Source of the DNA: Fibrobacter sp. UWB5
GTDB lineage: Bacteria > Fibrobacterota > Fibrobacteria > Fibrobacterales > Fibrobacteraceae
NCBI RefSeq assembly: GCF_002210295.1
Contig: NZ_MWQH01000001.1
Location: 682,001-746,000 of the forward strand
Length of the DNA stretch: 64,000 nucleotides
Direction: 5' to 3'
The number at the start of each line of letters is the position of its first letter. Position 1 is the first letter of the stretch. This document shows, one piece after another, positions 1 through 64,000 of this stretch. Below the pieces are notes generated by a model that ran no database searches, was not told the DNA's origin, and was given only the letters and a program-made list of their open reading frames with translations. The position numbers and the translations under genes were made by a program.

Positions 1-2
1 AC

Positions 3-338
3 GAAGCCCCCGCCTGGGATTCCTTGCGGGTCAAGTACAACATGCCGATTTATACCAACCTGGGTAGCTACGTGAACCGCTTGGCTGGCAGGTACAGCGT
101 GCCGTCTGGCGTGTACCTGTCTTCGTCCGGCAAGATCGTGTTCTACGTGGAATGGGCAAATACGGCCGTCGGATTGCAGTCTGAACAGGGTAGGGCTGTT
201 GCCACGGGCGCGTATATTTATAAATTGGATATGGAAACGGTGTTCGTCCCGAATGAAAATTCCACGAACGCAGAAAAATTCAGCGGTAAGAACCACTACG
301 ATAAAACATCCACATTTGGTGTCAAACGGGTAAAGTAA
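3..338 (+). CDS. C-terminal fragment of a secreted or surface protein
   Basis: The frame is open from the window edge, so only the last ~111 codons are seen; the TTG at 24 is unlikely to be the true start. The visible part is beta-rich, with a segment like GAYIYKLDM followed by a short basic tail ending GVKRVK. A 'G-x-Y-x-Y' strand near the C-terminus recalls FlgD-type Ig-like ends of large secreted proteins in the FCB group, which would fit a type IX secretion cargo, but this is inference. Its TAA ends one base before the ATG of the histidine kinase, so the two are probably co-transcribed. The family is not firmly recognised. Confidence 0.6.
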   Translation, partial: EAPAWDSLRVKYNMPIYTNLGSYVNRLAGRYSVPSGVYLSSSGKIVFYVEWANTAVGLQSEQGRAVATGAYIYKLDMETVFVPNENSTNAEKFSGKNHYDKTSTFGVKRVK

Positions 339-339
339 A

Positions 340-2691
340 ATGGCAGAGAGCCTGTATTCCGATTCTCCATACCTTTTGGTGCTTTCGGTACTAGCCCTTC
401 TTGTATCGTTATACTACCCGGTACTGCTTGAACACAAGATGACGGCACGTCGCTTGCCGAAACCCTTGCGCATGATGGTGGTGTCAAACATCGCCTGGAA
501 TGCGTGCAGTATTTTGGGAATTATCTTCTTCAGTGGCACCATCACGCCCGAAATGCCGAACCTTTACATTGGCCGCCAGTTGATTTTTGGCTTGCAGGCC
601 CTTTGTTGGGTCCGCGTGGGCGTCGCCCTTTACGACATGGGCGAACTGGTATTGTTCAGTCGCCGCACTCCGTACAAGACCATTTCGGGTTCTGTGGGCG
701 TCATGTTTGTTATTGCACTTACGTTCTTGTTCGTGGTCGGCCCTGAGGCGGTTTCGGGTTTTGACTTTTTCGGAATCTTGCCGTTTGCGTACATGCCGAT
801 CTTCAAAACGTTCACGATTGTGTATGTGTTGTTCTTCTTGCCGGCATGCTTGCTGATTATCTACCAGCTTTTGCGCAGTTCGCTCCGCTCGCTAGACCCG
901 ACGGTGCTGCATACCGGTGCCTACATGGCAGGTAGCTTGAGCGTATGCCTTGTGGTGGCCGTACTGTTCGACTTCGTGATTCCGCTGGTCAAGGGCTATG
1001 GCGCCTGGAATGGCGGTTTCCAGTTCTTTGTGTGGCACCAGTTCCTTACATTGTTCATTGCGGTTCTTTGTGGCCAGTACTATACCTCGGCCAGGTTCCG
1101 CGATATGGGCGCCCATTGGTTTTTGCAAAAGCTAATTAATAAAATCGAAGACGGCATTATTTATTACGACGAAGCCGGAAAGATCAAGGCGGTCAACCAC
1201 GGTGCCACCAAGTTGCTCGGCCAGTCTTCTATTAGTTTGTGTGGAAGGTCCATCAAGAACGTGCTCCCGCCGAACCTCGACTTTTTCAGGGAGACGGTGT
1301 ATAGCGATGTGCGCATGAACATCAATGGCGAAACCCACGTGATGAAGATTTATTTCTTCAAGTGCCGTCAGACGTTGATGACGATCGTGAATGTCGCATT
1401 TTTCATGGACCAGTCCAAGACGCTTTTGCTGCAGCAGAACCTGAAGACTTTGAACGAACAGTACGTGGAATACACGCACGACCTGGTGCGCTATCAGGAC
1501 CGCTTGAACAAGGAAGCCTCTATCAAGGTCGAAAAAGAAAACGTGCTGAACACGCTGATTAACGCCTTGCCCTTTAGAGTGTGGTACAAGAGCGAACTGG
1601 GCGTGTACCAGAAGCAGAACCGTTTGGACTTGGAAAAGCGCGGCTCCCGCGAAGGCGCCCGTGACAACGACGAAGACATTTCCGTTTACGAAAAGGAAGC
1701 CCGAGAAAAGGGCGAAGTCAAGGTGTACACCTCCTTCGAAGACAAGGACGGCTCCGAAATTTCGCAGGACGAAGCGAACCGCCTTACGGGTATGGGCGAA
1801 CTGGTGCAGACCTTCGACAACATGTACATTCCGATTCTGCAGGCGGCCAAGGCTCCTTACAAGACGCTTTGCTTAAAGGTCGACATGACCGAACAGCGCA
1901 GGCTAGAATACGAACGGAACATGTTGCGCGAACAGAAGTTCATTCATTCCCGCCTCGAAGAACTGGGCACCATTTGCGGCGCGTTCGCGCACGACTACAA
2001 CAACATTCTCGGCTCGCAGCTGGGCTTCCTCGAAATTGCACAAGAAGTCATCGAAGACAAACAGTCCCAGGTGTACACGTTTATTTCGGAAGCCAAGAAG
2101 GCCGCCCAGCGCGGCAAGGATTCGCTCAACGAACTATTGAACGCCATCCGCGGCAATGCGAACGCGGCAACGCCTGCGATCGTGTTCTCGCCTTACATGA
2201 TTATCGAAGACGTGGTCCGCAAGATTTCTCTGACCTTGCCGCCTAACGTGAAGGTGCATAGCGAAGAACTCGACAAGAGCCTCAAGGTCCGCGGTATTGT
2301 GGCCTCTCTTGACCGCATTATCAGTAACCTCGCCAACAACGCCCTGTTTGCCATGAAAGAAACGGGCGGCGGTTCCCTGACCTTCAAACTTTATCCTGAA
2401 GTTCTCGAATCCCAGCTGGTAACGCCCTATGCACCGCCGGTACCTGCGGGCAGTTACGCCAAGTTCGAAATCTCCGATACGGGTACGGGCATGGATTCGA
2501 GCACCCTGGAACGTATTTTTGCACCATTTTTCACGACGAAGGCCCCTGGCGAAGGCTTGGGACTTGGTCTATCTTCTGCCTTAAGGCTGTTAAAAGAGGG
2601 AAATGCCTACTTTACCGTGCAGACAACTTTGGGCAAAGGAACTACATTTTATCTATATTGGCCAATGGAAACTGAAACGAAGGAGGGCTAG
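340..2691 (+). CDS. Membrane histidine kinase with 7TM sensor and PAS domain
   Basis: 783 aa. About seven hydrophobic segments lie in residues ~12-250, resembling the 7TM N-terminal region of some histidine kinases. A PAS-like domain follows (~261-360, with an EDGIIYYDEAGKI segment), then a helical linker and a second PAS-like segment (~400-525). The transmitter begins near residue 535: the H-box reads GAFAHDYNNILG with the phospho-accepting His at 551. The ATPase part shows the N-box (NLANNALFAM), G1 (SDTGTGM) and an FFTTK...GLGLGL lid. It sits in the inner membrane and senses an unknown signal. Its TAG overlaps by one base the GTG start of the receiver gene, so both are translationally coupled and very likely a cognate pair. 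Confidence 0.93.
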   Translation: MAESLYSDSPYLLVLSVLALLVSLYYPVLLEHKMTARRLPKPLRMMVVSNIAWNACSILGIIFFSGTITPEMPNLYIGRQLIFGLQALCWVRVGVALYDMGELVLFSRRTPYKTISGSVGVMFVIALTFLFVVGPEAVSGFDFFGILPFAYMPIFKTFTIVYVLFFLPACLLIIYQLLRSSLRSLDPTVLHTGAYMAGSLSVCLVVAVLFDFVIPLVKGYGAWNGGFQFFVWHQFLTLFIAVLCGQYYTSARFRDMGAHWFLQKLINKIEDGIIYYDEAGKIKAVNHGATKLLGQSSISLCGRSIKNVLPPNLDFFRETVYSDVRMNINGETHVMKIYFFKCRQTLMTIVNVAFFMDQSKTLLLQQNLKTLNEQYVEYTHDLVRYQDRLNKEASIKVEKENVLNTLINALPFRVWYKSELGVYQKQNRLDLEKRGSREGARDNDEDISVYEKEAREKGEVKVYTSFEDKDGSEISQDEANRLTGMGELVQTFDNMYIPILQAAKAPYKTLCLKVDMTEQRRLEYERNMLREQKFIHSRLEELGTICGAFAHDYNNILGSQLGFLEIAQEVIEDKQSQVYTFISEAKKAAQRGKDSLNELLNAIRGNANAATPAIVFSPYMIIEDVVRKISLTLPPNVKVHSEELDKSLKVRGIVASLDRIISNLANNALFAMKETGGGSLTFKLYPEVLESQLVTPYAPPVPAGSYAKFEISDTGTGMDSSTLERIFAPFFTTKAPGEGLGLGLSSALRLLKEGNAYFTVQTTLGKGTTFYLYWPMETETKEG

Positions 2692-3065
2692 TGCCTACGA
2701 TCCTGATTATTGATGACGACGAGCAATTTAATTTGATGCTCAAGTCCGCTCTTGAAATCAAGGGCTACAATGTGGAAACGGCAAAAAACGGTAAGGAAGC
2801 CAAGACTCTTTACCAGAATAAGACCTATGATGTGATCATTACTGACATCATTATGCCGGATGTCGATGGTTACGAAGTGATTTTGGACCTGCGCCGCTTG
2901 AACATGAGTGACCGCACTATCGCCGTGAGCGGTGGTGGCCGTACCTCTGCCGAGGACTACCTGATGACTGCCCAGCACTTTGACGCCGCGGCAACCTTCA
3001 ACAAGCCTGTAGACTTGCAAGCCCTTCGCGCGAAGGTCGAAGAAATCATCAAGAGCCATTCGTAG
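2691..3065 (+). CDS. Stand-alone receiver-domain response regulator
   Basis: 124 aa, a single CheY-like receiver without an output domain. The acidic pocket is D8-D10 in LIIDDDE, the phospho-acceptor is D52 in ITDIIMPDVDG, the switch residue is S80 and the conserved Lys is K104 in FNKPVD. The GTG start overlaps the kinase stop codon by one base; the frame begins directly with the first beta strand, so this start is secure. It lies between the kinase and a sigma-54 activator whose own receiver lacks the acceptor Asp. It may therefore be the real phosphoryl target, acting as an intermediate or through protein-protein contact. That relay role is inference. Confidence 0.93.
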   Translation: MPTILIIDDDEQFNLMLKSALEIKGYNVETAKNGKEAKTLYQNKTYDVIITDIIMPDVDGYEVILDLRRLNMSDRTIAVSGGGRTSAEDYLMTAQHFDAAATFNKPVDLQALRAKVEEIIKSHS

Positions 3066-3074
3066 TAGGTCGCG

Positions 3075-4544
3075 ATGAATATCCTGATCGCGGACTTGGA
3101 TCAGAAATTTATCGGCGATATCCAGCACTCTTGGTCGGTTGCGGGGACAACCTTGTTCACCTGTACCCGCGAGAGTGACCTCATGCCCATCGTCAAGAAG
3201 AATTCGATAGACCTCGCGTTTATCGAAGTTCCTTTCTTGATGCAAGACAATATGGACATGGTGAGCTTTTTGAAGGAGACTCACCCGGGCGTGGAAATCT
3301 TTGTGCTGTGCGACGACCGCAACTGGCAGGGGGCCGCCTCTGCAATTACCCGCGGCGCGAACACCTTCCTTAAAAAGCCCATTTCGATTTCGCAACTGGA
3401 ATCGACGGCGCAAAAGGTGCGGACGCAGCAGCTGAACAAGTCCAACAACCAGCTCATGGAATCCCAGGTGCTGGACGGCCTTTTGGGGAATACCCCCGAA
3501 ATGCGCAAGATTCTAAAGACCGTTTACAAGGTCGCACCCACGAACAGCACCGTGCTCATTACCGGCGAATCCGGTTCGGGCAAGGAATTTTTGGCTAACG
3601 TGATCCACCGCTACAGCAAGCGTGCCGCCGAACCGTTCGTGGCGGTAAACTGTGGCGCCATTCCCGAAAACCTGGTCGAAAGCGAACTCTTCGGTAGCAA
3701 GAAGGGTTCTTATACCGGTTCTACCGCCGACAAGAAGGGCCTGTTCGAATCCGCAAACGGCGGAACGCTCTTTTTGGACGAAGTCGGCGAACTCTCTGCC
3801 GCGACCCAGGTCAAGCTTTTACGTTTTTTGCAAAGCCACGAAATTAGGCGAGTGGGCGACACCCAACCGCAGTACCTGGACGTGCGCGTGCTTGCTGCAA
3901 CGAACCGCGACCTGCAAGAGGCCATGCAAGAAGGCCGCTTCCGCGAAGACCTTTACTACCGCCTGAACACCTTCCACTTGCTTTTGCCCCCGCTCCGCGA
4001 ACGCAAGCCTGCGCTCCCGAACCTGATCAAGTATTTCATTTTGAAAAACAAGGACGCCCAGGGCAAGGACATCGTGGACCTTGAACCGGCTGCCCTGTAT
4101 GCGCTGACCAAGTATTCTTACCCAGGCAACATCCGCGAACTCGAAAACATTATCGAGCATGCGACGGTGCTGGCCGAAGGCGGCGTGATCCGCCTGGAAG
4201 ACTTGCCCGAAGAGGTGCAGGCCTGCGCCCGCGAACAGACGATGGCGATTCCGCACATCAAGGGCGACCACAATGCCGAACCCCAGGTAATCGAGGCCGA
4301 ACCGGTCGACTTGCCGGGAATCTCGTTTGAAGGCAGCACAAAAGCAGAAAAGAAGTCCGCCGAAACCGAAGACGGTGGCGAACTCCTGTCGCTCGAAGAA
4401 ATGGAACGCAGGCACATTCTGCGCGCCTTGAGCGTGTGTGGCGGAAACCGCACCGAAGTCTGCAAGCGCCTGGGAATCAGTCGCGCGACTCTGTGGCGTA
4501 AATTGAAAGAACTTAAGATTATGATGGATGGCGACGATGCCTGA
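3075..4544 (+). CDS. Sigma-54-dependent activator with degenerate receiver
   Basis: 489 aa, NtrC-like order: receiver (~1-115), AAA+ (~133-365), acidic linker (~395-445), Fis-type helix-turn-helix (~448-485, GGNRTEVCKRLGISRATLW). Walker A is GESGSGKE (164-171), Walker B is TLFLDEVGEL (231-240). The sigma-54 contact loop, usually GAFTGA, reads GSYTGS (211-216). In the receiver the expected acceptor Asp is Glu 51 (AFIEVPFL), while the D7/D9 pocket and K100/K101 remain. This resembles a phospho-mimetic or phosphorylation-independent receiver. It is the third gene of the kinase operon, nine bases after the receiver gene, and its last codons overlap the dnaB start. Target promoters are not visible here. 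Confidence 0.93.
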   Translation: MNILIADLDQKFIGDIQHSWSVAGTTLFTCTRESDLMPIVKKNSIDLAFIEVPFLMQDNMDMVSFLKETHPGVEIFVLCDDRNWQGAASAITRGANTFLKKPISISQLESTAQKVRTQQLNKSNNQLMESQVLDGLLGNTPEMRKILKTVYKVAPTNSTVLITGESGSGKEFLANVIHRYSKRAAEPFVAVNCGAIPENLVESELFGSKKGSYTGSTADKKGLFESANGGTLFLDEVGELSAATQVKLLRFLQSHEIRRVGDTQPQYLDVRVLAATNRDLQEAMQEGRFREDLYYRLNTFHLLLPPLRERKPALPNLIKYFILKNKDAQGKDIVDLEPAALYALTKYSYPGNIRELENIIEHATVLAEGGVIRLEDLPEEVQACAREQTMAIPHIKGDHNAEPQVIEAEPVDLPGISFEGSTKAEKKSAETEDGGELLSLEEMERRHILRALSVCGGNRTEVCKRLGISRATLWRKLKELKIMMDGDDA

Positions 4545-5949
4545 TTTTGAAAATCAACAGAATTCTTACGAAGGCCGCCAGGTCCCCATGGACCTGGATG
4601 CTGAACGTTGCCTGCTTGGAAGTATTTTGCGCGATCCTGACGTGATGGGCGAAGCCATCATGATTATCAAGGACGAAAGCTTTTTCTACCTGGAAAAGCA
4701 TCAGCTGATTTGGACTGCCCTTTGTACGCTCAACCGTAACGTGACGCCCATTGACTTGGTGACGCTGGCGGCTGAACTCGAAACCATGAACAAGCTTTCG
4801 CTTGTGGGCGGTCGCGAATACCTGTTTGAACTTATGGAATCGGTGGCGTCTTCTGCCAACGCCAGTTGGCATATCGAACTCTTGCGCAAGAAGGCGACGC
4901 TCCGCAAACTGATCAAGTCTTCGTCTGCGGTCATCAAGAATGCCATGGATCCGGCGGCCGTGCCCGATGAAGTCCTGCAAGATGCCGAACGCGATATCTT
5001 CGCCATTGCCGACGACCAGATCCGCGATTCCCTGAAACCGATCCAGAATTTCGTGACTCCGCTCCTGGAACGCCTGAACAACCGCAAGGACGGCATTACG
5101 GGCATTCGCACGGGCATTACCGAACTCGACGAACTGACGAACGGTCTGCAAAAGTCCGACTTGATTATTCTCGCTGCTCGTCCGGGTGTGGGTAAGACGT
5201 CTTTCGCGCTTACGATTGCGGCCAATGCGGCCATCAACTTCCAGCAGAATGTGGCGTTCTTCAGCCTCGAAATGGATGGCGTGCAGCTGGCCCAGCGTTT
5301 GCTTTGCTCGCAGGCTCAGATTGACCAGAGCAAGCTCCGTAACGGCTACCTCAACAGCGACGAAAAGAAAAAGCTGATCGCCGCCGTGACGCCGATTCAA
5401 AAGGCCCCGCTCTATGTCGACGACAATGCGGACCTGGGCATCATGGAACTCATGAGCAAGGCGCGCCAGCTCAAGCGCAAGGGCAAACTCGACTTGCTGA
5501 TTATCGACTACCTGCAGCTCATGAAGACGGGTAAGGAAGAAAACCGCGCCGTCGCTATCGGCGCCATTTCCCGCGGCCTCAAGATTCTTGCCAAGGAAAT
5601 GCAGATTCCGGTTATCGCGCTCGCTCAGCTTAGCCGTAAAGTCGAAGAAAAGGGCCGCGAACGCCCGCAGCTTTCTGACCTTCGTGAATCAGGTTCTATC
5701 GAACAGGATGCCGACATGGTGTGGTTCGTGGAACGTAAGTTCGTGCAGACTCACCGCGAAGAAGACAAGCACACTGCGGAACTGATTGTGGCCAAGCACC
5801 GTAACGGTTCGGTCAAGGATATCCCCATGACCTTCATTCCGGAATACACAACCTTCTACGATGCCGCACCCGAAGGCGAAGGCGGTGGCGAAGCCTACGC
5901 TTACGACGACGCTAGCGACATGGGCCCGACGGATTTCGGAAGTTACTAA
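4528..5949 (+). CDS. dnaB: Replicative DNA helicase DnaB
   Basis: 473 aa, normal DnaB length. The N-terminal primase-binding domain (~18-120, begins with VPMDLDAERCLLGS) is followed by a linker and the RecA-like C-terminal ATPase, with Walker A ARPGVGKTSFAL (~218-229), Walker B LLIIDYLQLM and the SDLRESGSIEQDAD motif. It unwinds the fork as a hexameric ring at the replisome. No intein or insertion is seen. The start is ATG 4528 or ATG 4537; both overlap the end of the sigma-54 activator gene, so dnaB is translationally coupled to a regulatory operon, an uncommon neighbourhood. The C-terminal tail is acidic and Gly-rich. Confidence 0.97.
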   Translation: MATMPDFENQQNSYEGRQVPMDLDAERCLLGSILRDPDVMGEAIMIIKDESFFYLEKHQLIWTALCTLNRNVTPIDLVTLAAELETMNKLSLVGGREYLFELMESVASSANASWHIELLRKKATLRKLIKSSSAVIKNAMDPAAVPDEVLQDAERDIFAIADDQIRDSLKPIQNFVTPLLERLNNRKDGITGIRTGITELDELTNGLQKSDLIILAARPGVGKTSFALTIAANAAINFQQNVAFFSLEMDGVQLAQRLLCSQAQIDQSKLRNGYLNSDEKKKLIAAVTPIQKAPLYVDDNADLGIMELMSKARQLKRKGKLDLLIIDYLQLMKTGKEENRAVAIGAISRGLKILAKEMQIPVIALAQLSRKVEEKGRERPQLSDLRESGSIEQDADMVWFVERKFVQTHREEDKHTAELIVAKHRNGSVKDIPMTFIPEYTTFYDAAPEGEGGGEAYAYDDASDMGPTDFGSY

Positions 5950-5959
5950 GGAAGTCTAG

Positions 5960-6742
5960 ATGCAGATACTGATAGCTCCATTTGTCTGGATTGGCGAGGT
6001 TATCGTAACCGGTATTTCGGCTATTGGCGAAGTGGTCTGCATCTTGTTGAACACGCTTAAGCAGGTTCGCTACATTCACAAGAACCCGGTGCTTATCGTT
6101 AAGCAGATGATTTCTATTGGCGTGTCGTCTTTGCCGCTTTTGTTCGTGACCTCTATCTTTACGGGCATGGTGGCTACTGTGCAGGCTGAATTCGAATTCC
6201 ATAACCTGGTGGCCGACAAGTTCGTGGGTACGGCCGCCTGTAAAATGATCCTGATCGAACTTGGACCCTTGCTGACGGCAATCGTGCTTTCGGGCCGCGT
6301 GGGTTCTGCCGTTGCAGCAGAACTCGGTTCCATGAAAGAAAAAGAAGAACTGGCCGCCTACACGGTGCTGGGCCTTGACCCTTACCGCTATTTGGCTCTG
6401 CCGCGCTTTGTGGCCTTCTTTACCATGGTGCCTTGCTTGACCGTGATTTCGAATGCGCTGGGTATTATCGGTGGCTGGATCGTTTGCGTGCTCGGCCTCG
6501 ACATTACCACTTATACTTACGTGACCGGTATGCAGTACCTGTTCGACCCCATGGACTTGTGGTCGGGTACGCTCAAGTCTTTTGTATTTGGAACCTTGAT
6601 TTTCTTGCTGGGTTACTACCACGGCATTAATGCCAAGGCGGGTGCCCGCGGCGTCGGAATCGCGACCATGAGCGTGGTGGTTTCGAGCTGCCTCATGATT
6701 TTGATTGCAGACTTTGTCCTGGATGCCATCCTATTCTTCTAA
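5960..6742 (+). CDS. MlaE/YrbE-type lipid ABC transporter permease
   Basis: 260 aa with five or six hydrophobic segments and the signature of the MlaE family (VGSAVAAELGSMKEKEELAA around residues 114-133, then LGLDPYRYLALPR). In other Gram-negatives this permease works with MlaF and a periplasmic MlaD (MCE) protein to move phospholipids between inner and outer membranes. It starts ten bases after dnaB and is followed nine bases later by its ATPase, so the pair is a unit. No MlaD, MlaB or MlaC gene is present in this window; the MCE partner would have to be elsewhere. Confidence 0.93.
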   Translation: MQILIAPFVWIGEVIVTGISAIGEVVCILLNTLKQVRYIHKNPVLIVKQMISIGVSSLPLLFVTSIFTGMVATVQAEFEFHNLVADKFVGTAACKMILIELGPLLTAIVLSGRVGSAVAAELGSMKEKEELAAYTVLGLDPYRYLALPRFVAFFTMVPCLTVISNALGIIGGWIVCVLGLDITTYTYVTGMQYLFDPMDLWSGTLKSFVFGTLIFLLGYYHGINAKAGARGVGIATMSVVVSSCLMILIADFVLDAILFF

Positions 6743-6751
6743 GGTGTCGCT

Positions 6752-7537
6752 ATGCCAAACGTAAAAATAGACCCGAACGATATCGCCATCCGTCTTAAGG
6801 GATTAAAGAAGTCCTTTGGTCCGCAGGATGTGCTTTGCGATGTGAATCTCGACATTCGCCGTGGCGAGACGATGGTGATTATCGGAAAGTCCGGTGGCGG
6901 AAAGTCCGTGATTCTCAAGCACATGATTGGGCTTTTGCAACCGGATGGTGGCGAAGTGACGGTGGACGGCGTGACGATCAGTACGCCCAAGTTCTTCGAT
7001 ACGCACACGATCCGTCGCAAGATGGGTATGCTGTTCCAGATGGGTGCACTTTTTGACTCCATGGACACCGGCGAAAATATCGCGTTTGCCTTGCGCGAAC
7101 ACCACCCGGAAATGAGCGAAGCCGAAATCCAGGACGTGGTGACTGAAAAGCTCAAGATGATCAACCTGGTGCCGGAATTCCGTACCAAGATGCCGTCTGA
7201 ACTTTCGGGCGGTATGCGCAAGCGTGTGGCCCTTGCCCGCGCCATCGCCTTGAACCCCGAAATCCTTTTGTACGACGAACCGACCACGGGTCTTGACCCC
7301 ATTACCAGCGACGTGATCAACGACTTGATTCTCGATATGCAGAGCAAGCTGGGGGTTACGTCTGTGGTGGTGACTCACGACATGGTGAGTGCCTTCAAGG
7401 TGGCCGACCGTATTGCCATGCTGTATAATGGCCGTATTATCGAAGTGGGTACGGTGGACGAAATCAAGAACACCAGCAACCCCTACGTGCACCAGTTTAT
7501 TACCGGCCAGCGCAAGATTTCGGTGGACGAAGAATAA
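6752..7537 (+). CDS. MlaF-type ABC transporter ATPase
   Basis: 261 aa. Walker A GKSGGGKS (~50-57), Q-loop region FQMGALFDSM, signature LSGGMRKRVALARA (~150-163) and Walker B ILLYDEPTTGLDP followed by a switch-region VVTHDM. The GALFDSM segment after the Q-loop is typical of MlaF rather than other importer ATPases. It powers the preceding MlaE-like permease on the cytoplasmic face. The sequence is full length with no missing catalytic motif. An inverted repeat (7555-7577) lies just downstream. Confidence 0.93.
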   Translation: MPNVKIDPNDIAIRLKGLKKSFGPQDVLCDVNLDIRRGETMVIIGKSGGGKSVILKHMIGLLQPDGGEVTVDGVTISTPKFFDTHTIRRKMGMLFQMGALFDSMDTGENIAFALREHHPEMSEAEIQDVVTEKLKMINLVPEFRTKMPSELSGGMRKRVALARAIALNPEILLYDEPTTGLDPITSDVINDLILDMQSKLGVTSVVVTHDMVSAFKVADRIAMLYNGRIIEVGTVDEIKNTSNPYVHQFITGQRKISVDEE

Positions 7538-7554
7538 ATAGGGAAAATACGTAA

Positions 7555-7577
7555 ACTTGACTTTACGTTTGTCAAGT
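7555..7577. repeat. Inverted repeat ACTTGAC-n9-GTCAAGT
   Basis: A perfect 7-bp inverted repeat with a 9-base spacer (TTTACGTTT) between mlaF and the lipoprotein gene at 7686. No T-run follows, so it is a poor intrinsic terminator; it could be an operator for a dimeric regulator. A second small hairpin, GTGC-ttttct-GCAC, lies near 7605-7620. Confidence 0.4.
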
Positions 7578-7685
7578 GCTAGTAGCCCATGTATGCAAAA
7601 AATATGTGCTTTTCTGCACGAAATTTAGCACGCCTATAGCGTTTTGATTTTTAAAAATGTATTTTTCCGACAAAGAGGTTTTATT

Positions 7686-8933
7686 ATGAATAAGAAACTA
7701 TTCGTAGGTATTTCTATGGTGACTGCGGTCAGTGCAGGCTTCTGGGCCTGTGGTGAAGGCACCATCAATGAAATGACCGAAATGGATAACGTTATTTCGA
7801 TGCAGTATCCCTTGGATCCGGCAACTGGCGGTGCCAGCCCCGAACTTCAGAACCTGAGGGACAACGCCAAGAACACTTGTAAAGAAGACATGGGTTGCTA
7901 TACCCAGTATCAGAGTTACCTCGAAGGTACGGAACCGGTAGATGTTCCGGAATCTTCTTCCTCCGAAGAAAATCAGGGCCCGATCACGAACCCCACGATG
8001 TCGTCCTCTTCTCGTGGCGATTTCAACATCGTGACCAAGCCGTCTTCTTCTTCCATGCAGATTATCGATAACCCGGAGCCGACGTCCTCTGCTGGTGAAG
8101 AAATCATTGTCCCGGTAACGGGTCTCGGTTCTTGCGCTCCGGCCTCTACGCCTATTAGCAAGGGCGGCAAGGTCAAGTGGAAGTTCACTGCAAACACGGC
8201 CAATGCGACTTACAGACCTGCTGATTTTGCCAAGGCACAGTTTGCCTGGACTTTCGAGGGCGGTACTCCGGCTACGGGTACTGGTGCTACGACTGGCGAC
8301 ATTACATATAGCGCATCCGGTGCTGTAGGTGCTTCTTTGACCGTGACCATGGGTGATGGCGCTTCTGAAACGATTCAGTGCTCTAAGCTCCAGGTGAACG
8401 GCGACCCGATTACGGGTTGTAAGTGTGCACCTGTCGGTGTGACTGGTTCTGTCAATTACCTAGAAACGCCTGATGTCAATTGGGCTGTGTCCGGTTGTAC
8501 CTCTGCTTCCGACATTACGTCCTATACATGGGAGGGTGTTGAAGGTGCTGACACCTTTACCAAGACCTTTGATGCTGCTGTTGCGTCCTATGCTCCCAAG
8601 CTTAAGGTGGGCAATAACGACAATACCGTTGTCGATGTGACATGCAGTGCCGTAAAGGTGACTGAAGGTGCCGAATACACGATCAAGAGTGCTAATGACG
8701 AAGGAAAGATTACACTTACGGCGGCTGGAACCTATAACGTGGTTATCGGATTCGCATGCCAGAATAAGACTTTCTTCTGCAATGGAGTTGGCGGTCCGGT
8801 GGGTGGTTCCGTGAATGATGTGCCGATGGCGGAAAGTTGGTACACGACAGCCTCTCTGACAGCGGCTGATTGCTCCGGTAATGCTACGGTGTCTCTGACT
8901 GTGACTGGTCCTGCCACTTGTGGTGCTCAGTAA
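7686..8933 (+). CDS. Cys-rich surface lipoprotein with Ser linkers
   Basis: 415 aa from ATG 7686, chosen because it begins a typical signal peptide (MNKKLFVGISMVTAVSAG) and is preceded by an AAAGAGGT Shine-Dalgarno; the frame is open upstream to 7644 without one. The lipidated Cys would be C22 (GFWACGEG). Residues ~88-140 hold several poly-Ser clusters of the sort used as linkers in Fibrobacter exported proteins. After the linker come two or three beta-rich units with paired Cys and Trp residues (KWKFTA, FAWTFEGG, SYTWEGVEG), resembling Ig/PKD-like folds. No catalytic motif is recognised. It is followed by a strong terminator and appears monocistronic. Confidence 0.85.
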   Translation: MNKKLFVGISMVTAVSAGFWACGEGTINEMTEMDNVISMQYPLDPATGGASPELQNLRDNAKNTCKEDMGCYTQYQSYLEGTEPVDVPESSSSEENQGPITNPTMSSSSRGDFNIVTKPSSSSMQIIDNPEPTSSAGEEIIVPVTGLGSCAPASTPISKGGKVKWKFTANTANATYRPADFAKAQFAWTFEGGTPATGTGATTGDITYSASGAVGASLTVTMGDGASETIQCSKLQVNGDPITGCKCAPVGVTGSVNYLETPDVNWAVSGCTSASDITSYTWEGVEGADTFTKTFDAAVASYAPKLKVGNNDNTVVDVTCSAVKVTEGAEYTIKSANDEGKITLTAAGTYNVVIGFACQNKTFFCNGVGGPVGGSVNDVPMAESWYTTASLTAADCSGNATVSLTVTGPATCGAQ

Positions 8934-8953
8934 TATAGATTCAGTCGTTTTAG

Positions 8954-8982
8954 AAAAAGCTCCCTTCGGGGAGCCTTTTTTT
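8954..8982 (+). terminator. Intrinsic terminator after lipoprotein gene
   Basis: Stem GCTCCC (8959-8964) / GGGAGC (8969-8974), loop TTCG, preceded by AAAAA and followed by a run of seven T. Confidence 0.9.
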
Positions 8983-9048
8983 GTATCTATAAAAATGAAA
9001 TCACGTTAGTGATTTCGAATCCGTGTGGCAATCTTATAAATACTTAAA

Positions 9049-9075
9049 AGACCACCCTGCAGGGTGGTCTCTTTT
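9049..9075. terminator. Bidirectional palindromic terminator
   Basis: A perfect 22-bp palindrome with arms AGACCACCCTG and CAGGGTGGTCT, with CTTTTAT to the right and AAAAG to the left. It can end dedA transcription (minus) as well as read-through from the left. Confidence 0.75.
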
Positions 9076-9084
9076 ATATGCTGT

Positions 9085-9121
9085 AGAAGATTGCTTCGTT
9101 CTTTCAGAACTCGCAATGACG
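9085..9121. repeat. Possible REP-like interspersed element
   Basis: Contains GATTGCTTCGTTCT and CTCGCAATGACGT: an imperfect inverted repeat (ATTGC / GCAAT). Elements of this wording occur as dispersed intergenic repeats in many bacterial genomes. Only one copy is seen in this window, so the call is tentative. Confidence 0.35.
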
Positions 9122-9125
9122 TCTT

Positions 9126-9854
9126 TTATTTCTTCTTGACCGCGTTCCAAACCATGTAGCCGATGAATAGGGCGCCAAAGGCAAGGAGCGCGATTGCAAG
9201 CTCGGAGTTGTACTTCTCGATGATGTCCTTCTGGCCGTGGGCGAGGTAGCCGAGGCCTGCCAAGACGCAGTTCCAGATGGTGGCGCCCAAGAAGGTGTAA
9301 AGCGTAAAGGGCAACAGCTTCATGTTGGCGATGCCTGCCGGAATCGAAATCAGCTGACGGATCACGGTAATCAGGCGGCCCACGAAGGTCGAGATGGCAC
9401 CGTGTTCGCGGAAGTAGTTCTCGGCCTTTTCAAGCTTCTGGGTATCGAGCAGCAAGAAGTGGCCCAGGCGGCTGTCGGCGAACTTGTAGATGATCGGGCG
9501 GCCCAGGAACTTGGCCAAGAAGTAGTTGATGTAGGCGCCCACGAGTGCGCCCATGCTGGCGGCCACCACGATCAGGGCGATGTTCAGGCCAGAACCGGGC
9601 TGCAAGGCCTTGTAGGCGGCGGGCGGCACTACCAGTTCCGACGGGAACGGAATGAAGGAACTTTCGATGGCCATCAGGAGCGCGATAGACCAATAGTTCA
9701 GGTGGGCGTTGTACCAATCGATAATCTGCGTGTAGAGTCCGGCGGACTTTGTGGCGGGGGCGGCCTGCGCGACAGAGTCGGCGGCGTCGGGGGCGGCGAA
9801 TGCCGCGACTGCAAACAACGTAACGGCTGCAAGAAGCAAGAGTTTTTTATTCAT
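9126..9854 (-). CDS. DedA-family membrane protein
   Basis: 242 aa from the ATG at 9854, which opens a hydrophobic leader (MNKKLLLLAAVTLFAVAAFA); the in-frame ATG at 9887 would add 11 unrelated residues. The core shows DedA signatures: an ESSFIPFPSELVVPPAA segment early (E...P.P.E) and FVGRLITVIRQLISIPAG late, with four or five hydrophobic segments. DedA/DUF families include undecaprenyl-phosphate and phospholipid flippases of the inner membrane. The N-terminal extension of about 40 residues, Ala-rich, looks like a cleavable signal peptide plus linker, which is unusual for DedA. It is read leftward and separated from the upstream gene by a terminator. Confidence 0.88.
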   Translation of the reverse strand: MNKKLLLLAAVTLFAVAAFAAPDAADSVAQAAPATKSAGLYTQIIDWYNAHLNYWSIALLMAIESSFIPFPSELVVPPAAYKALQPGSGLNIALIVVAASMGALVGAYINYFLAKFLGRPIIYKFADSRLGHFLLLDTQKLEKAENYFREHGAISTFVGRLITVIRQLISIPAGIANMKLLPFTLYTFLGATIWNCVLAGLGYLAHGQKDIIEKYNSELAIALLAFGALFIGYMVWNAVKKK

Positions 9855-9891
9855 AGGGGCAAATATAGAATTTGGAAAAGGTGACATCGGG

Positions 9892-9924
9892 AAACAAAAA
9901 AGACCTAGCGTCAGAGCCAGGTCT
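9892..9924 (-). terminator. Intrinsic terminator after the 560-aa envelope protein gene
   Basis: On the minus strand the arms AGACCTGGC and GCTAGGTCT (9901-9924) form a hairpin with a small bulge, followed at once by TTTTTTG. It separates the gene at 9946-11628 from dedA. Confidence 0.85.
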
Positions 9925-9945
9925 AATTAAAAGTGTTATCGAAGA

Positions 9946-11628
9946 TTATCTCTTTTTCTTCTTGGCGGCGCGGGCCTTCTTGGCTTCGAGCTGCTTCTGT
10001 CTAGCCTTCTTCTTGGCTTCCATCTTGGCGGCTCTCTTGTTTGCGGCTGCGCTGTTGTTGTGCTGAACGGCAGGCTGTTCTTCTTCGACAGCATCTTCTT
10101 CTTCGACGGCCGGTTCTTCTTCAGCCGGCTGTTCCGGTTCGCTGTAGCTTTCGCCAGTCTGGTATTCAATGATAGACTGTTCTTCGGCTGCCGGAGCTGC
10201 TGCGCCGCCGTTCTTGGCCTGCTGCAATGCGGCCTTGGCTTCTTCGACGTACTTGCCGTTCGGGAAACGCTTCAGGTAGATTTCGTAGTCCTTGAGGCGG
10301 TTGCCGGCCTTCACCAGTTCAAAGATACCGGCTTCGGCTTCGTCGCGGAATGCACCGTTCGGATTGTCGTTTAAGTAAGTGAGGTAAGCCTTGAAGGTGT
10401 TCTGGGCCTGAATAGCGCGGAACTTGTCGTATTCGCTGAGAGAGCGGAGCTTGGCTTCGACTTCGGCCCTACGCGGAGAGTCGGGGTAGTACAGCAAGAA
10501 CATTTCAAGCATTTCGGGATCGTTGCTGGCCATGACCTGGTCGAAACGAGAATCTTCCTGCTTGGCCTGGTATTCCTTGATCTGCACCTTGCCGCTGTCG
10601 AGCGTGGAGTAGAGCTTTTCCTTGGTAGCGAGGTCTGCCGGGTGGCAGAAGGCGAGGAAGCTTTCAAGAACGTCGGCGAACTGCGTACGGGTGTAAGCTT
10701 CGCTCATGTCGGGGAGCTCACCGTTTTCGTCGAGGTAGAAGCGGTAGTCGCGTTCAATGGCCATGCAGTCCCAATCGGAGAGCGTGTCCTTGACTTCGCT
10801 GTACTTGCGCAGCACGTCGTCGCGGTCATGCAGGTTGTAGCGCATGCGGCGGTCACGGCGGCTTTCACGGCCGAAGTCAAGCGAGAGTTCCAAGCCTACG
10901 CGAACCGGCCACTTGTATTCGATCTTGTCGAACTTGAGGTCGGAGTACGGCGAGGGGCTCGGGTTGTTGTCCTTGTCGCGAGCCTTGACGTTTTCGTACG
11001 GGAGGAATTCCTTGCGGACGTTGATGCCAATCTTGAAGTCGACATCCTGGAAGATTTCGCCAATGCGGTATTCCAAGGCGCTAGACACAAAGCCCGTCTT
11101 GAGCATTTCGGTGTGCTGCTTGGTATTGCCGGCATAGTCGTCGTAGAACGAGAAGAACTGGAAGCCGAAGCCGCCGAGTACGCGCAGGTCAAAGTCGCCG
11201 CCAAGGTTAAAGGTGAAACCGGCGAGCACGGACGGAGCGTAAGCGAGGAACCAGAGTTCTTCGTCGTTGTGCGGGCTCTTCTTGTTTTCTTTACCGGTTT
11301 CTTCGTCCTTGAAGGTGTACTTCGGGCTATCTTCAATCGTTCCAAACTGAATGGAATTGACTTCGGCACCGAGCCAAAGGGTAAACGGAATGTCCGCCTT
11401 CCAAAGCGGGGTAATCAGCGGCGACCACAGGAAACCGACCGAGGCAGGAATCGTGAGAAGCTTGGTGTCGATACCGTCGTCGAGCAGGGTCTTCTTCTTA
11501 TCTGCCTTGAAGTTCAGAAACGCAGGTTCACCCTGCAGGTACAGCTGGGAACGCCAGTTGATTCTTTCAAAATCGGCGGCCTGAGAAGCCGCAGCTAATA
11601 AAGTCAGTGCAAGTAACAGTTTACGCAT
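9946..11628 (-). CDS. Outer-membrane barrel-like protein with TPR-like C-half and Lys-rich tail
   Basis: 560 aa. Signal peptide at 1-18 (MRKLLLALTLLAAASQA). Residues ~20-250 are beta-strand rich with alternating aromatics (FTLWLGAEVNS, VRVGLELSLDFG), as in an outer-membrane barrel. Residues ~255-480 are helical and contain repeated units with the pattern F..YL...PN..F..EA (residues ~395-480), resembling TPR-like repeats. A Pro/Glu-rich segment follows, and the last ~30 residues are dominated by Lys/Ala (KKKARQKQLEAKKARAAKK). Such a basic tail is unusual for an exported protein and might bind DNA, peptidoglycan or acidic surface polymers. Function unknown. Confidence 0.82.
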   Translation of the reverse strand: MRKLLLALTLLAAASQAADFERINWRSQLYLQGEPAFLNFKADKKKTLLDDGIDTKLLTIPASVGFLWSPLITPLWKADIPFTLWLGAEVNSIQFGTIEDSPKYTFKDEETGKENKKSPHNDEELWFLAYAPSVLAGFTFNLGGDFDLRVLGGFGFQFFSFYDDYAGNTKQHTEMLKTGFVSSALEYRIGEIFQDVDFKIGINVRKEFLPYENVKARDKDNNPSPSPYSDLKFDKIEYKWPVRVGLELSLDFGRESRRDRRMRYNLHDRDDVLRKYSEVKDTLSDWDCMAIERDYRFYLDENGELPDMSEAYTRTQFADVLESFLAFCHPADLATKEKLYSTLDSGKVQIKEYQAKQEDSRFDQVMASNDPEMLEMFLLYYPDSPRRAEVEAKLRSLSEYDKFRAIQAQNTFKAYLTYLNDNPNGAFRDEAEAGIFELVKAGNRLKDYEIYLKRFPNGKYVEEAKAALQQAKNGGAAAPAAEEQSIIEYQTGESYSEPEQPAEEEPAVEEEDAVEEEQPAVQHNNSAAANKRAAKMEAKKKARQKQLEAKKARAAKKKKR

Positions 11629-11681
11629 CAGTCTAAATTTAATTTTTACTTTGGGGTTGAGTGATAAAAAAAATAAATATT

Positions 11682-11700
11682 AAGCATTTTTTTAATGCTT
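11682..11700 (-). terminator. Weak hairpin after the PEGA operon
   Basis: AAGCATT and AATGCTT arms separated by five T on the plus strand. On the minus strand the T-rich stretch starts a few bases after the stem, so it is a weak or non-canonical terminator for the operon ending at 11712. Confidence 0.35.
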
Positions 11701-11711
11701 TTTCGTTCATT

Positions 11712-13304
11712 TTAGAAGGTTAAAACGAATCCGACGCCCAGGAGGATGATTCCTGTGCCCAGCAAGGCGCCTCCGACAGCCATTTTCTTGTCGCCCTTGT
11801 CGACCAAATCCTTGTTTTCGGCGGCCCTGGCCTGGAAGTTTTCGCCACCGGCGGCGGGGCGGTCCAGGTCCTGTTTTATCTTGTCTGCATCTTCGTAATC
11901 GATGTTTGCAAGGTAAATAAAGAGCGTTCCCAAAAGAATCGGGGCGATGGACGAACCCATCAGCGTGCGTCCGATAAAGTCCTTCTTGCGTTCATGCAAC
12001 CATTCCTGCTGCGAAACGAGTTCCTGCTTGTCCGAAATAGGCGTGAGTTCGATTTCGACGTCGGTCAGTTCGGTGGGCGAGGTGAATACGGTCAGCACGG
12101 TGTCGCGGAAGCCGGCTTTGCGGATCTGGAAGGTCGAAAGACCGGGTTCGTAAATGGGGTACTTGCTCGGCGTAGATCCGATCGGCTTCGATTTCTTGGA
12201 TACAGGTGTGCTGCCGCCAAAGATATAGGCGCCTTCGGGATTGGAGTGAATCAAGAGCTCGGGCTTGACGCGTTTGAGCTTCAGGGAAATTTTGGCGGTG
12301 TCGCCCGGAATCGGCTTGATGGCGGCCTTTGCGCCCCACATCTGGCGGTCTACACTCCAATAGGCGTAGATATCGGTTTTGCTGGAATCGTCGATGATGA
12401 ATGTGCAGGGACTCTTGCAAATGTCGTCGTTTCCCCGGGTCATGATGTTTGCGCCGTCGGGGTTGGTTTCTACGTGCAAGTAGCTCTTGTTGCTTGCCAC
12501 TTGCTGTACGGGGGCGTTTTGAACAGGAAAATTTTCGCCCTGGAGCTGGAGCACGAATCCGCGGAGCTTGTCTTTAGAAAGGGCGTCGCTCAAGGTCTTG
12601 ATTGCAGACAAATTTGTTTGTGCGACATGGTCGGTCTTGGCTGAATCGCTGAACTGGAAATGCGACATCTGTACCATGATCGAGTCAGGGGTTCTTGCCG
12701 AGGTAATCCGTCCGATATAGGCAGATGCCGCCCCGTGTTTCTTCAAGAAGTCCTTGATGCAGATGGCGTCGTTGCAGAAGTCGAATTCCTGACGGTTGAT
12801 GAAGGTAACGGGCGTTCCGGATTCCTTGAGCAAGCGGATAATCAAGTTTTCCAGTTGTTCGGCAAGTGCAGATTCCGAATTGCGGCGTTCAAACGAAACA
12901 AAGATATGCTGGCCTTCGACCGGGGTCTCGATGGAATGTTCTACGACGGCAGAATCGTTCTGCGTCGAATCTTGAACGGTTGAATCCTGGGCGGTGGAGT
13001 CTTGACGCGTAGAATCTTGTGCCACGGAGTCTTGGGCGCTTGCCTGTAAAGGGGCTTCTTGGGGCTGGTTCAGGAGGTCGTTGCCGTTGTCGTCGACAAT
13101 GCTCTTGAAACGGTTCTTGTGAATGCGGATGACGGTGAACTGGCCCTGTATTGTTCCGCCGAGGCTCACAGTGTCGTCTTTAATACCCAGGAATTGGGCG
13201 TCTTGCTTGGCGCCGGTCACGAGTTCTACGTGGCTTGGGATTCCTTCTTCGGCCCAAATGACGCTCACCCAAAAGAGTGCAAATGTCAGTAGAATCTTTT
13301 TCAT
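11712..13304 (-). CDS. PEGA-domain envelope protein with QDST repeat linker
   Basis: 530 aa. Signal peptide at 1-18 (MKKILLTFALFWVSVIWA). A small N-terminal beta domain is followed by six consecutive QDSxx-like pentapeptides (residues 91-120), a probable flexible spacer. Residues ~130-265 form an alpha/beta domain of unknown type. Two PEGA-like units follow (~274-345, LHVETNPDGANI; ~349-425, LLIHSNPEGAYIFGG); PEGA domains are found in surface and envelope proteins. The C-terminus has two hydrophobic segments (~450-470 and 510-530) that would anchor it in a membrane. It is the last gene of the five-gene minus-strand operon and a paralogue of the shorter PEGA protein just upstream, which shares the same C-terminal two-helix layout. 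Confidence 0.85.
   Translation of the reverse strand: MKKILLTFALFWVSVIWAEEGIPSHVELVTGAKQDAQFLGIKDDTVSLGGTIQGQFTVIRIHKNRFKSIVDDNGNDLLNQPQEAPLQASAQDSVAQDSTRQDSTAQDSTVQDSTQNDSAVVEHSIETPVEGQHIFVSFERRNSESALAEQLENLIIRLLKESGTPVTFINRQEFDFCNDAICIKDFLKKHGAASAYIGRITSARTPDSIMVQMSHFQFSDSAKTDHVAQTNLSAIKTLSDALSKDKLRGFVLQLQGENFPVQNAPVQQVASNKSYLHVETNPDGANIMTRGNDDICKSPCTFIIDDSSKTDIYAYWSVDRQMWGAKAAIKPIPGDTAKISLKLKRVKPELLIHSNPEGAYIFGGSTPVSKKSKPIGSTPSKYPIYEPGLSTFQIRKAGFRDTVLTVFTSPTELTDVEIELTPISDKQELVSQQEWLHERKKDFIGRTLMGSSIAPILLGTLFIYLANIDYEDADKIKQDLDRPAAGGENFQARAAENKDLVDKGDKKMAVGGALLGTGIILLGVGFVLTF
12945..13034 (-). repeat. Six 15-bp coding repeats (QDSxx pentapeptides)
   Basis: In-frame 15-nt period encoding QDSVA, QDSTR, QDSTA, QDSTV, QDSTQ and a degenerate NDSAV. 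Copy number could vary by slippage without shifting the frame. Confidence 0.85.
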
Positions 13305-13310
13305 AAAGCC

Positions 13311-13928
13311 CTAGAATGAAAAAATGAATCCAATAGAAAGTAATGAGACGCCTGTGATAAACGATGCGTAGGTAAAGCCCTTTGCGGTCCTTGCCTTGCG
13401 CTGGTAACTCCTAAATTCGTCGCGGGCATCTTGGTAGCGGTCTGATTCGATAGATGAATTCTTGATAGTCTTTTTGCTGTCGTCAGCCTTGCTGATTTCG
13501 TAATAGGTAATGGCGCCTGACACGAGACTCAAGGCAAAGGGGATCAACGAATACTTCATGAGGTCTTTGCCGAAAACCCTGCGGTTACGCTTGGAAATGT
13601 CGGACTCCTGGGCACGCAGGAATTCTTCGTCCAGAATCGGCTGCTGCGAAACGATGATGAACGAGGTGTCTTTGGCAGAAAGCCTTACTCGAATCGTGGT
13701 GTCCATGAATCCCGGATTGAACAAGGAAATCAGGATGTCGGAGGCGAGCGAGTCGTCCGTGCTGATGAATGCCGGCGACACGTAGGCCGGTTCCTTGGAA
13801 TGGTCGGGGCTCACTTCGTCAACGTAAATGTCGGCGTTATTCGGAATGGTCGAGACATGCAGGACTTTCGATTCTGCAAAGGCGTAGCCCATCAAAGAAC
13901 AAAGGAGTATCATGAGTATTCTAATCAT
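13311..13928 (-). CDS. Short PEGA-domain envelope protein
   Basis: 205 aa. Signal peptide at 1-18 (MIRILMILLCSLMGYAFA). One PEGA-like unit at ~22-95 (LHVSTIPNNADIYVDEV, then FNPGFMDTTIRVRL). A basic segment (KRNRR) and two hydrophobic helices (~125-142 and ~185-205) end the protein in FIFSF. The final hydrophobic layout matches the larger PEGA protein downstream, so the two may be paralogues that pair. Its ATG follows the TAA of the upstream lipoprotein without a gap (TAAATG) and its stop lies six bases before the next start, showing tight coupling. Confidence 0.82.
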   Translation of the reverse strand: MIRILMILLCSLMGYAFAESKVLHVSTIPNNADIYVDEVSPDHSKEPAYVSPAFISTDDSLASDILISLFNPGFMDTTIRVRLSAKDTSFIIVSQQPILDEEFLRAQESDISKRNRRVFGKDLMKYSLIPFALSLVSGAITYYEISKADDSKKTIKNSSIESDRYQDARDEFRSYQRKARTAKGFTYASFITGVSLLSIGFIFSF

Positions 13929-15299
13929 TTAATACTCCCTATTCGGGAAAGGTCCCGTGATGACTCGATAGCTAGACGTGTTCTCGATGTACCAGTGGAC
14001 ATCGGGGAACTTGTTGCGGGCATTGTCTTCGCCCAGGAATTCAATTTTGCACCTGCCGAAACAGCGGGTGTGGAACGACAGCACCGGATTGGAATAATTG
14101 GGCTGAATCGTATCGAAATCCACAATGACCGAAAGTCTGGATTCGTTGATTCCGGAGCCGTCGTCGAAGAGCAGGAATTCAACGTCTTCGGCAACGCCGA
14201 TGGTGTCGTGGTAGGCGGCAATTTGCGGCGAGACATTGTCCTTGAGCACAATGGTGTCGGTCGTGAGCACGGTGTAGGCGGGTACGTCTACAATAAGGCT
14301 TTCGCTCGCGTATTCCTTGCGGTAAGATTCTTTCACAAGAATTTTGAGCCCAAGCTGCGGCTCGACCTTGGCGACCAGCGTATTCGAGATTCGGTCGCCG
14401 GAGAGCGTTTCAAGCGTGTCGCCGTTGTTGGCGATCAAGTAGGCGACCGTCTGCAAAATGGAATTGTCTCGGTAGCGGTCGTAAATCAGCGGGATCTTGA
14501 TGGTCGAAGTCTCGTTCAAGATCTTTGTCGAGAAATGGAAGATTTCGGTGGAGTCGCGGTACTGGCGGCCGCTTTCGCTGGTCACCAGCATCTTGGTGCC
14601 CCAATACAGCGTGAAGGAACTGTCGTACAGGTCAATCGCTTCTTGGGCGACGGTGTCGAAATCTTCGACAAGGGAACCCATCAAGGAACCTTCGGAATTG
14701 CAATCGATTGCGCCGAGCGGAGAAACCCAAACGGAATCCGGGTCGTAAGACAGGTAGACTTCGCAGCGGGCGGTTTCCCACGGGTCAATTCCCGAAACGT
14801 TCCAGCGGAGCGGCAAGGCCTGGTCTTCGGAGGGGTCGGCCTGGTTGTAGCCATTGTACGGGAATTCAAGTGAAATGGCGTTGGGCGTGTTCACGTAAAT
14901 CTTGAAGGTGGAACGCAAGGTGTCGCCGTAGGTGTCGGTGGTCTCGAGCGAACCGTCTATAATTCCGGTCTCGTTAAAGGTGTATCGGAACGAATTCAGG
15001 TTGAAGGTGCTTTCGCCGATTTTCCAGAGGAGCCCGTTGTAATAGGCCTGCAAGGTTTCGTCGGTGTAAATGAGCCCGCCTATAGAATAGCCGGCATAGA
15101 ACCGCAGCGTTTGGCCTTGCTCCACGTAGACTTCTTCTAGGGGCGCAAAACGGTTGGAAATTTCGGTGCTGTATCCGTCGGGCCCGGCAAAGGCGTATTG
15201 CGTGAGGACGTTAGAATCCTTGTCGATGAGGTGCTCGTCTCCGCAGGCAATCAAAATAAAGGTTGCTGCCAAAAGCCAGATGTTCAAGAACTTATTCAC
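13929..15299 (-). CDS. Lipoprotein with Ig-like beta repeats (third of operon)
   Basis: 456 aa from GTG 15299. The frame is open further upstream to 15536, but those codons overlap the preceding gene and read as low-complexity Arg/Ser, while GTG opens a clear lipoprotein signal (NKFLNIWLLAATFILIAC; lipobox LIAC). Downstream are beta-rich units, including one with LRWNVSGIDPWE and one with TIVLKDNVSPQIAA. The second matches TIILKDEIPPRIAS in the neighbouring lipoprotein, showing common descent. The GTG overlaps the upstream stop by eight bases. No enzyme motif is seen; a role as a surface or periplasmic structural component is inferred. Confidence 0.83.
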   Translation of the reverse strand: MNKFLNIWLLAATFILIACGDEHLIDKDSNVLTQYAFAGPDGYSTEISNRFAPLEEVYVEQGQTLRFYAGYSIGGLIYTDETLQAYYNGLLWKIGESTFNLNSFRYTFNETGIIDGSLETTDTYGDTLRSTFKIYVNTPNAISLEFPYNGYNQADPSEDQALPLRWNVSGIDPWETARCEVYLSYDPDSVWVSPLGAIDCNSEGSLMGSLVEDFDTVAQEAIDLYDSSFTLYWGTKMLVTSESGRQYRDSTEIFHFSTKILNETSTIKIPLIYDRYRDNSILQTVAYLIANNGDTLETLSGDRISNTLVAKVEPQLGLKILVKESYRKEYASESLIVDVPAYTVLTTDTIVLKDNVSPQIAAYHDTIGVAEDVEFLLFDDGSGINESRLSVIVDFDTIQPNYSNPVLSFHTRCFGRCKIEFLGEDNARNKFPDVHWYIENTSSYRVITGPFPNREY

Positions 15300-16569
15300 T
15301 GAATACCTCCGGGAGTGTAGAGTTCGGGCGGAGGTAGAACGTCTTTTTATTTCGGTTGTAGCTGGCGTCGAAGGCGACGACCGTAATTGGCTTGTAAGTC
15401 CAGCTCTGTACCGCGGCTTCCTTGGTAAAGGGAACGTAGAGCGTGTCGTTCGAAAGCTTGAAATCGTAGAGGTAATCGTTTTCGTAGAAAATGTGAATCT
15501 TCGATGTCGGAATGTCGCCGCCGAGGTCTTCGACAATGAACCGCAACGTGTCTGCGATGTTGATGGTATCGCGGTTCCAGGGGGATGCGATGCGCGGCGG
15601 TATTTCGTCTTTCAGGATAATGGTGTCAAGTTCCAGGACTTGGTTCGTGCCCAAGCGGAACGGAATGGATTCTGCCGTAAAGTCGCTTTCCTGGTCCACC
15701 GAGACGACAATGCGGTAGTTGCCCTTCGACAAGGGTTTGATGTCGAAGTCGGCGTTGCGCAGCTTGGAGGTAGTCAGGGTCTTGATCGTGTCGAGGTTCT
15801 GGTCCAAGAGACAGACTTTGAACTTGAAGGCTCCTTGCTCGTTGCTGGTCGTGATTGTTCCGGAGAGGGCGCTTTCTTTGTTAGGCCCGTTGGTGTAGAA
15901 CGAAGACGAAAGGACTTCGTTGGATTTCTGGTCAAACTCGTTGTAGGCGGTTACGCTCCAGGTGTATTTCCGCAAAGGCGAAAGACCCTTGAGGTACGTA
16001 AAGTAAGCCTGGTTCAAGATGGTGTCTACAAGGACGTTCTTTTCGTTATCCTTCAAAATAAAATGCGAATAGATTTCCCAGAGAGAATCCGGGTCGTCAA
16101 TGTTCCAGGCGAAATTGACGGCGGTATCGGCGGCAATATTCTGGGTCTTGCTTGCCGGAATGAAATGCTCGGTGTCTATGGTCGGGGGAGAGGCGACGGT
16201 TATAGAAAGCGTGTCGCTCAAGGTGTCGCCGAAAAAGTCGACAAAGACAAATGCCACCTTGTGTTCGCCGGGAATGTCGATACTTTTCTTGAAACTGTAT
16301 TCGCTTGCAAAGGAATTGCCGTCGATGGTCCAGTAGTACTGCTTGTTGCGAATGGACTTAGACGGGTAAACCGTCGTCAAGAAAATGAGCGAGTCGCCCG
16401 GCTGGACCGTGTCGGATTTTGCTTTTACGGCGTCGACGTCGAAAGACTTGGAGACGGTTGCAGAAACGTAAATTTCTTGAACGGACTGCTCGTTGAACAG
16501 GTATTCGTCAGAATCGGTACAGGCGACAAACGCCAAAATCAATAGACCTAGGGCGGCAAGACGTTTCAT
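15292..16569 (-). CDS. Lipoprotein with PKD/Ig-like repeats (second of operon)
   Basis: 425 aa. Signal and lipobox: MKRLAALGLLILAFVAC, lipid on C17. The first domain has a PKD-like pattern (VQPGDSLIFLTTVYP, KQYYWTIDGNSF, GEHKVAFVFVD). The second begins PPTIDTEHFIPAS with FAWNIDDPDSLWEI and resembles a fibronectin/Ig-type module; further on there is a TIILKDEIPPRIAS unit. The same modules occur in the two flanking lipoproteins. The ATG overlaps the upstream TGA as ATGA. Probably anchored to a membrane and facing periplasm or outside; partner unknown. Confidence 0.85.
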   Translation of the reverse strand: MKRLAALGLLILAFVACTDSDEYLFNEQSVQEIYVSATVSKSFDVDAVKAKSDTVQPGDSLIFLTTVYPSKSIRNKQYYWTIDGNSFASEYSFKKSIDIPGEHKVAFVFVDFFGDTLSDTLSITVASPPTIDTEHFIPASKTQNIAADTAVNFAWNIDDPDSLWEIYSHFILKDNEKNVLVDTILNQAYFTYLKGLSPLRKYTWSVTAYNEFDQKSNEVLSSSFYTNGPNKESALSGTITTSNEQGAFKFKVCLLDQNLDTIKTLTTSKLRNADFDIKPLSKGNYRIVVSVDQESDFTAESIPFRLGTNQVLELDTIILKDEIPPRIASPWNRDTINIADTLRFIVEDLGGDIPTSKIHIFYENDYLYDFKLSNDTLYVPFTKEAAVQSWTYKPITVVAFDASYNRNKKTFYLRPNSTLPEVFSE

Positions 16570-17279
16570 TCTGCCTCCAAGGCGTCTATGACGAAAAATT
16601 CCTGCTTGTCGGTAGAATCCTTGTCGCCGAGGGAATCCGCGACCAGAATGCGGAAGGTGTGGCGGCCTTCGCCAAAGCCCGATTGTATGACTTGTTGCAG
16701 TTCTCCCACCTGGTACTGGGTTCCGTCGATTTCGAGGACGTTTTCGAGGCCTTTGCTGCCGTCGCGGTCAAAGGACTGCCAAGAAAACAGGAACGGTGTG
16801 TGGCTGTTGCCGTACAGCGTGTCGCCATCGGCCGGAATGGTTTCGGCCAAAATCTGCGGCGGGTTATTGACGTTGACGGAGAACGTGGTCTCGAGCGTGT
16901 TGCCCTCTTCGTCCTTAATGACAAGCCGGTTGGGAATAAAGTTCTTTGACAAGAAACTGGAGGTCATGTAGGTGGTGCTGATGGTGTAGGTCGCACCGCT
17001 GTCCAGAATATCGTCGTCGTTGTACCAGTAGTACTTGATTTTGTTCTTGTACTTGCTTGGCGTGACTTCGGCAATCAGCTCGGCTTGCTCGTTGGAATTG
17101 ATCTTGATGGGTTCTTCGATCGCTTCGTCGAATTGCTTTGCGAAGACGCTCACGTTTGAAATTTTTTGAACGTCGTTTGGAGCATGGGGAACATGCAGAC
17201 ATGCCGAAAAAAGGACGCCCGCCGCAAAAGCAAGGCTAATGTCCAAAAGGCTCCGATTGTTCTTACTCAATAAACTCAC
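16566..17279 (-). CDS. Lipoprotein with PKD/Ig-like domains (first of operon)
   Basis: 237 aa from GTG 17279; TTG 17270 is an alternative with a better spaced AAGGTGAG. The frame is open to 17660, but that part lies antisense to xseB and the ABC ATPase. After a basic start comes a hydrophobic segment ending GVLFSAC (lipobox). Two beta-rich modules follow: residues ~45-140 with KYYWYNDDDILDSGATYTI, and ~142-237 starting PPQILAETIPADGD. The first is close in plan to the KQYYWTIDG module of the next gene. It heads the five-gene operon 17279-11712 and is divergent from xseB, with a short shared promoter region. Confidence 0.75.
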   Translation of the reverse strand: MSLLSKNNRSLLDISLAFAAGVLFSACLHVPHAPNDVQKISNVSVFAKQFDEAIEEPIKINSNEQAELIAEVTPSKYKNKIKYYWYNDDDILDSGATYTISTTYMTSSFLSKNFIPNRLVIKDEEGNTLETTFSVNVNNPPQILAETIPADGDTLYGNSHTPFLFSWQSFDRDGSKGLENVLEIDGTQYQVGELQQVIQSGFGEGRHTFRILVADSLGDKDSTDKQEFFVIDALEAE

Positions 17280-17294
17280 CTTGTTAAAGATAAC

Positions 17295-17300
17295 TATATT
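17295..17300 (+). promoter_or_regulatory. Putative -10 box TATATT before xseB
   Basis: TATATT ends seven bases before the xseB ATG. No Shine-Dalgarno is visible, so the transcript may be leaderless. No clear -35 is seen. Confidence 0.35.
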
Positions 17301-17307
17301 CGTAAAT

Positions 17308-17526
17308 ATGAGTACCGAAAATTTTGAATATAAAACCGCAATGGAGCGTTTAGAGAATATCTTGGAGCGAATTGACAACTCCGAGATGGAAATCGACGAA
17401 TTGGCCGGTGCGGTACAGGAAGCGACGGATTTGCTGCGTAAATGCCGCCAGATTTTGCTCGCGACCGAAAAGAATGTGCAAGAGGCCCTTGCGGGGCTCG
17501 ACGGCGAGACTGAAGCTGGGGCGTAA
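17308..17526 (+). CDS. xseB: Exodeoxyribonuclease VII small subunit
   Basis: 72 aa, normal for XseB. The pattern FEYKTAMERLENILERIDN...EMEIDELAGAVQEATDLLRKCRQIL is typical of this small helical protein, which binds the large subunit XseA in a single-strand exonuclease. ATG 17308 gives the family-typical N-terminus; the frame is open upstream to 17239 but those codons overlap the start of the divergent lipoprotein gene. xseA is not in the window. The next gene starts three bases after the stop. Confidence 0.93.
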   Translation: MSTENFEYKTAMERLENILERIDNSEMEIDELAGAVQEATDLLRKCRQILLATEKNVQEALAGLDGETEAGA

Positions 17527-17528
17527 GA

Positions 17529-18329
17529 ATGGTTGATGTTCCTGCAATGGAAGTTTCGGGGCTTACGGTCAAGTTTCCGATTCGCGGCGGAGTGCTTGGC
17601 AAGGTCCAGAAGTATTTTACGGCGGTCGAAAACGTGTCGTTTTCGATGCAGGCCGGGCAAATCCTTTCGATTGTGGGGGAGTCGGGCTGCGGTAAGTCGA
17701 CTCTAGTGAAGTCGCTTGTCGGGCTTGTGCCCATGGATAGCGGCGAATTTAAGCTTTTTGGCGAAAAAGTGGTAAAAGGCCGGACTGCATCCGGAAAACG
17801 GGTCTCGGACTTGGTTCAGATGATTTTCCAGGATCCGTTCAGCAGTCTGAATCCGCGCCAGACGGTGTCTGAAATTCTGACGGCGCCGCTGGTTGCACGC
17901 GGAGTGAAGGTTCTTGACGCCGAGGCGCGTGCAAGAGAACTTTTGGAGCGCGTGTCCTTGCCGAAAGAGGCTCTCCAAAAGTTCCCCCACGAGTTCTCGG
18001 GGGGCCAGCGGCAGCGCCTGTGCATTGCCCGCAGCCTCATGGTCAAGCCCAAGATTCTTTTGTGCGACGAAGTCACCAGCGCCCTGGATGTATCGGTGCA
18101 GGCCCAGATTCTGCACTTGCTCGACGACTTGCGGGGCGAATTCGGGCTCTCGATTCTGTTTATCAGTCACGACATGCAAGTGGTCCGCGCTCTGAGCGAC
18201 GAGGTCTTGGTCATGTATTTTGGGCACGTGGTGGAACGTGGTGCGGCCGATTCTGTGCTCACTGATCCACAACATGAATACACGAAAAAACTGCTGGCGA
18301 GCGTCCCGACCATTCGCCGCGACAGGTAA
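17529..18329 (+). CDS. Oligopeptide/dipeptide-type ABC transporter ATPase
   Basis: 266 aa of the OppF/DppF type: N-terminal VKFPIRGG with an early insert, Walker A GESGCGKST (~48-56), QMIFQDPFSSLNPRQTV, signature SGGQRQRLCIARSL and Walker B ILLCDEVTSALDVSVQAQ. It normally pairs with OppD, two permeases and a binding protein, none of which is encoded nearby, and it lacks the long C-terminal extension of typical OppF proteins. It overlaps functionally unrelated genes (xseB before, hisH after). Partners may be elsewhere. Confidence 0.9.
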   Translation: MVDVPAMEVSGLTVKFPIRGGVLGKVQKYFTAVENVSFSMQAGQILSIVGESGCGKSTLVKSLVGLVPMDSGEFKLFGEKVVKGRTASGKRVSDLVQMIFQDPFSSLNPRQTVSEILTAPLVARGVKVLDAEARARELLERVSLPKEALQKFPHEFSGGQRQRLCIARSLMVKPKILLCDEVTSALDVSVQAQILHLLDDLRGEFGLSILFISHDMQVVRALSDEVLVMYFGHVVERGAADSVLTDPQHEYTKKLLASVPTIRRDR

Positions 18330-18333
18330 TTTC

Positions 18334-18339
18334 TATCTT
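18334..18339 (+). promoter_or_regulatory. Putative -10 box TATCTT before hisH
   Basis: CTATCTTTGCG lies 21 bases before the hisH ATG. It also fits the TAnnTTTG pattern known for Bacteroidota promoters. An AAGAGGT Shine-Dalgarno follows. Confidence 0.35.
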
Positions 18340-18360
18340 TGCGTGCGAAAAAGAGGTTTT

Positions 18361-18984
18361 ATGTCCGCGAATCCGATTATCGTAGTAGATTACAATGCCG
18401 GCAACCTGACTTCGGTGATGAACGCTCTTGCCCACATTGGTGCAGAGGCGAAGTCTAGCCGCGATGCCGATGAAATTGCCAAGGCCACCCGCCTGATTTT
18501 CCCGGGCGTAGGTGCTGCCGCCTCTGCCATGGAAACTCTGACCCGCACAGGAATCGGCGATGCCATCAAGGCGGTTGTCAAGGCCGGAAACCCGGTTCTC
18601 GGCATTTGCATTGGCTGCCAGATTATTCTCGAAGAAAGCGAAGAAGACGGCGGTGTCAAGACTTTGGGCCTTATCCCCGGCAAGGCCGTGCGCTTCAAGG
18701 ATGAACCGGGCCTCAAGATCCCGCACATGGGCTGGAACCAGGTGAACTTTACGCGCGAACACCCGATTATGAAGGGTATCAAGAGCGGAAGCGATTTTTA
18801 TTACGTGCATTCGTACCACCCGGTGGTGCCTGCCGAATACGCTTTTGCCGAAACGACTTACGGCTCGCAGACCTTCCAGGGAATGGTGGGCAAGGATAAC
18901 TTGGTTGCAACCCAGTTCCACCAGGAAAAGAGTGGAGACGTGGGTCTTGCCATGCTCAAGAACTTCTGCGATTGGAAAGTTTAG
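18361..18984 (+). CDS. hisH: Imidazole glycerol phosphate synthase glutaminase subunit HisH
   Basis: 207 aa. Class I glutamine amidotransferase with the nucleophile C83 in GICIGCQ, and the H187/E189 pair in TQFHQEKS; family length is about 200. It releases ammonia from glutamine for HisF in histidine synthesis. ATG 18361 follows an AAGAGGT Shine-Dalgarno and starts with the first strand (NPIIVVDYNAGN). hisF and other his genes are absent around it. HisH/HisF-like pairs also serve in sugar amination for surface glycans, so its placement before rfbB leaves that alternative open, though sequence fits ordinary HisH. Confidence 0.92.
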   Translation: MSANPIIVVDYNAGNLTSVMNALAHIGAEAKSSRDADEIAKATRLIFPGVGAAASAMETLTRTGIGDAIKAVVKAGNPVLGICIGCQIILEESEEDGGVKTLGLIPGKAVRFKDEPGLKIPHMGWNQVNFTREHPIMKGIKSGSDFYYVHSYHPVVPAEYAFAETTYGSQTFQGMVGKDNLVATQFHQEKSGDVGLAMLKNFCDWKV

Positions 18985-18990
18985 TATTAC

Positions 18991-18996
18991 TATATT
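18991..18996 (+). promoter_or_regulatory. Putative -10 box TATATT before rfbB
   Basis: TATATT followed by TCCCCGC, 21 bases before the rfbB ATG, with a GGAG Shine-Dalgarno between. Confidence 0.35.
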
Positions 18997-19017
18997 TCCC
19001 CGCAATTGGAGAAAAAT

Positions 19018-20154
19018 ATGAAAAGAACGATCGTGATTACTGGCGGTGCAGGCTTCATTGGTAGCCACGTGGTGCGCCTGTTCGTGAACAAGTACCCGGA
19101 CTACAAGATTATTAATCTTGACAAGCTGACATACGCCGGTAACCTTGCCAACCTCAAGGACATCGAAGACAAGCCGAACTACAAGTTCGTGAAGATGGAC
19201 ATCTGCGACTTTGACGCTTTCTACAAGCTGATGCAGGACGAAAAAGTCGATGGTATCATTCACCTGGCTGCCGAAAGCCATGTGGACCGCTCCATCAAGG
19301 ACCCGTTCACGTTTGCCAAGACGAACGTCATGGGTACTCTTGCCCTGCTCCAGGCTGCCAAGCTCTACTGGGAAAGCCTCCCGGAAAAGTACGAAGGCAA
19401 GCGATTCTATCATATTTCAACCGACGAAGTTTACGGCGCCCTCAAGATGAACCATCCGGAAGGCATTACGCCTCCGTTCACGACTACGGCGTCCAGTTCG
19501 GAACACCACCTGGCTTATGGCGACGACTTCTTCTACGAAACCACGAAGTACACGCCGCACAGCCCGTATTCCGCTTCGAAGGCCGGTTCTGACCACTTTG
19601 TCCGCGCCTTCCACGACACCTACGGCATGCCGACGATCGTGACGAACTGCAGCAACAACTATGGTCCGTACCAGTTCCCCGAAAAGTTGATTCCGCTGTT
19701 TATCAATAACATCCGCCACAAGAAACCGCTCCCGGTTTACGGCAAGGGCGAAAACGTTCGCGACTGGCTCTTTGTGGAAGACCATGCCCGCGCTATCGAC
19801 GTGATTTTCCATAACGGCAAGATCGCCGAAACCTACAATATCGGCGGCTTCAACGAATGGAAGAACATTGACATTATCAAAGTGGTCATCAAGACTGTCG
19901 ACAAACTCCTCGGCCGCGCCGAAGGCGAAGACATGAACTTGATCACTTACGTCACTGACCGCCTGGGTCACGATGCCCGCTACGCCATCGATTCCACCAA
20001 GCTCCAGAAGGAACTGGGCTGGGAACCGTCGCTGCAATTCGAAGAAGGCATCGAAAAGACCGTGCGCTGGTATTTGGATAACCAGGAATGGCTGGACAAC
20101 ATCACCAGCGGCGACTACGAGAAGTATTACGAAAGTATGTACAAGGGAAAGTAG
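19018..20154 (+). CDS. rfbB: dTDP-glucose 4,6-dehydratase
   Basis: 378 aa, short-chain dehydrogenase fold with GGAGFIGSHV for NAD near the N-terminus, catalytic TDEV (in HISTDEVYG) and YSASK. It converts dTDP-glucose to dTDP-4-keto-6-deoxyglucose in dTDP-rhamnose synthesis. Between TDEVYG and YSASK lies a longer-than-usual insert (PPFTTTASSSEHHLAYGDD and following), which I recall as characteristic of Bacteroidota homologues; this suggests shared descent or transfer. ATG 19018 is preferred to the TTG at 19006 because of the GGAG in front and the family start. rfbC follows; rfbA and rfbD are not in the window. Confidence 0.96.
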   Translation: MKRTIVITGGAGFIGSHVVRLFVNKYPDYKIINLDKLTYAGNLANLKDIEDKPNYKFVKMDICDFDAFYKLMQDEKVDGIIHLAAESHVDRSIKDPFTFAKTNVMGTLALLQAAKLYWESLPEKYEGKRFYHISTDEVYGALKMNHPEGITPPFTTTASSSEHHLAYGDDFFYETTKYTPHSPYSASKAGSDHFVRAFHDTYGMPTIVTNCSNNYGPYQFPEKLIPLFINNIRHKKPLPVYGKGENVRDWLFVEDHARAIDVIFHNGKIAETYNIGGFNEWKNIDIIKVVIKTVDKLLGRAEGEDMNLITYVTDRLGHDARYAIDSTKLQKELGWEPSLQFEEGIEKTVRWYLDNQEWLDNITSGDYEKYYESMYKGK

Positions 20155-20220
20155 AACTTAGAATTTAGAACTTAGAACTTAGATTTATTTGTTCGTCTAA
20201 GAGCGAAGCGATCTAAGTTC
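20154..20220. repeat. AGAACTTAG direct repeats and 10-bp inverted repeat
   Basis: Three or four direct copies of the 9-11 bp unit (T)AGAACTTAG/AATTTAG run from 20154 to 20184. The last copy, GAACTTAGAT (20175-20184), is matched by ATCTAAGTTC (20211-20220) to form a 10-bp inverted repeat with a 26-base loop. It lies between rfbB and rfbC and has no T-tail. Confidence 0.7.
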
Positions 20221-20239
20221 TGCCAACTACCAACTAAAC

Positions 20240-20803
20240 ATGTCCAAATTCAATTTCATTAAAACCTCCATCGAGGGCGTGACGATTGTAGAACCGACGG
20301 TCTTTGGCGACCATCGCGGCTATTTTATGGAAACTTATAACAAGGCGGAATTCGATGCAGCCGGCTTGGATATGGTTTTCGTACAAGATAACGAATCCCG
20401 CAGCAAGAAGGGCGTGCTTCGCGGACTCCACTTCCAAAAGAAGAACCCGCAAGGCAAACTTGTCCGCGTCATCGAAGGAGAAGTCTTCGACGTGGCGGTG
20501 GACCTGCGCAAGGGGAGCCCCACGTTCGGCAAGTGGGAAGGTGTCGTGCTTTCTGCCGAAAACAAGAAGCAGTTCTACATTCCCGAAGGCTTTGCCCACG
20601 GTTTCGTGGTGCTTAGCGAAACGGCGACGTTCGTGTACAAGTGCACTCGCCTTTACGACCCGAAGGACGAAGGCGGCCTCATGTGGAACGATCCCGAAAT
20701 CGGCATCGAATGGCCGGTAGGCAACGGTTTTGAACCGCTTCTTTCCGAAAAGGATACCAAGAACCCGGCTCTCAAGGATTTGGGCTTCGCGTTCGAACTG
20801 TAG
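20240..20803 (+). CDS. rfbC: dTDP-4-dehydrorhamnose 3,5-epimerase
   Basis: 187 aa, cupin fold. Family motifs: FVQDNESRSKKGVLRGLHFQ, with the active-site His in RGLHFQ, GKLVRVIEGEVFDVAVDLR, and the FAHGF segment. It epimerises carbons 3 and 5 of dTDP-4-keto-6-deoxyglucose made by RfbB. It starts 85 bases after rfbB beyond a repeat element, so expression may not be strictly coupled. A terminator follows. Confidence 0.96.
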   Translation: MSKFNFIKTSIEGVTIVEPTVFGDHRGYFMETYNKAEFDAAGLDMVFVQDNESRSKKGVLRGLHFQKKNPQGKLVRVIEGEVFDVAVDLRKGSPTFGKWEGVVLSAENKKQFYIPEGFAHGFVVLSETATFVYKCTRLYDPKDEGGLMWNDPEIGIEWPVGNGFEPLLSEKDTKNPALKDLGFAFEL

Positions 20804-20829
20804 TTCGCAGACGATCACATTTTGTGCTT

Positions 20830-20860
20830 AAAGAGTCGTCTTTGTACGGCTCTTTTTATT
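20830..20860 (+). terminator. Intrinsic terminator after rfbC
   Basis: Stem AAAGAGTCGT / ACGGCTCTTT (one G-T pair), loop CTTTGT, then a T-run. Confidence 0.85.
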
Positions 20861-20899
20861 TTATTCTTGTCTCGGTTGTAATAATTTTTTAATTTTTAG

Positions 20900-21349
20900 A
20901 TGATGAAACACATTCTCGTTGTATGTACCGGTAATATTTGTCGTAGCCCCACGGGCGAATATTGCCTTAAAAAGGAACTGGGGCCTGATTTTGAAGTGAT
21001 GAGCGCTGGGCTTGGTGCCTTGGTGGACCATCCGGCACACGAACTCAGCCAAAAGATTGCTCTTGAACATGGTATCGATATGAGCGCACACCGCGCTCGG
21101 CAGATTAATCTGGATATTTTGAAGTGGGCGGACCTCATTTTGGTGATGGAAAACGGCCACAAGATGGATTTGTTGCACCGTTATCCGTGGCTTGAAGGCA
21201 AGGTGTTCCGTTACGGCGAACCGCAGCGGGTGGATGTACCTGACCCGTATCGCCGTCCCGAAAACGCGTTCGTGCTCGCATGGAATTTTATCTCTAAACT
21301 GACCCCGTACTGGGTAGAAAAAATCAAACAAAGCGAAGGCCAGGCATAA
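20900..21349 (+). CDS. Low-molecular-weight protein tyrosine phosphatase (Wzb-like)
   Basis: 149 aa, normal length. The P-loop is VCTGNICRSPTGE (C-x5-R-S, nucleophile Cys near residue 9) and the general acid lies in VPDPYR. It removes phosphate from tyrosine residues. In polysaccharide loci such enzymes act on the tyrosine autokinase Wzc; here a Wza-like exporter follows at once, supporting that role. No Wzc-type kinase gene is present in the window. Confidence 0.93.
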   Translation: MMKHILVVCTGNICRSPTGEYCLKKELGPDFEVMSAGLGALVDHPAHELSQKIALEHGIDMSAHRARQINLDILKWADLILVMENGHKMDLLHRYPWLEGKVFRYGEPQRVDVPDPYRRPENAFVLAWNFISKLTPYWVEKIKQSEGQA

Positions 21350-21370
21350 GCTGGCCAAAAGGGTTAATTT

Positions 21371-22525
21371 ATGAAGAAAATGAGTTTGGGTCTTGGCCTT
21401 ATTGCCGCTGCTCTCTTGAGCGGATGCGCACTCGGACCGCAGATGCAGATGTCTCTTCCGGGCGATTCTGCCGAATACAATGGCATGATTGTTCATATTC
21501 ATGACATTGGCGAAGGCGATTTTGGCACTGCAGTGGCTGCTTCTGGCTCTGACAGCGCTGGTGCCAGTGATTTTGGTGATTTGAAGGAACTGATGGTGGA
21601 TTCCCTGCCGGAACTGGAATACCGCATTGGACCTCTGGACATGGTTCAGGTCGTGGTGTGGGAACATCCGGAATTGACTTCCCCGATGGGTCAGTACCAG
21701 CCGGCTGGTCAGAAGGTGACTACCGATGGTAAGCTTTTCTACCCCTATGCCGGTGAACTCCAGGCTGCAGGTCTTACCGCCCAGGAACTCCGTGCCGAAA
21801 TTACCAAGCGCCTTTCTGACAAGATCTTGAACGATCCGCAGGTCGATGTTCGCGTGACGGGTTACCATAGCCGCAAGATGTCTATCTCCGGTGCCGTTTC
21901 AAAGCCGGGTTACGTCTCGTTCAATGAAAATCCGATGACGCTCCCCGATGCGATTGCCGGAGTGGGCGGCTTCTCCAAGGAAGCAGACCCGTCGCTCATG
22001 CAGCTTCGCCGTGGCGACAAGGTTTATACTATTAACTACCTCGATGCATTCAAGGCCAATTTGCCGCTCGAACGCATCGTAATCAAGCCGGATGATCAGA
22101 TTTTTGTTCCCTCTCTCTCTGAAACCCAGAAAGACCAGAAGGCCTACATTATGGGTGAAGTCGGCAGACCGGGCCTGATCAACATCTATAACGGAAAGCT
22201 GACCCTTGCCGAAGCCTTGGCTTCTGCCGGCGGTCTGCAGGCTCTGAACGCTACCGCTCGCGGCATTTACGTTATCCGTAATACCTCTGACAAGCAGATC
22301 GATGTGTTCCAGCTGAACGCAAAGAACGCTATGGCTTTGGCTATGGCAGATCGCTTCCAGTTGAGTGCACGCGATGTCGTGTACGTCGACGCTTCCGAAC
22401 TCGCAACTTGGAACCGCCTCGTCAGCTTGATCTTCCCGTCTGTTAACATGGTTTACTATGGCGCTTTGGCTGCTCATAACGTCCATGTGGTTAAGGACGA
22501 CTATACTCCGGATTCCGGCAAATAA
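21371..22525 (+). CDS. Outer-membrane polysaccharide export lipoprotein (Wza-like)
   Basis: 384 aa. Lipoprotein signal with C19 (LLSGCALGP). A polysaccharide-export domain begins near residue 83 (YRIGPLDMVQVVVWEHPELTS) and is followed by one or two SLBB-like units (~170-250, ISGAVSKPGYVSF; ~258-330, MGEVGRPGLINIYNG). The C-terminal helical part includes a hydrophobic stretch. Wza-type proteins form the octameric outer-membrane channel for capsule or exopolysaccharide. Spacing of 21 bases to the phosphatase gene and 13 bases to manC argues for one operon. Confidence 0.93.
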   Translation: MKKMSLGLGLIAAALLSGCALGPQMQMSLPGDSAEYNGMIVHIHDIGEGDFGTAVAASGSDSAGASDFGDLKELMVDSLPELEYRIGPLDMVQVVVWEHPELTSPMGQYQPAGQKVTTDGKLFYPYAGELQAAGLTAQELRAEITKRLSDKILNDPQVDVRVTGYHSRKMSISGAVSKPGYVSFNENPMTLPDAIAGVGGFSKEADPSLMQLRRGDKVYTINYLDAFKANLPLERIVIKPDDQIFVPSLSETQKDQKAYIMGEVGRPGLINIYNGKLTLAEALASAGGLQALNATARGIYVIRNTSDKQIDVFQLNAKNAMALAMADRFQLSARDVVYVDASELATWNRLVSLIFPSVNMVYYGALAAHNVHVVKDDYTPDSGK

Positions 22526-22538
22526 GGCTGCGTAGACT

Positions 22539-23915
22539 ATGATTAACTTGATTCTTTGTGGTGGTAGCGGCACGCGCCTTTGGCCCGTGAGCCGCTCCCT
22601 GATGCCCAAGCAGTTCGCGCCGCTTTTTGACGGACAGTCCCTTTTTAGAAAGACTGTTGTCACGAATTCCGCCGTTTGCGAATCGCAGTTCATTGTTTCT
22701 AATGCCGACCAGTTCTTCTTGGCCAAGGACCAGCTCGAAACGGAAGGCATGACGGGTAGCAAGTTCCTTTTGGAACCTGTGGGCCGTAACACCGCCCCGG
22801 CTATCGCCCTTGCTTGCCTGACCATGAATCCGGAAACGGTCGTTCTCGTGTCTCCGTCTGACCACGTGATTCGCAAGAAAGACGAATACAAGAAGGTTTT
22901 GCTCCGCGCCCAGGAACTTGCCGAAGCCGGCAATCTGGTGACCTTCGGCATTACGCCGACGAGCCCTGAAACGGGCTATGGCTACATCGAAGCCGATGGC
23001 GAAAATGTGAAGCGCTTTGTCGAAAAGCCGGACCGCGCCACCGCCGAAAAGTACCTGCTCTCCGGCAACTTCTACTGGAACAGCGGTATCTTCTGCTTCA
23101 AGGCGAAGACTTTCCTTGCCGAACTCGGCAAGTACTCTCCGGAAATGCTTGCAACCGCCCAGAAGGCCCTTGCAAATGCCGAAATCGTAGATGGCGAACC
23201 AATCCGCATCGACCGCGACGACATGATGGCGATTCCGTCGAACTCTATCGACTACGCCGTCATGGAAAAGTCCAAGAAGGTGAAGGTGGTGCCCAGCGAT
23301 ATCGGTTGGAGCGACCTCGGAAGCTTCGACAGCCTTTACGGCGAATACCCGCACGACGAAAACGGCAACAACGTGAACCCGCGCCACATTGCCGTGGGCT
23401 CCAAGAATTCCTTGGTGATGGGTAGCCAGCGCGCTATCGCTACCATCGACCTCGACAAGATGCTCATCGTCGATACCCCGGATGCCCTCCTGGTCGCTCC
23501 GCTCAGCAGCAGCCAGAAGGTCAAGAAGGTGGTGGAAGAACTCAAGGAACGCGGTTCCGACCTCATCAACGTGCCGCAGACCGTGAGCCGCCCGTGGGGA
23601 ACGTACTCCGTGCTGGAATCTACCGAACGCTACAAGATGAAGCGTATCGTGGTGAAGCCGGGCAAGCGCCTCAGCCTGCAGAAGCACCTGCACCGCTCGG
23701 AACACTGGGTGGTCGTAAGCGGTACCGCTACGGTGACCGTGGGCAAGAATGTGTTCTACGTGCGTCCGAACGAATCGACTTACATCCCGGTGGGTGAAGT
23801 TCACCGTCTGCAGAACGAAGGCAAGCTCCCGCTGGTCATCGTTGAAGTGCAGGTGGGCGAATACACCGGCGAAGACGATATCATCCGCGTCGAAGACGAC
23901 TTCCACAGAAATTAA
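22539..23915 (+). CDS. manC: Mannose-1-phosphate guanylyltransferase / mannose-6-phosphate isomerase
   Basis: 458 aa. The N-terminal nucleotidyltransferase has GGSGTRLWPVSRSLMPKQF (~5-23) and the FVEKPDRATAE and WNSGIFCF segments. The C-terminal cupin (~350-455) carries RPWGTYSVLE, SLQKHLHRSEHWVVVSG and YIPVGEVHRLQN. This is the type II PMI/GMP layout, giving GDP-mannose for surface polysaccharide. It is the last gene of the wzb-wza-manC operon and is followed by a strong terminator. Confidence 0.95.
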   Translation: MINLILCGGSGTRLWPVSRSLMPKQFAPLFDGQSLFRKTVVTNSAVCESQFIVSNADQFFLAKDQLETEGMTGSKFLLEPVGRNTAPAIALACLTMNPETVVLVSPSDHVIRKKDEYKKVLLRAQELAEAGNLVTFGITPTSPETGYGYIEADGENVKRFVEKPDRATAEKYLLSGNFYWNSGIFCFKAKTFLAELGKYSPEMLATAQKALANAEIVDGEPIRIDRDDMMAIPSNSIDYAVMEKSKKVKVVPSDIGWSDLGSFDSLYGEYPHDENGNNVNPRHIAVGSKNSLVMGSQRAIATIDLDKMLIVDTPDALLVAPLSSSQKVKKVVEELKERGSDLINVPQTVSRPWGTYSVLESTERYKMKRIVVKPGKRLSLQKHLHRSEHWVVVSGTATVTVGKNVFYVRPNESTYIPVGEVHRLQNEGKLPLVIVEVQVGEYTGEDDIIRVEDDFHRN

Positions 23916-23946
23916 TTTTCTGCAGTCGCTGTTACTGGAAAAGTTT

Positions 23947-23975
23947 AAGTCCCGCAGTCCATGCGGGACTTTTTC
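23947..23975 (+). terminator. Intrinsic terminator after manC
   Basis: Perfect 10-bp stem AAGTCCCGCA (23947-23956) / TGCGGGACTT (23962-23971), loop GTCCA, then TTTT. Confidence 0.93.
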
Positions 23976-24000
23976 TGTGGGCTAGTCTATGCGCTTTTAA

Positions 24001-24006
24001 TATATT
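24001..24006 (+). promoter_or_regulatory. Putative -10 box TATATT before hydrolase gene
   Basis: TATATT ends only six bases before the ATG at 24013, which would give a leaderless or nearly leaderless transcript. Confidence 0.35.
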
Positions 24007-24012
24007 TAGGAT

Positions 24013-24825
24013 ATGAGCGAAAATCTTGTACATTCGGTGAATACGGGCTCTTTTGAAATGGAATACGCCTGCGTGGGCACCGGCCCCAAACCCTTGATTG
24101 TAATCCCCGGGCTTTCAATCAAGAGCGTCATGAAATCGGCCGCCTCGTTAGAGGGACCGTACAAGATTTTTAGGGAAAAGTACACGCTCTACTTTTTTGA
24201 CCGCAAAAAAGACGCCAAGCCCGGTTATTCGTTGCCCGAAATGGCCGACGACCAGGTGGCTGCCCTCAAGGCTTTAGGCATAGAAAAGGCCGATATCTAC
24301 GGCGTGTCGCAGGGCGGTATGATTGCGCAGTATATGGCGATCCGCCATCCCGGAGTCGTGAATAAATTGGTTCTTGGTTCTTCGTCATCGAAGGCGGAAC
24401 CGCGACAGATTACGACGATCCAGAATTGGGCGCACCTCGCTCGTGCCCGCGAAACGACGACGCTTGTAAACAGCTTTATTGACGACTGCTTTAGTGAAAA
24501 GTTCGCGGCCCGTTACCGTAGGGCATTGCTGGCCTTGTACAAGGAAATCTCGGACGAAGAATTGGACCGTTTTGCGCTTTTTTCGGATGCCTGCGATTAT
24601 GTGGATACTTACGATGACCTCGGCAAAATCAAGTGCCCGGTGCTTGTGCTGGGGGCCGGCAAAGACCTTGTGACCACTCCCGAAGCGTCTGTCAAGTTGG
24701 CAGAAAAGCTAAAGGCCGAGGGCGTTCCTTGCGAATTCTACATGTACGAAGATTGCGGCCATGCCGTATTCGATGAATTGCCCGATTACAAGAAACGGAT
24801 TTTCGATTTCCTGGAAAAGGAATAA
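24013..24825 (+). CDS. Alpha/beta hydrolase
   Basis: 270 aa. Nucleophile elbow GVSQGG with Ser 99, an acid in the VLGAGKD segment and a His in EDCGHAVFDE complete a standard triad in the usual order. The oxyanion part reads VIPGLSIKS. Substrate cannot be told from sequence; the family includes esterases, C-C hydrolases and haloperoxidase-like proteins. No signal peptide, so cytoplasmic. It lies eight bases before an acyltransferase gene, hinting at a shared role in acyl transfer and removal. Confidence 0.88.
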   Translation: MSENLVHSVNTGSFEMEYACVGTGPKPLIVIPGLSIKSVMKSAASLEGPYKIFREKYTLYFFDRKKDAKPGYSLPEMADDQVAALKALGIEKADIYGVSQGGMIAQYMAIRHPGVVNKLVLGSSSSKAEPRQITTIQNWAHLARARETTTLVNSFIDDCFSEKFAARYRRALLALYKEISDEELDRFALFSDACDYVDTYDDLGKIKCPVLVLGAGKDLVTTPEASVKLAEKLKAEGVPCEFYMYEDCGHAVFDELPDYKKRIFDFLEKE

Positions 24826-24833
24826 CGGTATTT

Positions 24834-25892
24834 ATGGAACCTGTGACGCCCACATCTGTTGCAAAGCCACGCTACGCTTTTGTCGACCTCGCGAAAGGCA
24901 TTTGCATTATGCTGGTGGTGTGGCATCACGTGGTGAGCACGTGGGGGCTTGAAACATACCCGCTAAAAGAGGCTGTATCTTCTTTCAGAATGCCATTGTA
25001 CTTCTTTTTGTCGGGGCTCTTCTTTAAGGAATATGCGGGCTTTTTTGATTTTTGCAAGCGTAAAATCAACAAGTTGCTGATTCCGTTTGCGTTCTTTTTC
25101 GTGACGCTTTCGTGCATATTCCCGTTCGTGTTGCACTACCTGCACTTGCGTGGAAATCCCGACGCTTCCGTTTGGTATTCTTTTGTCTGGAAACAGTCTT
25201 TTCCGAATATCCCGATTTGGTTTTTGCTAAGCCTATTCTGGACGAATCTGATGTTTTACGGGCTGTACTTGGTCGCAAAAAAAGTTGTAGCCAGAAAGTT
25301 CCCGCAGTATGCGACATCATCGCTGGTGGTGCTTTCGGTTGTGCTTGGCCTGATCGGTTTTTTCTTGGGTCGCTACAATATCAAGCTTCCTCTGTTCTGG
25401 GCGTCTTCGATGACGGCTATTCCGTATTTTTGCGCGGGTCATGTGGCGTTTCGCTACACCAAGATTCTAGCGCCGAATCCCATGGATAAGTTCAACATTC
25501 CATTTGCGCTTTTGGGCTTTGGCCTGGTTGTTGCGCTTGCGTGGAATGCCCCTCCTGATTCGGTGAGTTACGTGAGCAACCGCTATTGGTTCCCGATTTG
25601 GAGCGTTTACCTGTGCGGTATTTTAGGGACGCTTGCGGTGCTGTTCTTGTCGAAGGCCATCAAGAAAATTCCGTTGGTGTCGTATTTTGGTCGTTACTCC
25701 ATCATGGTGCTTGTGACGCATGGATGGGTGCAGTGGGGTATCATTAAAATTTTGCAGGAAAACCATGTGCATTGGTCGCGGCCCGTGGCGCTCGCCTTTG
25801 TTTTTGTGGTGACGATGCTTCTTTATTTGGCGATAATCCCGTTTATGAAGTGCTTCTTGCCCCATGTGACTGCGCAGAAAGACGTACTTTAG
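24834..25892 (+). CDS. Membrane acyltransferase, family 3
   Basis: 352 aa with about ten hydrophobic segments. The N-terminus RYAFVDLAKGICIMLVVWHHV carries the conserved His of acyltransferase-3 proteins, and a PLYFFLSGLFF segment follows, both hallmarks of this family (O-acetylation of surface polysaccharides or lipids). It starts eight bases after the hydrolase. Proximity to the polysaccharide operon suggests glycan O-acylation, but the substrate is inferred. Confidence 0.9.
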   Translation: MEPVTPTSVAKPRYAFVDLAKGICIMLVVWHHVVSTWGLETYPLKEAVSSFRMPLYFFLSGLFFKEYAGFFDFCKRKINKLLIPFAFFFVTLSCIFPFVLHYLHLRGNPDASVWYSFVWKQSFPNIPIWFLLSLFWTNLMFYGLYLVAKKVVARKFPQYATSSLVVLSVVLGLIGFFLGRYNIKLPLFWASSMTAIPYFCAGHVAFRYTKILAPNPMDKFNIPFALLGFGLVVALAWNAPPDSVSYVSNRYWFPIWSVYLCGILGTLAVLFLSKAIKKIPLVSYFGRYSIMVLVTHGWVQWGIIKILQENHVHWSRPVALAFVFVVTMLLYLAIIPFMKCFLPHVTAQKDVL

Positions 25893-25912
25893 CCTTTTCC
25901 GTTGCAATTTTG

Positions 25913-25918
25913 TATATT
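25913..25918 (+). promoter_or_regulatory. Putative -10 box TATATT before batA
   Basis: GTATATTC lies 43 bases before the ATG at 25962; a CGGAGA Shine-Dalgarno precedes the ATG. Confidence 0.35.
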
Positions 25919-25961
25919 CTCCGTTGTAAAATTTGATTTTTTGCGCTTTTTCGGAGATTTT

Positions 25962-27065
25962 ATGGATATTGGTGCGCTACATTTTCAGAATCCCGAGGCC
26001 TTTTGGCTCCTACTTTTGGTTCCTGTTTTAGTCGGCTGGTACATCTATCGTGAACACCGCCGCAAGAGTACGATTAAATTCCCGGCCCTTTCGATTGCCA
26101 AGCGTGCGGTTCCGAGCCGTCGCGTCAAATTCCGCCATATTGTGCCGATTTTGCGCCTTGCCGCTCTCGTTTGCTTTGTGGTAGCACTTGCACGCCCACA
26201 GAACGCCATGGAAGTCGAATACACCTCTACCGATGGCGTCGACATTATGCTTGCGCTCGACGTCTCGGGCTCCATGGGTACGCTCGATATGCTTACCCGT
26301 ATGGAACAAGCGAAGCTCGGCGTGATGAATGCGGAACGCATCTTGAAATCCGGCGATTACTGGAAATACAGCCGTCTGGGTTATGCCCAGCAGGTGATTG
26401 CGGACTTTATCCAGAAACGCCATAGCGACCGAATCGGTTTGTCCGCTTTCGGAGCCCGTTCCGTTACTCAGTGCCCTCTGACACTCGATTACGGCTCGCT
26501 GCTTGAAATTCTGAAAGCGACCGATGACTTGGCCCGCGACAGCATTATGAATAGCCGCACGGCTATTGGCGACGGCCTGATGAACGCCCTTGCCCGTTTG
26601 CAAAAGTCCGAAGCCAAGTCCAAGGTGGTGGTGCTCTTGACCGATGGCCGCGATAATGCAAGCCTGGTGCCGCCCATGCGTGCAGCCGATGTGGCTCAGT
26701 CGCTTGGTGTCAAGGTTTATACCGTTGGTGTGGGTAAAAAGAACGGCAAAATTCTTGCCTTTCAGCAGAATCCGTGGACTGGCGATATTTCATGGGGTGA
26801 ACGCGACATTACGCCCGAAGAAGGAATTGACGAGGGTGTGTTGAGGTCTGTTGCCCAAAAGACGGGAGGCCGCTTCTACCGCGCCGAAAACAAGGAAGAA
26901 CTCGAAAAGATTTATTCCGAAATCGACGAACTCGAAAAGACCGAAATTGAAACGGTGGCTTACGCCCGCTATGCCGAAAAGTTCTACCCGTGGCTCTTGG
27001 TGGGTGCCTTGCTGATTTTACTCGAATTGTTGCTTGCGAATACGCGCTTTGTGCGCATCCCGTAA
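25962..27065 (+). CDS. BatA-like von Willebrand factor A membrane protein
   Basis: 367 aa from ATG 25962; an in-frame ATG at 25902 lies beside the promoter-like box and lacks a Shine-Dalgarno. Two N-terminal hydrophobic segments (~15-30 and ~60-78) and one C-terminal (~345-362) flank a VWA domain whose MIDAS is DVSGS (D100) with later T and D in RTAIGDG and LLTDGRDN. BatA/BatB proteins of the Bacteroides aerotolerance type form envelope complexes, usually with a MoxR ATPase and a DUF58 protein; those are not beside it. It pairs with the paralogue 12 bases downstream. Confidence 0.9.
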   Translation: MDIGALHFQNPEAFWLLLLVPVLVGWYIYREHRRKSTIKFPALSIAKRAVPSRRVKFRHIVPILRLAALVCFVVALARPQNAMEVEYTSTDGVDIMLALDVSGSMGTLDMLTRMEQAKLGVMNAERILKSGDYWKYSRLGYAQQVIADFIQKRHSDRIGLSAFGARSVTQCPLTLDYGSLLEILKATDDLARDSIMNSRTAIGDGLMNALARLQKSEAKSKVVVLLTDGRDNASLVPPMRAADVAQSLGVKVYTVGVGKKNGKILAFQQNPWTGDISWGERDITPEEGIDEGVLRSVAQKTGGRFYRAENKEELEKIYSEIDELEKTEIETVAYARYAEKFYPWLLVGALLILLELLLANTRFVRIP

Positions 27066-27077
27066 TGGAGGCTTTAG

Positions 27078-28106
27078 ATGCGATTTGCTGAACCGATGTT
27101 CTTGTGGGGCCTTTTGACGCTCCCGTTGTTTGCGCTCCTTTTTGTGTATGCTTACCACCGTCGCAAAAAACTCGCAGCCCGCTTTGTTTCGCTTTCGATG
27201 TTGCCTAAGCTTTCGACTTCGGTGTCGCCCTGGCGTAGGCTTGCGAAGGTGACCATTTTGCTCTTTGCGATTGCCTTCTTGTTTGTGGCTCTTGCGCGCC
27301 CGCAGTGGGGCCGTAAAATGGAACATATCGAACGCCGCGGCCTTGATCTTGTGTTGTTGCAGGACATTTCGCTTTCGATGCTTGCCGAAGACGTCAAGCC
27401 GAATCGCTTGACCCGCAGCCGTCATGAAATTTCGGCGTTCCTGGAATCGCTTTCGGGCGACCGCGTGGGCCTTGTGGCGTTCTCGGGCGAAGCCCAGGTG
27501 ATGGTGCCGCTCACTCTCGATTACGGTACCGTGCAGATGATGCTTAGGGAACTCACTCCGGGCTGGCTCATGCCGGGCACGAACCTCGAAAAGGCAATCC
27601 GCAAGGGCATGGATTTGTACCGCAATTCGGGAAGCGCCGGGCAGTACTCCGTGATGATTTTGATGAGCGATGGCGAAGAGCTTGAAGCCGCTGCCGTAAA
27701 CGCCGCCAAGGAAGCGGCCGAAATGGGAATCCGCATTTATACAATCGGTATCGGCTCCCGCGAGGGCGTACCTATTCCGGTGCCCTCCAAGAATGGCGAA
27801 GTCGCTTACAAAAAAGATATGCAGGGTAATATCGTGACCACGCGTCTCGAAGACGGAACTCTGCAAGAAATTGCAAGCGTTACCGGTGGGCTTTATTTCT
27901 ATGCGAACCCGGGTGAATTCCAGTTGCAAAAAGTGCTGACTGAAATTGCAAGCCTCGAAAAAAAGGAACAGGCTACTGACCGCATGGAAAACTATCAGGA
28001 CCGCTACCAGATTTTTCTGGCTCTTGCAGCCCTCTTGTTCTTGATCGAAGCATTGGTGTCTGAAAGGGGCCGTAAACGCCGTGTCGGAGCGGGCCGATTT
28101 AACTGA
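27078..28106 (+). CDS. BatB-like von Willebrand factor A membrane protein
   Basis: 342 aa. Same plan as its upstream neighbour: N-terminal hydrophobic pair, VWA domain, C-terminal hydrophobic segment (~313-328). MIDAS DISLS (D96) followed by MLAEDVKPNRL, a Bat-family marker; Thr in PGTNLEKAI and Asp in LMSDGEE complete the metal site. No TPR extension is present. It is the last gene of a two-gene Bat unit; a terminator follows at 28177. Function in oxidative or envelope stress is family-level inference. Confidence 0.9.
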   Translation: MRFAEPMFLWGLLTLPLFALLFVYAYHRRKKLAARFVSLSMLPKLSTSVSPWRRLAKVTILLFAIAFLFVALARPQWGRKMEHIERRGLDLVLLQDISLSMLAEDVKPNRLTRSRHEISAFLESLSGDRVGLVAFSGEAQVMVPLTLDYGTVQMMLRELTPGWLMPGTNLEKAIRKGMDLYRNSGSAGQYSVMILMSDGEELEAAAVNAAKEAAEMGIRIYTIGIGSREGVPIPVPSKNGEVAYKKDMQGNIVTTRLEDGTLQEIASVTGGLYFYANPGEFQLQKVLTEIASLEKKEQATDRMENYQDRYQIFLALAALLFLIEALVSERGRKRRVGAGRFN

Positions 28107-28370
28107 AAAAAGTAAAAATTTTTTACTGTGATTTGCACGCTTTTTGCACGCTAGTCAGCATTTGCAAATTTCTTTTAAGGTGCTTTTTAGCACCTTTTTT
28201 GCTATTATTCTAACTGGTGTGGTAAAATAAGGGTGAATTCGTCCCGAATCGCCTCATTTTTTTAGGAACGTTTGGTTTTTGTTCATCCATTTTTACACAA
28301 AAATTCGCTATTTTGCGAGTGATTAAAGTAAATTTTGGCTGAAAAATAAAAAGTAAACCATGGAGTCCCT
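28107..28370. other. AT-rich intergenic region
   Basis: 264 bases with no plausible gene. It holds a terminator (28177-28200), a short direct repeat TTTGCACGCT (28133 and 28143 area) and the leader of the DUF4956 gene. I see no RNA gene or riboswitch. Confidence 0.7.
28177..28200 (+). terminator. Intrinsic terminator after batB
   Basis: Stem AAGGTGCT (28177-28184) / AGCACCTT (28189-28196), loop TTTT, then TTTT. Confidence 0.9.
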
Positions 28371-29054
28371 ATGCTCGACCTATTAGCCGTCCAATCCGGC
28401 ACCGCCAATGCCACTCTCATTACGTTGGCGTACACCTTGATCCTCACATTTATCCTGTCCTCGGTGATTGCGTGGACCTACGAAAAGACCTTCCTCGGGT
28501 TGTCGTACTCCAGAAACTTTGTGCAGGCAATTGTGCTTAGTGCAGTCGTTGCTGCCACGGTGATGCAGGCCATTGGTGATAACGTCGGTCGCGGTCTTGG
28601 TATGATGGGTGCCCTTTCCGTGGTTCGCTTTAGAACATCTTTTAAGGACCCGCGCGACATTATGTTTGTGTTCGCATCGCTCGGCGCCGGTATCGGTTGC
28701 GGTGTGTACGCCTGGGGCGCTGCCGTGGGTGGCACGATTGCCTTTAGCGCTGTGGCCTTCCTCCTTTCTCGTACAGGTCTTGGTACCAAGCACTTCTTTG
28801 ACGGCATGCTCCGTTTTGCGCTCCCCAACGAAGCCAAGGTCCGTGGTCAGATAGAAGACATCATGAAGTCTAGCCTCAAGACGTTCATCTTGATTACGAT
28901 GCGTGAAGTTGACGGCGGTGCTCGCCTTGACGTCGCTTACCAGATTCGCCTGCGCGCCACTCATCCGGCTGCAGAAATCCTGAGCGAACTCTCTAAAATA
29001 GAAGGCATCTCGGACGTACAGTTCATGATGCAGGACGCCACGACGGAAATGTAA
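28371..29054 (+). CDS. DUF4956 inner-membrane protein
   Basis: 227 aa. Four hydrophobic segments in the first ~140 residues and a soluble C-terminal domain (~150-227) of ferredoxin-like appearance. The hallmark is MMGALSVVRFRTSFKDPRD (~81-99), which resembles the GAL-x-VRFRT segment shared with MgtC-like proteins and defines DUF4956. Members are commonly found beside VTC-domain and CotH-type genes in bacteria; function is not established. Here it opens a tight series of genes (11, 9 and 2 base gaps) reaching to a VTC-domain enzyme, so it is probably the inner-membrane part of the system. Confidence 0.9.
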   Translation: MLDLLAVQSGTANATLITLAYTLILTFILSSVIAWTYEKTFLGLSYSRNFVQAIVLSAVVAATVMQAIGDNVGRGLGMMGALSVVRFRTSFKDPRDIMFVFASLGAGIGCGVYAWGAAVGGTIAFSAVAFLLSRTGLGTKHFFDGMLRFALPNEAKVRGQIEDIMKSSLKTFILITMREVDGGARLDVAYQIRLRATHPAAEILSELSKIEGISDVQFMMQDATTEM

Positions 29055-29064
29055 GGGAGACGGT

Positions 29065-30129
29065 ATGAACAAGCTTAGCGATATGCTCGAAAATTTTTGG
29101 AACACGCACAAGTCTAATGCCGGTGTCGCTTATGTCTATGGCCACAAGCTTTCTTTGGCCTGGATTCTCTGTGTCATTATCGCCATTATTCTTGGCTACA
29201 TGTACCAGGGCAAGATTGCAACCTTCCAGGGTATTGCAGAAGCTGCCGAAACCACCATTAGCGTACCGAGCCCCACCGAAGTGGTCAAGGTGCACGTGAT
29301 GCCTGGCCAGGCAATCAATGCAGGCGATACCATCGTGGAACTCAACCGTCCGGACCTCACGCTGCGCATTGCCGAAGTGACTCGCGAACTTGATGCTAGC
29401 GCAGGCCGTAGCAACTTGTCTGCTGCAGACATCGACCAGAAGGTCGCTGCAGTCAAGGCCGACCTTGCCACGAAGACCCTTACGCTCAAGTCCGAAATCA
29501 ACAGACTTGAAACCGAATACAAGAAGAACAAAGAAATTGCTGCAAAGCTCAAGAGCCTCAAGGGTTCCAACGCCGACAGCGACGGTAACGACGCTATGGC
29601 TATGCAAATCAAGAGCTTGAAGAACGAACTTGCCGTTGCTAACGCCAACGCCAACGAACAGATCAAGCTCCTGCGCAGCAGCAACCGTTTGCAGAAGGAT
29701 GCTGGCAAGAGCGAAGTCGAAAACCTGCAGAAGGAACTCGAAGAACTCAAGAAGCAGCAAGAAGAATTGACCCAGATTGCCAAGGAAAGCTGGGTCGTGG
29801 GCTCTGTGAACGTTCATGACGGCGAAAAGGTATCTAGCTTCGCCCCGATCGTCACCCTCACTCACAAGTCCCCGACGCTGGTTCGCGGTTACATCCACGA
29901 AAGAATGTACCAGCGCATGGATATTGGCGAAACCGTCAAGGTGAAGTCGCTCGGCGCTACGGGTAAGCCGGTGAAGGGCAAGGTGGTTGGCCTTTCCAGC
30001 CGCATTGTGGAATTCCCGATGCGCATGTGGAAGATGCCTGAAATGCCGATTCACGGCCGCGAAGTCATTATCACGATCCCTGCCGAAAATTCGTTCCTCT
30101 TGGGCGAAATGGTGACCATCTCCGAATAG
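29065..30129 (+). CDS. HlyD-like membrane fusion protein
   Basis: 354 aa. A cytoplasmic start, one transmembrane segment (~29-47, LAWILCVIIAIILGYMY), a split biotinyl-lipoyl-like domain (TEVVKVHVMPGQAINAGDTIVEL at ~77-99 and a second half at ~250), a long coiled coil (~125-245, rich in KSLKNEL and LQKELEELKKQQEEL) and a C-terminal beta-barrel-like part. This is the layout of periplasmic adaptors that join an inner-membrane unit to a TolC-type channel. The inner-membrane partner here would be the DUF4956 protein rather than an ABC or RND pump, which is unusual. Confidence 0.85.
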   Translation: MNKLSDMLENFWNTHKSNAGVAYVYGHKLSLAWILCVIIAIILGYMYQGKIATFQGIAEAAETTISVPSPTEVVKVHVMPGQAINAGDTIVELNRPDLTLRIAEVTRELDASAGRSNLSAADIDQKVAAVKADLATKTLTLKSEINRLETEYKKNKEIAAKLKSLKGSNADSDGNDAMAMQIKSLKNELAVANANANEQIKLLRSSNRLQKDAGKSEVENLQKELEELKKQQEELTQIAKESWVVGSVNVHDGEKVSSFAPIVTLTHKSPTLVRGYIHERMYQRMDIGETVKVKSLGATGKPVKGKVVGLSSRIVEFPMRMWKMPEMPIHGREVIITIPAENSFLLGEMVTISE

Positions 30130-30137
30130 TTTGATTT

Positions 30138-31529
30138 ATGAAAAAATCCGCTCTTGTATCTCTGTTTGTTGCAGCACCGTTGCTTGCCGCCCCGCTGACT
30201 TGGGAAACCCTCATCAAGTCTGCTGATGATGACGCCCGTTATCAGGGTTCTCAAAAACGTGTAAACATTGCGACCTCTCGCAACACGAAACTGTGGGACA
30301 AGCTTGAGTTGCGTTACAAACTCGATGGCTTCAGCTTTGCACAACATGACTTTGAACTTCGCATGACTCCTAAGGCTTTTGGCGAAGGTTCTGCTGACCG
30401 TGCGCATTACGAAGCGCAGATGGCCTATGCGAATGCGAATTTGGCTGAAGACCGCGCCGTTCTTTTGTACGACCGCTACGAACGCGGAATTCATTACCTG
30501 ATGCGCAAGCGTATCAATGCGCTTAACCAGGAACTTTACCAGATCAATGCTGACCGTATCGAAGTGCTGCACCTCAAGTCTGGTTCTGCAAATTTCAATC
30601 CGCAGGACTTGATGTCCGCTCTTGAAAAAGAATCATCGATCCGCGCCGCCCTCATTAGCGATTCCAACTCGCTCCAGAATTCCGAAAGAAAACTCCGCGT
30701 GTGGATTCCTGAATTCGATAGCGTTGAACTGGATTCCTCTTGGCTTCCGCCTATGGAAGATATCGAAGCCCAGTTGAAAGATGGCGTCGATGTAAGTGAC
30801 AAGTTCCCGCAAGTTGCCATGGCCAAGGGCAAGATGGATTCCGAAAAGGCTCGCGCCAAGCAAGATGTTGCTAGCCGCCGCGACTACATTTCGCATATCG
30901 GTATCGGCTATTCGCTCAAGATTCCGTCTTTGATGAAAAAGTACAAGGACATGGGTTACGACGATTTGTGCAATACGAATAGCGAATATTACAGCGAAGA
31001 CGATTGTACCAAGTGGAAGGATAAAGCCTATAACGAAGAAACCGCTCGCTTTGACAACACGTATTCTATCCAGAGACTTGTGGATGACAAGGACAATCGT
31101 CGCACTCGTGACAAGTTCTTTGCAAACATTGGCATTAAGCTTCCGTTCTTTGACAGCAACAAGGATAACGACCTGCGTAACCAGGTGGCAGACCTTGAAG
31201 CCGAAGGCGATTATATGGAAAAGTTCCGCGACGTGAGCGTGAAGGTGAATCGCCTCGTCGAACAGATCAACGGATTCCTTGCTCAATGGAAGGTTCAGAA
31301 GGACTTTGCCGAAAAGGTTAAAGCGGGTAACATTTTTGAACAGTTTGCAAAAGACGCCGGTTCTGACCCGCTCCTTTTGCTGCGTGCCCGCGAATCTGCC
31401 GTGGAAAGCGAACTGAATGCAGTCAAGCTTGAAGTCGACATTTACGACCTTTATCTTGAGCTGTTGCAGTATGCAGGCCAGCTTTCCAAGGAAGGCGTGC
31501 AGAACCACTTAGTCGGGGGGCTCAAGTAG
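30138..31529 (+). CDS. TolC-like outer-membrane protein
   Basis: 463 aa. Signal peptide MKKSALVSLFVAAPLLAA. The remainder is mainly long amphipathic helices with two beta segments near the middle (ELRYKLDGFSFAQHDFELRM; HIGIGYSLKIPS), and it repeats the helix-turn plan in two halves, as in outer-membrane efflux factors. It is more divergent than the TolC at 34237. It lies nine bases after the adaptor gene and two bases before the VTC gene. A polar insert rich in D/K/Y (~275-325) sits where the second barrel strands would be. Confidence 0.72.
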   Translation: MKKSALVSLFVAAPLLAAPLTWETLIKSADDDARYQGSQKRVNIATSRNTKLWDKLELRYKLDGFSFAQHDFELRMTPKAFGEGSADRAHYEAQMAYANANLAEDRAVLLYDRYERGIHYLMRKRINALNQELYQINADRIEVLHLKSGSANFNPQDLMSALEKESSIRAALISDSNSLQNSERKLRVWIPEFDSVELDSSWLPPMEDIEAQLKDGVDVSDKFPQVAMAKGKMDSEKARAKQDVASRRDYISHIGIGYSLKIPSLMKKYKDMGYDDLCNTNSEYYSEDDCTKWKDKAYNEETARFDNTYSIQRLVDDKDNRRTRDKFFANIGIKLPFFDSNKDNDLRNQVADLEAEGDYMEKFRDVSVKVNRLVEQINGFLAQWKVQKDFAEKVKAGNIFEQFAKDAGSDPLLLLRARESAVESELNAVKLEVDIYDLYLELLQYAGQLSKEGVQNHLVGGLK

Positions 31530-31530
31530 T

Positions 31531-32361
31531 ATGGCCGAAGCCCGCGGATTTAGCCTTCTCGAAAGGTTCGAACTCAAGTACCACATTCCCGTGGAATGGG
31601 CGGACCGTATCGGCGCATTCCTTGCTCCGTACTGCGAAGAAGACTACTATTCTAAAATTACGCCGGGCGGATTCTACTGGATTACGAATCTCTACTTGGA
31701 TTCGCCTTCTTGGACGTTCCTCGGCTGGAAAAAGAAACAGTTGCTGGATCGCTTCAATATGCGCATTCGCACCTATGGTGAACACCCGGCTCAAGACGGA
31801 ACGTTCCACTTTGAATGCAAGCGCAAGATCAAGAACATTTGCTACAAGAGCCGCGGAACCATCAAGGGCATTAACCCGGGCGAAGTCTGGAACATGAAAC
31901 CCGAAGACTGGCCGTGCAAGGGTGAAAAGGACCGCATGTACGTGAAGGATTTCTTGTACAAGACGGAACTCTACAATGCGCACCCGCGCCTTTTGACCCA
32001 GTACAAGCGCCGCGCCTGGTTTGGCCTTCGCGAAGAATATTCCCGCGTGACGATCGATACCGGCATGCGCTTCCGCGAAGAAAACGGTTTTGATTATACG
32101 GTCGATCCGCATTACATGCACTCGACAGGGCTTCCGAGATTTTTCCAGCCTGCATGCGATGCCGTGCTCGAACTCAAGTGCCCTTGCTCCCAGGTACCGT
32201 ACTGGATGTTCGATTTGATCAAGTTCTTGAACTTAAAACACGCTGCCTTCTCCAAATTCGGCAATGCCGCCGCAGAATGGAAACGTGTATACGAAAATCC
32301 GCGTCGCTTTAAGACTCCGTACTGGACGAAGCTTGCCGTAGGCGCTGGCGAAAATTATTAA
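31531..32361 (+). CDS. VTC-domain (polyphosphate polymerase fold) protein
   Basis: 276 aa. The full set of VTC tunnel motifs is visible: ERFELKY (E11, E14, K16), RFNMRIR (R74, R78, R80), FECKRK (E95, K97, K99), QYKRRAWF (Y158, R160, R161), RVTIDTG (R172, D176), LELKCP (E214, K216) and FSKFG (S241, K242). In yeast Vtc4 this triphosphate-tunnel fold makes polyphosphate from ATP with a metal ion. Bacterial single-domain copies beside DUF4956 genes are little studied. No signal peptide, so it acts in the cytoplasm. It lies two bases after the outer-membrane gene and 31 bases before a lamin-tail lipoprotein. Confidence 0.92.
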   Translation: MAEARGFSLLERFELKYHIPVEWADRIGAFLAPYCEEDYYSKITPGGFYWITNLYLDSPSWTFLGWKKKQLLDRFNMRIRTYGEHPAQDGTFHFECKRKIKNICYKSRGTIKGINPGEVWNMKPEDWPCKGEKDRMYVKDFLYKTELYNAHPRLLTQYKRRAWFGLREEYSRVTIDTGMRFREENGFDYTVDPHYMHSTGLPRFFQPACDAVLELKCPCSQVPYWMFDLIKFLNLKHAAFSKFGNAAAEWKRVYENPRRFKTPYWTKLAVGAGENY

Positions 32362-32392
32362 AATAGAAGAAAGTTTTTGCGAGGATACCTCT

Positions 32393-34102
32393 ATGGATAT
32401 CAAAAAGATTCTTTTGGCTGGTTCGGCAGTGACCGCAATGGTTCTTGCCACCTCTTGTTCCAGTGACTCGTCTACGGAACCGGATCCTGCTGATCCGACC
32501 GTTTCTTCGTCTTCGGAAGGTGGCTCGAATTCGGACCCGACTTCGTCTGCTGGCGATACTCCTGCGACGGGTTCTTCGAGCAGCGTTAGCGGTGACGTTC
32601 CCAAATCTTCGGCTGCTGAAGTGGTTGATTCTTCGTACACCCAGATGGCGATTACCGAAATCATGTATAATGCTGACGATGGTTCCGCCTTGGAATGGGT
32701 CGAAGTGACAATCCAGAGTGGTCCGGATATCAGCAGTATGCTCGCTTCGGGCATGCGTTTGGACGGTGCGCTTTCCTATACGTTCCCGAACGAAGAACTC
32801 AAGAAGGGCGAATACATTGTCGTGACCAACGACAAGGATTTGTTCATGCAGACTTATCCCGAATTCAAGGGCCGTCTCTATGGTCCGTGGGATAATGATC
32901 CGAAGACTGGTGCTGTGGCCAAGCTTTCGAACGAAGGCGACGTGATTGACGTGAAACTGACGGGTGAAGGCGACGTGAGTTGCTCTTACAGCATGGAACC
33001 GCCTTGGCCGTCTCTTGCCAACGGCAAGGGCCGTACGCTTGTGTACAAGGGCGGCAACGCTGCCCAGGCAACCTCCTGGGGTGCAAGCAAGATTATGAAC
33101 GGTAATCCGGGTGTGGGCAACGATGAATGGCTCACGACTTCGAATATCCGCTTGAACGAAATCATGCCGACTGGTACGGGCGTCGCTGCCTGGGTTGAGC
33201 TCTACAATGCGGGTAGCGCCGATGTTGATGTGACAGGTTGGATTTTTGAATCCAAGATCCGTAAGGAAAAACTCACCATCAAGGCCGGAACGGTTCCTGC
33301 AAAGGGTTACCTTGTCTTGAACGCTGAAACCGATTTTAACGATAGCGAAGGTGCCGCAAAGGAACTGATTGTTAGCTCTATCGGTGGTTCTTATTACCTG
33401 TATGGCGCAACCGAAGGTGACGAATCCAGTTTGCTTTTGCCTTCTAGCGAACTTTCGAGCGGTGTGGTGGACTTGAGTGATGGCTCTACGGCTCAGGGGG
33501 CGCTTGTCGAAGCGACTCCGGGGGCTGCAAACTCCAAGCTTTATATTGGTGGCTTGGTCATTAGCGAAATTCACTACCACCCGAACGAAGAAGACTTGAA
33601 CGACGTGGAATTCCTGGAACTCAAGAATTTGTCTGAAACGCCCATTACGCCGTTTGAAAAACTTTCAAACGGAAACAGAGGTTGGAAGGTCGAAGGTATT
33701 AATTTTGAATTTGCTTCGACTGACGTGATTCCGGCTGGCGGTATTGTGGTGCTGTTCCCGGATTCCTTGCAGACCACCCCTGGTGCAGATAATTTGCGTA
33801 AGCGTTTTTCGATTGACGCTAGCGTGTTGATTAGCTTCTATAGCGGTAAGCTTTCCAACCGCGGTGAAACGATTGCTGTAAAGAAGCCTTACTTCTATCA
33901 GAAAGATACTTCGAACCCGCTTAATGACCAGTGGTACTACGATTGGTCCGATGCAACGCTCTATAGCGATAAGTGGAGCGGCAACGGCGTTGACTACAAG
34001 CGCGCGGACGGTTTCGGTTACAGTTTGCAGCGCAAGGACTTCACCACGATGGGTTATGAAGCTGCCGCTTGGACGGTTGACAAGCCGACTCCGGGTAAGT
34101 AA
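32393..34102 (+). CDS. Lipoprotein with three lamin-tail-like domains
   Basis: 569 aa. Lipoprotein signal (AVTAMVLATSCSSDSS), then a Ser/Asp/Thr-rich linker (~24-82). Three lamin-tail-like domains are marked by similar openings: ITEIMYNADDGSALEWVEV (~86), IRLNEIMPTGTGVAAWVEL (~252) and LVISEIHYHPNEEDLNDVEF (~387). The final part (~430-569) is Trp/Tyr-rich and ends with VDKPTPGK, which often closes such proteins. In other bacteria lamin-tail domains come with CotH kinases and are found on surface proteins; no CotH domain is seen here. It is probably the exported component of the VTC/DUF4956 cassette. Confidence 0.86.
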   Translation: MDIKKILLAGSAVTAMVLATSCSSDSSTEPDPADPTVSSSSEGGSNSDPTSSAGDTPATGSSSSVSGDVPKSSAAEVVDSSYTQMAITEIMYNADDGSALEWVEVTIQSGPDISSMLASGMRLDGALSYTFPNEELKKGEYIVVTNDKDLFMQTYPEFKGRLYGPWDNDPKTGAVAKLSNEGDVIDVKLTGEGDVSCSYSMEPPWPSLANGKGRTLVYKGGNAAQATSWGASKIMNGNPGVGNDEWLTTSNIRLNEIMPTGTGVAAWVELYNAGSADVDVTGWIFESKIRKEKLTIKAGTVPAKGYLVLNAETDFNDSEGAAKELIVSSIGGSYYLYGATEGDESSLLLPSSELSSGVVDLSDGSTAQGALVEATPGAANSKLYIGGLVISEIHYHPNEEDLNDVEFLELKNLSETPITPFEKLSNGNRGWKVEGINFEFASTDVIPAGGIVVLFPDSLQTTPGADNLRKRFSIDASVLISFYSGKLSNRGETIAVKKPYFYQKDTSNPLNDQWYYDWSDATLYSDKWSGNGVDYKRADGFGYSLQRKDFTTMGYEAAAWTVDKPTPGK

Positions 34103-34181
34103 AATGCCTAATTTACAGGTTGATAGCTTTTTATAAGCGTCCTGTAAATGCTTTATAATACATTTTTTGAAAAAAGTAAGT

Positions 34182-34206
34182 AAACCGCCCCTTTGGGGCG
34201 GTTTTT
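34182..34206 (+). terminator. Intrinsic terminator after lamin-tail gene
   Basis: Perfect 10-bp stem AAACCGCCCC (34182-34191) / GGGGCGGTTT (34195-34204), loop TTT, then T-run. Confidence 0.93.
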
Positions 34207-34236
34207 CTGTATGGAAAAATTTATTTTTATCGTGTT

Positions 34237-36009
34237 ATGAAAAAGAGTTTGTTTTTGGGTATTGCAGCGAGTGCTGCCGTTTTTGCAGCACCCATTTCGC
34301 TATCGGACGCCATTGCGATGGCAAAGACGAACAATTCGCAGATTAAGGCCGAAAAGGCCAAGGTCGAAATGGCCGAAAGTGGTCAGTCCGAGGCCCGTTC
34401 CCGTTTTATGCCCCAGCTTTCGCTGACGGCCAGCGTGACAAAGATAAACGACCCGATCTATATTGATTTGGGTCAAATCCAACAGGGGCTAAGTGGACTT
34501 GCAGACGGTCTTGCGACGGTTGGCCCTGCAGGGGTGTATTCCAAAGCTTATATCGATGCCTATAACAAGGCCCAGGCCGGTTACGAGCAGGCATATGCCG
34601 GTGCAAGGGCGCAAGGTCTGAGCGAAGCCGAGGCGAATGCCTTTGCCTTGGACAAGGTGGGTGGTTCTGCACAAGAAATCGCTCAACAGACGGCAGACAA
34701 GTATGCGGCTGACAGCAAGCAACAGCTTGATGCTGCAAAAGCGAAAATCGACGATGCCGATTTCCGCATGAAGGTGCAGGACGACGTGTTCTTTAATGCG
34801 CGCTTGACTGCTATTTGGCCGATTTTTACGGGCCTCAAGATTTATTCCGCCTACGATGCCGCCAAAGAAAACGTGAATGCCAAGAAGGCGGCCTTTGACA
34901 TGGCGCAAAACACAATCCTCATGGATGTGGCTACCAAGTACTTTACGCTTCGCCTGGCCGAAGAATTGACGGTGCTTCGCGAAAGCACCAAGAAGAACTT
35001 GGAAGAACACTTGGCCCGCTCCAAGAAACTGGAAGAAGGTGGCCAGATTAGCAAGGCGGAACGCCTGCGCGCCGAAGTGGCTTTAGCTGAGGCTGAAAAC
35101 GCGCTTGAAGATTCTTACCGCGACCAAACTCTTGCTCGCTTGGCTCTTGCAAGTCTGTTGCATACGGACACGAACATTACGGCTATCACTCCGGTGCTTG
35201 CTCCGGAGCAGACCTTGGCCATGGAAGAATTCAAGCAGCTTGCGATGGATAGACATCCGGGCCTGCGCCAGTTGCGCACCGAACGCAAGCGTAGCCAAGA
35301 TGCGGTGAGTGCTGCCCGCGCCGATTATTTCCCGACGGTAGCACTCTTTGCCTACAAGGAACTTTATACCCGCGACTTGACGCTCCTGGAGCCCGATTGG
35401 GCGGTGGGTGCCAAGATGCAATGGGACTTGTTCAAGGGCGGCGAGACTCGCTCCAAGGTGAGCAACGCGAAGGCTCTCGACCGTTCGCTTTCGAGCATGG
35501 AAGAGCAGACCATGGATAACATTGGCCTGCTGGTTGAAAAACGCTGGCGTGAAATGGAGCATGCCAAGAGCCGCTTGGAAAGCCTGAAGAAGACTCGCGA
35601 ACTTGCCGAAGAAGCGCACCGCAGCCAGACTTTGGCTTACGAAGCGGGCCTTGCCACGGGCTTGGATGTAGTGGATGCAGAACTTGCGCTTTCGCGCTTG
35701 CAGGTGGCTGACTTGAAGGCGCATTACGACGCGGTGGTCGCCTGGCTTGGACTTTTGGAAGCAAGCGGAGAAGTGGTGAATGCGGGCGAGATGCTCAAGA
35801 ACATAAAGCCTGTCGAAGAGACGAAGGCTGAAGAGGTCAAACCTGCCGAACCTGTTGCGGAACCTACAGCTGTTCCCGCCGCAGAGTCGAATGTCGTGGC
35901 GAACGATTCTTTGAACGTCATTGCGAACCCCGAAGGGGTGAAGCAATCTGCGCCAGCTGATTCTGCAGCGCCTGCGCCGGTTGATACAACGGCTGCTCCC
36001 GCAAACTGA
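34237..36009 (+). CDS. TolC-family outer-membrane efflux protein with Ala/Pro/Glu tail
   Basis: 590 aa. Signal peptide MKKSLFLGIAASAAVFA, then two outer-membrane-factor halves (~20-270 and ~280-510) starting with ISLSDAIAMAKTNNSQIKAEKA and with KAERLRAEVALAEAENAL in the helical part. An Ala-rich insert (~85-170) lengthens the first half. The last ~70 residues are Ala/Pro/Glu/Val-rich and disordered, not part of the usual fold. With the HlyD-type gene 21 bases downstream and two ABC-2 permeases it forms an export system. Confidence 0.92.
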   Translation: MKKSLFLGIAASAAVFAAPISLSDAIAMAKTNNSQIKAEKAKVEMAESGQSEARSRFMPQLSLTASVTKINDPIYIDLGQIQQGLSGLADGLATVGPAGVYSKAYIDAYNKAQAGYEQAYAGARAQGLSEAEANAFALDKVGGSAQEIAQQTADKYAADSKQQLDAAKAKIDDADFRMKVQDDVFFNARLTAIWPIFTGLKIYSAYDAAKENVNAKKAAFDMAQNTILMDVATKYFTLRLAEELTVLRESTKKNLEEHLARSKKLEEGGQISKAERLRAEVALAEAENALEDSYRDQTLARLALASLLHTDTNITAITPVLAPEQTLAMEEFKQLAMDRHPGLRQLRTERKRSQDAVSAARADYFPTVALFAYKELYTRDLTLLEPDWAVGAKMQWDLFKGGETRSKVSNAKALDRSLSSMEEQTMDNIGLLVEKRWREMEHAKSRLESLKKTRELAEEAHRSQTLAYEAGLATGLDVVDAELALSRLQVADLKAHYDAVVAWLGLLEASGEVVNAGEMLKNIKPVEETKAEEVKPAEPVAEPTAVPAAESNVVANDSLNVIANPEGVKQSAPADSAAPAPVDTTAAPAN

Positions 36010-36030
36010 TTTTAGAAATGGAGAAAAAGA

Positions 36031-37029
36031 ATGAACGTCTTGAAAGTGATTGGAAAAACTTTGGTCGTCTTGGCGTTGATTGCCTTGATCGTTCTTGGAA
36101 TTATCACGTTGCAGAAGTTTGCAACAGAACCCCGCGATGCCTATTTGCAGGGCCAGATGGAAGCTCGCCGCGTGCTTGTGGCGGGTAAAGTGCCTGGTCG
36201 CGTGGAACAACTGTTCTTCCGCGAAGGCGACATGGTCGAAAAGAATGCCATTGTCGCTATTATTAGCAGCCCCGAAATCGAAGCCAAAAAGATGCAGGCG
36301 CAGGGTGCTTTAGGTGCTGCTCGCGCTCAGGCGAACAAGGCGAAGAATGGTGCCCGCTCCGAAGACATTACGGCCCTCAAGGCGATGGCCTCGCGCGCGC
36401 AGGATGCCGCGAACCTCGCGAAGAACACTTACGACCGTGTGCAAAAGCTTTATAACGAAGGCGTGTTGCCGCTCCAGAAGCGCGACGAAGCCGAAACCCA
36501 AATGAAGGCGTCGCAGTCTGCTGCCGACGCCGCCAAGGCCCAGTACGAACAGGCTCTCGCCGGCACCCGCAGCGAAGACAAGGCTGCCGCAAACGCACTC
36601 GTGATGCAGGCGAAGGGCGCCAACGCCGAGGTCGACGCTTACCTCGAAGAAACGAAAATCCGCGCCCCCATCGCAGGCGAGGTCTCCGTGAAACTGGTCG
36701 AAGAGGGCGAAGTCGTTGGCTCTGGCATGCCGGTAGTCGCTATTACTGACCTCGACGATTCCTGGGCAGTTTTCCACTTGCGCGAAGACTTGCTCAAGAA
36801 CGTGTCCAAGGGCAAGACCTTCAGCATGTTCATTCCGGCGCTTGACAAGAATGTCGAAATGGAAGTCAGCTACATTGCTTCGGTGGGCGATTACGCCACC
36901 TGGCGTAGCTCCAAGGAAAGCGGCGGCTTTGATCTCAAGAGCTTTGAAGTGCGCCTGCGCCCGAAGGCAAAAATCGAAAACCTGCGCCCTGGCATGAGCG
37001 TGCTTTTCCCGGTGGAACAGATTCAGTAA
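36031..37029 (+). CDS. HlyD/EmrA-type membrane fusion protein
   Basis: 332 aa. One N-terminal transmembrane segment (~10-29), a lipoyl half-motif (KVPGRVEQLFFREGDMVEKNAIVAI at ~52-76), helical hairpin (~80-205, with the repeated ARSEDITALKAMASRAQ and TRSEDKAAANALVMQAK), second lipoyl half (KIRAPIAGEVSVKLVEEGEVV) and beta-barrel. The layout matches the YhiI/HlyD adaptors that accompany ABC-2 type exporters. It acts in the periplasm as a bridge to the TolC encoded upstream. Confidence 0.93.
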   Translation: MNVLKVIGKTLVVLALIALIVLGIITLQKFATEPRDAYLQGQMEARRVLVAGKVPGRVEQLFFREGDMVEKNAIVAIISSPEIEAKKMQAQGALGAARAQANKAKNGARSEDITALKAMASRAQDAANLAKNTYDRVQKLYNEGVLPLQKRDEAETQMKASQSAADAAKAQYEQALAGTRSEDKAAANALVMQAKGANAEVDAYLEETKIRAPIAGEVSVKLVEEGEVVGSGMPVVAITDLDDSWAVFHLREDLLKNVSKGKTFSMFIPALDKNVEMEVSYIASVGDYATWRSSKESGGFDLKSFEVRLRPKAKIENLRPGMSVLFPVEQIQ

Positions 37030-37039
37030 GGTCGTAATC

Positions 37040-38305
37040 GTGTTCCTTGATGTTTTAAGGGCGATTCGCAAAATCTACATCAGTCACAATATCGTGTTGT
37101 GGCTGGTGCTCTTGATTTTGCCGGTGGTGACATCGGTCTTTATGGTGAATTTCTTTTCGGCCGAAATCATTCAGCATGTGCCGATTGGCCTTTTAAAGCA
37201 AGACCGCTCGCAGCTGGCCGATAAAGTTGAAATGGCCTTGCGGGCAGACCCCGTGCTCGAAGTTGCCATGGAATGCGATGACCGCAGCGAATGCGAACAT
37301 GCGGTGATTCGCGGTGATTTGCAGGCGTTTATTGTACTCCCGTACGATATGGAACGCCGGGCGCTGCGACTTGAGACGCCCGTGATTCCGGTGTATTCCA
37401 GCGGCCAGAATTACCTCACGAATACCTTTGCGGTCAAGGAAATCCGCTCGGTGATTTCGGCAATCGGTGCCGACATGTTTACCAAGCAAATGGACGACCC
37501 GATTCACGTTGAACTCAAGTCGGTCAGCAACAATAGCGGTAACTACCAAGGCTTTTTAGGGCTCGGGCTTGTGACGGCGATTTTCCACTTGGCTGGAATT
37601 TTGGCGGCGGTGTACCTGTTCAGTTTTCCGTTCCGCGATCACCGCGTCCGCGAATTCTTGCAGGCGGCGGGCGGCTCGCGCGTGGTGCTTGGTGCCGCGA
37701 CGGTTTTGCCGCTGGTCGTGATTCAGTGGCTGTCGATGGTGGCGGTGTATGCATATGCTAGGCGTGCACTGACCCCGATGACCTTCGATGAATTTGTGGT
37801 GGTGTCTGCGGGGCAGTTGGCGATGATTCTCGCTTGCTCCGGAGCGGGGGCCGCCTTTGTGGGCATTACGGGCAACATGCGTATGTCTTCGAGCGTGGCG
37901 GGCGTTATCGCCGGCCCCGCGTTTGCGTTTGCAGGCCAGACGTTCCCGGTGATGGCAATGCCCTTGGTGGTGCGCGGCTTTGCTTTCCTGCTTCCGCTCA
38001 CGCACGTTTTAAAGGTTCAGTCCGCTATGCTCTTGGGCTCGGTCGGCAAGGCTCATGCCTGGGAATCGATCGTGGTGCTTTTGTTCATGGCGCTGTTCTG
38101 GCATTTGCTGGCATCCAAGCTTTTGATGCTTCGCTGGAAAGTCGCCGAAGAAAAAGAGGCGGACTGGGAAGCCCGCGAAAAGTTGCACCTGAAGGACAAG
38201 CTGAAAAATATTGCCGGCGCCGTATATTCGGATTTAAGTATCCGAAAGGCGGTCGCAACTGATATGGCGGCAAGAGATGCTCGAAAAGGAGGCCGCAATG
38301 ATTGA
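37040..38305 (+). CDS. ABC-2 type permease (first of pair)
   Basis: 421 aa from GTG 37040. One hydrophobic segment near the N-terminus (~17-38), an external domain (~45-165), five further segments (~170-350) and a Lys/Glu-rich cytoplasmic tail (~370-421). This is the YhhJ/YbhR-like ABC-2 permease plan. The GTG follows an AAGG with eight-base spacing and the N-terminus (FLDVLRAIRKIYISHNIVLW) is typical. It overlaps the second permease by eight bases. An ATP-binding subunit is expected but none is encoded in this cassette. Confidence 0.88.
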   Translation: MFLDVLRAIRKIYISHNIVLWLVLLILPVVTSVFMVNFFSAEIIQHVPIGLLKQDRSQLADKVEMALRADPVLEVAMECDDRSECEHAVIRGDLQAFIVLPYDMERRALRLETPVIPVYSSGQNYLTNTFAVKEIRSVISAIGADMFTKQMDDPIHVELKSVSNNSGNYQGFLGLGLVTAIFHLAGILAAVYLFSFPFRDHRVREFLQAAGGSRVVLGAATVLPLVVIQWLSMVAVYAYARRALTPMTFDEFVVVSAGQLAMILACSGAGAAFVGITGNMRMSSSVAGVIAGPAFAFAGQTFPVMAMPLVVRGFAFLLPLTHVLKVQSAMLLGSVGKAHAWESIVVLLFMALFWHLLASKLLMLRWKVAEEKEADWEAREKLHLKDKLKNIAGAVYSDLSIRKAVATDMAARDARKGGRND

Positions 38306-39488
38306 CCTCTTTAAGCGACTTTTCAAGGTGGCATTTGCCGAGTGGAAACTGTTCTACACCGATCCTGCGGCCGTGTTGTTGCTGGTGGTGGCGGGCGTGC
38401 TTTACGCCTTCTATTACCCGACGCCTTACATGAAACAGACGGCTACAGATGTACCTGTGGCGGTGGTGGATCTTGACCATACGGTCATGTCGCGCGAACT
38501 TACGCAGATGTCGGCGGCAGCCCAGCAGATTGATGTGCGTTATGTGTTCTCGGATGTCCGCGAAGCCGAAGAGGCCATGGCGAATGAGAAAATCTACGGT
38601 TTCATGGTGATTCCCAAAGACATGGAGAAAACGCTCCGCAACGGTGGCAAGACGAATGTGAACGTGTTCACGCACGGTGCCTACGTGATGCTCCACGGCA
38701 ACATTGGCACCGCGTTTACCACATGTGCCCTTACGGTGGGGGCGACCACGAAGGTCAAGCGAATAGCCCTCGGCAAGAAAGTCCCTGCGGCCAAGGCGAT
38801 TGCCATGCGCGACCCGATTCCCATCAGCGTGCAGACCATGTACAACAATACGGGTAGCTACTCCAACTATGTGGTGCCGAGCGTACTTGTACTGATTTTG
38901 CAGCAGACGCTGGTGATTGGCATTTGCATTCTGGGCGGAGCCCGCGCTCACCGCAAGTTCCGCAAATTGCAACGCGACAGCTCCGTCGAAAACGAGCTGA
39001 TGCCTTACCGCTACTTTGGCCGTTCGCTAGCATACTTCTTGCATTACTGCAGCTTTATCTTGTTCTATCATTTTGTGGTGTACAACGTGTTCGAATTCCC
39101 GCGCCGCGGCGAAATTTTGCCGATGGTGGCCTTTGCGATCGTGTTCCTGTTTTCGGTCATCAATTTCGGGATGGTGCTTTCGCAGGTATTCCTACGCCGC
39201 GAAACGAGCATGCAGCTGTTCCTGTACATGAGCATCCCGATTCTGTTCCTTTCGAATTTTAGCTGGCCTACCGAACTGATTCCGGCGTGGATGAAGGGCT
39301 TTTCTTGCCTGCTGCCCTCGACGTTTGCCATTCCGGCATGGCTTGCCATTGAGCAACGCGGCGCCGACATTTATGATGCTGCATCGCTGTTGCTGCCGCT
39401 CGCTTTGCAGGCGGTGTTCTACCTGTTGCTCGGGCTAGTGCTGACAAACCTCCGCGATGGTAGCAAGCTACAGACTGGCGATATGTAG
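38298..39488 (+). CDS. ABC-2 type permease (second of pair)
   Basis: 396 aa from ATG 38298, chosen because AAAGGAGG lies five bases upstream; the in-frame ATG at 38277 is inside the previous gene with no such site. Plan as in the first permease: N-terminal segment (~20-38), external domain carrying VPVAVVDLDHTVMSRELTQM (~55-74) and five C-terminal segments. The pair would form a heterodimeric channel through the inner membrane. No ATPase gene follows; the next gene is an unrelated protease. Confidence 0.9.
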   Translation: MIDLFKRLFKVAFAEWKLFYTDPAAVLLLVVAGVLYAFYYPTPYMKQTATDVPVAVVDLDHTVMSRELTQMSAAAQQIDVRYVFSDVREAEEAMANEKIYGFMVIPKDMEKTLRNGGKTNVNVFTHGAYVMLHGNIGTAFTTCALTVGATTKVKRIALGKKVPAAKAIAMRDPIPISVQTMYNNTGSYSNYVVPSVLVLILQQTLVIGICILGGARAHRKFRKLQRDSSVENELMPYRYFGRSLAYFLHYCSFILFYHFVVYNVFEFPRRGEILPMVAFAIVFLFSVINFGMVLSQVFLRRETSMQLFLYMSIPILFLSNFSWPTELIPAWMKGFSCLLPSTFAIPAWLAIEQRGADIYDAASLLLPLALQAVFYLLLGLVLTNLRDGSKLQTGDM

Positions 39489-39511
39489 GCGTTTTTCCGC
39501 CCGCATTTTTG

Positions 39512-39517
39512 TATATT
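39512..39517 (+). promoter_or_regulatory. Putative -10 box TATATT before the YugP-like gene
   Basis: GTATATTGCG lies 18 bases before ATG 39536, with AGAGGT between. The same GTATATTGCG string occurs before glmS on the other strand. Confidence 0.4.
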
Positions 39518-39535
39518 GCGGTTAGAGGTAACAAT

Positions 39536-40249
39536 ATGATGTTTGATCCTTTATACATGATGATTCTCCTGGTCACGCTCGCTCTTTCGGGTAGTGTTTC
39601 TTGGATGGTCAAGTCCCGTTTTAACGCTGGCCAGAAGGTCGGCATTTCCAGCGGCCTTACGGGTGCCGATGTGGCGAAGGCAATCCTGATGGATGCGGGC
39701 ATTACCGACGTGAAGGTACTGCAGCATCATGGATTCTTGTCGGACCATTACAATCCACTGAACAAAACTCTGAACTTGTCGCCTGAAGTTTATAACGGCC
39801 GCAATGCATCTGCCGCGGGTGTAGCCGCTCACGAAGTGGGCCACGCCATTCAGCATGCGCAGGGATACTTCCCGCTGTGGCTGCGTTCGTTCATTGTGCC
39901 TGCCGCAAACCTCGGCTCGAATCTTGGTCCGTGGCTTGTCATTCTCGGCATCATCCTGATGAGTGCGGGCCGTGCGCTCGGCTACTCGCTCGCCGTGGCG
40001 GGAGTGGTACTGTTCGGTATCGCAACGCTCTTTACGCTGGTGACCGTGCCGGTGGAATTCGACGCTTCTTCTCGCGCCAAGAAGGTACTTGCTCGCCTCG
40101 ATATCGTGGCGCAGGGCCGCGAATACAATACGGTTTCGGGAGTGCTCTTTGCCGCAGGGCTTACCTATGTGGCAGCCGCCATCGGCTCCATTATGCAGTT
40201 GCTTTATTGGGCGTACCGTGCCGGACTTATCGGCGGTCGGCGAGACTAG
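39536..40249 (+). CDS. YugP-like neutral zinc metallopeptidase
   Basis: 237 aa from ATG 39536 (ATG 39539 also possible). Zinc motif HEVGHAIQH (~101-109) inside an otherwise hydrophobic protein with three or four transmembrane segments; N-terminus DPLYMMILLVTLALSGSVSWMVKSRFN and a PVEFDASSRAKK segment are characteristic of the YugP family. Function in most bacteria is unknown. Its TAG overlaps the TAG of scpA on the opposite strand within the palindrome CTAG, so the two genes collide end to end with no terminator. Confidence 0.9.
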   Translation: MMFDPLYMMILLVTLALSGSVSWMVKSRFNAGQKVGISSGLTGADVAKAILMDAGITDVKVLQHHGFLSDHYNPLNKTLNLSPEVYNGRNASAAGVAAHEVGHAIQHAQGYFPLWLRSFIVPAANLGSNLGPWLVILGIILMSAGRALGYSLAVAGVVLFGIATLFTLVTVPVEFDASSRAKKVLARLDIVAQGREYNTVSGVLFAAGLTYVAAAIGSIMQLLYWAYRAGLIGGRRD

Positions 40250-41589
40250 TCGTTAGTATGAACCTCTATTGACGGGAAGTCGTCATCGTCGTCAGAATTG
40301 TCTGAATTTTCAGAAGCCTGGGTGTCATAGAACGCCTGGGCTTTTTTCATGAACGCTTCGAATTCTTCGTCCGTCATGTTAGGCTCGTTATTCGAGCCGT
40401 CCGACGGCTGTGGCTCTTCGGCCGGCGTCTCTTCGACAGACGCGATCGAGGAGTCGACAGTTTCTTCGACGGGTGCGCTTGTTTCGGGCGCAGATTCAAC
40501 AACCGGTGCGGTTTCTTCCGCAGGCGCGGTGCTTTCAACCGGAGCATTCTCTGCCGGAGCTTGCTCTGAACTTGTTTCAGAGTCTTCCTTCATCATTTCG
40601 GCGAACGGGTTTTCCTGCACTTCGCTCAAGTCTTCGCGACCTTCGAGCATGGCGTTCAAATCGTCTTCGCTCACGTTCCGTCCACGTTCCGTCCACAGCA
40701 CGGCTTCGCGCATCACCGCGGCCAAGTCGCCCACGGTCTGTTCCTTGGAACGTGCAATCGCCTGGTTGCGAATCGCTTCCACAAGGCCCGGCTTCACGTC
40801 CGGATCCTTGCTGAAGAACACGGTCTCGTGCGCCATTTCTTCGGCGTAGTCGGCATTGTTCTTCTTGCGGTAAATCCAAATCGGTCCAAACAGTTCGCTC
40901 TGGCGGAACACGATTTCATCCGTCTTGATCATTTCGAGCATGGCCATGAAGGTCACTGCCGCCACAATCGGGTGAGAATCGTTGTCGAGCAAATCTTCGA
41001 ACAGGGCGCGGCCATTCACCGACAGGTAATTGTTGATTGCCTGCTGACGGTCCTGAATGGTCACGTAGTCCAGCTCAATGTGGTGAATCGTTTCCGAAAT
41101 CTTGGTCTTCAGGCTCTTCTGGTAAGCGCGGAAAAGCTGCCAAATGTTCGCGTCGGCCAAAGTCTCTTCGTCGGTCTGCGTCTTTTCCAAGCGACCGCGT
41201 GAATACGTACCGAAGTTCTCGCTTTCCATTTCTTGGAGGCCGCTCGCGACTTGCTTAAAGCGCTGGTATTCCAGCATTTCTTTCATGAGCTGTTCGCGGT
41301 CTTCGTTGTATTCCGCTTCCATCTCGGGGTCGCGCTGCTCGGCCGGTAAAAGTTCCTGCACCTTGAGGGCCATCAAGCGGCTCGCCATGTACAAGAAATC
41401 ACCCGCCTTCGAAAGGTCGGTGCCCTCGTACTCGTTCACCCACTTTAAAAACTGGTCCGCAATTTCGGCAATCGAAATCTGTTCGAGCGGGACTTCCTTC
41501 TTCTGAACAAGATACACCAGCAAGTCCATCGGGCCGTTAAACGCCCCGATGCGTACTTCGTATTCTTCCTGTTCTTCGACTTCGGTCAT
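40246..41589 (-). CDS. scpA: Segregation and condensation protein A with long acidic tail
   Basis: 447 aa; typical ScpA is near 250. The kleisin core starts with YEVRIGAFNGPMDLLVYLVQKKEVPL (~10-35) and includes IAEIADQFLKWV, DFLYMASRLMALKVQELLP and the C-terminal winged-helix part (~210-250, PIVAAVTFMAMLEMIKTDEIVFRQ). From about residue 325 the chain turns into a Glu/Ala/Pro/Ser-rich stretch ending in a Asp-rich run, likely disordered. ScpA joins SMC and ScpB in chromosome condensation; neither partner is here. It is downstream of glmS with a 25-base gap and probably shares its transcript. Confidence 0.93.
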   Translation of the reverse strand: MTEVEEQEEYEVRIGAFNGPMDLLVYLVQKKEVPLEQISIAEIADQFLKWVNEYEGTDLSKAGDFLYMASRLMALKVQELLPAEQRDPEMEAEYNEDREQLMKEMLEYQRFKQVASGLQEMESENFGTYSRGRLEKTQTDEETLADANIWQLFRAYQKSLKTKISETIHHIELDYVTIQDRQQAINNYLSVNGRALFEDLLDNDSHPIVAAVTFMAMLEMIKTDEIVFRQSELFGPIWIYRKKNNADYAEEMAHETVFFSKDPDVKPGLVEAIRNQAIARSKEQTVGDLAAVMREAVLWTERGRNVSEDDLNAMLEGREDLSEVQENPFAEMMKEDSETSSEQAPAENAPVESTAPAEETAPVVESAPETSAPVEETVDSSIASVEETPAEEPQPSDGSNNEPNMTDEEFEAFMKKAQAFYDTQASENSDNSDDDDDFPSIEVHTND

Positions 41590-41614
41590 GCTTATCGATT
41601 CTTAGTTAGATAGC

Positions 41615-43441
41615 TTATTCCACGGTCACGCTCTTGGCGAGGTTGCGCGGCTGGTCCACGTCGTTTCCGCGAAGTACGGCGATGTGGTAGGCGAGCAGCT
41701 GGAGCGGCACGCATGTCACAATCGGCATGAGCATCGGGATGGTCTTCGGGACCTTGATCAGGTGGTCGGCAATTTCGTCGAGCGGGTGGCAATCTTCGGT
41801 CGAGATGGCGATTACCTTACCGCCACGGGCCTTGATTTCGCGCACGTTGCTAATCACCTTGTCAAACAGGGCGTCCTTCGGGGCAATTACCACGACCGGC
41901 ATGTTTTCGTCGATCAAGGCAATCGGGCCGTGCTTCATTTCGGCAGCGGGGTAGCCTTCGGCGTGAATGTAGCTGATTTCCTTGAGCTTTAAGGCGCCTT
42001 CCATGGCGACCGGGTAGTTGAAGTGACGGCCCAGGTACAAGAAGTTGTTTGCCTTCACGTACTTGTTGGCGATGCCTGCAATCTGGTCGGAAAGCTTGAG
42101 GGTCTGTTCCACAAGTTCCGGGAGTTCCTGCATGGCCTTCACGATGTCGGAGCCAGCTTCAAAAGAAAGTCTGCGCTGGCGGCCAAGCAAAAGGGCAATC
42201 ATGGCGAGCACGGTCACCTGGCTTGTAAACGCCTTGGTCGATGCCACGCCGATTTCAGGGCCTGCATGCAGGTAAACGCCGCCGTCGCTGGTGCGGGCGA
42301 TGGTGGAACCCACGCCGTTACAAATGGCAAGAGCGGTGGCGCCCTTCTGCTGGGCTTCCTTAAGGGCGGCGAGCGTATCGGCGGTTTCGCCGGACTGGCT
42401 AATGGCAAGTACGAGCGTACCCGGCTTGATAATCGGGTTACGGTAACGGAATTCCGAGGCGTATTCCACTTCGACCGGAACGCCGGCCAAGTCTTCGATC
42501 ATGTATTCACCGACCATACCGGCATAGTAGCTGGTACCGCAGGCGGTAATGATGATACGGTTGATGTTGCGGAGTTCCTTGATGTTGGTGTCGAGGCCTG
42601 CAAGCTTGGCATTGCCTTCGGCGTACAGCAGGCGGCCGCGCATGGTGTTGCGGAGCACTTCGGGCTGTTCGAAAATTTCCTTGAGCATGAAGTGGGCAAA
42701 GCCGCCCTTCGCAATGGCGTCGGCATCGAATTCCACGTCTTGCACTTCGTGCTGCACTGGCTGGCTGTTCGTATTCAACAGGTTGTAGCCGTCTTCCTTG
42801 ATTTCGACGATGTCGTTGTCGTCGAGGTAAACGACCTTCTGCGTGTGCATGATGATTGCAGAAACGTCAGAAGCTAGGTAGAATTCATTCTGGCCGATAC
42901 CCAAAATGAGCGGGGAGCCGCGACGGGCACCGATCATGGTGCCGGGTTCGTCCTTGCAAATCACGGCAAGGCCAAAAGTACCTTCAATCTTGGAAATAGC
43001 CTTGAGAACGGCTTCCTTGAGGTTGCCGTTGTAGTAGCGGGCAATCAGGTGGGCGACGACTTCGGTATCGGTTTCAGACTTGAATTCGACGCCTTCAGAC
43101 TGGAGTTTCTTCTTCAAAATGGCATAGTTTTCGATAATGCCGTTATGGACAATCGAAATCTTGCCGTCAAAGCTCTGGTGGGGGTGCGCGTTCTGTTCGG
43201 TCGGGGCGCCGTGGGTGGCCCAACGGGTGTGGGCAATGCCGACATGACCGTGGAGAGGCTTTGTCTTGAGTTTGTCTTCAAGAGCTGCAATCTTGCCGGA
43301 GGCACGGACCGTTTCAATATTTCCGTCTTCAATCAGGGCAACGCCCGAGCTATCGTAGCCACGGTATTCCAACTTTTTAAGACCGCCGACCAAGATAGGT
43401 AGAGCTTCGTTCTGGCCGATATATCCGACAATTCCGCACAT
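41615..43441 (-). CDS. glmS: Glutamine-fructose-6-phosphate aminotransferase
   Basis: 608 aa, full length. N-terminal class II amidotransferase with nucleophile Cys 2 in MCGIVGYIG, followed by HTRWATHGAP and HNGIIENY. Two SIS domains (~285-430 and ~460-595) bind the sugar phosphate; ISQSGETADT and the C-terminal KSVTVE are conserved. It makes glucosamine-6-phosphate for peptidoglycan and LPS. The leader to the putative promoter is about 30 bases, too short for a glmS ribozyme, and none is seen. Confidence 0.97.
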   Translation of the reverse strand: MCGIVGYIGQNEALPILVGGLKKLEYRGYDSSGVALIEDGNIETVRASGKIAALEDKLKTKPLHGHVGIAHTRWATHGAPTEQNAHPHQSFDGKISIVHNGIIENYAILKKKLQSEGVEFKSETDTEVVAHLIARYYNGNLKEAVLKAISKIEGTFGLAVICKDEPGTMIGARRGSPLILGIGQNEFYLASDVSAIIMHTQKVVYLDDNDIVEIKEDGYNLLNTNSQPVQHEVQDVEFDADAIAKGGFAHFMLKEIFEQPEVLRNTMRGRLLYAEGNAKLAGLDTNIKELRNINRIIITACGTSYYAGMVGEYMIEDLAGVPVEVEYASEFRYRNPIIKPGTLVLAISQSGETADTLAALKEAQQKGATALAICNGVGSTIARTSDGGVYLHAGPEIGVASTKAFTSQVTVLAMIALLLGRQRRLSFEAGSDIVKAMQELPELVEQTLKLSDQIAGIANKYVKANNFLYLGRHFNYPVAMEGALKLKEISYIHAEGYPAAEMKHGPIALIDENMPVVVIAPKDALFDKVISNVREIKARGGKVIAISTEDCHPLDEIADHLIKVPKTIPMLMPIVTCVPLQLLAYHIAVLRGNDVDQPRNLAKSVTVE

Positions 43442-43474
43442 ATACTAATAATCCTTCTTTTGTTAACGAAACGC

Positions 43475-43480
43475 AATATA
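43475..43480 (-). promoter_or_regulatory. Putative -10 box TATATT before glmS
   Basis: Minus-strand GTATATTGCG, about 33 bases upstream of the glmS ATG, with an AAGGAT site between. Confidence 0.4.
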
Positions 43481-43569
43481 CCAATTTCTTTTGGTAAAAA
43501 TGGGTTACAAATGGTCTTTTGGCGTAAGATTTTGTTATTTTTCGTTTGTCAAACATAAAAGAGGATAAA

Positions 43570-44538
43570 ATGAACAAAAAACTCATTATTGCTGCGGGTG
43601 CTCTCGCATTTGCTCTGACTGGCTGTGACCAGCTGTGCCAGGGTCCCAAGACCAAGACTGCTTTGGTGACCGACAAGGATAAGTACAGCTATGCTCTCGG
43701 TGCTCATTTCGGTAACCAGGCTCGTTTCCAGTTGGTAACCCGCGACTCTATCGACCTCGACCTCGATCTCTTTATCCAGGCTTTCAAGGAACGCTATAAC
43801 GAAGATTCCGCTCATTTCTTGATGAACGATTCCATCATCTTCCAGACCTTGACCGACCTTTCTCAGGCCCGTCAGGCTGAAAAGAACAAGAAGGACAGCC
43901 TCGCTGCCGAAGCCAACAAGGCCGCTGGCGAAGCATTCCTCGCCCAGAACAAGACTGCCGAAGGCGTCGTGACCACCGAATCTGGCCTCCAGTACAAGGT
44001 GATTACCGAAGGTACGGGTGCAACTCCGGCCGATGGCGACATCGTGAAGGTTCACTACACCGGTACGCTCCTCGACGGCACCAAGTTCGACAGCTCTGTC
44101 GACCGTGGCGAACCGCTTGAATTCCCGATCGGCGCCGTGATTCCGGGTTGGACCGAAATGCTCAAGCTCATGAAGGTGGGCGGCAAGGTCACCGCTTGGA
44201 TCCCGAGCGACCTCGCATACGGTCCGCGTGGCCGTGGCCCGCAGATTCCGGGTAACAGCCTCCTCGTGTTCGAAATGGAATTGATCGATACTCATTCTGC
44301 CGACGCTCCGGCTGCTGAAGCCCCGAAGGCCGAAGCTCCGAAGGCTGAAAAGAAGGCTGCCGCTAAGCCGGCTGCTCCGAAGGCCGAAGCCAAGCCCGCC
44401 GCCGCAAAGCCGGCTGCTGAAGCAAAGCCTGCCGAAGCTGCTAAGCCCGCTGCTGAAGCCCCGAAGGCCGAAGCTAAGCCGGCTGCTGCCGCTCCTGCCG
44501 CCGCTCCCGCTGCAGCTGCACCGGCCGCTGCCAAGTAA
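43570..44538 (+). CDS. FKBP-type peptidyl-prolyl isomerase lipoprotein
   Basis: 322 aa from ATG 43570, preceded by GAGG; the frame is open to 43546 without a Shine-Dalgarno. Lipobox ALTGC with C19. Residues ~38-125 are a helical FkpA/Mip-type dimerisation part (YSYALGAHFGNQ). The FKBP domain (~140-242) contains VKVHYTGTLLDGTKFDSS, FPIGAVIPGWTEML and AYGPRGRGPQIPGNSLLVFEMEL. The last ~75 residues are almost only Ala, Lys, Pro and Glu (repeats like APKAEAKPAA), a flexible tail that could reach peptidoglycan. It folds envelope proteins. Confidence 0.95.
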   Translation: MNKKLIIAAGALAFALTGCDQLCQGPKTKTALVTDKDKYSYALGAHFGNQARFQLVTRDSIDLDLDLFIQAFKERYNEDSAHFLMNDSIIFQTLTDLSQARQAEKNKKDSLAAEANKAAGEAFLAQNKTAEGVVTTESGLQYKVITEGTGATPADGDIVKVHYTGTLLDGTKFDSSVDRGEPLEFPIGAVIPGWTEMLKLMKVGGKVTAWIPSDLAYGPRGRGPQIPGNSLLVFEMELIDTHSADAPAAEAPKAEAPKAEKKAAAKPAAPKAEAKPAAAKPAAEAKPAEAAKPAAEAPKAEAKPAAAAPAAAPAAAAPAAAK

Positions 44539-44561
44539 TCGGTTCAAATAAGAACTTTGAG

Positions 44562-44596
44562 AATCCCCTTGCTTAAACGCGAGGGGATTTTTTCTA
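44562..44596 (+). terminator. Intrinsic terminator after FKBP gene
   Basis: Stem AATCCCCT (44562-44569) / AGGGGATT (44582-44589), 12-base loop, followed by TTTTT. Confidence 0.85.
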
Positions 44597-44622
44597 TTTT
44601 GTACCATCATTTTGAGGTGCAT

Positions 44623-45936
44623 GTGAACCGTTTTTTGCTTGTTGTCTTATCCGCATTTTTCTTGCTTTCCTTGCTTGGCTGTAATGAAGAAGGCAAAATC
44701 CAGAAACTGAAAGATGAAGGCGACAAACTCCGTGCACAAATTGATTCCCTGACTAACGAGATTGAACAGCTGCAAATGCAGCCTGGTAATTGGATTGTGC
44801 ACAACGATACCGTTCGTGCCGGCGATGGCCTTTTCCAGGTGCTTGTCCGCATGCAGATCAACGAACGCGAACGCGGCAAGATTGTGCTTGCCCTCCAGGA
44901 CAGCGCCGAACTTTCCAAACTCCGCGTGGGCCAGGTCTTTTACGCCGCTATAGACTCTTCGGGCAGTGTCCAGCGATTCCGTTATGCCCCGAATCCGGCG
45001 AACATCCACATGCTCAGCCGTACAGAAAACGGTTACGTCTACACCCTCATTCAAAAGCCGGTAACCCGCCGTCAGTCTGTTTTCGAGGGAGCCCTTACCG
45101 AAGGCAGCACCTTGAACGGCACGCTTTTCAAGGTGGGCATTCCCGGCCGCATGGTGGGTATTGTCAGTGGCGTGCTCCAGTGCAAGGTGGCATTCCCCTT
45201 GGCTCGCGCCGGCGACAAGTTCCGCATTTTGCTCGAAGAAACCTTCTACCAGGATTCTATCTGGATTTCGGGCCGAGTCGTTTACGCCGAATTCAACGGC
45301 CGCATCGTGGGACACCATGAAGCTTTCCGTTACGAAGATCCGGATCCGAAAAGTTCCTTTAATGCTCACTATACCGAAAAGGGTGAAGCGCTCGTCTTTG
45401 ATGGCTTGCGTTACCCGCTGGACCGCCTGCATATTACGAGCCCCTTCGGTAGCCGCATTCACCCCATTACGGGCCAGCGCAAAATGCATGCCGGCATTGA
45501 CTACGGTAGCCCCACGGGCACGCCGGTTTATGCCGTTGCCGAAGGTATTGTGACGGTTTCGGGCTTTGACCAGTTTAGCGGTAACAAGATTGCCATTCGC
45601 CACAGGGACCGTTCCGAAAGCTGGTACATGCACCTCTCTGTTCGCGGCGTCAAGGTAGGCTCCAAGGTGGCTGCGCGCCAGTGCATCGGCCGCGTGGGTT
45701 CCACGGGACGAAGCACCGGCCCGCACCTGCATCTGGGTTTCAAGAACGAAAAGGGCAAATGGATCAATCCGGCCTCCAAGACCATGATTGCCGCCCCCAA
45801 GCTGGAAGGGCAGAGGCTTGCTCGCCTCAAGGAACAGGTGGCCGAAATCCGCAAACAAATAGAGGCGACTCTCGCCGCCCCTGCCGTAAAAGCAAACGAC
45901 ACCACCGACGTGATGGTGCGTATGCGTAGTCTGTAA
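44623..45936 (+). CDS. M23-family peptidoglycan endopeptidase lipoprotein
   Basis: 437 aa from GTG 44623, chosen because it opens the signal NRFLLVVLSAFFLLSLLGC (lipid on C20) and follows GAGGT. A coiled coil (~25-55) and a central beta region precede the LytM/M23 domain (~270-400). Zinc ligands lie in GQRKMHAGIDYG (H, D) and GPHLHLGF (H-x-H), with SWYMHLSV contributing a catalytic His. It cuts peptidoglycan cross-links in the periplasm. All ligands are present, so it should be active rather than an EnvC-like activator. Its TAA abuts the TAA of the convergent protease gene as TAATTA. Confidence 0.94.
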   Translation: MNRFLLVVLSAFFLLSLLGCNEEGKIQKLKDEGDKLRAQIDSLTNEIEQLQMQPGNWIVHNDTVRAGDGLFQVLVRMQINERERGKIVLALQDSAELSKLRVGQVFYAAIDSSGSVQRFRYAPNPANIHMLSRTENGYVYTLIQKPVTRRQSVFEGALTEGSTLNGTLFKVGIPGRMVGIVSGVLQCKVAFPLARAGDKFRILLEETFYQDSIWISGRVVYAEFNGRIVGHHEAFRYEDPDPKSSFNAHYTEKGEALVFDGLRYPLDRLHITSPFGSRIHPITGQRKMHAGIDYGSPTGTPVYAVAEGIVTVSGFDQFSGNKIAIRHRDRSESWYMHLSVRGVKVGSKVAARQCIGRVGSTGRSTGPHLHLGFKNEKGKWINPASKTMIAAPKLEGQRLARLKEQVAEIRKQIEATLAAPAVKANDTTDVMVRMRSL

Positions 45937-47361
45937 TTACTTCGCGATTTTATATCTCAGCTTCAGGTCCTTGGCAGTCGGAACTCTGCCAGAGGCTTCG
46001 TGCTCATGTTCTTTAGAGAAGTGGTTGAGCTTTTGCGTTCCGTAGCCGGCTGCGCGAACAAACTGAGCTTCTTTGGCGAGTTCCACGGCCTTGGCCATCT
46101 GTTCGTCCGGATTGTTGATTTCAAAGTCCGGAACGATTCCCAAGTCATGGTAGCTATCCCAGTTCTTGTCGAAGCCTTGCAGGGCCGTCACTAGGGCGAG
46201 ACCTTCTCCGACTTCGGTCTGGATCACGAGTTGTCCGATTCCCTTTCCGTAAGTCAGCTGGCCCACGACCGGAACTTTGCGGTTTGCCGTCAGTGCCGAG
46301 AGCATGGTTTCGGCGCAGCTTGCCGATCCCGTGTCAGCCATAAAGACGTAGTAGCGGTTCTTGCCAATTCCGTCGCGTTCTGCGGTAACGGTAAGTGTAT
46401 CGAATTTCTGGAAATACTTCATGCCTCGGCCATCGGGAATGGAATCGACCGTGGCTTCGATATCGATCACGACGGTGTCGCCAGCAGAAAGCAGTTCTTT
46501 GGCCATGTTGGCGCACTGTTCGGTTTCGCCACCGGGGTTGTCGCGCAAGTCGATGATCGTGGAGGTGGCGCCTTCGGTCTTTTTGAGGGCTGCCACGAAT
46601 TCTCCATAGGAACCGCTGTCGCTAATCGAGGTCACGACAAATTCCTTAATCAGGATTACCGGAATGGAGTCTTGGTAAGTGAGCTTGACGGAGGGTTCGT
46701 TGTATTCGTCGATAGTCACTTTAATGCTAACCGGTTCCGAGTTGCGGGTGACAACGATGTTGATGACATCGTCTTTGTTGCCGGTGCACATGTTTTCGAA
46801 ATTGTATGCCGAAGTAATGTTAAGGCCATCTACTTGGGTCACGATGTCTCCGACCATCAAGCCGGCTTTTTGTGCCGGAGAACCCGGATAAATTTCGGTT
46901 ATAACCAAGTAGCGGGATGTGGAATCCAGCATTTCTTCAACTTCCGCGCCGATGCCTACGATGGATTCGGATTCCAGAATGCTGGAATAAATCTGGTCTG
47001 CGACAAGGGGGTCGAAATAACGGGTGAAGGGGTCGGCCATCTGGTTGTACATGTAGCACACGTCGTAGTAGTCTGCAGAACAGTAACCCTTGGTACGGCT
47101 GTCTTGGCTTGTTCCCTTGTTCAGGTAGACCTTGTAATCGTCGGCCAGTTCGTTACGCATGTGGGCGTAAATGTAGAACAGGTCGAGCATCTCATAATTG
47201 AAATAGAGTTCGGCTTCGTATTCGTTATTGATGTGTTCCATTTCGGGGAACAAGTCGGCCATAATGTCGCGCTCGTCCGACGAGCTGCTTACGGATTGCG
47301 AACAAGCCGAAAATAAAAATGGTATGGCGCCAAAAATGGCGAGTGTCTTTTTCAGTTTCAT
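45937..47361 (-). CDS. S41-family C-terminal processing protease lipoprotein (downstream copy)
   Basis: 474 aa. Lipobox FLFSAC (C20 area). A helical N-terminal part (~35-115), a PDZ domain (~135-215, PGSPAQKAGLMVGDIVTQVDGL) and the S41 catalytic domain (~225-420). The Ser is in GSASCAE and the Lys in TYGKGIG, 25 residues apart as in CtpA/CtpB-type proteases; DNPGGE is conserved. Likely trims or degrades envelope proteins. The ATG directly follows the TAA of its paralogue (TAAATG). Confidence 0.93.
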   Translation of the reverse strand: MKLKKTLAIFGAIPFLFSACSQSVSSSSDERDIMADLFPEMEHINNEYEAELYFNYEMLDLFYIYAHMRNELADDYKVYLNKGTSQDSRTKGYCSADYYDVCYMYNQMADPFTRYFDPLVADQIYSSILESESIVGIGAEVEEMLDSTSRYLVITEIYPGSPAQKAGLMVGDIVTQVDGLNITSAYNFENMCTGNKDDVINIVVTRNSEPVSIKVTIDEYNEPSVKLTYQDSIPVILIKEFVVTSISDSGSYGEFVAALKKTEGATSTIIDLRDNPGGETEQCANMAKELLSAGDTVVIDIEATVDSIPDGRGMKYFQKFDTLTVTAERDGIGKNRYYVFMADTGSASCAETMLSALTANRKVPVVGQLTYGKGIGQLVIQTEVGEGLALVTALQGFDKNWDSYHDLGIVPDFEINNPDEQMAKAVELAKEAQFVRAAGYGTQKLNHFSKEHEHEASGRVPTAKDLKLRYKIAK

Positions 47362-48696
47362 TTATTCCTCTCCTTCTATAATTGCGCCGCCCAAGTCTTT
47401 GTAACGGCGTAAAATCTGTGGCTCGTTTGCATCGGCTGCACTCTTTTTAAAGGCCGTCTTCGAGGAGCCCTTCTTGCCGTATTTGCTTTCGAGTGCGTCA
47501 AAGCCGCATTGCAGCGATGCTTCGGAACAAGGGTAGTCGGGAATGATTCCCTTTTTGTGGTAGGAATTTCCTTTGGGAGTCAGGAACTCCAGATTCGTAA
47601 TGAGCGAAAGTCCCCCGGCCATTGTCTTCCAGGTACTTTGGCCAATTCCCTTGCCGTAGCTGACTGTTCCTGCGATAGGAATTTCTGCGCCTTCTTGGAG
47701 TGCTACCGCAAAGATTTCAGCACAGCTTGCGCTCCCGCCATTCACGAGTGCCACGAATTTCTTTTTCTCGCCGGCGTCGCCCGGCTTGGCGACCACGGTC
47801 ACCTTGTTGTAAAGGGGCGTGCCGTCGCCTGCAAAGCTTCGCCAGGAGCGGGTTGAGATATTGCCCTTTTCCATGAACAAGTCTGCCATCGCGGTACAGT
47901 GATTTACGTGACCGCCCGGGTTCCCTCGCAAGTCAATGAGTCGGGGTGCCGTCGAGTTCCTGGTCGATTCCAGGTAAGTTGTGAGTTCTCCCAGCGTGCC
48001 GTTCTTCTTGTCGACGGTGTTCAGCTTGAATCCGGTAATGGTGATGATTTCGATTCCGTTCAAGGTGTCGACAAATACGGTCGGAGCGTAAACGTCTTCC
48101 TTGGTCAGTTCGTATGTGTTGGTGTCGCCCGCGTAGGCCACCGTGATCGAAATTTCCTTGTTTTGAGTCAGGACAGAATCGTAGATGTTGAATGCACGGT
48201 CGCCAGAAATTTCGACGCCGTTGACATTCAGGATGTTGCCGTAGCGGGGGATGCCTGCCCTGCCTGCCGGGCTTTCGGGATACACGCGGTAAATGACGAG
48301 CGGGTGCTCCATCTGGTTGAACTGCGTGTATTCCATGCCTACGTCGCCCGGTACAATGCTCGTGTTGATATGCGAGATTGCCGCTTCGCTTTTAGACGGC
48401 GGAACGTAACGGGTGTAGGGGTCGGACAGCTTGTTGTAGAGTTCGTTTACCGAATCGCCCTGTTCATCCAGCAGGGGCAGTTCGTCTTCGAACAGGTAAG
48501 TCTTTTGCAAAAGCCAGTAGTTGAACGAATATTCTGTTGGCGCCGGCGTAGAATCCACCGGCTCGAAAAAATCGCTACAGGCAGTGAGGAAGACGAGAAA
48601 AATGAGATGTGGGATGAGGAATGTGAAATGAGCAATTATTGAATTCTCATTAGTTATTTCACATTTCACATTACTCATTATCCTTTCTCCAACCAA
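47362..48696 (-). CDS. S41-family C-terminal processing protease lipoprotein (upstream copy)
   Basis: 444 aa if the first ATG (48696) is used; ATG 48678 is an alternative. PDZ-like domain (~130-200, PESPAGRAGIPRYGNILNVNG), S41 domain with GGSASCAE and SYGKGIG, Ser-Lys spacing 25. Paralogue of the following gene (same order and lengths). The N-terminal ~40 codons are odd: they come from an AT-rich, partly palindromic stretch (48600-48680) whose translation includes the hydrophobic FLIPHLIFLVFLTAC lipoprotein signal. This suggests an intergenic element was recruited as the signal sequence. Confidence 0.9.
   Translation of the reverse strand: MVGERIMSNVKCEITNENSIIAHFTFLIPHLIFLVFLTACSDFFEPVDSTPAPTEYSFNYWLLQKTYLFEDELPLLDEQGDSVNELYNKLSDPYTRYVPPSKSEAAISHINTSIVPGDVGMEYTQFNQMEHPLVIYRVYPESPAGRAGIPRYGNILNVNGVEISGDRAFNIYDSVLTQNKEISITVAYAGDTNTYELTKEDVYAPTVFVDTLNGIEIITITGFKLNTVDKKNGTLGELTTYLESTRNSTAPRLIDLRGNPGGHVNHCTAMADLFMEKGNISTRSWRSFAGDGTPLYNKVTVVAKPGDAGEKKKFVALVNGGSASCAEIFAVALQEGAEIPIAGTVSYGKGIGQSTWKTMAGGLSLITNLEFLTPKGNSYHKKGIIPDYPCSEASLQCGFDALESKYGKKGSSKTAFKKSAADANEPQILRRYKDLGGAIIEGEE
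48600..48680. repeat. Imperfect palindrome overlapping a signal-peptide region
   Basis: GAATGTGAAATGAG (from about 48619) is mirrored by CTCATTAGTTATTTCACATTTC (to about 48667) around a central GAATTC. Short units AATGTGAAATG and TCACATTTC are repeated. It lies at the 5' end of the S41 gene. Confidence 0.65.
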
Positions 48697-48727
48697 TCCT
48701 AACCACAGCCGACTTTTACAGTCTACG

Positions 48728-49480
48728 CTATTGGTCGATGCTCAGACCCTTCTTGTCCAGGAGCACGCGCGGGATTCCGCCTTCCATCGGGTTTTCGACG
48801 ACGGAAATCGTTTCGAGGCTGTCGCATTCGGCGAGGCTTTCGGGGAGCGTGGCGAGCTGGTTTGCGTCGAGGACCAGTTCCTTGAGTTTTTTCAGGTTGC
48901 TGAATTCCGAGGGGATTGCGCCCAGGTTGTTACCCGACACCATCAGGACTTCGAGGGATTCCAGGTGGCCGAGGGTGGCCGGAATGGAAGTCAGGTCGTT
49001 GTTGTCGAGGTAAAGCTTACGGAGCTTTTTCAGCTTGCCGAGGGTAGGAGGCACTTCGGAAAGCATGTTGTCGTGCAGAGAAATCTTGGTGACGTTGGTC
49101 CACTTGCCGACTTCGAGGGTCAGGTCCAAAAGTTGGTTTTTGGCGATATTCACCGTTTCGAGCTTCTCGAGGTTGCCGACGGAATCCGGAAGTTCGGACA
49201 GGCTGTTGTAACCCAGGTACAGGTGTTCAAGATTTGTAAGTTCGCCGATGGTTTCGGGGAGTTCCATCAGGTCGTTTTCGCTCACGGAGAGCTTTTTGAG
49301 CTTTTTCAGCTTGCAAATGTCGTCGGGAAGTTCCACGAGCATGTTACGGTCGAGGATGAGCTCTTCGAGGTCTTCCAGTTCGAAAAGTTCCTGAGGAAGA
49401 ATTCTCAGTTCTTTTTGGGAAAGGTCTAACGAGGTGGCTTTTTCGGCTTTAGCTTTACGAATAATGTCTAACAAGTTCAT
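48728..49480 (-). CDS. Cytoplasmic leucine-rich-repeat protein
   Basis: 250 aa from ATG 49480 (AGGAG eight bases upstream). After a short helical cap (MNLLDIIRKAKAEKATSLDLS) come nine consecutive repeats of exactly 23 residues, pattern L-x-x-L-x-x-L-x-L-x-x-N-x-L-x-x-L/I-P (for instance LKKLRKLYLDNNDLTSIPAT). No signal peptide, lipobox or transmembrane segment and no catalytic partner domain. The regular pattern resembles Shoc2/ROCO-type or bacterial effector LRRs and suggests a protein-binding scaffold. Divergent from the AIPR gene. Confidence 0.9.
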   Translation of the reverse strand: MNLLDIIRKAKAEKATSLDLSQKELRILPQELFELEDLEELILDRNMLVELPDDICKLKKLKKLSVSENDLMELPETIGELTNLEHLYLGYNSLSELPDSVGNLEKLETVNIAKNQLLDLTLEVGKWTNVTKISLHDNMLSEVPPTLGKLKKLRKLYLDNNDLTSIPATLGHLESLEVLMVSGNNLGAIPSEFSNLKKLKELVLDANQLATLPESLAECDSLETISVVENPMEGGIPRVLLDKKGLSIDQ

Positions 49481-49746
49481 GGGAACATCTCCTATAGTGT
49501 AAATCATAGCATTTTTGCCCCGAAAAGATGAAACATTCTACAAAAAAAGCAAAAAAGTATGATTTTTATACAAATGTTCACTATAAATAGGGGCCATTAA
49601 TGAAAAAAAATGAAAAAAATTGTCTTTAAGTTGCTCAAAAGGGTGTTTTGATGCTATTTTTAGGATACAAATATGATAGTAATATATAAGGTGCCCCTGT
49701 TTGCACCCGCATTTTGCTATTGTAAAATAACAAAACTGAGGAAAAA
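49481..49746. other. Divergent promoter region between LRR and AIPR genes
   Basis: AT-rich 266 bases without a gene. On the minus strand TATGAT (49508-49503) lies 22 bases before the LRR start; on the plus strand a TTGATG / TATGAT pair precedes the AIPR gene. Confidence 0.5.
49648..49677 (+). promoter_or_regulatory. Putative sigma-70-like promoter of AIPR gene
   Basis: TTGATG (49648-49653) and TATGAT (49672-49677) with an 18-base spacer. The ATG is about 70 bases further down and has GAGGA in front. Confidence 0.4.
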
Positions 49747-51639
49747 ATGGAATTAACCAAATCGCAGGAACGCCGTCTAGCATTTGTGGCTAGCCTCTTG
49801 AGTCTCAATCCCAACGATCCTACTGACCGAATTAAGGCACTCCGGCATCTAAACCTTGATGAAAACGGCTGCTTCCATGGTTTCCAATACTCCCAAGGCT
49901 TTATGGAATTCTTCATCTTCCTCGATGAAGACACTCCGCTCGAAAAGGTCGTTTCCCACCTCAATTCCGACCTGAAACAGCTCCAGATTGCCGTTTTCCG
50001 TACCAGCGACCCTCCTAATCCGTTCTTCATGTCGCTGCGCGAAGAAGCCGACCCCTGGGCTGTGAACAAGATTTCTGATGACGACGAAGACGAAGATGAT
50101 GATTCTCCGGCTAGTCGTCCGTACATGGAAACGCTCGAAATTACGGTTCTCCGTACCCGTGCGACCCGCGATATTACCGACTCCGAACTGGAACGCACCC
50201 TCAAGGATATGCGCCGCAAGCTCGGTATCTGGAAGAACGAAGTCAAGGCAAAACTCGAAATCATTGCCGAACATGACGATTTGACCCGCGATTTCCGCAG
50301 CGCCGACGACAAGCTCGAAATCGTGATGGATTCCGATCCGTTGCACTTGACCAGCGATCACGGCGAACTGTTCCTCGGTTTCTGCCCGATTCGCACGATT
50401 TTTGACTATCACGTGAACCTCGGTAAGCGTCTCAAGACCAAGCACAACATGGCTATCGTCTCGAGCAACATCCGTACTTACCTCGGCAACCTCACTCACA
50501 CGAACGCTGCCTTGATCGATGCCTTCCAGACCATGGAACGCAATGACGACCAGAACGTGAATGTGGACGACTTCCCGTTCCTGCATAACGGTATGACCCT
50601 TACCGGTGATGACCTGCGCCTCAAGGAACGCGACGGCAAGAAGGTTCTCTATATCGAACGTCCGAAGATTATTAACGGTGCCCAGTCCCTGTTCACCTAC
50701 GAACAGTACGCCAAGAAGAGCAAGAAGCCGGTGAACCCGCAGGTGCTCGTGAAGGTGGTGGTGCCGTATCCTGGTGCCGACAACTTCCTGAACCAGGTGA
50801 CCATGGCCAACAACCGCCAGAACCCGGTGTTCAGCTACCATCTGCGTGCTGCTGACGACCTGCAGTTCTTCATTTGGCAGCGTTACCAGGAAGAAGGCTT
50901 TACCTACGTTTATAAGGATGGCGTGCGCCTCAAGGCACGTACCCGTAAGCTCGAAGTGCGTATGCGCCCCGAACTTGCCAAGACCCTCTTCATGATGGAT
51001 GGCAAGCTCAGCGAATGCCGCTCCAGCGACTGCATTTTTGATAAGGAAACCCTGTACCAGCGCTGCTTCGGCGCGTTCGTGCGTGTGTCTCCGGACAAGG
51101 AACGCGACTTCGTGCGCAAGACCATCGCCTTTACCAAGGCATGGCAGCTCCTTAGCCGCTTGCCGATCAAGATTCGCCGCGTGACCCCGGGTAAGGGCGT
51201 GTCTATCGAAGCGAACGACGATAACCCGCTGACTCGTATCACTTGGAACGGCCGCCTCGAAGACAAGTTTATCTTCCGTAGCGCCGTGAAGGACCTGGTG
51301 GTGGCCCTTGCCCTGAAGCACTGGCTCATCTACGGTGACCCGATCCAGGATTTCGAATGGCTGGTCGAAAACGAACTCAACTTCAACGATTCCATCCTCA
51401 AGTATGCTTCCAAGATTTACACCGAAGACTTGAAGGGTATCCTGATTTCTGAATTCAAGGACAATCCGGCTTACTACGACACCATCACGACGATTGACAA
51501 GGATTCCGGTGAATCCGTGGAACGTCGCCTGTGGAAGGGCTTTGCCAATACCGCCACTTACGACAAGATGATGGATCTTCTGTGCAAGAAGAACCGCACC
51601 TGGGAAAAGTGCCGCGGCGGTATCGAAGTATTCCTTTAA
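49747..51639 (+). CDS. AIPR-family protein (abortive phage infection related)
   Basis: 630 aa. The AIPR core is recognised by RPKIINGAQSLFTYEQY (~305-321), followed by VLVKVVVPYP and VTMANNRQNPV (~350-362), the usual INGxQT...N-x-QNP arrangement. An acidic run (SDDDEDEDDD, ~108-117) lies in the N-terminal part. No transmembrane segment. AIPR proteins were named from lactococcal abortive infection systems and are often next to restriction or other defence genes; here it is monocistronic, flanked by an LRR gene and lipoproteins. A house-keeping role cannot be excluded. Confidence 0.85.
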   Translation: MELTKSQERRLAFVASLLSLNPNDPTDRIKALRHLNLDENGCFHGFQYSQGFMEFFIFLDEDTPLEKVVSHLNSDLKQLQIAVFRTSDPPNPFFMSLREEADPWAVNKISDDDEDEDDDSPASRPYMETLEITVLRTRATRDITDSELERTLKDMRRKLGIWKNEVKAKLEIIAEHDDLTRDFRSADDKLEIVMDSDPLHLTSDHGELFLGFCPIRTIFDYHVNLGKRLKTKHNMAIVSSNIRTYLGNLTHTNAALIDAFQTMERNDDQNVNVDDFPFLHNGMTLTGDDLRLKERDGKKVLYIERPKIINGAQSLFTYEQYAKKSKKPVNPQVLVKVVVPYPGADNFLNQVTMANNRQNPVFSYHLRAADDLQFFIWQRYQEEGFTYVYKDGVRLKARTRKLEVRMRPELAKTLFMMDGKLSECRSSDCIFDKETLYQRCFGAFVRVSPDKERDFVRKTIAFTKAWQLLSRLPIKIRRVTPGKGVSIEANDDNPLTRITWNGRLEDKFIFRSAVKDLVVALALKHWLIYGDPIQDFEWLVENELNFNDSILKYASKIYTEDLKGILISEFKDNPAYYDTITTIDKDSGESVERRLWKGFANTATYDKMMDLLCKKNRTWEKCRGGIEVFL

Positions 51640-51960
51640 TTGGCTTCTTAAAATCTTTGTAAGACTCCGTATTACACGGAGTCTTATTTTTTATGCGACC
51701 AAAGAAATATGAGAACTCCAAAAGGAAAAGTAAGTCTTTGGTCGCCCTTCGTCTCAACAATAAGCTAATGCTTATTGCTTCGACTCGGCAAAATGTAAGA
51801 TGATGTACGACATTGTTTTTGTGTCAGAATTAGGTCTTAGAAAAAGTGCAAAAAGTCGTGACTGGATTAACACGATTTTGAACACTTGTCTGTATATAAA
51901 ACGCTTTGTTCTATTTGATTATATATTTGGGATAGTGAGTCAATTAAGGAGGATTTCACT
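51640..51960. other. Intergenic region with terminator and hairpin
   Basis: 321 bases without a gene. It holds the AIPR terminator (51661-51693), a second hairpin AATAAGC-taat-GCTTATT (51759-51776) without T-run, and the AT-rich leader of the lipoprotein gene with AGGAGGA ahead of ATG 51961. Confidence 0.65.
51661..51693 (+). terminator. Intrinsic terminator after AIPR gene
   Basis: Perfect 10-bp stem AAGACTCCGT (51661-51670) / ACGGAGTCTT (51676-51685), loop ATTAC, then ATTTTTT. Confidence 0.92.
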
Positions 51961-53775
51961 ATGAGTTCTAAAAAGATTAACCTCAGAAAATCTCTTGCAT
52001 TTGCAACTGTATCGACCTCCTTGGCGATGGTTGCGTGCGATTTTAGTGCCGATACGACCGTCAAGGCTTCGGACGATCCGACACCCGGTCCGGTGTCCGA
52101 ATTGCCGGAAGGCGCCTTCTTGCAGGTAAATACGCTGGAAGATTTGCCGAACTGTACGCCGAGCCGCGAAGGCAAATCGGCTTACGTGAACATCAGCAAT
52201 TCCGTTTATGTCTGCTCCAATGAACGTTGGACCAAGGCGAGCGTGACCATCGATCCGATCGTTCCTCCGGAAGAAAGTTCTTCGAGCATCGGCGAAATTG
52301 TCCCGGAAACATCGAGTAGCGGACTTGTTCCGCCTCCGCCCCCGCCTCCGTATTATGACTGTTTCCAGACGTGGTACGGCACCGAAAGCGTTTATCGAAT
52401 CGAAACGGGCTTTGACAATGGTTCCGAAACTTCGGGTTACTGGTTCGCTTACGGGGACGACGCCGATGGCGGTGCGTCAAGAATCATCTGGCCTGTTCCC
52501 CCCGGAAACGAGTATGACGAAAATGCTTTTGACCCGATTATCGATCATTGTGGCGGCATTTGCGGCACCTATTATCTAGATCATGGCGGTAACTTGGTAT
52601 ATGATCCGTTCGTAGGCGTCGGCTTCAGTTTGGCCGGATACGATAATAACGGTATCATCACGGTGGTTGATGCCTCTAGCATGGGTGGCATTCGCATTAC
52701 CTATACGTCCGATGCTCCTGCCGTGCTGGAACTGGGCATGGGCGACTATATGGATCAGAAAGTGGGTTACGACGTTCCGTTCGTAACCCTCCCGAAGGCG
52801 ACTGCTCCGACCACGAAGGTGTTTACCTGGGCTGATTTCAAACAGGCCGGTTGGGGCTCGGGTAAGATCACTGGCGAAGAAGCCGCAACCATGCTTGCTG
52901 TAATCAAGTTCAAGATCCAGAGCAAGAGCGGTTCGACCGGTAGCTTCAACATCATGGCCATTGGTGCCTTTGATGAAACCTGCTCCAGCTATATTCCGCC
53001 GATGCCGCGCTCTTCTTCGAGCTTTGTCCCGCCGGAACCCAAGTCTTCTAGCAGTTTCTACGTGCCGTATTACGGCTTTGAAACTTGGTATGGTTACGAA
53101 GGCGTTTACAAGATTGAAACGGGTCTTGACGCCGGTGAAGATATGTCGGGTTACTGGTATGAATTCAACGATGCTGTTGATGGCGGCGAATCGAAGATTA
53201 TTTGGCCCGTTCCGAAGGGTACCGAATGGGACGACAATGCCTTGGATCCGATTATCGATTACTGCGCTGGCGTTTGCGGTACCTACCAGCTTGAACAGGG
53301 CAAAATGGACTACAACCCGTTTGTCGGTATAGCCTTCGATATTGCTGGCCCGGCAGATTACTGGGATGGCCCCGCTGTCGCGGCTGACGCCTCTGCAATG
53401 GGTGGCTTGTGCATCGCCTACACCTCTGACTTTGCTGCAAGCCTTGAATTAGGTCTCTCCGATGAAAAGGAAGCAGAAGTCGGTTACGATATTCCGTTTG
53501 CATCGCTCCCGAAGGCAACTTCCGTCGTGGTGAAGGATATTCCGTGGAGCAGCTTCAAGCAGGCTGGCTGGGGCACGGGTAAGATTACCGGTGAAGAGGC
53601 TGCTGCGATGCTGAAGAGCGTTCGCTTCAAGATCCAGGGCAAGGACGGTATGACCGGTAGCTTCAACGTGATGTCTGTGGGCGCCCTTGGTGGCGGTTGT
53701 TCTGCAGAACGCTATTTTACCGTTATTCCGACCGTAGATGTTGTTAAGCTTAATGAAAAAAAGATTGACCGTTAA
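51961..53775 (+). CDS. Two-domain surface lipoprotein, paralogue 1
   Basis: 604 aa. Signal with lipobox SLAMVAC (C26 area). A short conserved N-terminal unit (VNTLEDLPNCTPSREGKSAYV, ~60-95) with a Cys pair is followed by Ser/Pro linkers and two ~205-residue repeats (A ~135-340, B ~368-585). Each repeat shows F-x-T/D-W, ETG, GYWY/F, a DD-x-DGG-x-S-x-I-x-WP motif, D-x-I-I/D-x-C-x-G-x-C-G, and a final K-x-F-x-W-x-x-F-K-Q-A-G-W-G segment. The end of each looks like a galactose-binding jelly roll, so carbohydrate binding is a reasonable guess. Linkers are Ser-rich. No catalytic domain. Confidence 0.88.
   Translation: MSSKKINLRKSLAFATVSTSLAMVACDFSADTTVKASDDPTPGPVSELPEGAFLQVNTLEDLPNCTPSREGKSAYVNISNSVYVCSNERWTKASVTIDPIVPPEESSSSIGEIVPETSSSGLVPPPPPPPYYDCFQTWYGTESVYRIETGFDNGSETSGYWFAYGDDADGGASRIIWPVPPGNEYDENAFDPIIDHCGGICGTYYLDHGGNLVYDPFVGVGFSLAGYDNNGIITVVDASSMGGIRITYTSDAPAVLELGMGDYMDQKVGYDVPFVTLPKATAPTTKVFTWADFKQAGWGSGKITGEEAATMLAVIKFKIQSKSGSTGSFNIMAIGAFDETCSSYIPPMPRSSSSFVPPEPKSSSSFYVPYYGFETWYGYEGVYKIETGLDAGEDMSGYWYEFNDAVDGGESKIIWPVPKGTEWDDNALDPIIDYCAGVCGTYQLEQGKMDYNPFVGIAFDIAGPADYWDGPAVAADASAMGGLCIAYTSDFAASLELGLSDEKEAEVGYDIPFASLPKATSVVVKDIPWSSFKQAGWGTGKITGEEAAAMLKSVRFKIQGKDGMTGSFNVMSVGALGGGCSAERYFTVIPTVDVVKLNEKKIDR
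53203..53279 (+). repeat. 77-bp block shared with paralogue 2
   Basis: One mismatch to 55212-55288. It encodes the WPVPKGTEWDDNALDPIIDY part of repeat B; identity far exceeds that of flanking DNA. Confidence 0.9.
53625..53685 (+). repeat. 61-bp block shared with paralogue 2
   Basis: Identical to 55634-55694, coding for the KIQGKDGMTGSFNVMSVGA end of repeat B. Confidence 0.9.
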
Positions 53776-53802
53776 TTTTTAGGGATTATCCTTACAGAAG
53801 CG

Positions 53803-53843
53803 GCTCCCGGTTGCGTATAGAATTTGCATCCGGGAGCTTTTTT
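53803..53843 (+). terminator. Intrinsic terminator between paralogues 1 and 2
   Basis: GCTCCCGG (53803-53810) / CCGGGAGC (53830-53837) with a 19-base loop, then TTTTTT. Confidence 0.85.
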
Positions 53844-53846
53844 GTT

Positions 53847-53852
53847 TATATT
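53847..53852 (+). promoter_or_regulatory. Putative -10 box TATATT before paralogue 2
   Basis: TTATATTC just after the terminator T-run, 33 bases before ATG 53886, with AGGAGG in front of the start. Confidence 0.35.
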
Positions 53853-53885
53853 CATGGATGTCAAGTGTAAACAGGAGGAATTCAA

Positions 53886-55757
53886 ATGCGCGGGGATATG
53901 CTTTTGATGAAGGCTTTGCCTTTTGCCGTTCTTTCAGCATCGCTTGCCATGGTGGCTTGCGATTCCGGTTCTGATTCCGGTGATTCCCGTGATAATAACC
54001 CCGCGACGCCAGTGGACGTTGTGGACGATTTTTCTAGCAGCGATTCGATGAATACGGCAAGTGTCGAGACGGTTGAAGATTTGCCCAATTGTACTGAACG
54101 CCGCAACGGTAATTTGGCTGTCGTGCTTAGTGAAGACGCCATATACCAGTGTAGTGCAGGACGTTGGGCTAAAGTTACCGTGGTGCCGGAAAAGAATTCA
54201 TCTTCAAGTATAACGCCTTCGGGAACCCTGTCTTCAAGTTCTAGCAATGAAACTTCCTTGATATCGAGTTCTAGCGATAAAAATCCTATGACTTGGAGTT
54301 CGTCTTCGGAGTCTACTGGGGCCGCCCACTGTTTTGAAGATTGGGATGGCTACGCAATGGATTACCAGATTGCAACCGGCTATGACAATGGTTCTGGAAC
54401 GTCGGGTTATTGGTATTCCTTTGGCGATGACGCTGATGGAGGCATGTCGACGATTGTTTGGCCTGTTCCGGCAACCGAATCGCCCGATGTATTAGATGCG
54501 ATTATCGACTTTTGTGGTGGTGTTTGCGGAACCTTCGAACTTGCCAAGGGTTCTTTAACATACGACCCTTATGCTGGGGTGGGATTTAATATTGCAGGAG
54601 TAGATGAGAATGGCTATCCTACAACGGTAGATGCTTCGGCAATGGGCGGTATCAGTGTGACTTACTCCTCGAGTATGGGGGCGACCTTGGAACTTGGCTT
54701 GGGCGAAGAAATGGATCGCAGTATAGGCTACGACAACCCGTTTGTTGTACTTCCCAAAAACACAAATGGTACTGTGAAAGAGTTTAAATGGTCCGAGTTT
54801 AAACAGGCGGGCTGGGGAGACGTTGAGATTACCGGTGAAGAGGCTGCAAAAAAACTCGCGTCTATTCGCTTTAGAGTACAAGGCAAAGATGGCTCTAAAG
54901 GTGAATTCAATATTAAGGCGATCAAAGCGTATAATCCTAGTGATTGCAATAAGTACAATCTGCAAAAATCCAGCAGCAGCTTTGCACCAAAATCTAGCGG
55001 TAGTGTGAAGCCTAAATCTAGTAGTTCTGTGCCTAGGTCCAGCAGCAGTAGAGATGTTTCGGACAAGGTAGGGAAATGCGGGCAGTTTGAGACTTGGCGT
55101 GGTGACTATGGAATGTATCGAGTTGAAACGGGCTGCATTACCGAAAAGGAAAATGGCGGTTATTGGTATAGCTTTGATGACTACGTTGATGGTGGTCGCT
55201 CAAAAATAGTGTGGCCCGTTCCGAAGGGTACCGAATGGGATGACAATGCCTTGGATCCGATTATCGATTACTGCGCTGGCGTTTGCGGCAAATTTGAACT
55301 GAATAAAGGAACAATGACTTTTGATCCCTATGTTGGAGTCGCGTTTGATTTAGCTGGCACCGATGATAAGGGACGCCTCGTTGCAGTAGATGCCTCTGAT
55401 ATGGAAGGGATTTGTATCGCTTATTCAGCCGATGTTGGGGCTTCCCTAGAAATATCGTTTGGCGAAAAAAATGACATCGAGGAATTTGATTACGACGTCC
55501 CGTTTGTCACGCTAGCCAAAAGCACAAGTGGTACTGTGAAAGCGTTTAAATGGTCTCAGTTTAAACAGGCTGGCTGGGGACGGAACGCAAAAATTACAGG
55601 CGAAGATGCCGCCAAGAGAATTGTTTCGCTTCACTTCAAGATCCAGGGCAAGGACGGTATGACCGGTAGCTTCAACGTGATGTCTGTGGGCGCCTTGGGT
55701 GGCGACTGCTCTGGCTACGTGGCCGTTTGGGCAGATAAGAACGTGAAGAACTGGTAA
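53886..55757 (+). CDS. Two-domain surface lipoprotein, paralogue 2
   Basis: 623 aa. N-terminus MRGDMLLMKALPFAVLSASLAMVAC is nearly identical to paralogue 3 because of a shared 199-bp repeat. The N-terminal unit (VETVEDLPNCTERRNGNLAVV) and Ser linkers match the family; domains A (~150-355) and B (~395-610) keep GYWY, DDADGG/DYVDGG, WPVP and the Cys pair (FCGGVCG, YCAGVCG). Two blocks of domain B are nearly identical in DNA to paralogue 1, so this gene is a mosaic: start like paralogue 3, end like paralogue 1. Own promoter and terminator are likely. Proposed role: anchoring or binding of polysaccharide at the cell surface (inference). Confidence 0.88.
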   Translation: MRGDMLLMKALPFAVLSASLAMVACDSGSDSGDSRDNNPATPVDVVDDFSSSDSMNTASVETVEDLPNCTERRNGNLAVVLSEDAIYQCSAGRWAKVTVVPEKNSSSSITPSGTLSSSSSNETSLISSSSDKNPMTWSSSSESTGAAHCFEDWDGYAMDYQIATGYDNGSGTSGYWYSFGDDADGGMSTIVWPVPATESPDVLDAIIDFCGGVCGTFELAKGSLTYDPYAGVGFNIAGVDENGYPTTVDASAMGGISVTYSSSMGATLELGLGEEMDRSIGYDNPFVVLPKNTNGTVKEFKWSEFKQAGWGDVEITGEEAAKKLASIRFRVQGKDGSKGEFNIKAIKAYNPSDCNKYNLQKSSSSFAPKSSGSVKPKSSSSVPRSSSSRDVSDKVGKCGQFETWRGDYGMYRVETGCITEKENGGYWYSFDDYVDGGRSKIVWPVPKGTEWDDNALDPIIDYCAGVCGKFELNKGTMTFDPYVGVAFDLAGTDDKGRLVAVDASDMEGICIAYSADVGASLEISFGEKNDIEEFDYDVPFVTLAKSTSGTVKAFKWSQFKQAGWGRNAKITGEDAAKRIVSLHFKIQGKDGMTGSFNVMSVGALGGDCSGYVAVWADKNVKNW

Positions 55758-55784
55758 TTTTTAAGGATTATCCTTACAGAAGCG

Positions 55785-55825
55785 GCTCCCGGTTGCGTCT
55801 AGAATTTGCATCCGGGAGCTTTTTT
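55785..55825 (+). terminator. Intrinsic terminator between paralogues 2 and 3
   Basis: GCTCCCGG (55785-55792) / CCGGGAGC (55812-55819), then TTTTTT; same structure as at 53803. Confidence 0.85.
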
Positions 55826-55828
55826 GTT

Positions 55829-55834
55829 TATATT
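55829..55834 (+). promoter_or_regulatory. Putative -10 box TATATT before paralogue 3
   Basis: Copy of the box at 53847 within the 199-bp repeat, 33 bases before ATG 55868. Confidence 0.35.
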
Positions 55835-55867
55835 CATGGATGTCAAGTGTAAACAGGAGGAATTCAA

Positions 55868-57721
55868 ATGCGCGGGGATATGCTTTTGATGAAGGCTTTG
55901 CCTTTTGCCGTTCTTTCAGCATCGCTTGCCATGGTGGCTTGCGATTCCGGTTCCAATTCCAATGAATCTCGAAATGACAATCCGGTATTGCCGGAAAATC
56001 CGGTTGGCGACGGTTCTAATATCGCAGCTGTTGAAACGGCTGAGGACTTGATGAACTGTACCGAAAGCCGTGAAGGCAATATGGCTAAGGTGCTAAGCGA
56101 AAATGCCATCTACGAGTGTGTGGATGAACGTTGGAGCAAGGTAACTGTTATTGAGACGTTGCCGAGAGACACTTTGTCAAATGGGATTTCATCGAGTGGA
56201 ACTTCGTTGATTGAAATTTCGTCAAGTGAAACGTCGCCGAGTGAAAATTCTTCGGCTGGCGAAACACAGATGTCCAGTTCCTCGACGGATTCAAACGTTC
56301 CTTCGCCTGTAAAATCGGCGCATTGCTTTAAAGCGTGGGATCCTACGGCGTTCGAGTACTCGATTTATACGGGCTACGACAACGGTACTGAAACCTCTGG
56401 CTACTGGTACACTTATGGTGACGATTCCGACGGAGGTATGTCCACAATTACATGGCCGGTTGAAATGGACCCTCCTTTTATGGATGGCATTGATCCGGTT
56501 ATTGACCATTGCGGCGGTATTTGCGGAACATACATGCTCGACAAGGGAACCTTGTCATACGACCCGTTTGTTGCCTTGGGCTTTAACTTGGGTGGTGAAG
56601 AGACTCCGGGAAATCCCGTATCGGTCGACGCCTCGGCCATGGGTGGAATTGTTGTGACTTATACTTCCGATGCGCCAATCCGCCTCGAAATGGGACTTGG
56701 CGAAGCAAAGGACAAGCATATAGATTACGACAATCCGTCTGTTACGCTTCCGAAATCAGTTACGAAAACGGTCAAGGCTTTTTCGTGGAGCCAGTTCAAA
56801 CAGGCGGGCTGGGGCTCGAAGCAAGTCTCGGGTGAAGAAGCATCTAAAATCTTGGTCGCGCTCCATTTCGTAATCCAGGGCAAGGACGGTGCGAAAGGCG
56901 AGTTCAATATTATGAGTATCGACGCTTACAATCCAGGGGATTGTGCTGCATTTGTGCCTCCCGTCTATTCGTCTAGTTCTAAAAACATGAGCTCTAGTAG
57001 CAGTAAGCCTTCTTCAAGTTCCAGCAGTAGCAATGGAACGTCTGTTGTCATTAAGCCGGCCTACTCTTTTGAAACCTGGAATGGTGCCGAAGGCGTTGAA
57101 CAAATCATGACGGGATTTGATACGGATATGCAAGATGGGGGCTATTGGTATGAATATGACGATTCCGAAGATGGCGGCAAGTCGTCCATTGCATGGCTGG
57201 CACCTCTGGGCAATGAATATGATGAAAAGTCATTTCAGCCGGTAATCGATGTCTGCTCAGGTGTTTGTGGAACGGTCCAGCTGGACGCAGGTGACTTGCA
57301 ATATGATCCGTACGTAGGCATTGGCTTTGATTTGGCCGGTCATGATATAAATAGGAACCTTGTTCTGGCGGATGCCTCCGGCATGGGTGGCGTATGTATT
57401 GGATATTCTTCGGAGATGTCGTTCACGATTGAAATGAGCCTTGGTGAGGCCAAAGACAGGGAACTTGGATACGATATTCCGATTGTCAGAATGCCGAAGT
57501 CGTCTTCGTACGTTGTAAAGAAAATCCCCTGGAGTAATTTTAAACGGTCCGGCTGGGGAGGGGGCGAGAACGTTACGGGTGAACAGGCTGCCAAGATGCT
57601 CGGCTCGCTCAGGTTTAAATTCCAGGGTAAGGATGGCGTTTCGGCCAACTTCAACATTGTGTCGATTGGCCCCTACCTTAATGGATGGTGTGAGGAGTCG
57701 TTGGCGCCTGTGCTTCAGTAA
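55868..57721 (+). CDS. Two-domain surface lipoprotein, paralogue 3
   Basis: 617 aa. Same plan: lipobox SLAMVAC, conserved N-terminal unit (VETAEDLMNCTESREGNMAKV), long Ser/Thr/Glu linker (~95-145), domains A (~150-360) and B (~395-605). Domain A keeps GYWYTYGDDSDGG and HCGGICG; domain B is more divergent (EYDDSEDGGKSSIAWLAP, VCSGVCG) and ends with SWxNFKRSGWGGG-like sequence instead of FKQAGWG. It lacks the near-identical blocks that paralogues 1 and 2 share. No clear terminator separates it from the carboxyltransferase gene 134 bases downstream. Confidence 0.87.
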   Translation: MRGDMLLMKALPFAVLSASLAMVACDSGSNSNESRNDNPVLPENPVGDGSNIAAVETAEDLMNCTESREGNMAKVLSENAIYECVDERWSKVTVIETLPRDTLSNGISSSGTSLIEISSSETSPSENSSAGETQMSSSSTDSNVPSPVKSAHCFKAWDPTAFEYSIYTGYDNGTETSGYWYTYGDDSDGGMSTITWPVEMDPPFMDGIDPVIDHCGGICGTYMLDKGTLSYDPFVALGFNLGGEETPGNPVSVDASAMGGIVVTYTSDAPIRLEMGLGEAKDKHIDYDNPSVTLPKSVTKTVKAFSWSQFKQAGWGSKQVSGEEASKILVALHFVIQGKDGAKGEFNIMSIDAYNPGDCAAFVPPVYSSSSKNMSSSSSKPSSSSSSSNGTSVVIKPAYSFETWNGAEGVEQIMTGFDTDMQDGGYWYEYDDSEDGGKSSIAWLAPLGNEYDEKSFQPVIDVCSGVCGTVQLDAGDLQYDPYVGIGFDLAGHDINRNLVLADASGMGGVCIGYSSEMSFTIEMSLGEAKDRELGYDIPIVRMPKSSSYVVKKIPWSNFKRSGWGGGENVTGEQAAKMLGSLRFKFQGKDGVSANFNIVSIGPYLNGWCEESLAPVLQ

Positions 57722-57855
57722 CGGCATGGGTTCTTCCTACAAACTACTTGCATCTTACTTATTTAAACAAAAAGAAACAAAAGTCGTTGACTAGCGCAAC
57801 GGCTTTTTCTAATTTTGGCTACGAAAATCTTACAAGTACAGGAGTTCTTTACAAA

Positions 57856-59475
57856 ATGTGGAACGAAAAGTATATCGCTAAGCTGGATAGCTACCTGGCC
57901 CAGGCCCAGGCAGCCGGTGGCGCTGCCCGTGTCGATAAGCAGCACCAGTCCGGAAAGTGCACTGCCCGCGAACGCATGGAAATGCTGTTCGACGAAGGTT
58001 CGTTTGTTGAAGTCGGTGCACTCCGCAAGTCGAGCAACCGCGTGCTCAAGGAAAGCAAGGTCGTCCTGGGTGACGGCGTCGTGACCGGTTACGGCAAGGT
58101 GAATGGCCGTCTGGTGTTTGCCTCTTCTCAGGACTTTACGGTGGGTGGCGGCTCCTTGGGCCAGTGCCATGCCGAAAAGATTTGCCGCGTCATGGACATG
58201 GCTGTGGAAGCCGGTGCCCCGTTTGTTGCCATGAACGATAGTGGTGGAGCTCGTATTGACGAAGGCGTGTTCTCGCTCGCTGGCTATAGCGCCATCATGG
58301 CCCGCAACGTGTGGGCTTCCGGCGTGATTCCTCAGATTGCCGTGATCATGGGCCCCTGCGCTGGTGGCGCCTGCTATTCTCCGGCTCTCAGCGACTTCAT
58401 TTTCATGACCCAGAACACCAGCCAGATGTTCTTGACTGGCCCGGCTGTCGTGAAGCAGGTGATGGGTGAAAACATCACCGCTGCCGACCTCGGTGGCGCT
58501 CCGGTGCATACCTCCAAGTCCGGCGTGGCTCACTTCATGTACGAAGACGACAAGAAGTGCCTTGAAGGTGTCCGCAAGCTCCTTAGCTACTTGCCGCAGA
58601 GCAACCGCAAGGAATCTGCCGAATGCAACTGCAAGATTGCCGAAGCCGCCAAGAACGACGAAGGCTTCTTCAAGAAGCTGTTCTCCAAGTCCGAATCGAA
58701 CGAAGTGGCCGCTTCCTTCGACAACAGCGCTTCTATCCAGGACATTGTTCCGGATAACTACAAGCAGGCCTACGACGTGAAGTCCGTGATTGCGGCCTTT
58801 GCCGATGCCGACAGCTTTTTTGAAGTGCAGAGCGACTGGGGCAAGAACGTGGTGATCGGCTTTGCCCGCCTGAACGGCGAAGCGATCGGTATCGTCGCTA
58901 ACCAGCCGAAGGTGCTCGCCGGTTCCTTGGACGTGGACGGTTCCGACAAGGCTGGCCGCTTTGTCCGCTTCTGCGACGCGTTCAACATTCCGCTCCTCGC
59001 CCTCGCAGACGTTCCGGGTTACATGCCGGGTTCCAAGCAGGAATACTCGGGCATTATCCGCCACGGTGCAAAGCTCCTTTACGCCTTTGCCGAAGCGACC
59101 GTGCCGAAGGTGACGCTCATTCTGCGTAAGGCTTTCGGTGGTGCTTACATCGCCATGAACAGCAAGGACGTGGGGGCCGACTACGTGTTCGCCCTCCCGA
59201 TTGCCCAGGTGGCCGTGATGGGTGCCGAAGGTGCCGTGGAAATCATCAACAAGAAGGAAATCGCTGCTGCTCCGGATCCGGCTGCTGCTCGCGCCCAGTG
59301 CATCGCCAAGTACGAAGAAGAACTGATGAACCCCTACGTTGCTGCCTCCATGGGCGTGGTCGACGAAGTGATTCACCCGGCCGATGTTCGTAAGCGCCTC
59401 ATTACCGCTTTCGATGCCTTGAAGACCAAGGAACAGAAGAGGCACTGGAAGAAGCACGCCAACATCCCGCTTTAA
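57856..59475 (+). CDS. Acyl-CoA carboxylase carboxyltransferase subunit
   Basis: 539 aa from ATG 57856; upstream in-frame codons to 57748 do not match the family. It begins WNEKYIAKLDSYLAQAQAAGG, with GKCTARERMEMLFDEGSFVEV and two crotonase-like halves carrying NDSGGARIDEG, GPCAGGACYSPALSDF and VLRKAFGGAYIAMNSK. This is the propionyl-CoA carboxylase beta / methylmalonyl-CoA decarboxylase alpha type. In a succinate- or propionate-forming bacterium it could carboxylate propionyl-CoA or decarboxylate methylmalonyl-CoA with a biotin protein; no biotin carrier or membrane decarboxylase subunit is in the window, so direction is open. Confidence 0.94.
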   Translation: MWNEKYIAKLDSYLAQAQAAGGAARVDKQHQSGKCTARERMEMLFDEGSFVEVGALRKSSNRVLKESKVVLGDGVVTGYGKVNGRLVFASSQDFTVGGGSLGQCHAEKICRVMDMAVEAGAPFVAMNDSGGARIDEGVFSLAGYSAIMARNVWASGVIPQIAVIMGPCAGGACYSPALSDFIFMTQNTSQMFLTGPAVVKQVMGENITAADLGGAPVHTSKSGVAHFMYEDDKKCLEGVRKLLSYLPQSNRKESAECNCKIAEAAKNDEGFFKKLFSKSESNEVAASFDNSASIQDIVPDNYKQAYDVKSVIAAFADADSFFEVQSDWGKNVVIGFARLNGEAIGIVANQPKVLAGSLDVDGSDKAGRFVRFCDAFNIPLLALADVPGYMPGSKQEYSGIIRHGAKLLYAFAEATVPKVTLILRKAFGGAYIAMNSKDVGADYVFALPIAQVAVMGAEGAVEIINKKEIAAAPDPAAARAQCIAKYEEELMNPYVAASMGVVDEVIHPADVRKRLITAFDALKTKEQKRHWKKHANIPL

Positions 59476-59534
59476 TGAGACCGCTCGGCTCTATTACATA
59501 AATGGAAATGTGATATCGCCTCGCTCTCGCAAAC

Positions 59535-59562
59535 GTCCCCGGTTAACACCCGGGGACTTTTT
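59535..59562 (+). terminator. Intrinsic terminator after carboxyltransferase gene
   Basis: Stem GTCCCCGG (59535-59542) / CCGGGGAC (59550-59557), loop TTAACAC, then TTTTT. Confidence 0.93.
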
Positions 59563-59600
59563 GCTCACGGAGACTGCTCGGTACAAATAAATTAATTTTA

Positions 59601-59628
59601 AAAACGGCTCGCTCTGCGGGCCGTTTTT
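59601..59628 (+). terminator. Second intrinsic terminator
   Basis: Stem AAAACGGCTCGC (59601-59612) / GCGGGCCGTTTT (59616-59627) with one G-T pair, loop TCT, followed by T; works in either direction. Confidence 0.85.
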
Positions 59629-59769
59629 TGCTTATGTAGCGCAAGGAAAACCGTCCAAATCGTTGAAAAATTGCTAATTTCGCACAAATTGCGGGAAAAA
59701 CCCATATTATAGGTGGTTTTGCGGTATGCAAATTCAGTATTTTATGGGGCACCTGTATAGAAGAATATT

Positions 59770-62700
59770 GTGTTTTTTGAAGGTCTAAAACGCTTGTGGC
59801 CGGTGGCGACTGTCGCCCTTGCCGTAGGAATCGCCTGGTCCCAGAGCGATTCTGTTTCGGTTGTGTCTGCAAGCGATGCCGAGACGTCTGAACCGGATCC
59901 GGCAGAGACCGAATGGCAGCCGACTTACCAGTATATTGCGTTACCGCCCTCGGTGAACCCGTTGAACGGCTTGTTGCCGTTTGGTGGCATCGGATCTTCG
60001 CCCACGCTCATGAGTACGAGCAAGGGGCAGGTCTTTAGCCACGATATCGATGTATCTACCCGTGAAATGGACGTGAGCGAAAAACGCGTGAACTCCGTTT
60101 CTCGCGATACGACGACCTTGTGGACGGCGCATTACCCCGAACTGGCGGACTACGTGTCGGACATGTACAGCGTGGGCCAGAAGAGCCTGTGGTTGAACGA
60201 CTTGGTCGGTAAGGCGAACGACGGTTACGAGACCCCCGAGACCGGTTCGGTGTTCGACATTACGATTCCGGTGACGATGCCTGCGTGGATGCGCGACTTT
60301 GGCCTCGACAAACCGAAGCTGATGCTCCAGGGGACCATGGACATTCGCTTGAAGGGTTACGGCGAAAAGGACGATGCCGAGGGTAGCACGAACACGAGCC
60401 TGTGGCCGAGCCCGACTTTGAACTACACGCCGAACTTCATGGTGAAGGGTAAAATCGGTCCGTACATCACGGTTGAAATCAACAACGTGGAAGAAGGCCT
60501 CGGTGCCCGCAACCAAGTGCGCGTGGTTTACGAAGAATCTTACAAGGACGAATTTGAAGACTACATTCTGCAGCGCGTAGAAGCTGGTACTACGAACCTC
60601 GCTTTGACGGGTACGGAACTCACGGGTTACTCCGAGAACCACCAGGGCTTGTTCGGTATCAAGGCCGACTGGAAGTTGGGCGACTGGCGCCTGACCACCA
60701 TTGCCTCGCAGGATGGTGGCGACCAGGAAGAATACAGCCTTAAGGCTAGCGAATCGACGACAGAATTCCAGATTCTTGATAAAGGCTTTGTCGCATACCG
60801 CTACTACTTCTTGAACAACGAGGCTAGGAACACTTACATCAAGGAAGTCTCGCTTTCGGGCAGAAAGACTTCGAGCTATAAGGCGACAAGCCTGAAGCTT
60901 TATAAGCGCAGCGCGACGAACTCCAAGGAAGTCATCGACAACGTGTACGTCAGGTACGTGACACCGAACGGGAAGACGGTTGTCAAGAAAGTGGAACGAT
61001 TGGCCGAAATCAAGAACACCAACAACGACGTGTTCTCTTACGACGAAAAAACGGGCGTGCTCAAGATTAACGGCGTGAACCGCAATACCTTGCTTGCTGC
61101 AAGCTGGGCTGAAGACCGCGATGGTAAGACTGCCGTGAAAGAAGGCGATACGATTGCGCTTGTGCAGTGGGACGCCACCCTTTCGGAACTCGTGGACATC
61201 GACAAGTTGATGTTGCGTAACGTGTATTCCATCGGTATTTCGGATGCAAGCTCTTCGAGCTTTGTGCTGCGCATGAAAAACAAGGCGGGCATTTCTGGAG
61301 ACTTCCTCAAGAAACTCGGCCTGGTGGATACCACGACGGGAACCCCCTTGGTAAACGACGCTACGATCTTTAAGAAAGACGCTGCCGGTAATTACACGGG
61401 CGAAATGTGGCTGCCTTGTAAATCGAGAGATGACGCTGTTTATGCCGGAAAATCCAACAAGGACGAACTGGCCCGTCAGAACTGCTTGGAACCGTTGCGT
61501 AACCTGGACTCTTCGGTGGCCATGGCTCAGCTCTATACGTTGCCGGTCTACAACCTTTCTCGCTATACGAACCGATTCTACTTTGAATCCGTGGGTAAGC
61601 GCCGCAGCTCCACCTTGAGCGTGCGCGACCCGAGCTCCAGCTATTCCGTGAGCGGTAATTCCTGTATGGATATTTCGCCGGGAACCGAAAAGGTGACGGC
61701 GGGCTCTACGACCCTTATTCGCGGTACCGACTACGAAGTCAACTACGAACTCGGCCAGATTGAACTTTTGAGCGAACGCGCCCTCGACCCGAACAAGGAA
61801 ATTAAGGTCAGTTACGAATGCGAACCCCTGTTTGAAATCGACAACAAGCTGTTGCTTGGTGCCCGTGCAGAACTCCCGCTGGACTTGTACGGCATGGGTG
61901 CGGGTTCCGTGCTCGGCATTACCGCCTTGTACAAGAGCCAGAGCACGACTGCCCAGACTCCGACGCTTGGCAACGAACCGTATTCCAGCGTGCTGTGGGG
62001 CATGAACCTCCGCTTGCAGGATACCGTGCCTGCTCTCACGGAACTGGTGAACTTGATTCCGGGCATTAACACCACAGCCCAGTCCAGCTGGCGCTACGAA
62101 GCGGAATTTGCCGCTAGCCGCCACAATGCGAACACGAGTGACGACCAGTCCGCCTTGGTCGAAGATTTCGAAGCGACGGCATCGGGACTTACGTATCCGC
62201 TGTCTAGACTTTCTTGGTACCACGCATCGCCTCCGGGCGGTATCGAATCGAATGCTTCTACCTATATCAAGAGCCAGGACTACCGTCACCAAGGTGAATT
62301 CATTTGGCACAGCAACAATACGGAGCTGTACAAGAACATTTATCCGGCGGTGGGCAATTCCGATGTCGATAACCAGCACTTGACTGTGCTCAAGATGACT
62401 CTCAGGGCAAACGACAATCTGTCGGGTAATTCCTGGGGCGGTATCATGCGCCCGAACAGCAGCTATTACCAAGACTTGAGCGACATGAAATACATTGAAG
62501 TCGTGGCGCGCGGTAATGTGGGCTCCATTTACCTTGACCTTGGTTTGATCAGCGAAGACCTTTCGATTAGCGGTGATGCGCCGAACGGATTCTACGACGG
62601 CGAAAACGACTTGGGTACAACGACCGCCTTGCATGACAGAGGCTTAGATAACAAGACCGGTTCTGAAGAAGAACGTATTGAATGGATTTGCCAAGGCGAT

Positions 62701-64000
62701 GAATGTAAGATTAAGCAGAGGCACAATACGACGAATACGGATGCCTCTACAACTGATATTTCCCGCGATAACTATGACGATGATTTGGACGATGAAAGCG
62801 ATCCGCCGGTCAATATTAACGGTACCGAAAAGAACTCGGGCGAACGCACCTACGATACCGAAGATATCAACAAGAACGGTTCTTTGGACAGGGACATTAG
62901 CTTTGTCCGTTACCGCATCGACTTGTCCGACACGACGGCTCAACTTGAAAAGCTGAAAAACGGCTGGCGCAAGTGGCGCATTTACCTGGACCAGTACGAT
63001 ACCATTGTTTCGCAGACGGGTAGCGATTACCGGACGATTCTTTCGGAAGCCCAGTACAGCAGGCTTTGGCTCGGCAAGTTGAATAATGGCGTTGCCGAAG
63101 CCAAGGTGCAGATTGTGCAACTTGCCGTGGTCGGTAATGCCTGGGAAGAACGCACGGTTGCCGACTTCTACAAGACGACCTCGTCGGAACATTCTCAGAT
63201 TGCCGAAGTGAACGGCCTTGAAATGAAGGTGACTGAAAATGTCGCCTCTAGGGACAATACCTATATCAGCGTTTCGACTATCAACAACCGCGAAGATTCG
63301 AACAAATATCACAAGTCGCCCAACACGCGCACCGAACGCGATTCCGATTCCAACGCTCCGCTCAAGGAAACGGCTCTCGTGCTGGATTACCATGACATGA
63401 GCCCGGGCCAGGAAGTGGGCGTGACCCGTATTTTCGAAACGGATGTGAAGGACCTTTCGAGCTACCGTTCCCTCAAGATGGAAATTCACTATGCCGATAG
63501 CTCGGGATCTGAAAATGTGCCGGTTCGCTTTGCTATCCAGTTCGGTGAAGGCTCGTTGGAAGGTTCGAACGATTACTACGAATGGAGTTTCCGCCCGGTC
63601 AACTATAATTGCAACAAGGGCAAGGAACGCGAACAGGATTGCCATGAACGCAACTGGCTCGACAACGCCTTTGCCATGGACTTGGTCGACTTTACGAACT
63701 TGAAGCGCGGCCGCCGTCCGCCTTACATGAATGCGGTCGAAAAAGATCTGGGTGGTGAACGCGAAGAAAAGTTGCGCTTGGTGGGTAACCCCTCGATTAC
63801 CAGCGTCGACTGGATGCGCTTTGTGATTATTGCCGATTCTAACGCCTCGGCAGAGGACATTAAGGGGACGTTCTGGATTGATGACCTGCGCCTTTCGGAT
63901 ATGGATACCGAATGGGGCTATGCCGCCCGTACGAGCGGCCAGGTCAACTTTGCCGACTTTATTTCGCTTTCTGGTGCTATCCGTTACCAGGACGGTAACT
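59770..64000 (+). CDS. sprA: SprA-like type IX secretion outer-membrane translocon (N-terminal part)
   Basis: At least 1410 codons, cut by the window edge. GTG 59770 is the first usable start: an in-frame TAG lies at 59758-59760. The N-terminus (FFEGLKRLWPVATVALAVGIAWS) is a signal peptide. Family landmarks are ALTGTELTGYSENHQGLFGI (~279-298, nt ~60603), the ASQDGGDQEEYSL stretch after it, DYEVNYELGQIELLSE (~655-670), EDFEATASGLTYPLS (nt ~62162) and TFWIDDLRLSD (nt ~63870), which follow the order seen in SprA/Sov proteins. SprA is the very large barrel through which type IX cargo crosses the outer membrane. No stop or frameshift is seen in the part checked. Confidence 0.88.
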   Translation, partial: MFFEGLKRLWPVATVALAVGIAWSQSDSVSVVSASDAETSEPDPAETEWQPTYQYIALPPSVNPLNGLLPFGGIGSSPTLMSTSKGQVFSHDIDVSTREMDVSEKRVNSVSRDTTTLWTAHYPELADYVSDMYSVGQKSLWLNDLVGKANDGYETPETGSVFDITIPVTMPAWMRDFGLDKPKLMLQGTMDIRLKGYGEKDDAEGSTNTSLWPSPTLNYTPNFMVKGKIGPYITVEINNVEEGLGARNQVRVVYEESYKDEFEDYILQRVEAGTTNLALTGTELTGYSENHQGLFGIKADWKLGDWRLTTIASQDGGDQEEYSLKASESTTEFQILDKGFVAYRYYFLNNEARNTYIKEVSLSGRKTSSYKATSLKLYKRSATNSKEVIDNVYVRYVTPNGKTVVKKVERLAEIKNTNNDVFSYDEKTGVLKINGVNRNTLLAASWAEDRDGKTAVKEGDTIALVQWDATLSELVDIDKLMLRNVYSIGISDASSSSFVLRMKNKAGISGDFLKKLGLVDTTTGTPLVNDATIFKKDAAGNYTGEMWLPCKSRDDAVYAGKSNKDELARQNCLEPLRNLDSSVAMAQLYTLPVYNLSRYTNRFYFESVGKRRSSTLSVRDPSSSYSVSGNSCMDISPGTEKVTAGSTTLIRGTDYEVNYELGQIELLSERALDPNKEIKVSYECEPLFEIDNKLLLGARAELPLDLYGMGAGSVLGITALYKSQSTTAQTPTLGNEPYSSVLWGMNLRLQDTVPALTELVNLIPGINTTAQSSWRYEAEFAASRHNANTSDDQSALVEDFEATASGLTYPLSRLSWYHASPPGGIESNASTYIKSQDYRHQGEFIWHSNNTELYKNIYPAVGNSDVDNQHLTVLKMTLRANDNLSGNSWGGIMRPNSSYYQDLSDMKYIEVVARGNVGSIYLDLGLISEDLSISGDAPNGFYDGENDLGTTTALHDRGLDNKTGSEEERIEWICQGDECKIKQRHNTTNTDASTTDISRDNYDDDLDDESDPPVNINGTEKNSGERTYDTEDINKNGSLDRDISFVRYRIDLSDTTAQLEKLKNGWRKWRIYLDQYDTIVSQTGSDYRTILSEAQYSRLWLGKLNNGVAEAKVQIVQLAVVGNAWEERTVADFYKTTSSEHSQIAEVNGLEMKVTENVASRDNTYISVSTINNREDSNKYHKSPNTRTERDSDSNAPLKETALVLDYHDMSPGQEVGVTRIFETDVKDLSSYRSLKMEIHYADSSGSENVPVRFAIQFGEGSLEGSNDYYEWSFRPVNYNCNKGKEREQDCHERNWLDNAFAMDLVDFTNLKRGRRPPYMNAVEKDLGGEREEKLRLVGNPSITSVDWMRFVIIADSNASAEDIKGTFWIDDLRLSDMDTEWGYAARTSGQVNFADFISLSGAIRYQDGN

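Follow-up and report, generated by a model that had tools for sequence, protein, structure and literature searches.

How can three neighbouring genes be almost identical over short stretches and yet diverge strongly in the DNA on either side of them? This is the question raised by a locus in the 3.36-Mb genome of Fibrobacter sp. UWB5, where three lipoprotein genes stand in tandem near the end of the window, i.e., the whole 64,000-nucleotide stretch of DNA that we analysed. We consider it likely that this is a variable surface-lipoprotein locus, in which self-contained cassettes are reshuffled by ordinary homologous recombination, including recombination with foreign DNA.

The original prediction of three tandem lipoprotein paralogues, made from the window alone, holds: P1, P2 and P3 are intact ORFs of 604–623 aa (Table 1), each encoding a lipobox-type signal peptide, an N-module, a Ser/Pro linker and two domains of ~205 aa that share invariant motifs such as GYW, DGG.S.I.W and C.G.CG. 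Downstream of both P1 and P2 lies a strong terminator hairpin, so each gene resembles a cassette of its own, and the AIPR and carboxyltransferase genes that bound the locus are both broadly conserved across the genus. The lipobox-type motif of P1 reads TVSTSLAMVAC, and a Prosite-like pattern of lipobox plus Cys is found in 11 of 12 genes, the exception being read from an internal ATG. The residue at +2 after the lipid-bearing Cys is Asp in all genes in which the motif was found. In E. coli, Asp at +2 retains lipoproteins in the inner membrane, a rule that may not be Fibrobacter's; P1–P3 may be displayed at the cell surface, with Asp at +2 being compatible with another location as well.

Table 1. 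Features of the lipoprotein locus and its boundaries (window coordinates).
Feature	Position	Strand	Remarks
AIPR protein gene (PF10592), upstream boundary	49747..51639	+	core gene, 78/80 genomes of genus
P1, two-domain lipoprotein (signal peptide, N-module, Ser/Pro linker, D1, linker, D2)	51961..53775	+	intact ORF, 604 aa
P1 domain 1	52354..52986	+	replaced in G056 by a distant allele (72% nt, dS 0.87)
P1 domain 2	53065..53703	+	modelled; predicted CBM11/CIA30-like fold
77-bp block P1/P2, domain 2	53203..53279 / 55212-55288	+	76/77 identical
61-bp block P1/P2, domain 2	53625..53685 / 55634-55694	+	identical
199-bp repeat, copy 1 (stop codon, terminator, leader, signal peptide)	53773..53971	+	
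Terminator hairpin P1-P2	53800..53845	+	-25.8 kcal/mol, z -5.6
P2, two-domain lipoprotein	53886..55757	+	intact ORF, 623 aa
P2 domain 1	54324..54947	+	second model; predicted CBM11/CIA30-like
P2 domain 2	55077..55712	+	mosaic, two P1-type blocks
199-bp repeat, copy 2	55755..55953	+	
Terminator hairpin P2-P3	55782..55827	+	-25.8 kcal/mol, z -4.8
P3, two-domain lipoprotein	55868..57721	+	intact ORF, 617 aa
P3 domain 1	56318..56944	+	
P3 domain 2	57059..57697	+	74-76% nt vs second domains of G056 B and G091
Carboxyl transferase gene (PF01039), downstream boundary	57835..59475	+	

Two kinds of shared stretch had been noticed in the window, and both were recovered at their coordinates. The first is a 199-bp repeat running from the end of one gene into the start of the next, with copies spaced 1982 bases apart that differ by exactly two mismatches; among its proposed contents, the promoter box proved weaker than the rest, with promoter-like matches no commoner in a scan than in shuffles. 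The second is a pair of near-identical blocks that P1 and P2 share in a second domain of only 66% overall identity. None of 20,000 permutations of nucleotides, nor any of 20,000 of codons, reached the 77-bp block, and for silent sites alone p = 0.002, a value left uncorrected although 231 pairs were tested. Such segmental near-identity at silent sites is what paralogues of a recombining surface family display, and related genomes make a stronger case for exchange than this test within the window. The further claim, that P2 combines the beginning of one relative with the end of a second, stands in part: P2 does carry two short P1-type blocks, but its second domain is its own. A clean chimera is found instead in the relative G056, as its gene B, described below.

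Relatives are designated here as G genomes, one per species. Across 13 genomes, the interval between the AIPR and carboxyltransferase genes holds 3, 2, 2, 1, 1, 1, 1, 1, 0, 0, 0, 0 and 0 copies: three in the window genome, two in G056 (RUG10152) and G058, one in G091, G061, G096, G093 and G094, and none in G032, G055, G019, G075 and G033. The empty sites align right up to both cassette edges, and their comparison revealed neither an integrase nor an evident duplication of the target. Neither fixed copies nor high identity over whole genes was seen across the species compared; mosaics and copy numbers differ from relative to relative, as in a recombining surface-paralogue family of the bab or Opa kind. 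Duplication followed by gene conversion or other recombination, the explanation first offered, gains from the relatives, which add copy numbers of 0–3, chimeric genes and exchange between species.

The comparison with G056 sets the locus against an evenly diverged background. Synteny extends over 61 kb, mostly at 82–98% identity in 500-bp windows, and the flanking genes are 95% identical, with an even divergence and dS of 0.24–0.26. In 60-bp windows, the standard deviation of identity is 2.7–3.9 in the flanks vs. 12–21 in the cassette, and windows below 80% number zero in the flanks and 12 to 20 of ~30 in each cassette gene. Inside single genes, dS falls into classes of ~0 and 0.04, 0.24, and 0.85–0.87, which we read, respectively, as exchanged, vertically inherited like the flanks, and replaced; because the flanks are even at ~0.25, the alternation of ~0, 0.24 and 0.9 within genes means recent exchange combined with replacement by distant alleles. 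Most domain pairs have a dN/dS of ~0.2–0.3 vs. 0.02 in the flanks, a faster protein change whose average bears no sign, and gives no proof, of positive selection. Other parts of the 61 kb, such as 34.0–35.0 kb, also have uneven patches of identity, so the lipoprotein locus is not alone in its recombination.

Both G056 genes, A and B, can be followed segment by segment. Compared with P1, gene A has a dS of 0.24 in the N-module, as vertical descent from a common origin would leave it, a dS of 0.87 (72% nt) in domain 1, where it holds a different allele, and a dS of 0.055 over the last two thirds of domain 2, a mark of recent exchange. At the place of the 77-bp block, identity dips to 75% between flanks of 98–100%, and conversion may therefore have taken place in P1 or in gene A, in either direction. 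Gene B begins like P3, its first 150 codons having no silent difference (dS 0) and one replacement; after a ~45-bp junction it tracks P2, at ~99% from 54376 to the end of domain 1 (dS 0.04), and at the conserved Cys that precedes the linker it changes over to a P3-like second domain at ~74%. Gene B is a chimera of a P3 head, a P2 domain 1 and a diverged P3-like domain 2. In the domain-unit tree its domain 1 groups with that of P2, and the AU test rejects joining it with P3 (p 0.0005); for the N-module, placing B with P2 is not rejected (p 0.16), because P2 can sit beside B for a mere ~1 site. The region between A and B consists of a P1 tail on the left and a P3 head on the right, joined through the 199-bp repeat, which is exactly the product to be expected if a crossover in that repeat had deleted P2; alternatively, it may be the starting state for the reverse event, the insertion of P2.

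Near-identical 199-bp repeats are hazardous for assembly and G056 is a MAG, which brings up an assembly or binning artefact in which repeats were collapsed or mis-joined. We hold this to be highly improbable: every reading frame is intact, the locus is internal to a contig of 1.03 Mb in an assembly that is 100% complete, G056 has private differences at both junctions, and the same kind of mosaic recurs in independent assemblies from several species. Thus, domain 1 of G094 agrees with that of G096 at 411 of 411 nt, after which identity falls to 148 of 195 (76%), with the remainder of G094 tracking G093, while G061 matches G096 at 388 of 396 nt, then at 165 of 216 (76%), and has lost one domain. 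These mosaics show recent exchange between species.

The same alignments bear on whether selection alone, acting on constrained stretches of old paralogues that never exchanged DNA, could have kept the blocks alike. The blocks do hold conserved motifs, such as DP(I/V)ID.C.G(V/I)CG, but the identity also covers silent sites and the non-coding 199-bp repeat, dS of 0–0.05 lies beside 0.24 and 0.9, and the 411-nt identity of G094 and G096, which belong to two species, drops to 76% beyond that stretch. Identity at silent and intergenic sites refutes this reading, to which we give almost no credence.

Mosaic surface-type lipoproteins with common 5' ends could also betray antigenic or phase variation that is programmed to occur in a culture and driven by silent cassettes or inversions, as in classical antigen switching, and the original prediction had likened the family to antigen-varying ones. 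That likeness is not supported. No donor above 68% exists elsewhere in the genome itself, where only a pair on contig C7 matches, at 67–68% nt; inverted repeats are only weak or short, other repeats only short and imperfect, with no homopolymer or dinucleotide tract, and all copies are intact genes with their own start and signal. Programmed variation is quite improbable on these grounds, and with no such donor, inversion or phase-variable tract found, the locus looks like population-level module shuffling.

Recombination of self-contained cassettes could, in our reading, produce the mosaics, the copy-number change, the repeat junction and the recent between-species exchange that the alignments display. 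Each cassette would comprise a leader, lipoprotein signal, N-module, linker, two CBM11-like beta-sandwich modules and a terminator. Unequal crossover in the 199-bp intergenic and signal repeat would gain or lose whole genes, recombination at the conserved edges of domains and in the Ser/Pro linkers, which are of low complexity, would swap domains, and gene conversion between tandem paralogues would change short tracts inside domains, while homologous loci of other strains or species would donate DNA and so bring in distant alleles. We infer a RecA-type mechanism and a route of DNA entry. The competence gene comEC is present, but being found in 10 of 14 control genomes as well, it gives no information on that route.

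What the exchanged modules do must be approached through their fold. Whole proteins had no match above cut-off in Pfam and NCBIfam. The domains had no match to Pfam CBM_11 (PF03425; hmmscan, E ≤ 1), a model that matches only an ORF on contig C6 in the window genome; CIA30/NDUFAF1 (PF08547) did not reach its cut-off, with weak matches to 2 of 10 domains (best E 0.0058), and a PDB sequence search with the domain profile gave nothing significant. AlphaFold models of P1-D2 (pLDDT 70) and P2-D1 (pLDDT 80, pTM 0.80), which come from one ten-sequence alignment and are not fully independent, match CtCBM11 of Clostridium thermocellum (1v0a) with Z of 10.7 (143 aligned, rmsd 3.3) and 13.3 (153, rmsd 3.0), respectively, and CIA30 with Z of 12.5 and 14.4. 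The domain is predicted to be a beta-sandwich of the CBM11/CIA30 type. CIA30, the closest fold besides CBM11, is an assembly factor, so the fold alone is no proof of sugar binding. Of 80 genomes of the genus, 79 have the domain family, several of them with many domains each. Two GH8 genes of the window genome enclose a pair of single-domain homologues, whose weak Por-type tails score below the curated cut-off; a weak partial match of the domain profile to the C-terminus of the neighbouring GH8 enzyme was set aside. Predicted fold, GH8 context and family spread together suggest a carbohydrate-binding, fibre-related role as the most likely one, towards which we lean with some reserve.

Alternatively, the recombination would be real but the domains structural or assembly-factor-like (CIA30-type), the variation answering phage or protist predation or host immunity instead of plant glycans. 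Exposed surface proteins are frequent phage targets, by Z, CIA30/NDUFAF1 ranks first among the structural matches, and both Pfam matches are weak CIA30 ones. We regard this as unlikely, given that CBM11, CBM29, CBM30 and CBM4 make up most of the other top structural matches, that homologues sit between GH8 cellulase-type genes, and that IMG/VR viral contigs contained no relative by two degenerate patterns. On the carbohydrate-binding reading, P1–P3 may bind plant polysaccharides and their variation may alter binding specificity; the ligand-varying half of the original comparison is plausible on the predicted carbohydrate-binding-module fold. The set of modules differs from relative to relative, and fibre adhesion probably differs with it.

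Fibrobacter requires close contact with fibre. Among known cellulose-degradation modules, the nearest are CBM11 and CBM30 of Fibrobacter and Clostridium cellulases, which resemble the P1–P3 modules in predicted beta-sandwich fold and lifestyle context; unlike them, the lipoprotein modules come two per protein, without a Pfam CBM_11 match or a catalytic domain. In F. succinogenes, non-catalytic CBM and fibro-slime proteins have been proposed to take part in fibre attachment, although their function is unclear (PMC3079729). P1–P3 are likewise paralogous, non-enzymatic and secreted, with a predicted attachment role, but their domains differ; we found no report of mosaic exchange among those F. 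succinogenes proteins, and the literature searched yielded no paper that describes gene conversion among surface proteins of Fibrobacter. The closest parallel in behaviour is the outer-membrane adhesins babA/babB/babC of Helicobacter pylori, glycan-binding surface paralogues that form chimeras by gene conversion near the 5' end and whose loci are occupied or empty depending on the isolate (PMC4552749). In both cases paralogues recombine into chimeras and sites are occupied or empty, binding being putative in Fibrobacter. The bab paralogues, however, are outer-membrane proteins at separate loci with CT-repeat phase variation, whereas the Fibrobacter genes are tandem two-module lipoproteins, domain-swapped and without such repeats.

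P1–P3 appear to represent a previously unnamed family of CBM-like lipoproteins, whose modules have demonstrably been swapped between relatives at one locus. Whether this amounts to a module-swapping system that continually reshuffles fibre-binding specificities within and between co-resident gut species, via gene heads and Ser/Pro linkers, is a tentative suggestion that we put forward as possible but doubtful. Adhesin mosaicism, mostly known from pathogens, would then extend to a cellulose-degrading commensal, in which the changing target would be the plant cell wall instead of the host.

The AIPR gene (PF10592) that bounds the three tandem lipoprotein genes P1-P3 upstream belongs to a family whose name refers to phage resistance. 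It differs from a typical mobile defence gene in being core, found in 78 of the 80 genomes of the genus, with nearly all full-length copies at 90-100% protein identity. Before it lie two adjacent lipoprotein-type ORFs, which on inspection of the translation by eye resemble PDZ/S41 protease paralogues.

Upstream of P1 lies a dispersed repeat, ~100 bp long and containing two hairpins (GCGACCAAAGA...TCTTTGGTCGC); the window genome holds seven more partial copies of it at 74-85% identity. The relatives G094 and G058 likewise carry it, and in G056 (RUG10152) it is also present upstream of gene A, the first such lipoprotein gene there.

The window and G056 differ elsewhere. Across two genes, one with a Lamin-Tail-Domain and the other for outer-membrane efflux (OEP), identity moves between 82% and 99% from one 500-bp window to the next, and at another point ~3.5 kb is extra in G056, shifting the alignment offset from -2400 to +1100.

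Coordinates of the features (window positions unless stated)
Feature	Position	Remark
Lamin-Tail-Domain and OEP genes	32393-36009	
Extra DNA in G056	near ~41600	
Lipoprotein-type ORFs	45937-48696	
AIPR gene	49747-51639	
Dispersed repeat	51676-51800	
Two single-domain secreted homologues, closely alike	L063 (stretch on contig C7 of the window genome), 4324-5274 and 5406-6353	adjacent; flanked by GH8 genes on both sides

The family of P1-P3 extends beyond this site. The single-domain pair on C7 is possibly another recent duplication. Other genomes of the genus hold a distinct two-domain gene of the family (loci L028, L030, L033, L034, L036, L041 and L042), where identity falls to 60-80%, with 85-100% in the adjoining flank; this gene is a second variable locus.

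Follow-up and report, generated by a model that had tools for sequence, protein, structure and literature searches.

Putative beta-glucan-binding lipoproteins of Fibrobacter with apparently recombining, cysteine-bearing CBM11/CBM30-type modules

Three tandem lipoproteins of Fibrobacter sp. UWB5 are probably cell-bound beta-glucan-binding proteins with recombining modules. Their genes lie in the stretch of 64,000 nucleotides that was analysed (the window; contig NZ_MWQH01000001.1, positions 682,001 to 746,000). The proteins share a layout of signal peptide with lipobox Cys, small two-Cys hairpin module, Ser-rich linker and two CBM11-like modules (Table 1). Judged from profile searches and structural models, the repeated module is best explained as a Cys-bearing branch, amplified in Fibrobacter, of the CBM11/CBM30-type jelly roll, with putative sugar binding.

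Table 1. Genes, modules and repeated segments of the variable slot (positions in the window)
Feature	Position	Strand	Basis or remark
Lipoprotein gene 1, 604 aa	51961..53775	+	ORF; lipobox Cys26
Lipoprotein gene 2, 623 aa	53886..55757	+	ORF; layout as gene 1; lipobox Cys25
Lipoprotein gene 3, 617 aa	55868..57721	+	ORF; layout as gene 1; lipobox Cys25
Module 1N, gene 1, Cys pattern CCC--C	52363..53007	+	Profile match, cysteine table, modelled structure
Module 1C, gene 1, Cys pattern CC-C-C	53077..53727	+	Profile match, cysteine table
Module 2N, gene 2, Cys pattern CCC--C	54333..54971	+	Profile match, cysteine table
Module 2C, gene 2, Cys pattern CC-C-C	55086..55733	+	Profile match, cysteine table
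Module 3N, gene 3, Cys pattern CCC--C	56327..56968	+	Profile match, cysteine table
Module 3C, gene 3, Cys pattern CC-C-C	57068..57715	+	Profile match, cysteine table
Repeated head: gene 1 end, intergenic, gene 2 signal peptide	53773..53978	+	blastn, slot against itself
Second repeated head, before gene 3	55755..55960	+	98.1% identity to 53773-53978, blastn, slot against itself
Upstream slot flank: AIPR-family protein, PF10592	49747..51639	+	97.6-99.5% identity in other occupied genomes
Downstream slot flank: carboxyltransferase, PF01039	57748..59475	+	96.9-99.0% identity in other occupied genomes

Comparison of all pairs by BLASTP confirmed that six copies exist, two in each lipoprotein, as a sequence-only reading had claimed. 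The copies are about 45-62% identical over 203-216 aligned residues, and the E values of 2.8e-93 to 8e-65 exclude chance similarity. Their length was found to be 213-217 residues and not the roughly 205 first given. Among the marks that had been ascribed to every copy, C-x-G-x-C-G and GYW[YF] are present in all six and others hold in part. ETG or ATG occurs in four copies (in order ETG, ETG, ATG, ETG, YTG, MTG), the last two deviating, and DD-x-DGG in three (DDADGG, DAVDGG, DDADGG, DYVDGG, DDSDGG, DSEDGG); I-x-W-P is kept in five, with I-x-W-L in the last copy. FK-x-x-GWG is found in all six copies, but it does not close the domain as had been proposed. It lies near residue 160 of 215, internal to the fold, and about 45 more residues follow it, comprising two strands and a conserved Cys. 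The cysteines covary (CCC--C in the N copies of the window, CC-C-C in the C copies), which implies alternative disulfides: the C-x-x-x-C pair is predicted for every copy, together with a bond to the C-terminal Cys that would come from the N-terminal Cys in N copies and from the mid-domain Cys in C copies. In the whole genome, 15 matches to the first copy were observed, namely 13 family modules and 2 cousins.

At Pfam and NCBIfam thresholds the repeat indeed falls into no named family, as in the earlier reading. Searches of Pfam, NCBIfam and PDB sequences with the window proteins gave chance-level rows only (OprF, 0.0087; class F sortase, 0.015), and PDB searches with the family profiles found nothing. 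The link to CBM11 therefore rests on a cousin profile and on folds. This profile, A4, represents 38 CBM11-like modules that Fibrobacter carries on large proteins, GH5-type and others. With it, the window proteins gave E values of 1e-26 to 1e-32 and the six copies, each by itself, 1.8e-17 to 4.3e-11, while none of 3,650 reversed or shuffled control sequences was matched. In the reverse search, the window-family profile detected a GH5 N-terminal module at 9e-15. By these profile matches, the six copies and the CBM11-type modules borne by Fibrobacter GH5 cellulases are homologues. Pfam CBM_11 (PF03425) matched none of the three window proteins at E<=1; one of 110 family members matched at all (E 0.098), and none over the cut-off. 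As CBM_11 is also absent among the Pfam families matched by the 38 cousin modules, the PF03425 model is narrow. Positions common to the family and its CBM11-like cousins include W27, D32, G37, S39, P82, Q161, W164 and G165. The cousin histidines H102 and H117 (cousin reference numbering), invariant or nearly so there, are not conserved in the window family, which also lacks the DDFEDGD with which the cousins start; the ligand may therefore differ or be lost.

A galactose-binding-type jelly roll had been suspected from the letters and is borne out by fold prediction, as a CBM11/CBM30/CIA30-type fold. The AF2 model of module 1N (pLDDT 95.9, pTM 0.91) aligned to CtCBM11 (1v0a) with a VIA Z of 13.1, an rmsd of 2.8 over 150 aligned residues and a Foldseek E of 1.8e-5. 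For CBM30 (1wmx) a Z of 9.7 was obtained, lower than for CBM11 and CBM29. A model of the cousin A4 itself came out as CBM11, with Z 16.2 to 1v0a at 21% identity. Together with the profile searches, the predicted fold supports the class of carbohydrate-binding module, which had been the leading guess.

Fibrobacter has the module in two forms, in lipoproteins behind a Ser-rich linker and, as a single copy, in secreted proteins with a T9SS-type tail. In the window genome, two GH8 genes enclose the secreted copies, whose tails match TIGR04183 over the cut-off. In other Fibrobacter species, the immediate neighbour of the secreted form on one side matches GH5 in 12, GH43 in 3 and GH8 in 2 of 27 cases, and on the other side GH8 in 13 of 28. 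Neither these GH5/GH8 neighbourhoods nor module shuffling had been part of the sequence-only reading. Among the carriers, one joins the module to a Cthe_2159 carbohydrate-binding domain (L047), one from Prevotella has a C-terminal type I dockerin (L109), and some are fused to Fib_succ_major domains. Within the few carriers that were compared with Pfam, a small part of 170 unique ones, fusion of the Cys-bearing branch to a catalytic domain was not seen.

The signal peptides of the three window lipoproteins end, by eye, in ...MVA-C, and the proteins may be exposed at the cell surface. From the N-terminal lipid anchor, a Ser-rich stalk would lead to two modules in series, and these probably bind chains of beta-glucan in plant fibre, either cellulose or mixed-linkage glucan. 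The lipoproteins would then hold the cell to the fibre beside secreted cellulases, with avidity from the pair of modules on each of the three. The secreted form, one module with a T9SS-type sorting tail encoded between cellulase genes, would do likewise for the enzyme layer. Some observations count against this reading. All three window lipoproteins have Asp next to the lipid Cys, a residue by which E. coli retains lipoproteins in its inner membrane; the rule may not hold in Fibrobacter. In addition, of the 49 putative lipoproteins quantified in S85, 40 decreased on cellulose (PMC6851124).

The slot, defined as the interval between the AIPR-family and carboxyltransferase genes, was compared among eight genomes. 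It contains zero to three family genes per genome between flank genes of about 98-99% identity, and its modules range between genomes from near-identical down to about 40% identity. One gene is a mosaic: gene 2 of G129 has near-same DNA as module 2N behind a gene 3 head, with the joint at the module border. In G127, an unrelated Fib_succ_major protein takes the place of the family genes. MAG chimerism was rejected as the source of the variability, which is also seen in low-contig genomes (G004, 10 contigs; G000, 17; G128 and G029, about 20). We see an even chance that this slot serves as a module-shuffling locus, in which recombination, with putative crossover sites in the repeated heads and at domain borders, would replace and reshuffle whole CBM11-like modules among tandem lipoprotein genes and Fibrobacter species. 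Species would then differ in their module set, and the cell-bound repertoire for glycan binding (or of antigens) would be particular to each lineage. Literature on hypervariable or shuffling loci contained nothing on this slot among the matches listed (10 of 63).

The variability might also mean that the modules are primarily surface antigens, with a CBM-derived fold, diversity selected for example by phage or predator recognition, and sugar binding secondary or lost. Varying occupancy and mosaic modules between nearly constant flanks, as well as the unrelated protein in G127, would fit this, and so would the median dN/dS of 0.28 in modules (25 pairs) compared with 0.03-0.04 in flanks. However, this median is well below 1, and positive selection (dN/dS > 1) was not found in the 25 pairs, the highest value being 0.73 in a pair with a dS of 0.056. 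Replacements between close alleles did not cluster in any stretch, such as a binding face or a hot loop (1,040 of 2,000 permutations were as extreme). For the secreted GH8-linked copy, dN/dS is likewise about 0.2, so that rapid change belongs in part to the family at large. A primarily antigenic role seems rather unlikely to us.

It is also quite unlikely that the modules are structural envelope parts whose ligand is a protein or a glycan of the cell's own surface, in the way that CIA30 works with assembly partners. CIA30 (7zkq) is the top structural match of the module model (Z 14.1, rmsd 3.1, 168 residues), and a non-sugar ligand is therefore possible. Of all Pfam families, PF08547 matches the largest number of members, though weakly (14 of 110, best E 2.2e-5) and none of the window proteins at E<=1, and the Fib_succ_major fusions would agree with an envelope part. 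CIA30/NDUFAF1 is a mitochondrial complex I assembly factor, whereas the window lipoproteins are exported. On the other hand, the sequence links lead to the GH5 cellulase module, and the secreted form adjoins GH5/GH8 genes. That the domain is an enzyme of unassigned activity is hardly credible: conserved Asp/Glu/Gly motifs (DGG, ETG) can be read as catalytic, but no analysis result backs this, the fold and homologues are those of binding modules, and conserved positions are common to the domain and these modules.

F. succinogenes requires contact with cellulose, its mode of attachment is still disputed, and to our knowledge it has no cellulosome. The family would add a large CBM-type set without a name so far, with 13 modules in the window genome, divided between lipid-anchored and secreted forms, and it is a defined candidate list for putative glycan binding. 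The slot lets one ask whether fibre-binding specificity or phage/predator pressure lies behind the surface diversity of rumen fibre degraders. For S85, Suen et al. count no more than seven genes of the CBM-only, non-catalytic kind, and they anticipate 'other unidentified modules' (PMC3079729). Judged by title, none of the papers listed on novel CBMs in Fibrobacter concerns this family, and none joining TIGR02147 and F. succinogenes was found. A member may already be among the cellulose-binding proteins of Jun et al. 2007 (cited in PMC4668043).

The modules resemble CBM11 (CtCBM11 of C. thermocellum Lic26A-Cel5E; Fibrobacter GH5 modules) in the jelly roll, in profile homology via GH5-borne modules and in the W/D/G/S/P/Q/W/G positions. 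They differ from it in lying below Pfam CBM_11 detection, in an extra helix and C-x-x-x-C that replace a loop, in the lost cousin histidines and in being carried on lipoproteins or tailed proteins. With CBM30 (C. thermocellum Cel9D-Cel44B) they may share the fold class, at a lower Z than with CBM11. For F. succinogenes, the CBM11 and CBM30 modules that sit on enzymes are described as binding to single chains of cellulose (PMC6851124, PMC3079729). The S85 'CBM30-only' Fisuc_1525/FSU_2007, a small secreted CBM-only protein of the envelope and medium proteomes, is similar by description. Fibro-slime and Fib_succ_major (TIGR02145/PF09603) likewise form large paralogous exported sets in Fibrobacter, but they are unrelated domain families, and neither has a Pfam or NCBIfam match in the window proteins. 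Restriction specificity genes of H. pylori with domain movement and recombining lipoprotein loci of Borrelia (PMC3077401, PMC11389397) concern other proteins and organisms with no shared descent, but they resemble the slot as proposed in that whole domains are exchanged, or recombination acts, at variable genes for recognition or for the surface.

The three window lipoproteins share one layout: the signal is followed by ~110-130 residues (including a small hairpin with two Cys and, after it, a Ser-rich linker) and then by two repeat copies, here called 1N to 3C by gene number and terminal position. All six are copies of one repeat, as the sequence-only reading had it, with 213-217 residues, ~45-62% pairwise identity and BLASTP E-values of 2.8e-93 to 8e-65. 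The sequence marks listed in that reading are present, with small exceptions to some, and its view that no named family applies held, in that the window copies are covered by neither a Pfam nor an NCBIfam family. The small module before the Ser linker (residues ~60-95) carries the motif ...L-x-N-C-T-x-x-R-x-G...Y-x-C-x-x-x-R-W... in all three lipoproteins, and similar stretches occur in the Fibrobacter carrier loci L049, L051 and L053.

Lipoprotein genes in the window
Feature	Position	Content
Lipoprotein gene 1	51961-53775	ORF, lipoprotein signal ...LAMVA-C, two repeat copies
Lipoprotein gene 2	53886-55757	ORF, lipoprotein signal ...LAMVA-C, two repeat copies
Lipoprotein gene 3	55868-57721	ORF, lipoprotein signal ...LAMVA-C, two repeat copies

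Sequence searches with the window proteins and the family found no solved structure. With the first copy as query, 15 matches were obtained across the UWB5 genome: six in the window, two secreted proteins on contig C7, two on C6, one each on C8, C2 and C4, and two cousins. One cousin (E 6e-7) is a GH5 cellulase's N-terminal module; the other (E 6e-4) lies at the N-terminus of a protein with cadherin repeats. The GH5 cousin led to the identification of the repeat through a profile (A4) built on 38 CBM11-like modules of Fibrobacteraceae, taken from GH5-type N-termini and other large proteins and containing no window-family rows. This profile matched the three window proteins (E 1.4e-32, 5.1e-32 and 5.4e-26) and each of the six single copies (E 1.8e-17 to 4.3e-11). 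At E<=10 it picked up no sequence from a reversed or shuffled control set of 3,650. In the reverse search, the window-family profile found the GH5 module with E 9e-15. Copy 1N and the cousins have in common, among others, W27, D32, G37, S39, L72, G75, P82, Y114, Q161, W164 and G165, whereas the DDFEDGD start and two conserved His of the cousins are absent from the window family.

An AlphaFold2 model of the repeat, based on an alignment of 110 copies (pLDDT 95.9, pTM 0.91), had CIA30 as its nearest solved fold (7zkq; Z 14.1, rmsd 3.1, 168 aligned), followed by CtCBM11 (1v0a; Z 13.1, rmsd 2.8, 150 aligned); CBM29 and CBM30 matched with Z 11.3 and 9.7. An A4 cousin modelled as control (pLDDT 93.8) scored Z 16.2 against CtCBM11, with 21% identity, and Z 17.6 against CIA30. 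Pfam CIA30 had hits in 27 of the 38 cousins, the best at 5e-8, and in 14 of 110 family members, where the best reached 2.2e-5. Pfam CBM_11 matched just one of the 110 (E 0.098), and by the Pfam cut-off the repeat is not a member. The predicted fold and profile searches bear out the earlier jelly-roll guess and place the repeat in the CBM11/CBM30/CIA30 jelly roll, as a branch that has diverged.

Cysteines were tabulated by profile column in 222 unique near-full copies, whose kinship makes p values overstate independence. The C-x-x-x-C pair (columns 62 and 66) is coupled, with both present in 187 copies, neither in 31, only the first in four and only the second in none. Column 109 is Cys in 207 copies, and the 15 without it all lack Cys at column 151. 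A C-terminal Cys is found in 116/121 copies without C151 compared to 51/101 with it (Fisher p 9e-16, independence overstated for related copies). An N-terminal Cys occurs in 9/15 copies without C109, all nine of which keep the C-terminal Cys, and in 47/207 copies with C109. These patterns are most simply read as a C62-C66 disulfide plus another one formed alternatively by C109 and the C-terminal Cys, C109 and C151, or the N- and C-terminal Cys. The window fits this reading: by Cys pattern, its three N copies are of the N-/C-terminal type and its three C copies of the C109-C-terminal type. An odd pattern over the six places in 51/222 copies does not fit this scheme unless another Cys takes part. 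Among the cousins, 58% have a Cys near the matching place and 58% a C-terminal Cys.

The first profile matched 127/167 Fibrobacterota genomes (E<=0.001), most densely in Fibrobacter; weak matches in families other than Fibrobacter's may be cousin modules. All 79 loci kept from a scan of named genomes are titled Fibrobacter except one from the Prevotella sp. MAG RGIG9954 (L109), a lone copy outside Fibrobacterota, which has a C-terminal type I dockerin and possibly reflects transfer to a Bacteroidota host. It adjoins another dockerin protein. Recognised copies number one in 88 of 170 unique carrier ORFs, two in 60, three in 19 and four in three; some of these ORFs are truncated at a locus end. 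Export forms were scored by pattern in the 163 carriers with >=20 residues before the first copy: a lipobox-like motif was seen in 114 (97 with a Ser run) and a T9SS-like tail in 42, both together in only four. Some carriers also contain Fib_succ_major, and one a Cthe_2159 domain. A KGPF-x-KG N-terminal domain is found in one family carrier and in TIGR02147-paired lipoproteins (L054, L191, L199).

The two forms have different neighbourhoods. The secreted pair of UWB5, which scores 24.2 and 24.3 bits against TIGR04183 (cut-off 23), is bracketed by two GH8 genes. The neighbour analysis in other species began from 38 tailed proteins, of which four yielded no called gene; it set aside 15 of the 119 unique neighbours because they belonged to the family themselves. 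Immediate neighbours matched GH5 (12/27), GH43 (3/27) and GH8 (2/27) on one side and GH8 (13/28) on the other. Upstream of 80 lipobox carriers with a gene in view lay a TIGR02147-type gene on the same strand at -26 to +10 nt (20), another family gene (29), an AIPR gene (4; one further AIPR-preceded gene, in L082, was pattern-scored non-lipo) or other genes (27). In UWB5, 23 of 24 TIGR02147 (Fsuc_second) genes (L187-L210; exception L193) precede a lipoprotein-like gene on the same strand at ~-56 to +22 nt. These lipoproteins are otherwise diverse, four lipoboxes were judged by eye, and the arrangement looks like a regulator-lipoprotein pairing.

The window genes occupy a variable slot between an AIPR-family gene (49747-51639), present in 78/80 Fibrobacter genomes, and a carboxyltransferase gene. 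The AIPR family is named for abortive-infection phage resistance; this member behaves like a core gene, given its presence in 78/80 genomes and a dN/dS of 0.03 among eight. The slot was compared in the window and 18 genomes with flanks close together, leaving out G008, G122, G123, G124 and G125 (apparently adjacent by coordinates). Family genes were found in 8/19: three in the window, two each in G129 and G009, and one each in G149, G151, G152, G004 and G029, the last with a single module. G127 carries an unrelated Fib_succ_major protein, and 10/19 have no gene, with 18-252 nt measured to the carboxyltransferase match start. Over the 28 pairs of occupied genomes, the AIPR flank has a median identity of 99.2%, dS of 0.30 and dN/dS of 0.031, and the carboxyltransferase flank 98.3%, 0.21 and 0.041. 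Slot modules range in dS from 0.05 to beyond 1, with a median dN/dS of 0.28 (25 between-genome pairs, dS <1).

Between the window and G129, ~20% of fourfold sites differ in the flanks, compared to 1.1% in 2N, 8% in 1C, 41% in 1N and 61% in 3N. Gene 2 of G129 is a mosaic: its head matches that of window gene 3 (99.1% identical to 55755-56329), its first module matches window gene 2 (96.0%, 54324-54946) and its second module window gene 3 (74.7%, 56876-57744), with the first joint at the 3N border (56327). The heads of window genes 2 and 3, 98.1% identical over 206 nt, could act as crossover sites. G151 and G004 have flanks 99.7-100% identical and C modules 95% identical, and their N modules differ by 21%. 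The three N copies group apart from the three C copies in a quick tree (SH-aLRT 90 and 84). The arrangement of two modules is therefore probably older than the gene duplications, and exchange probably kept N and C positions apart. The neighbouring S41 peptidase gene (47362-48696) also varies, with an identity of 67-87% across four loci, against 95-99% for the genes beside it; thus, variation is not confined to the slot, which is its most extreme part. Two S41 peptidase genes stand in tandem at 45937-48696.

Each lipoprotein, with lipid anchor, stalk and two jelly-roll modules, would be a tethered binder. We infer beta-glucans as the ligand because of the cellulase-borne homologues, the secreted sister form beside GH5/GH8 and the co-occurring carbohydrate-binding parts; surface exposure and an adhesion role of the window lipoproteins are likewise our inferences. 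Against this picture as a whole stand the loss of the cousins' His pair, the equal nearness of CIA30 in fold, the Asp directly after the lipid Cys and the decrease of most quantified lipoproteins of F. succinogenes S85 on cellulose (PMC6851124). For S85, the binding of single cellulose chains is attributed to the enzyme-borne CBM11/CBM30, and just seven CBM-only genes are listed (PMC3079729, PMC6851124). The jelly-roll fold and the general role are of known kinds; as far as our literature searches show, the family, its two export forms, the predicted alternative disulfides and the module-swapping slot are new.
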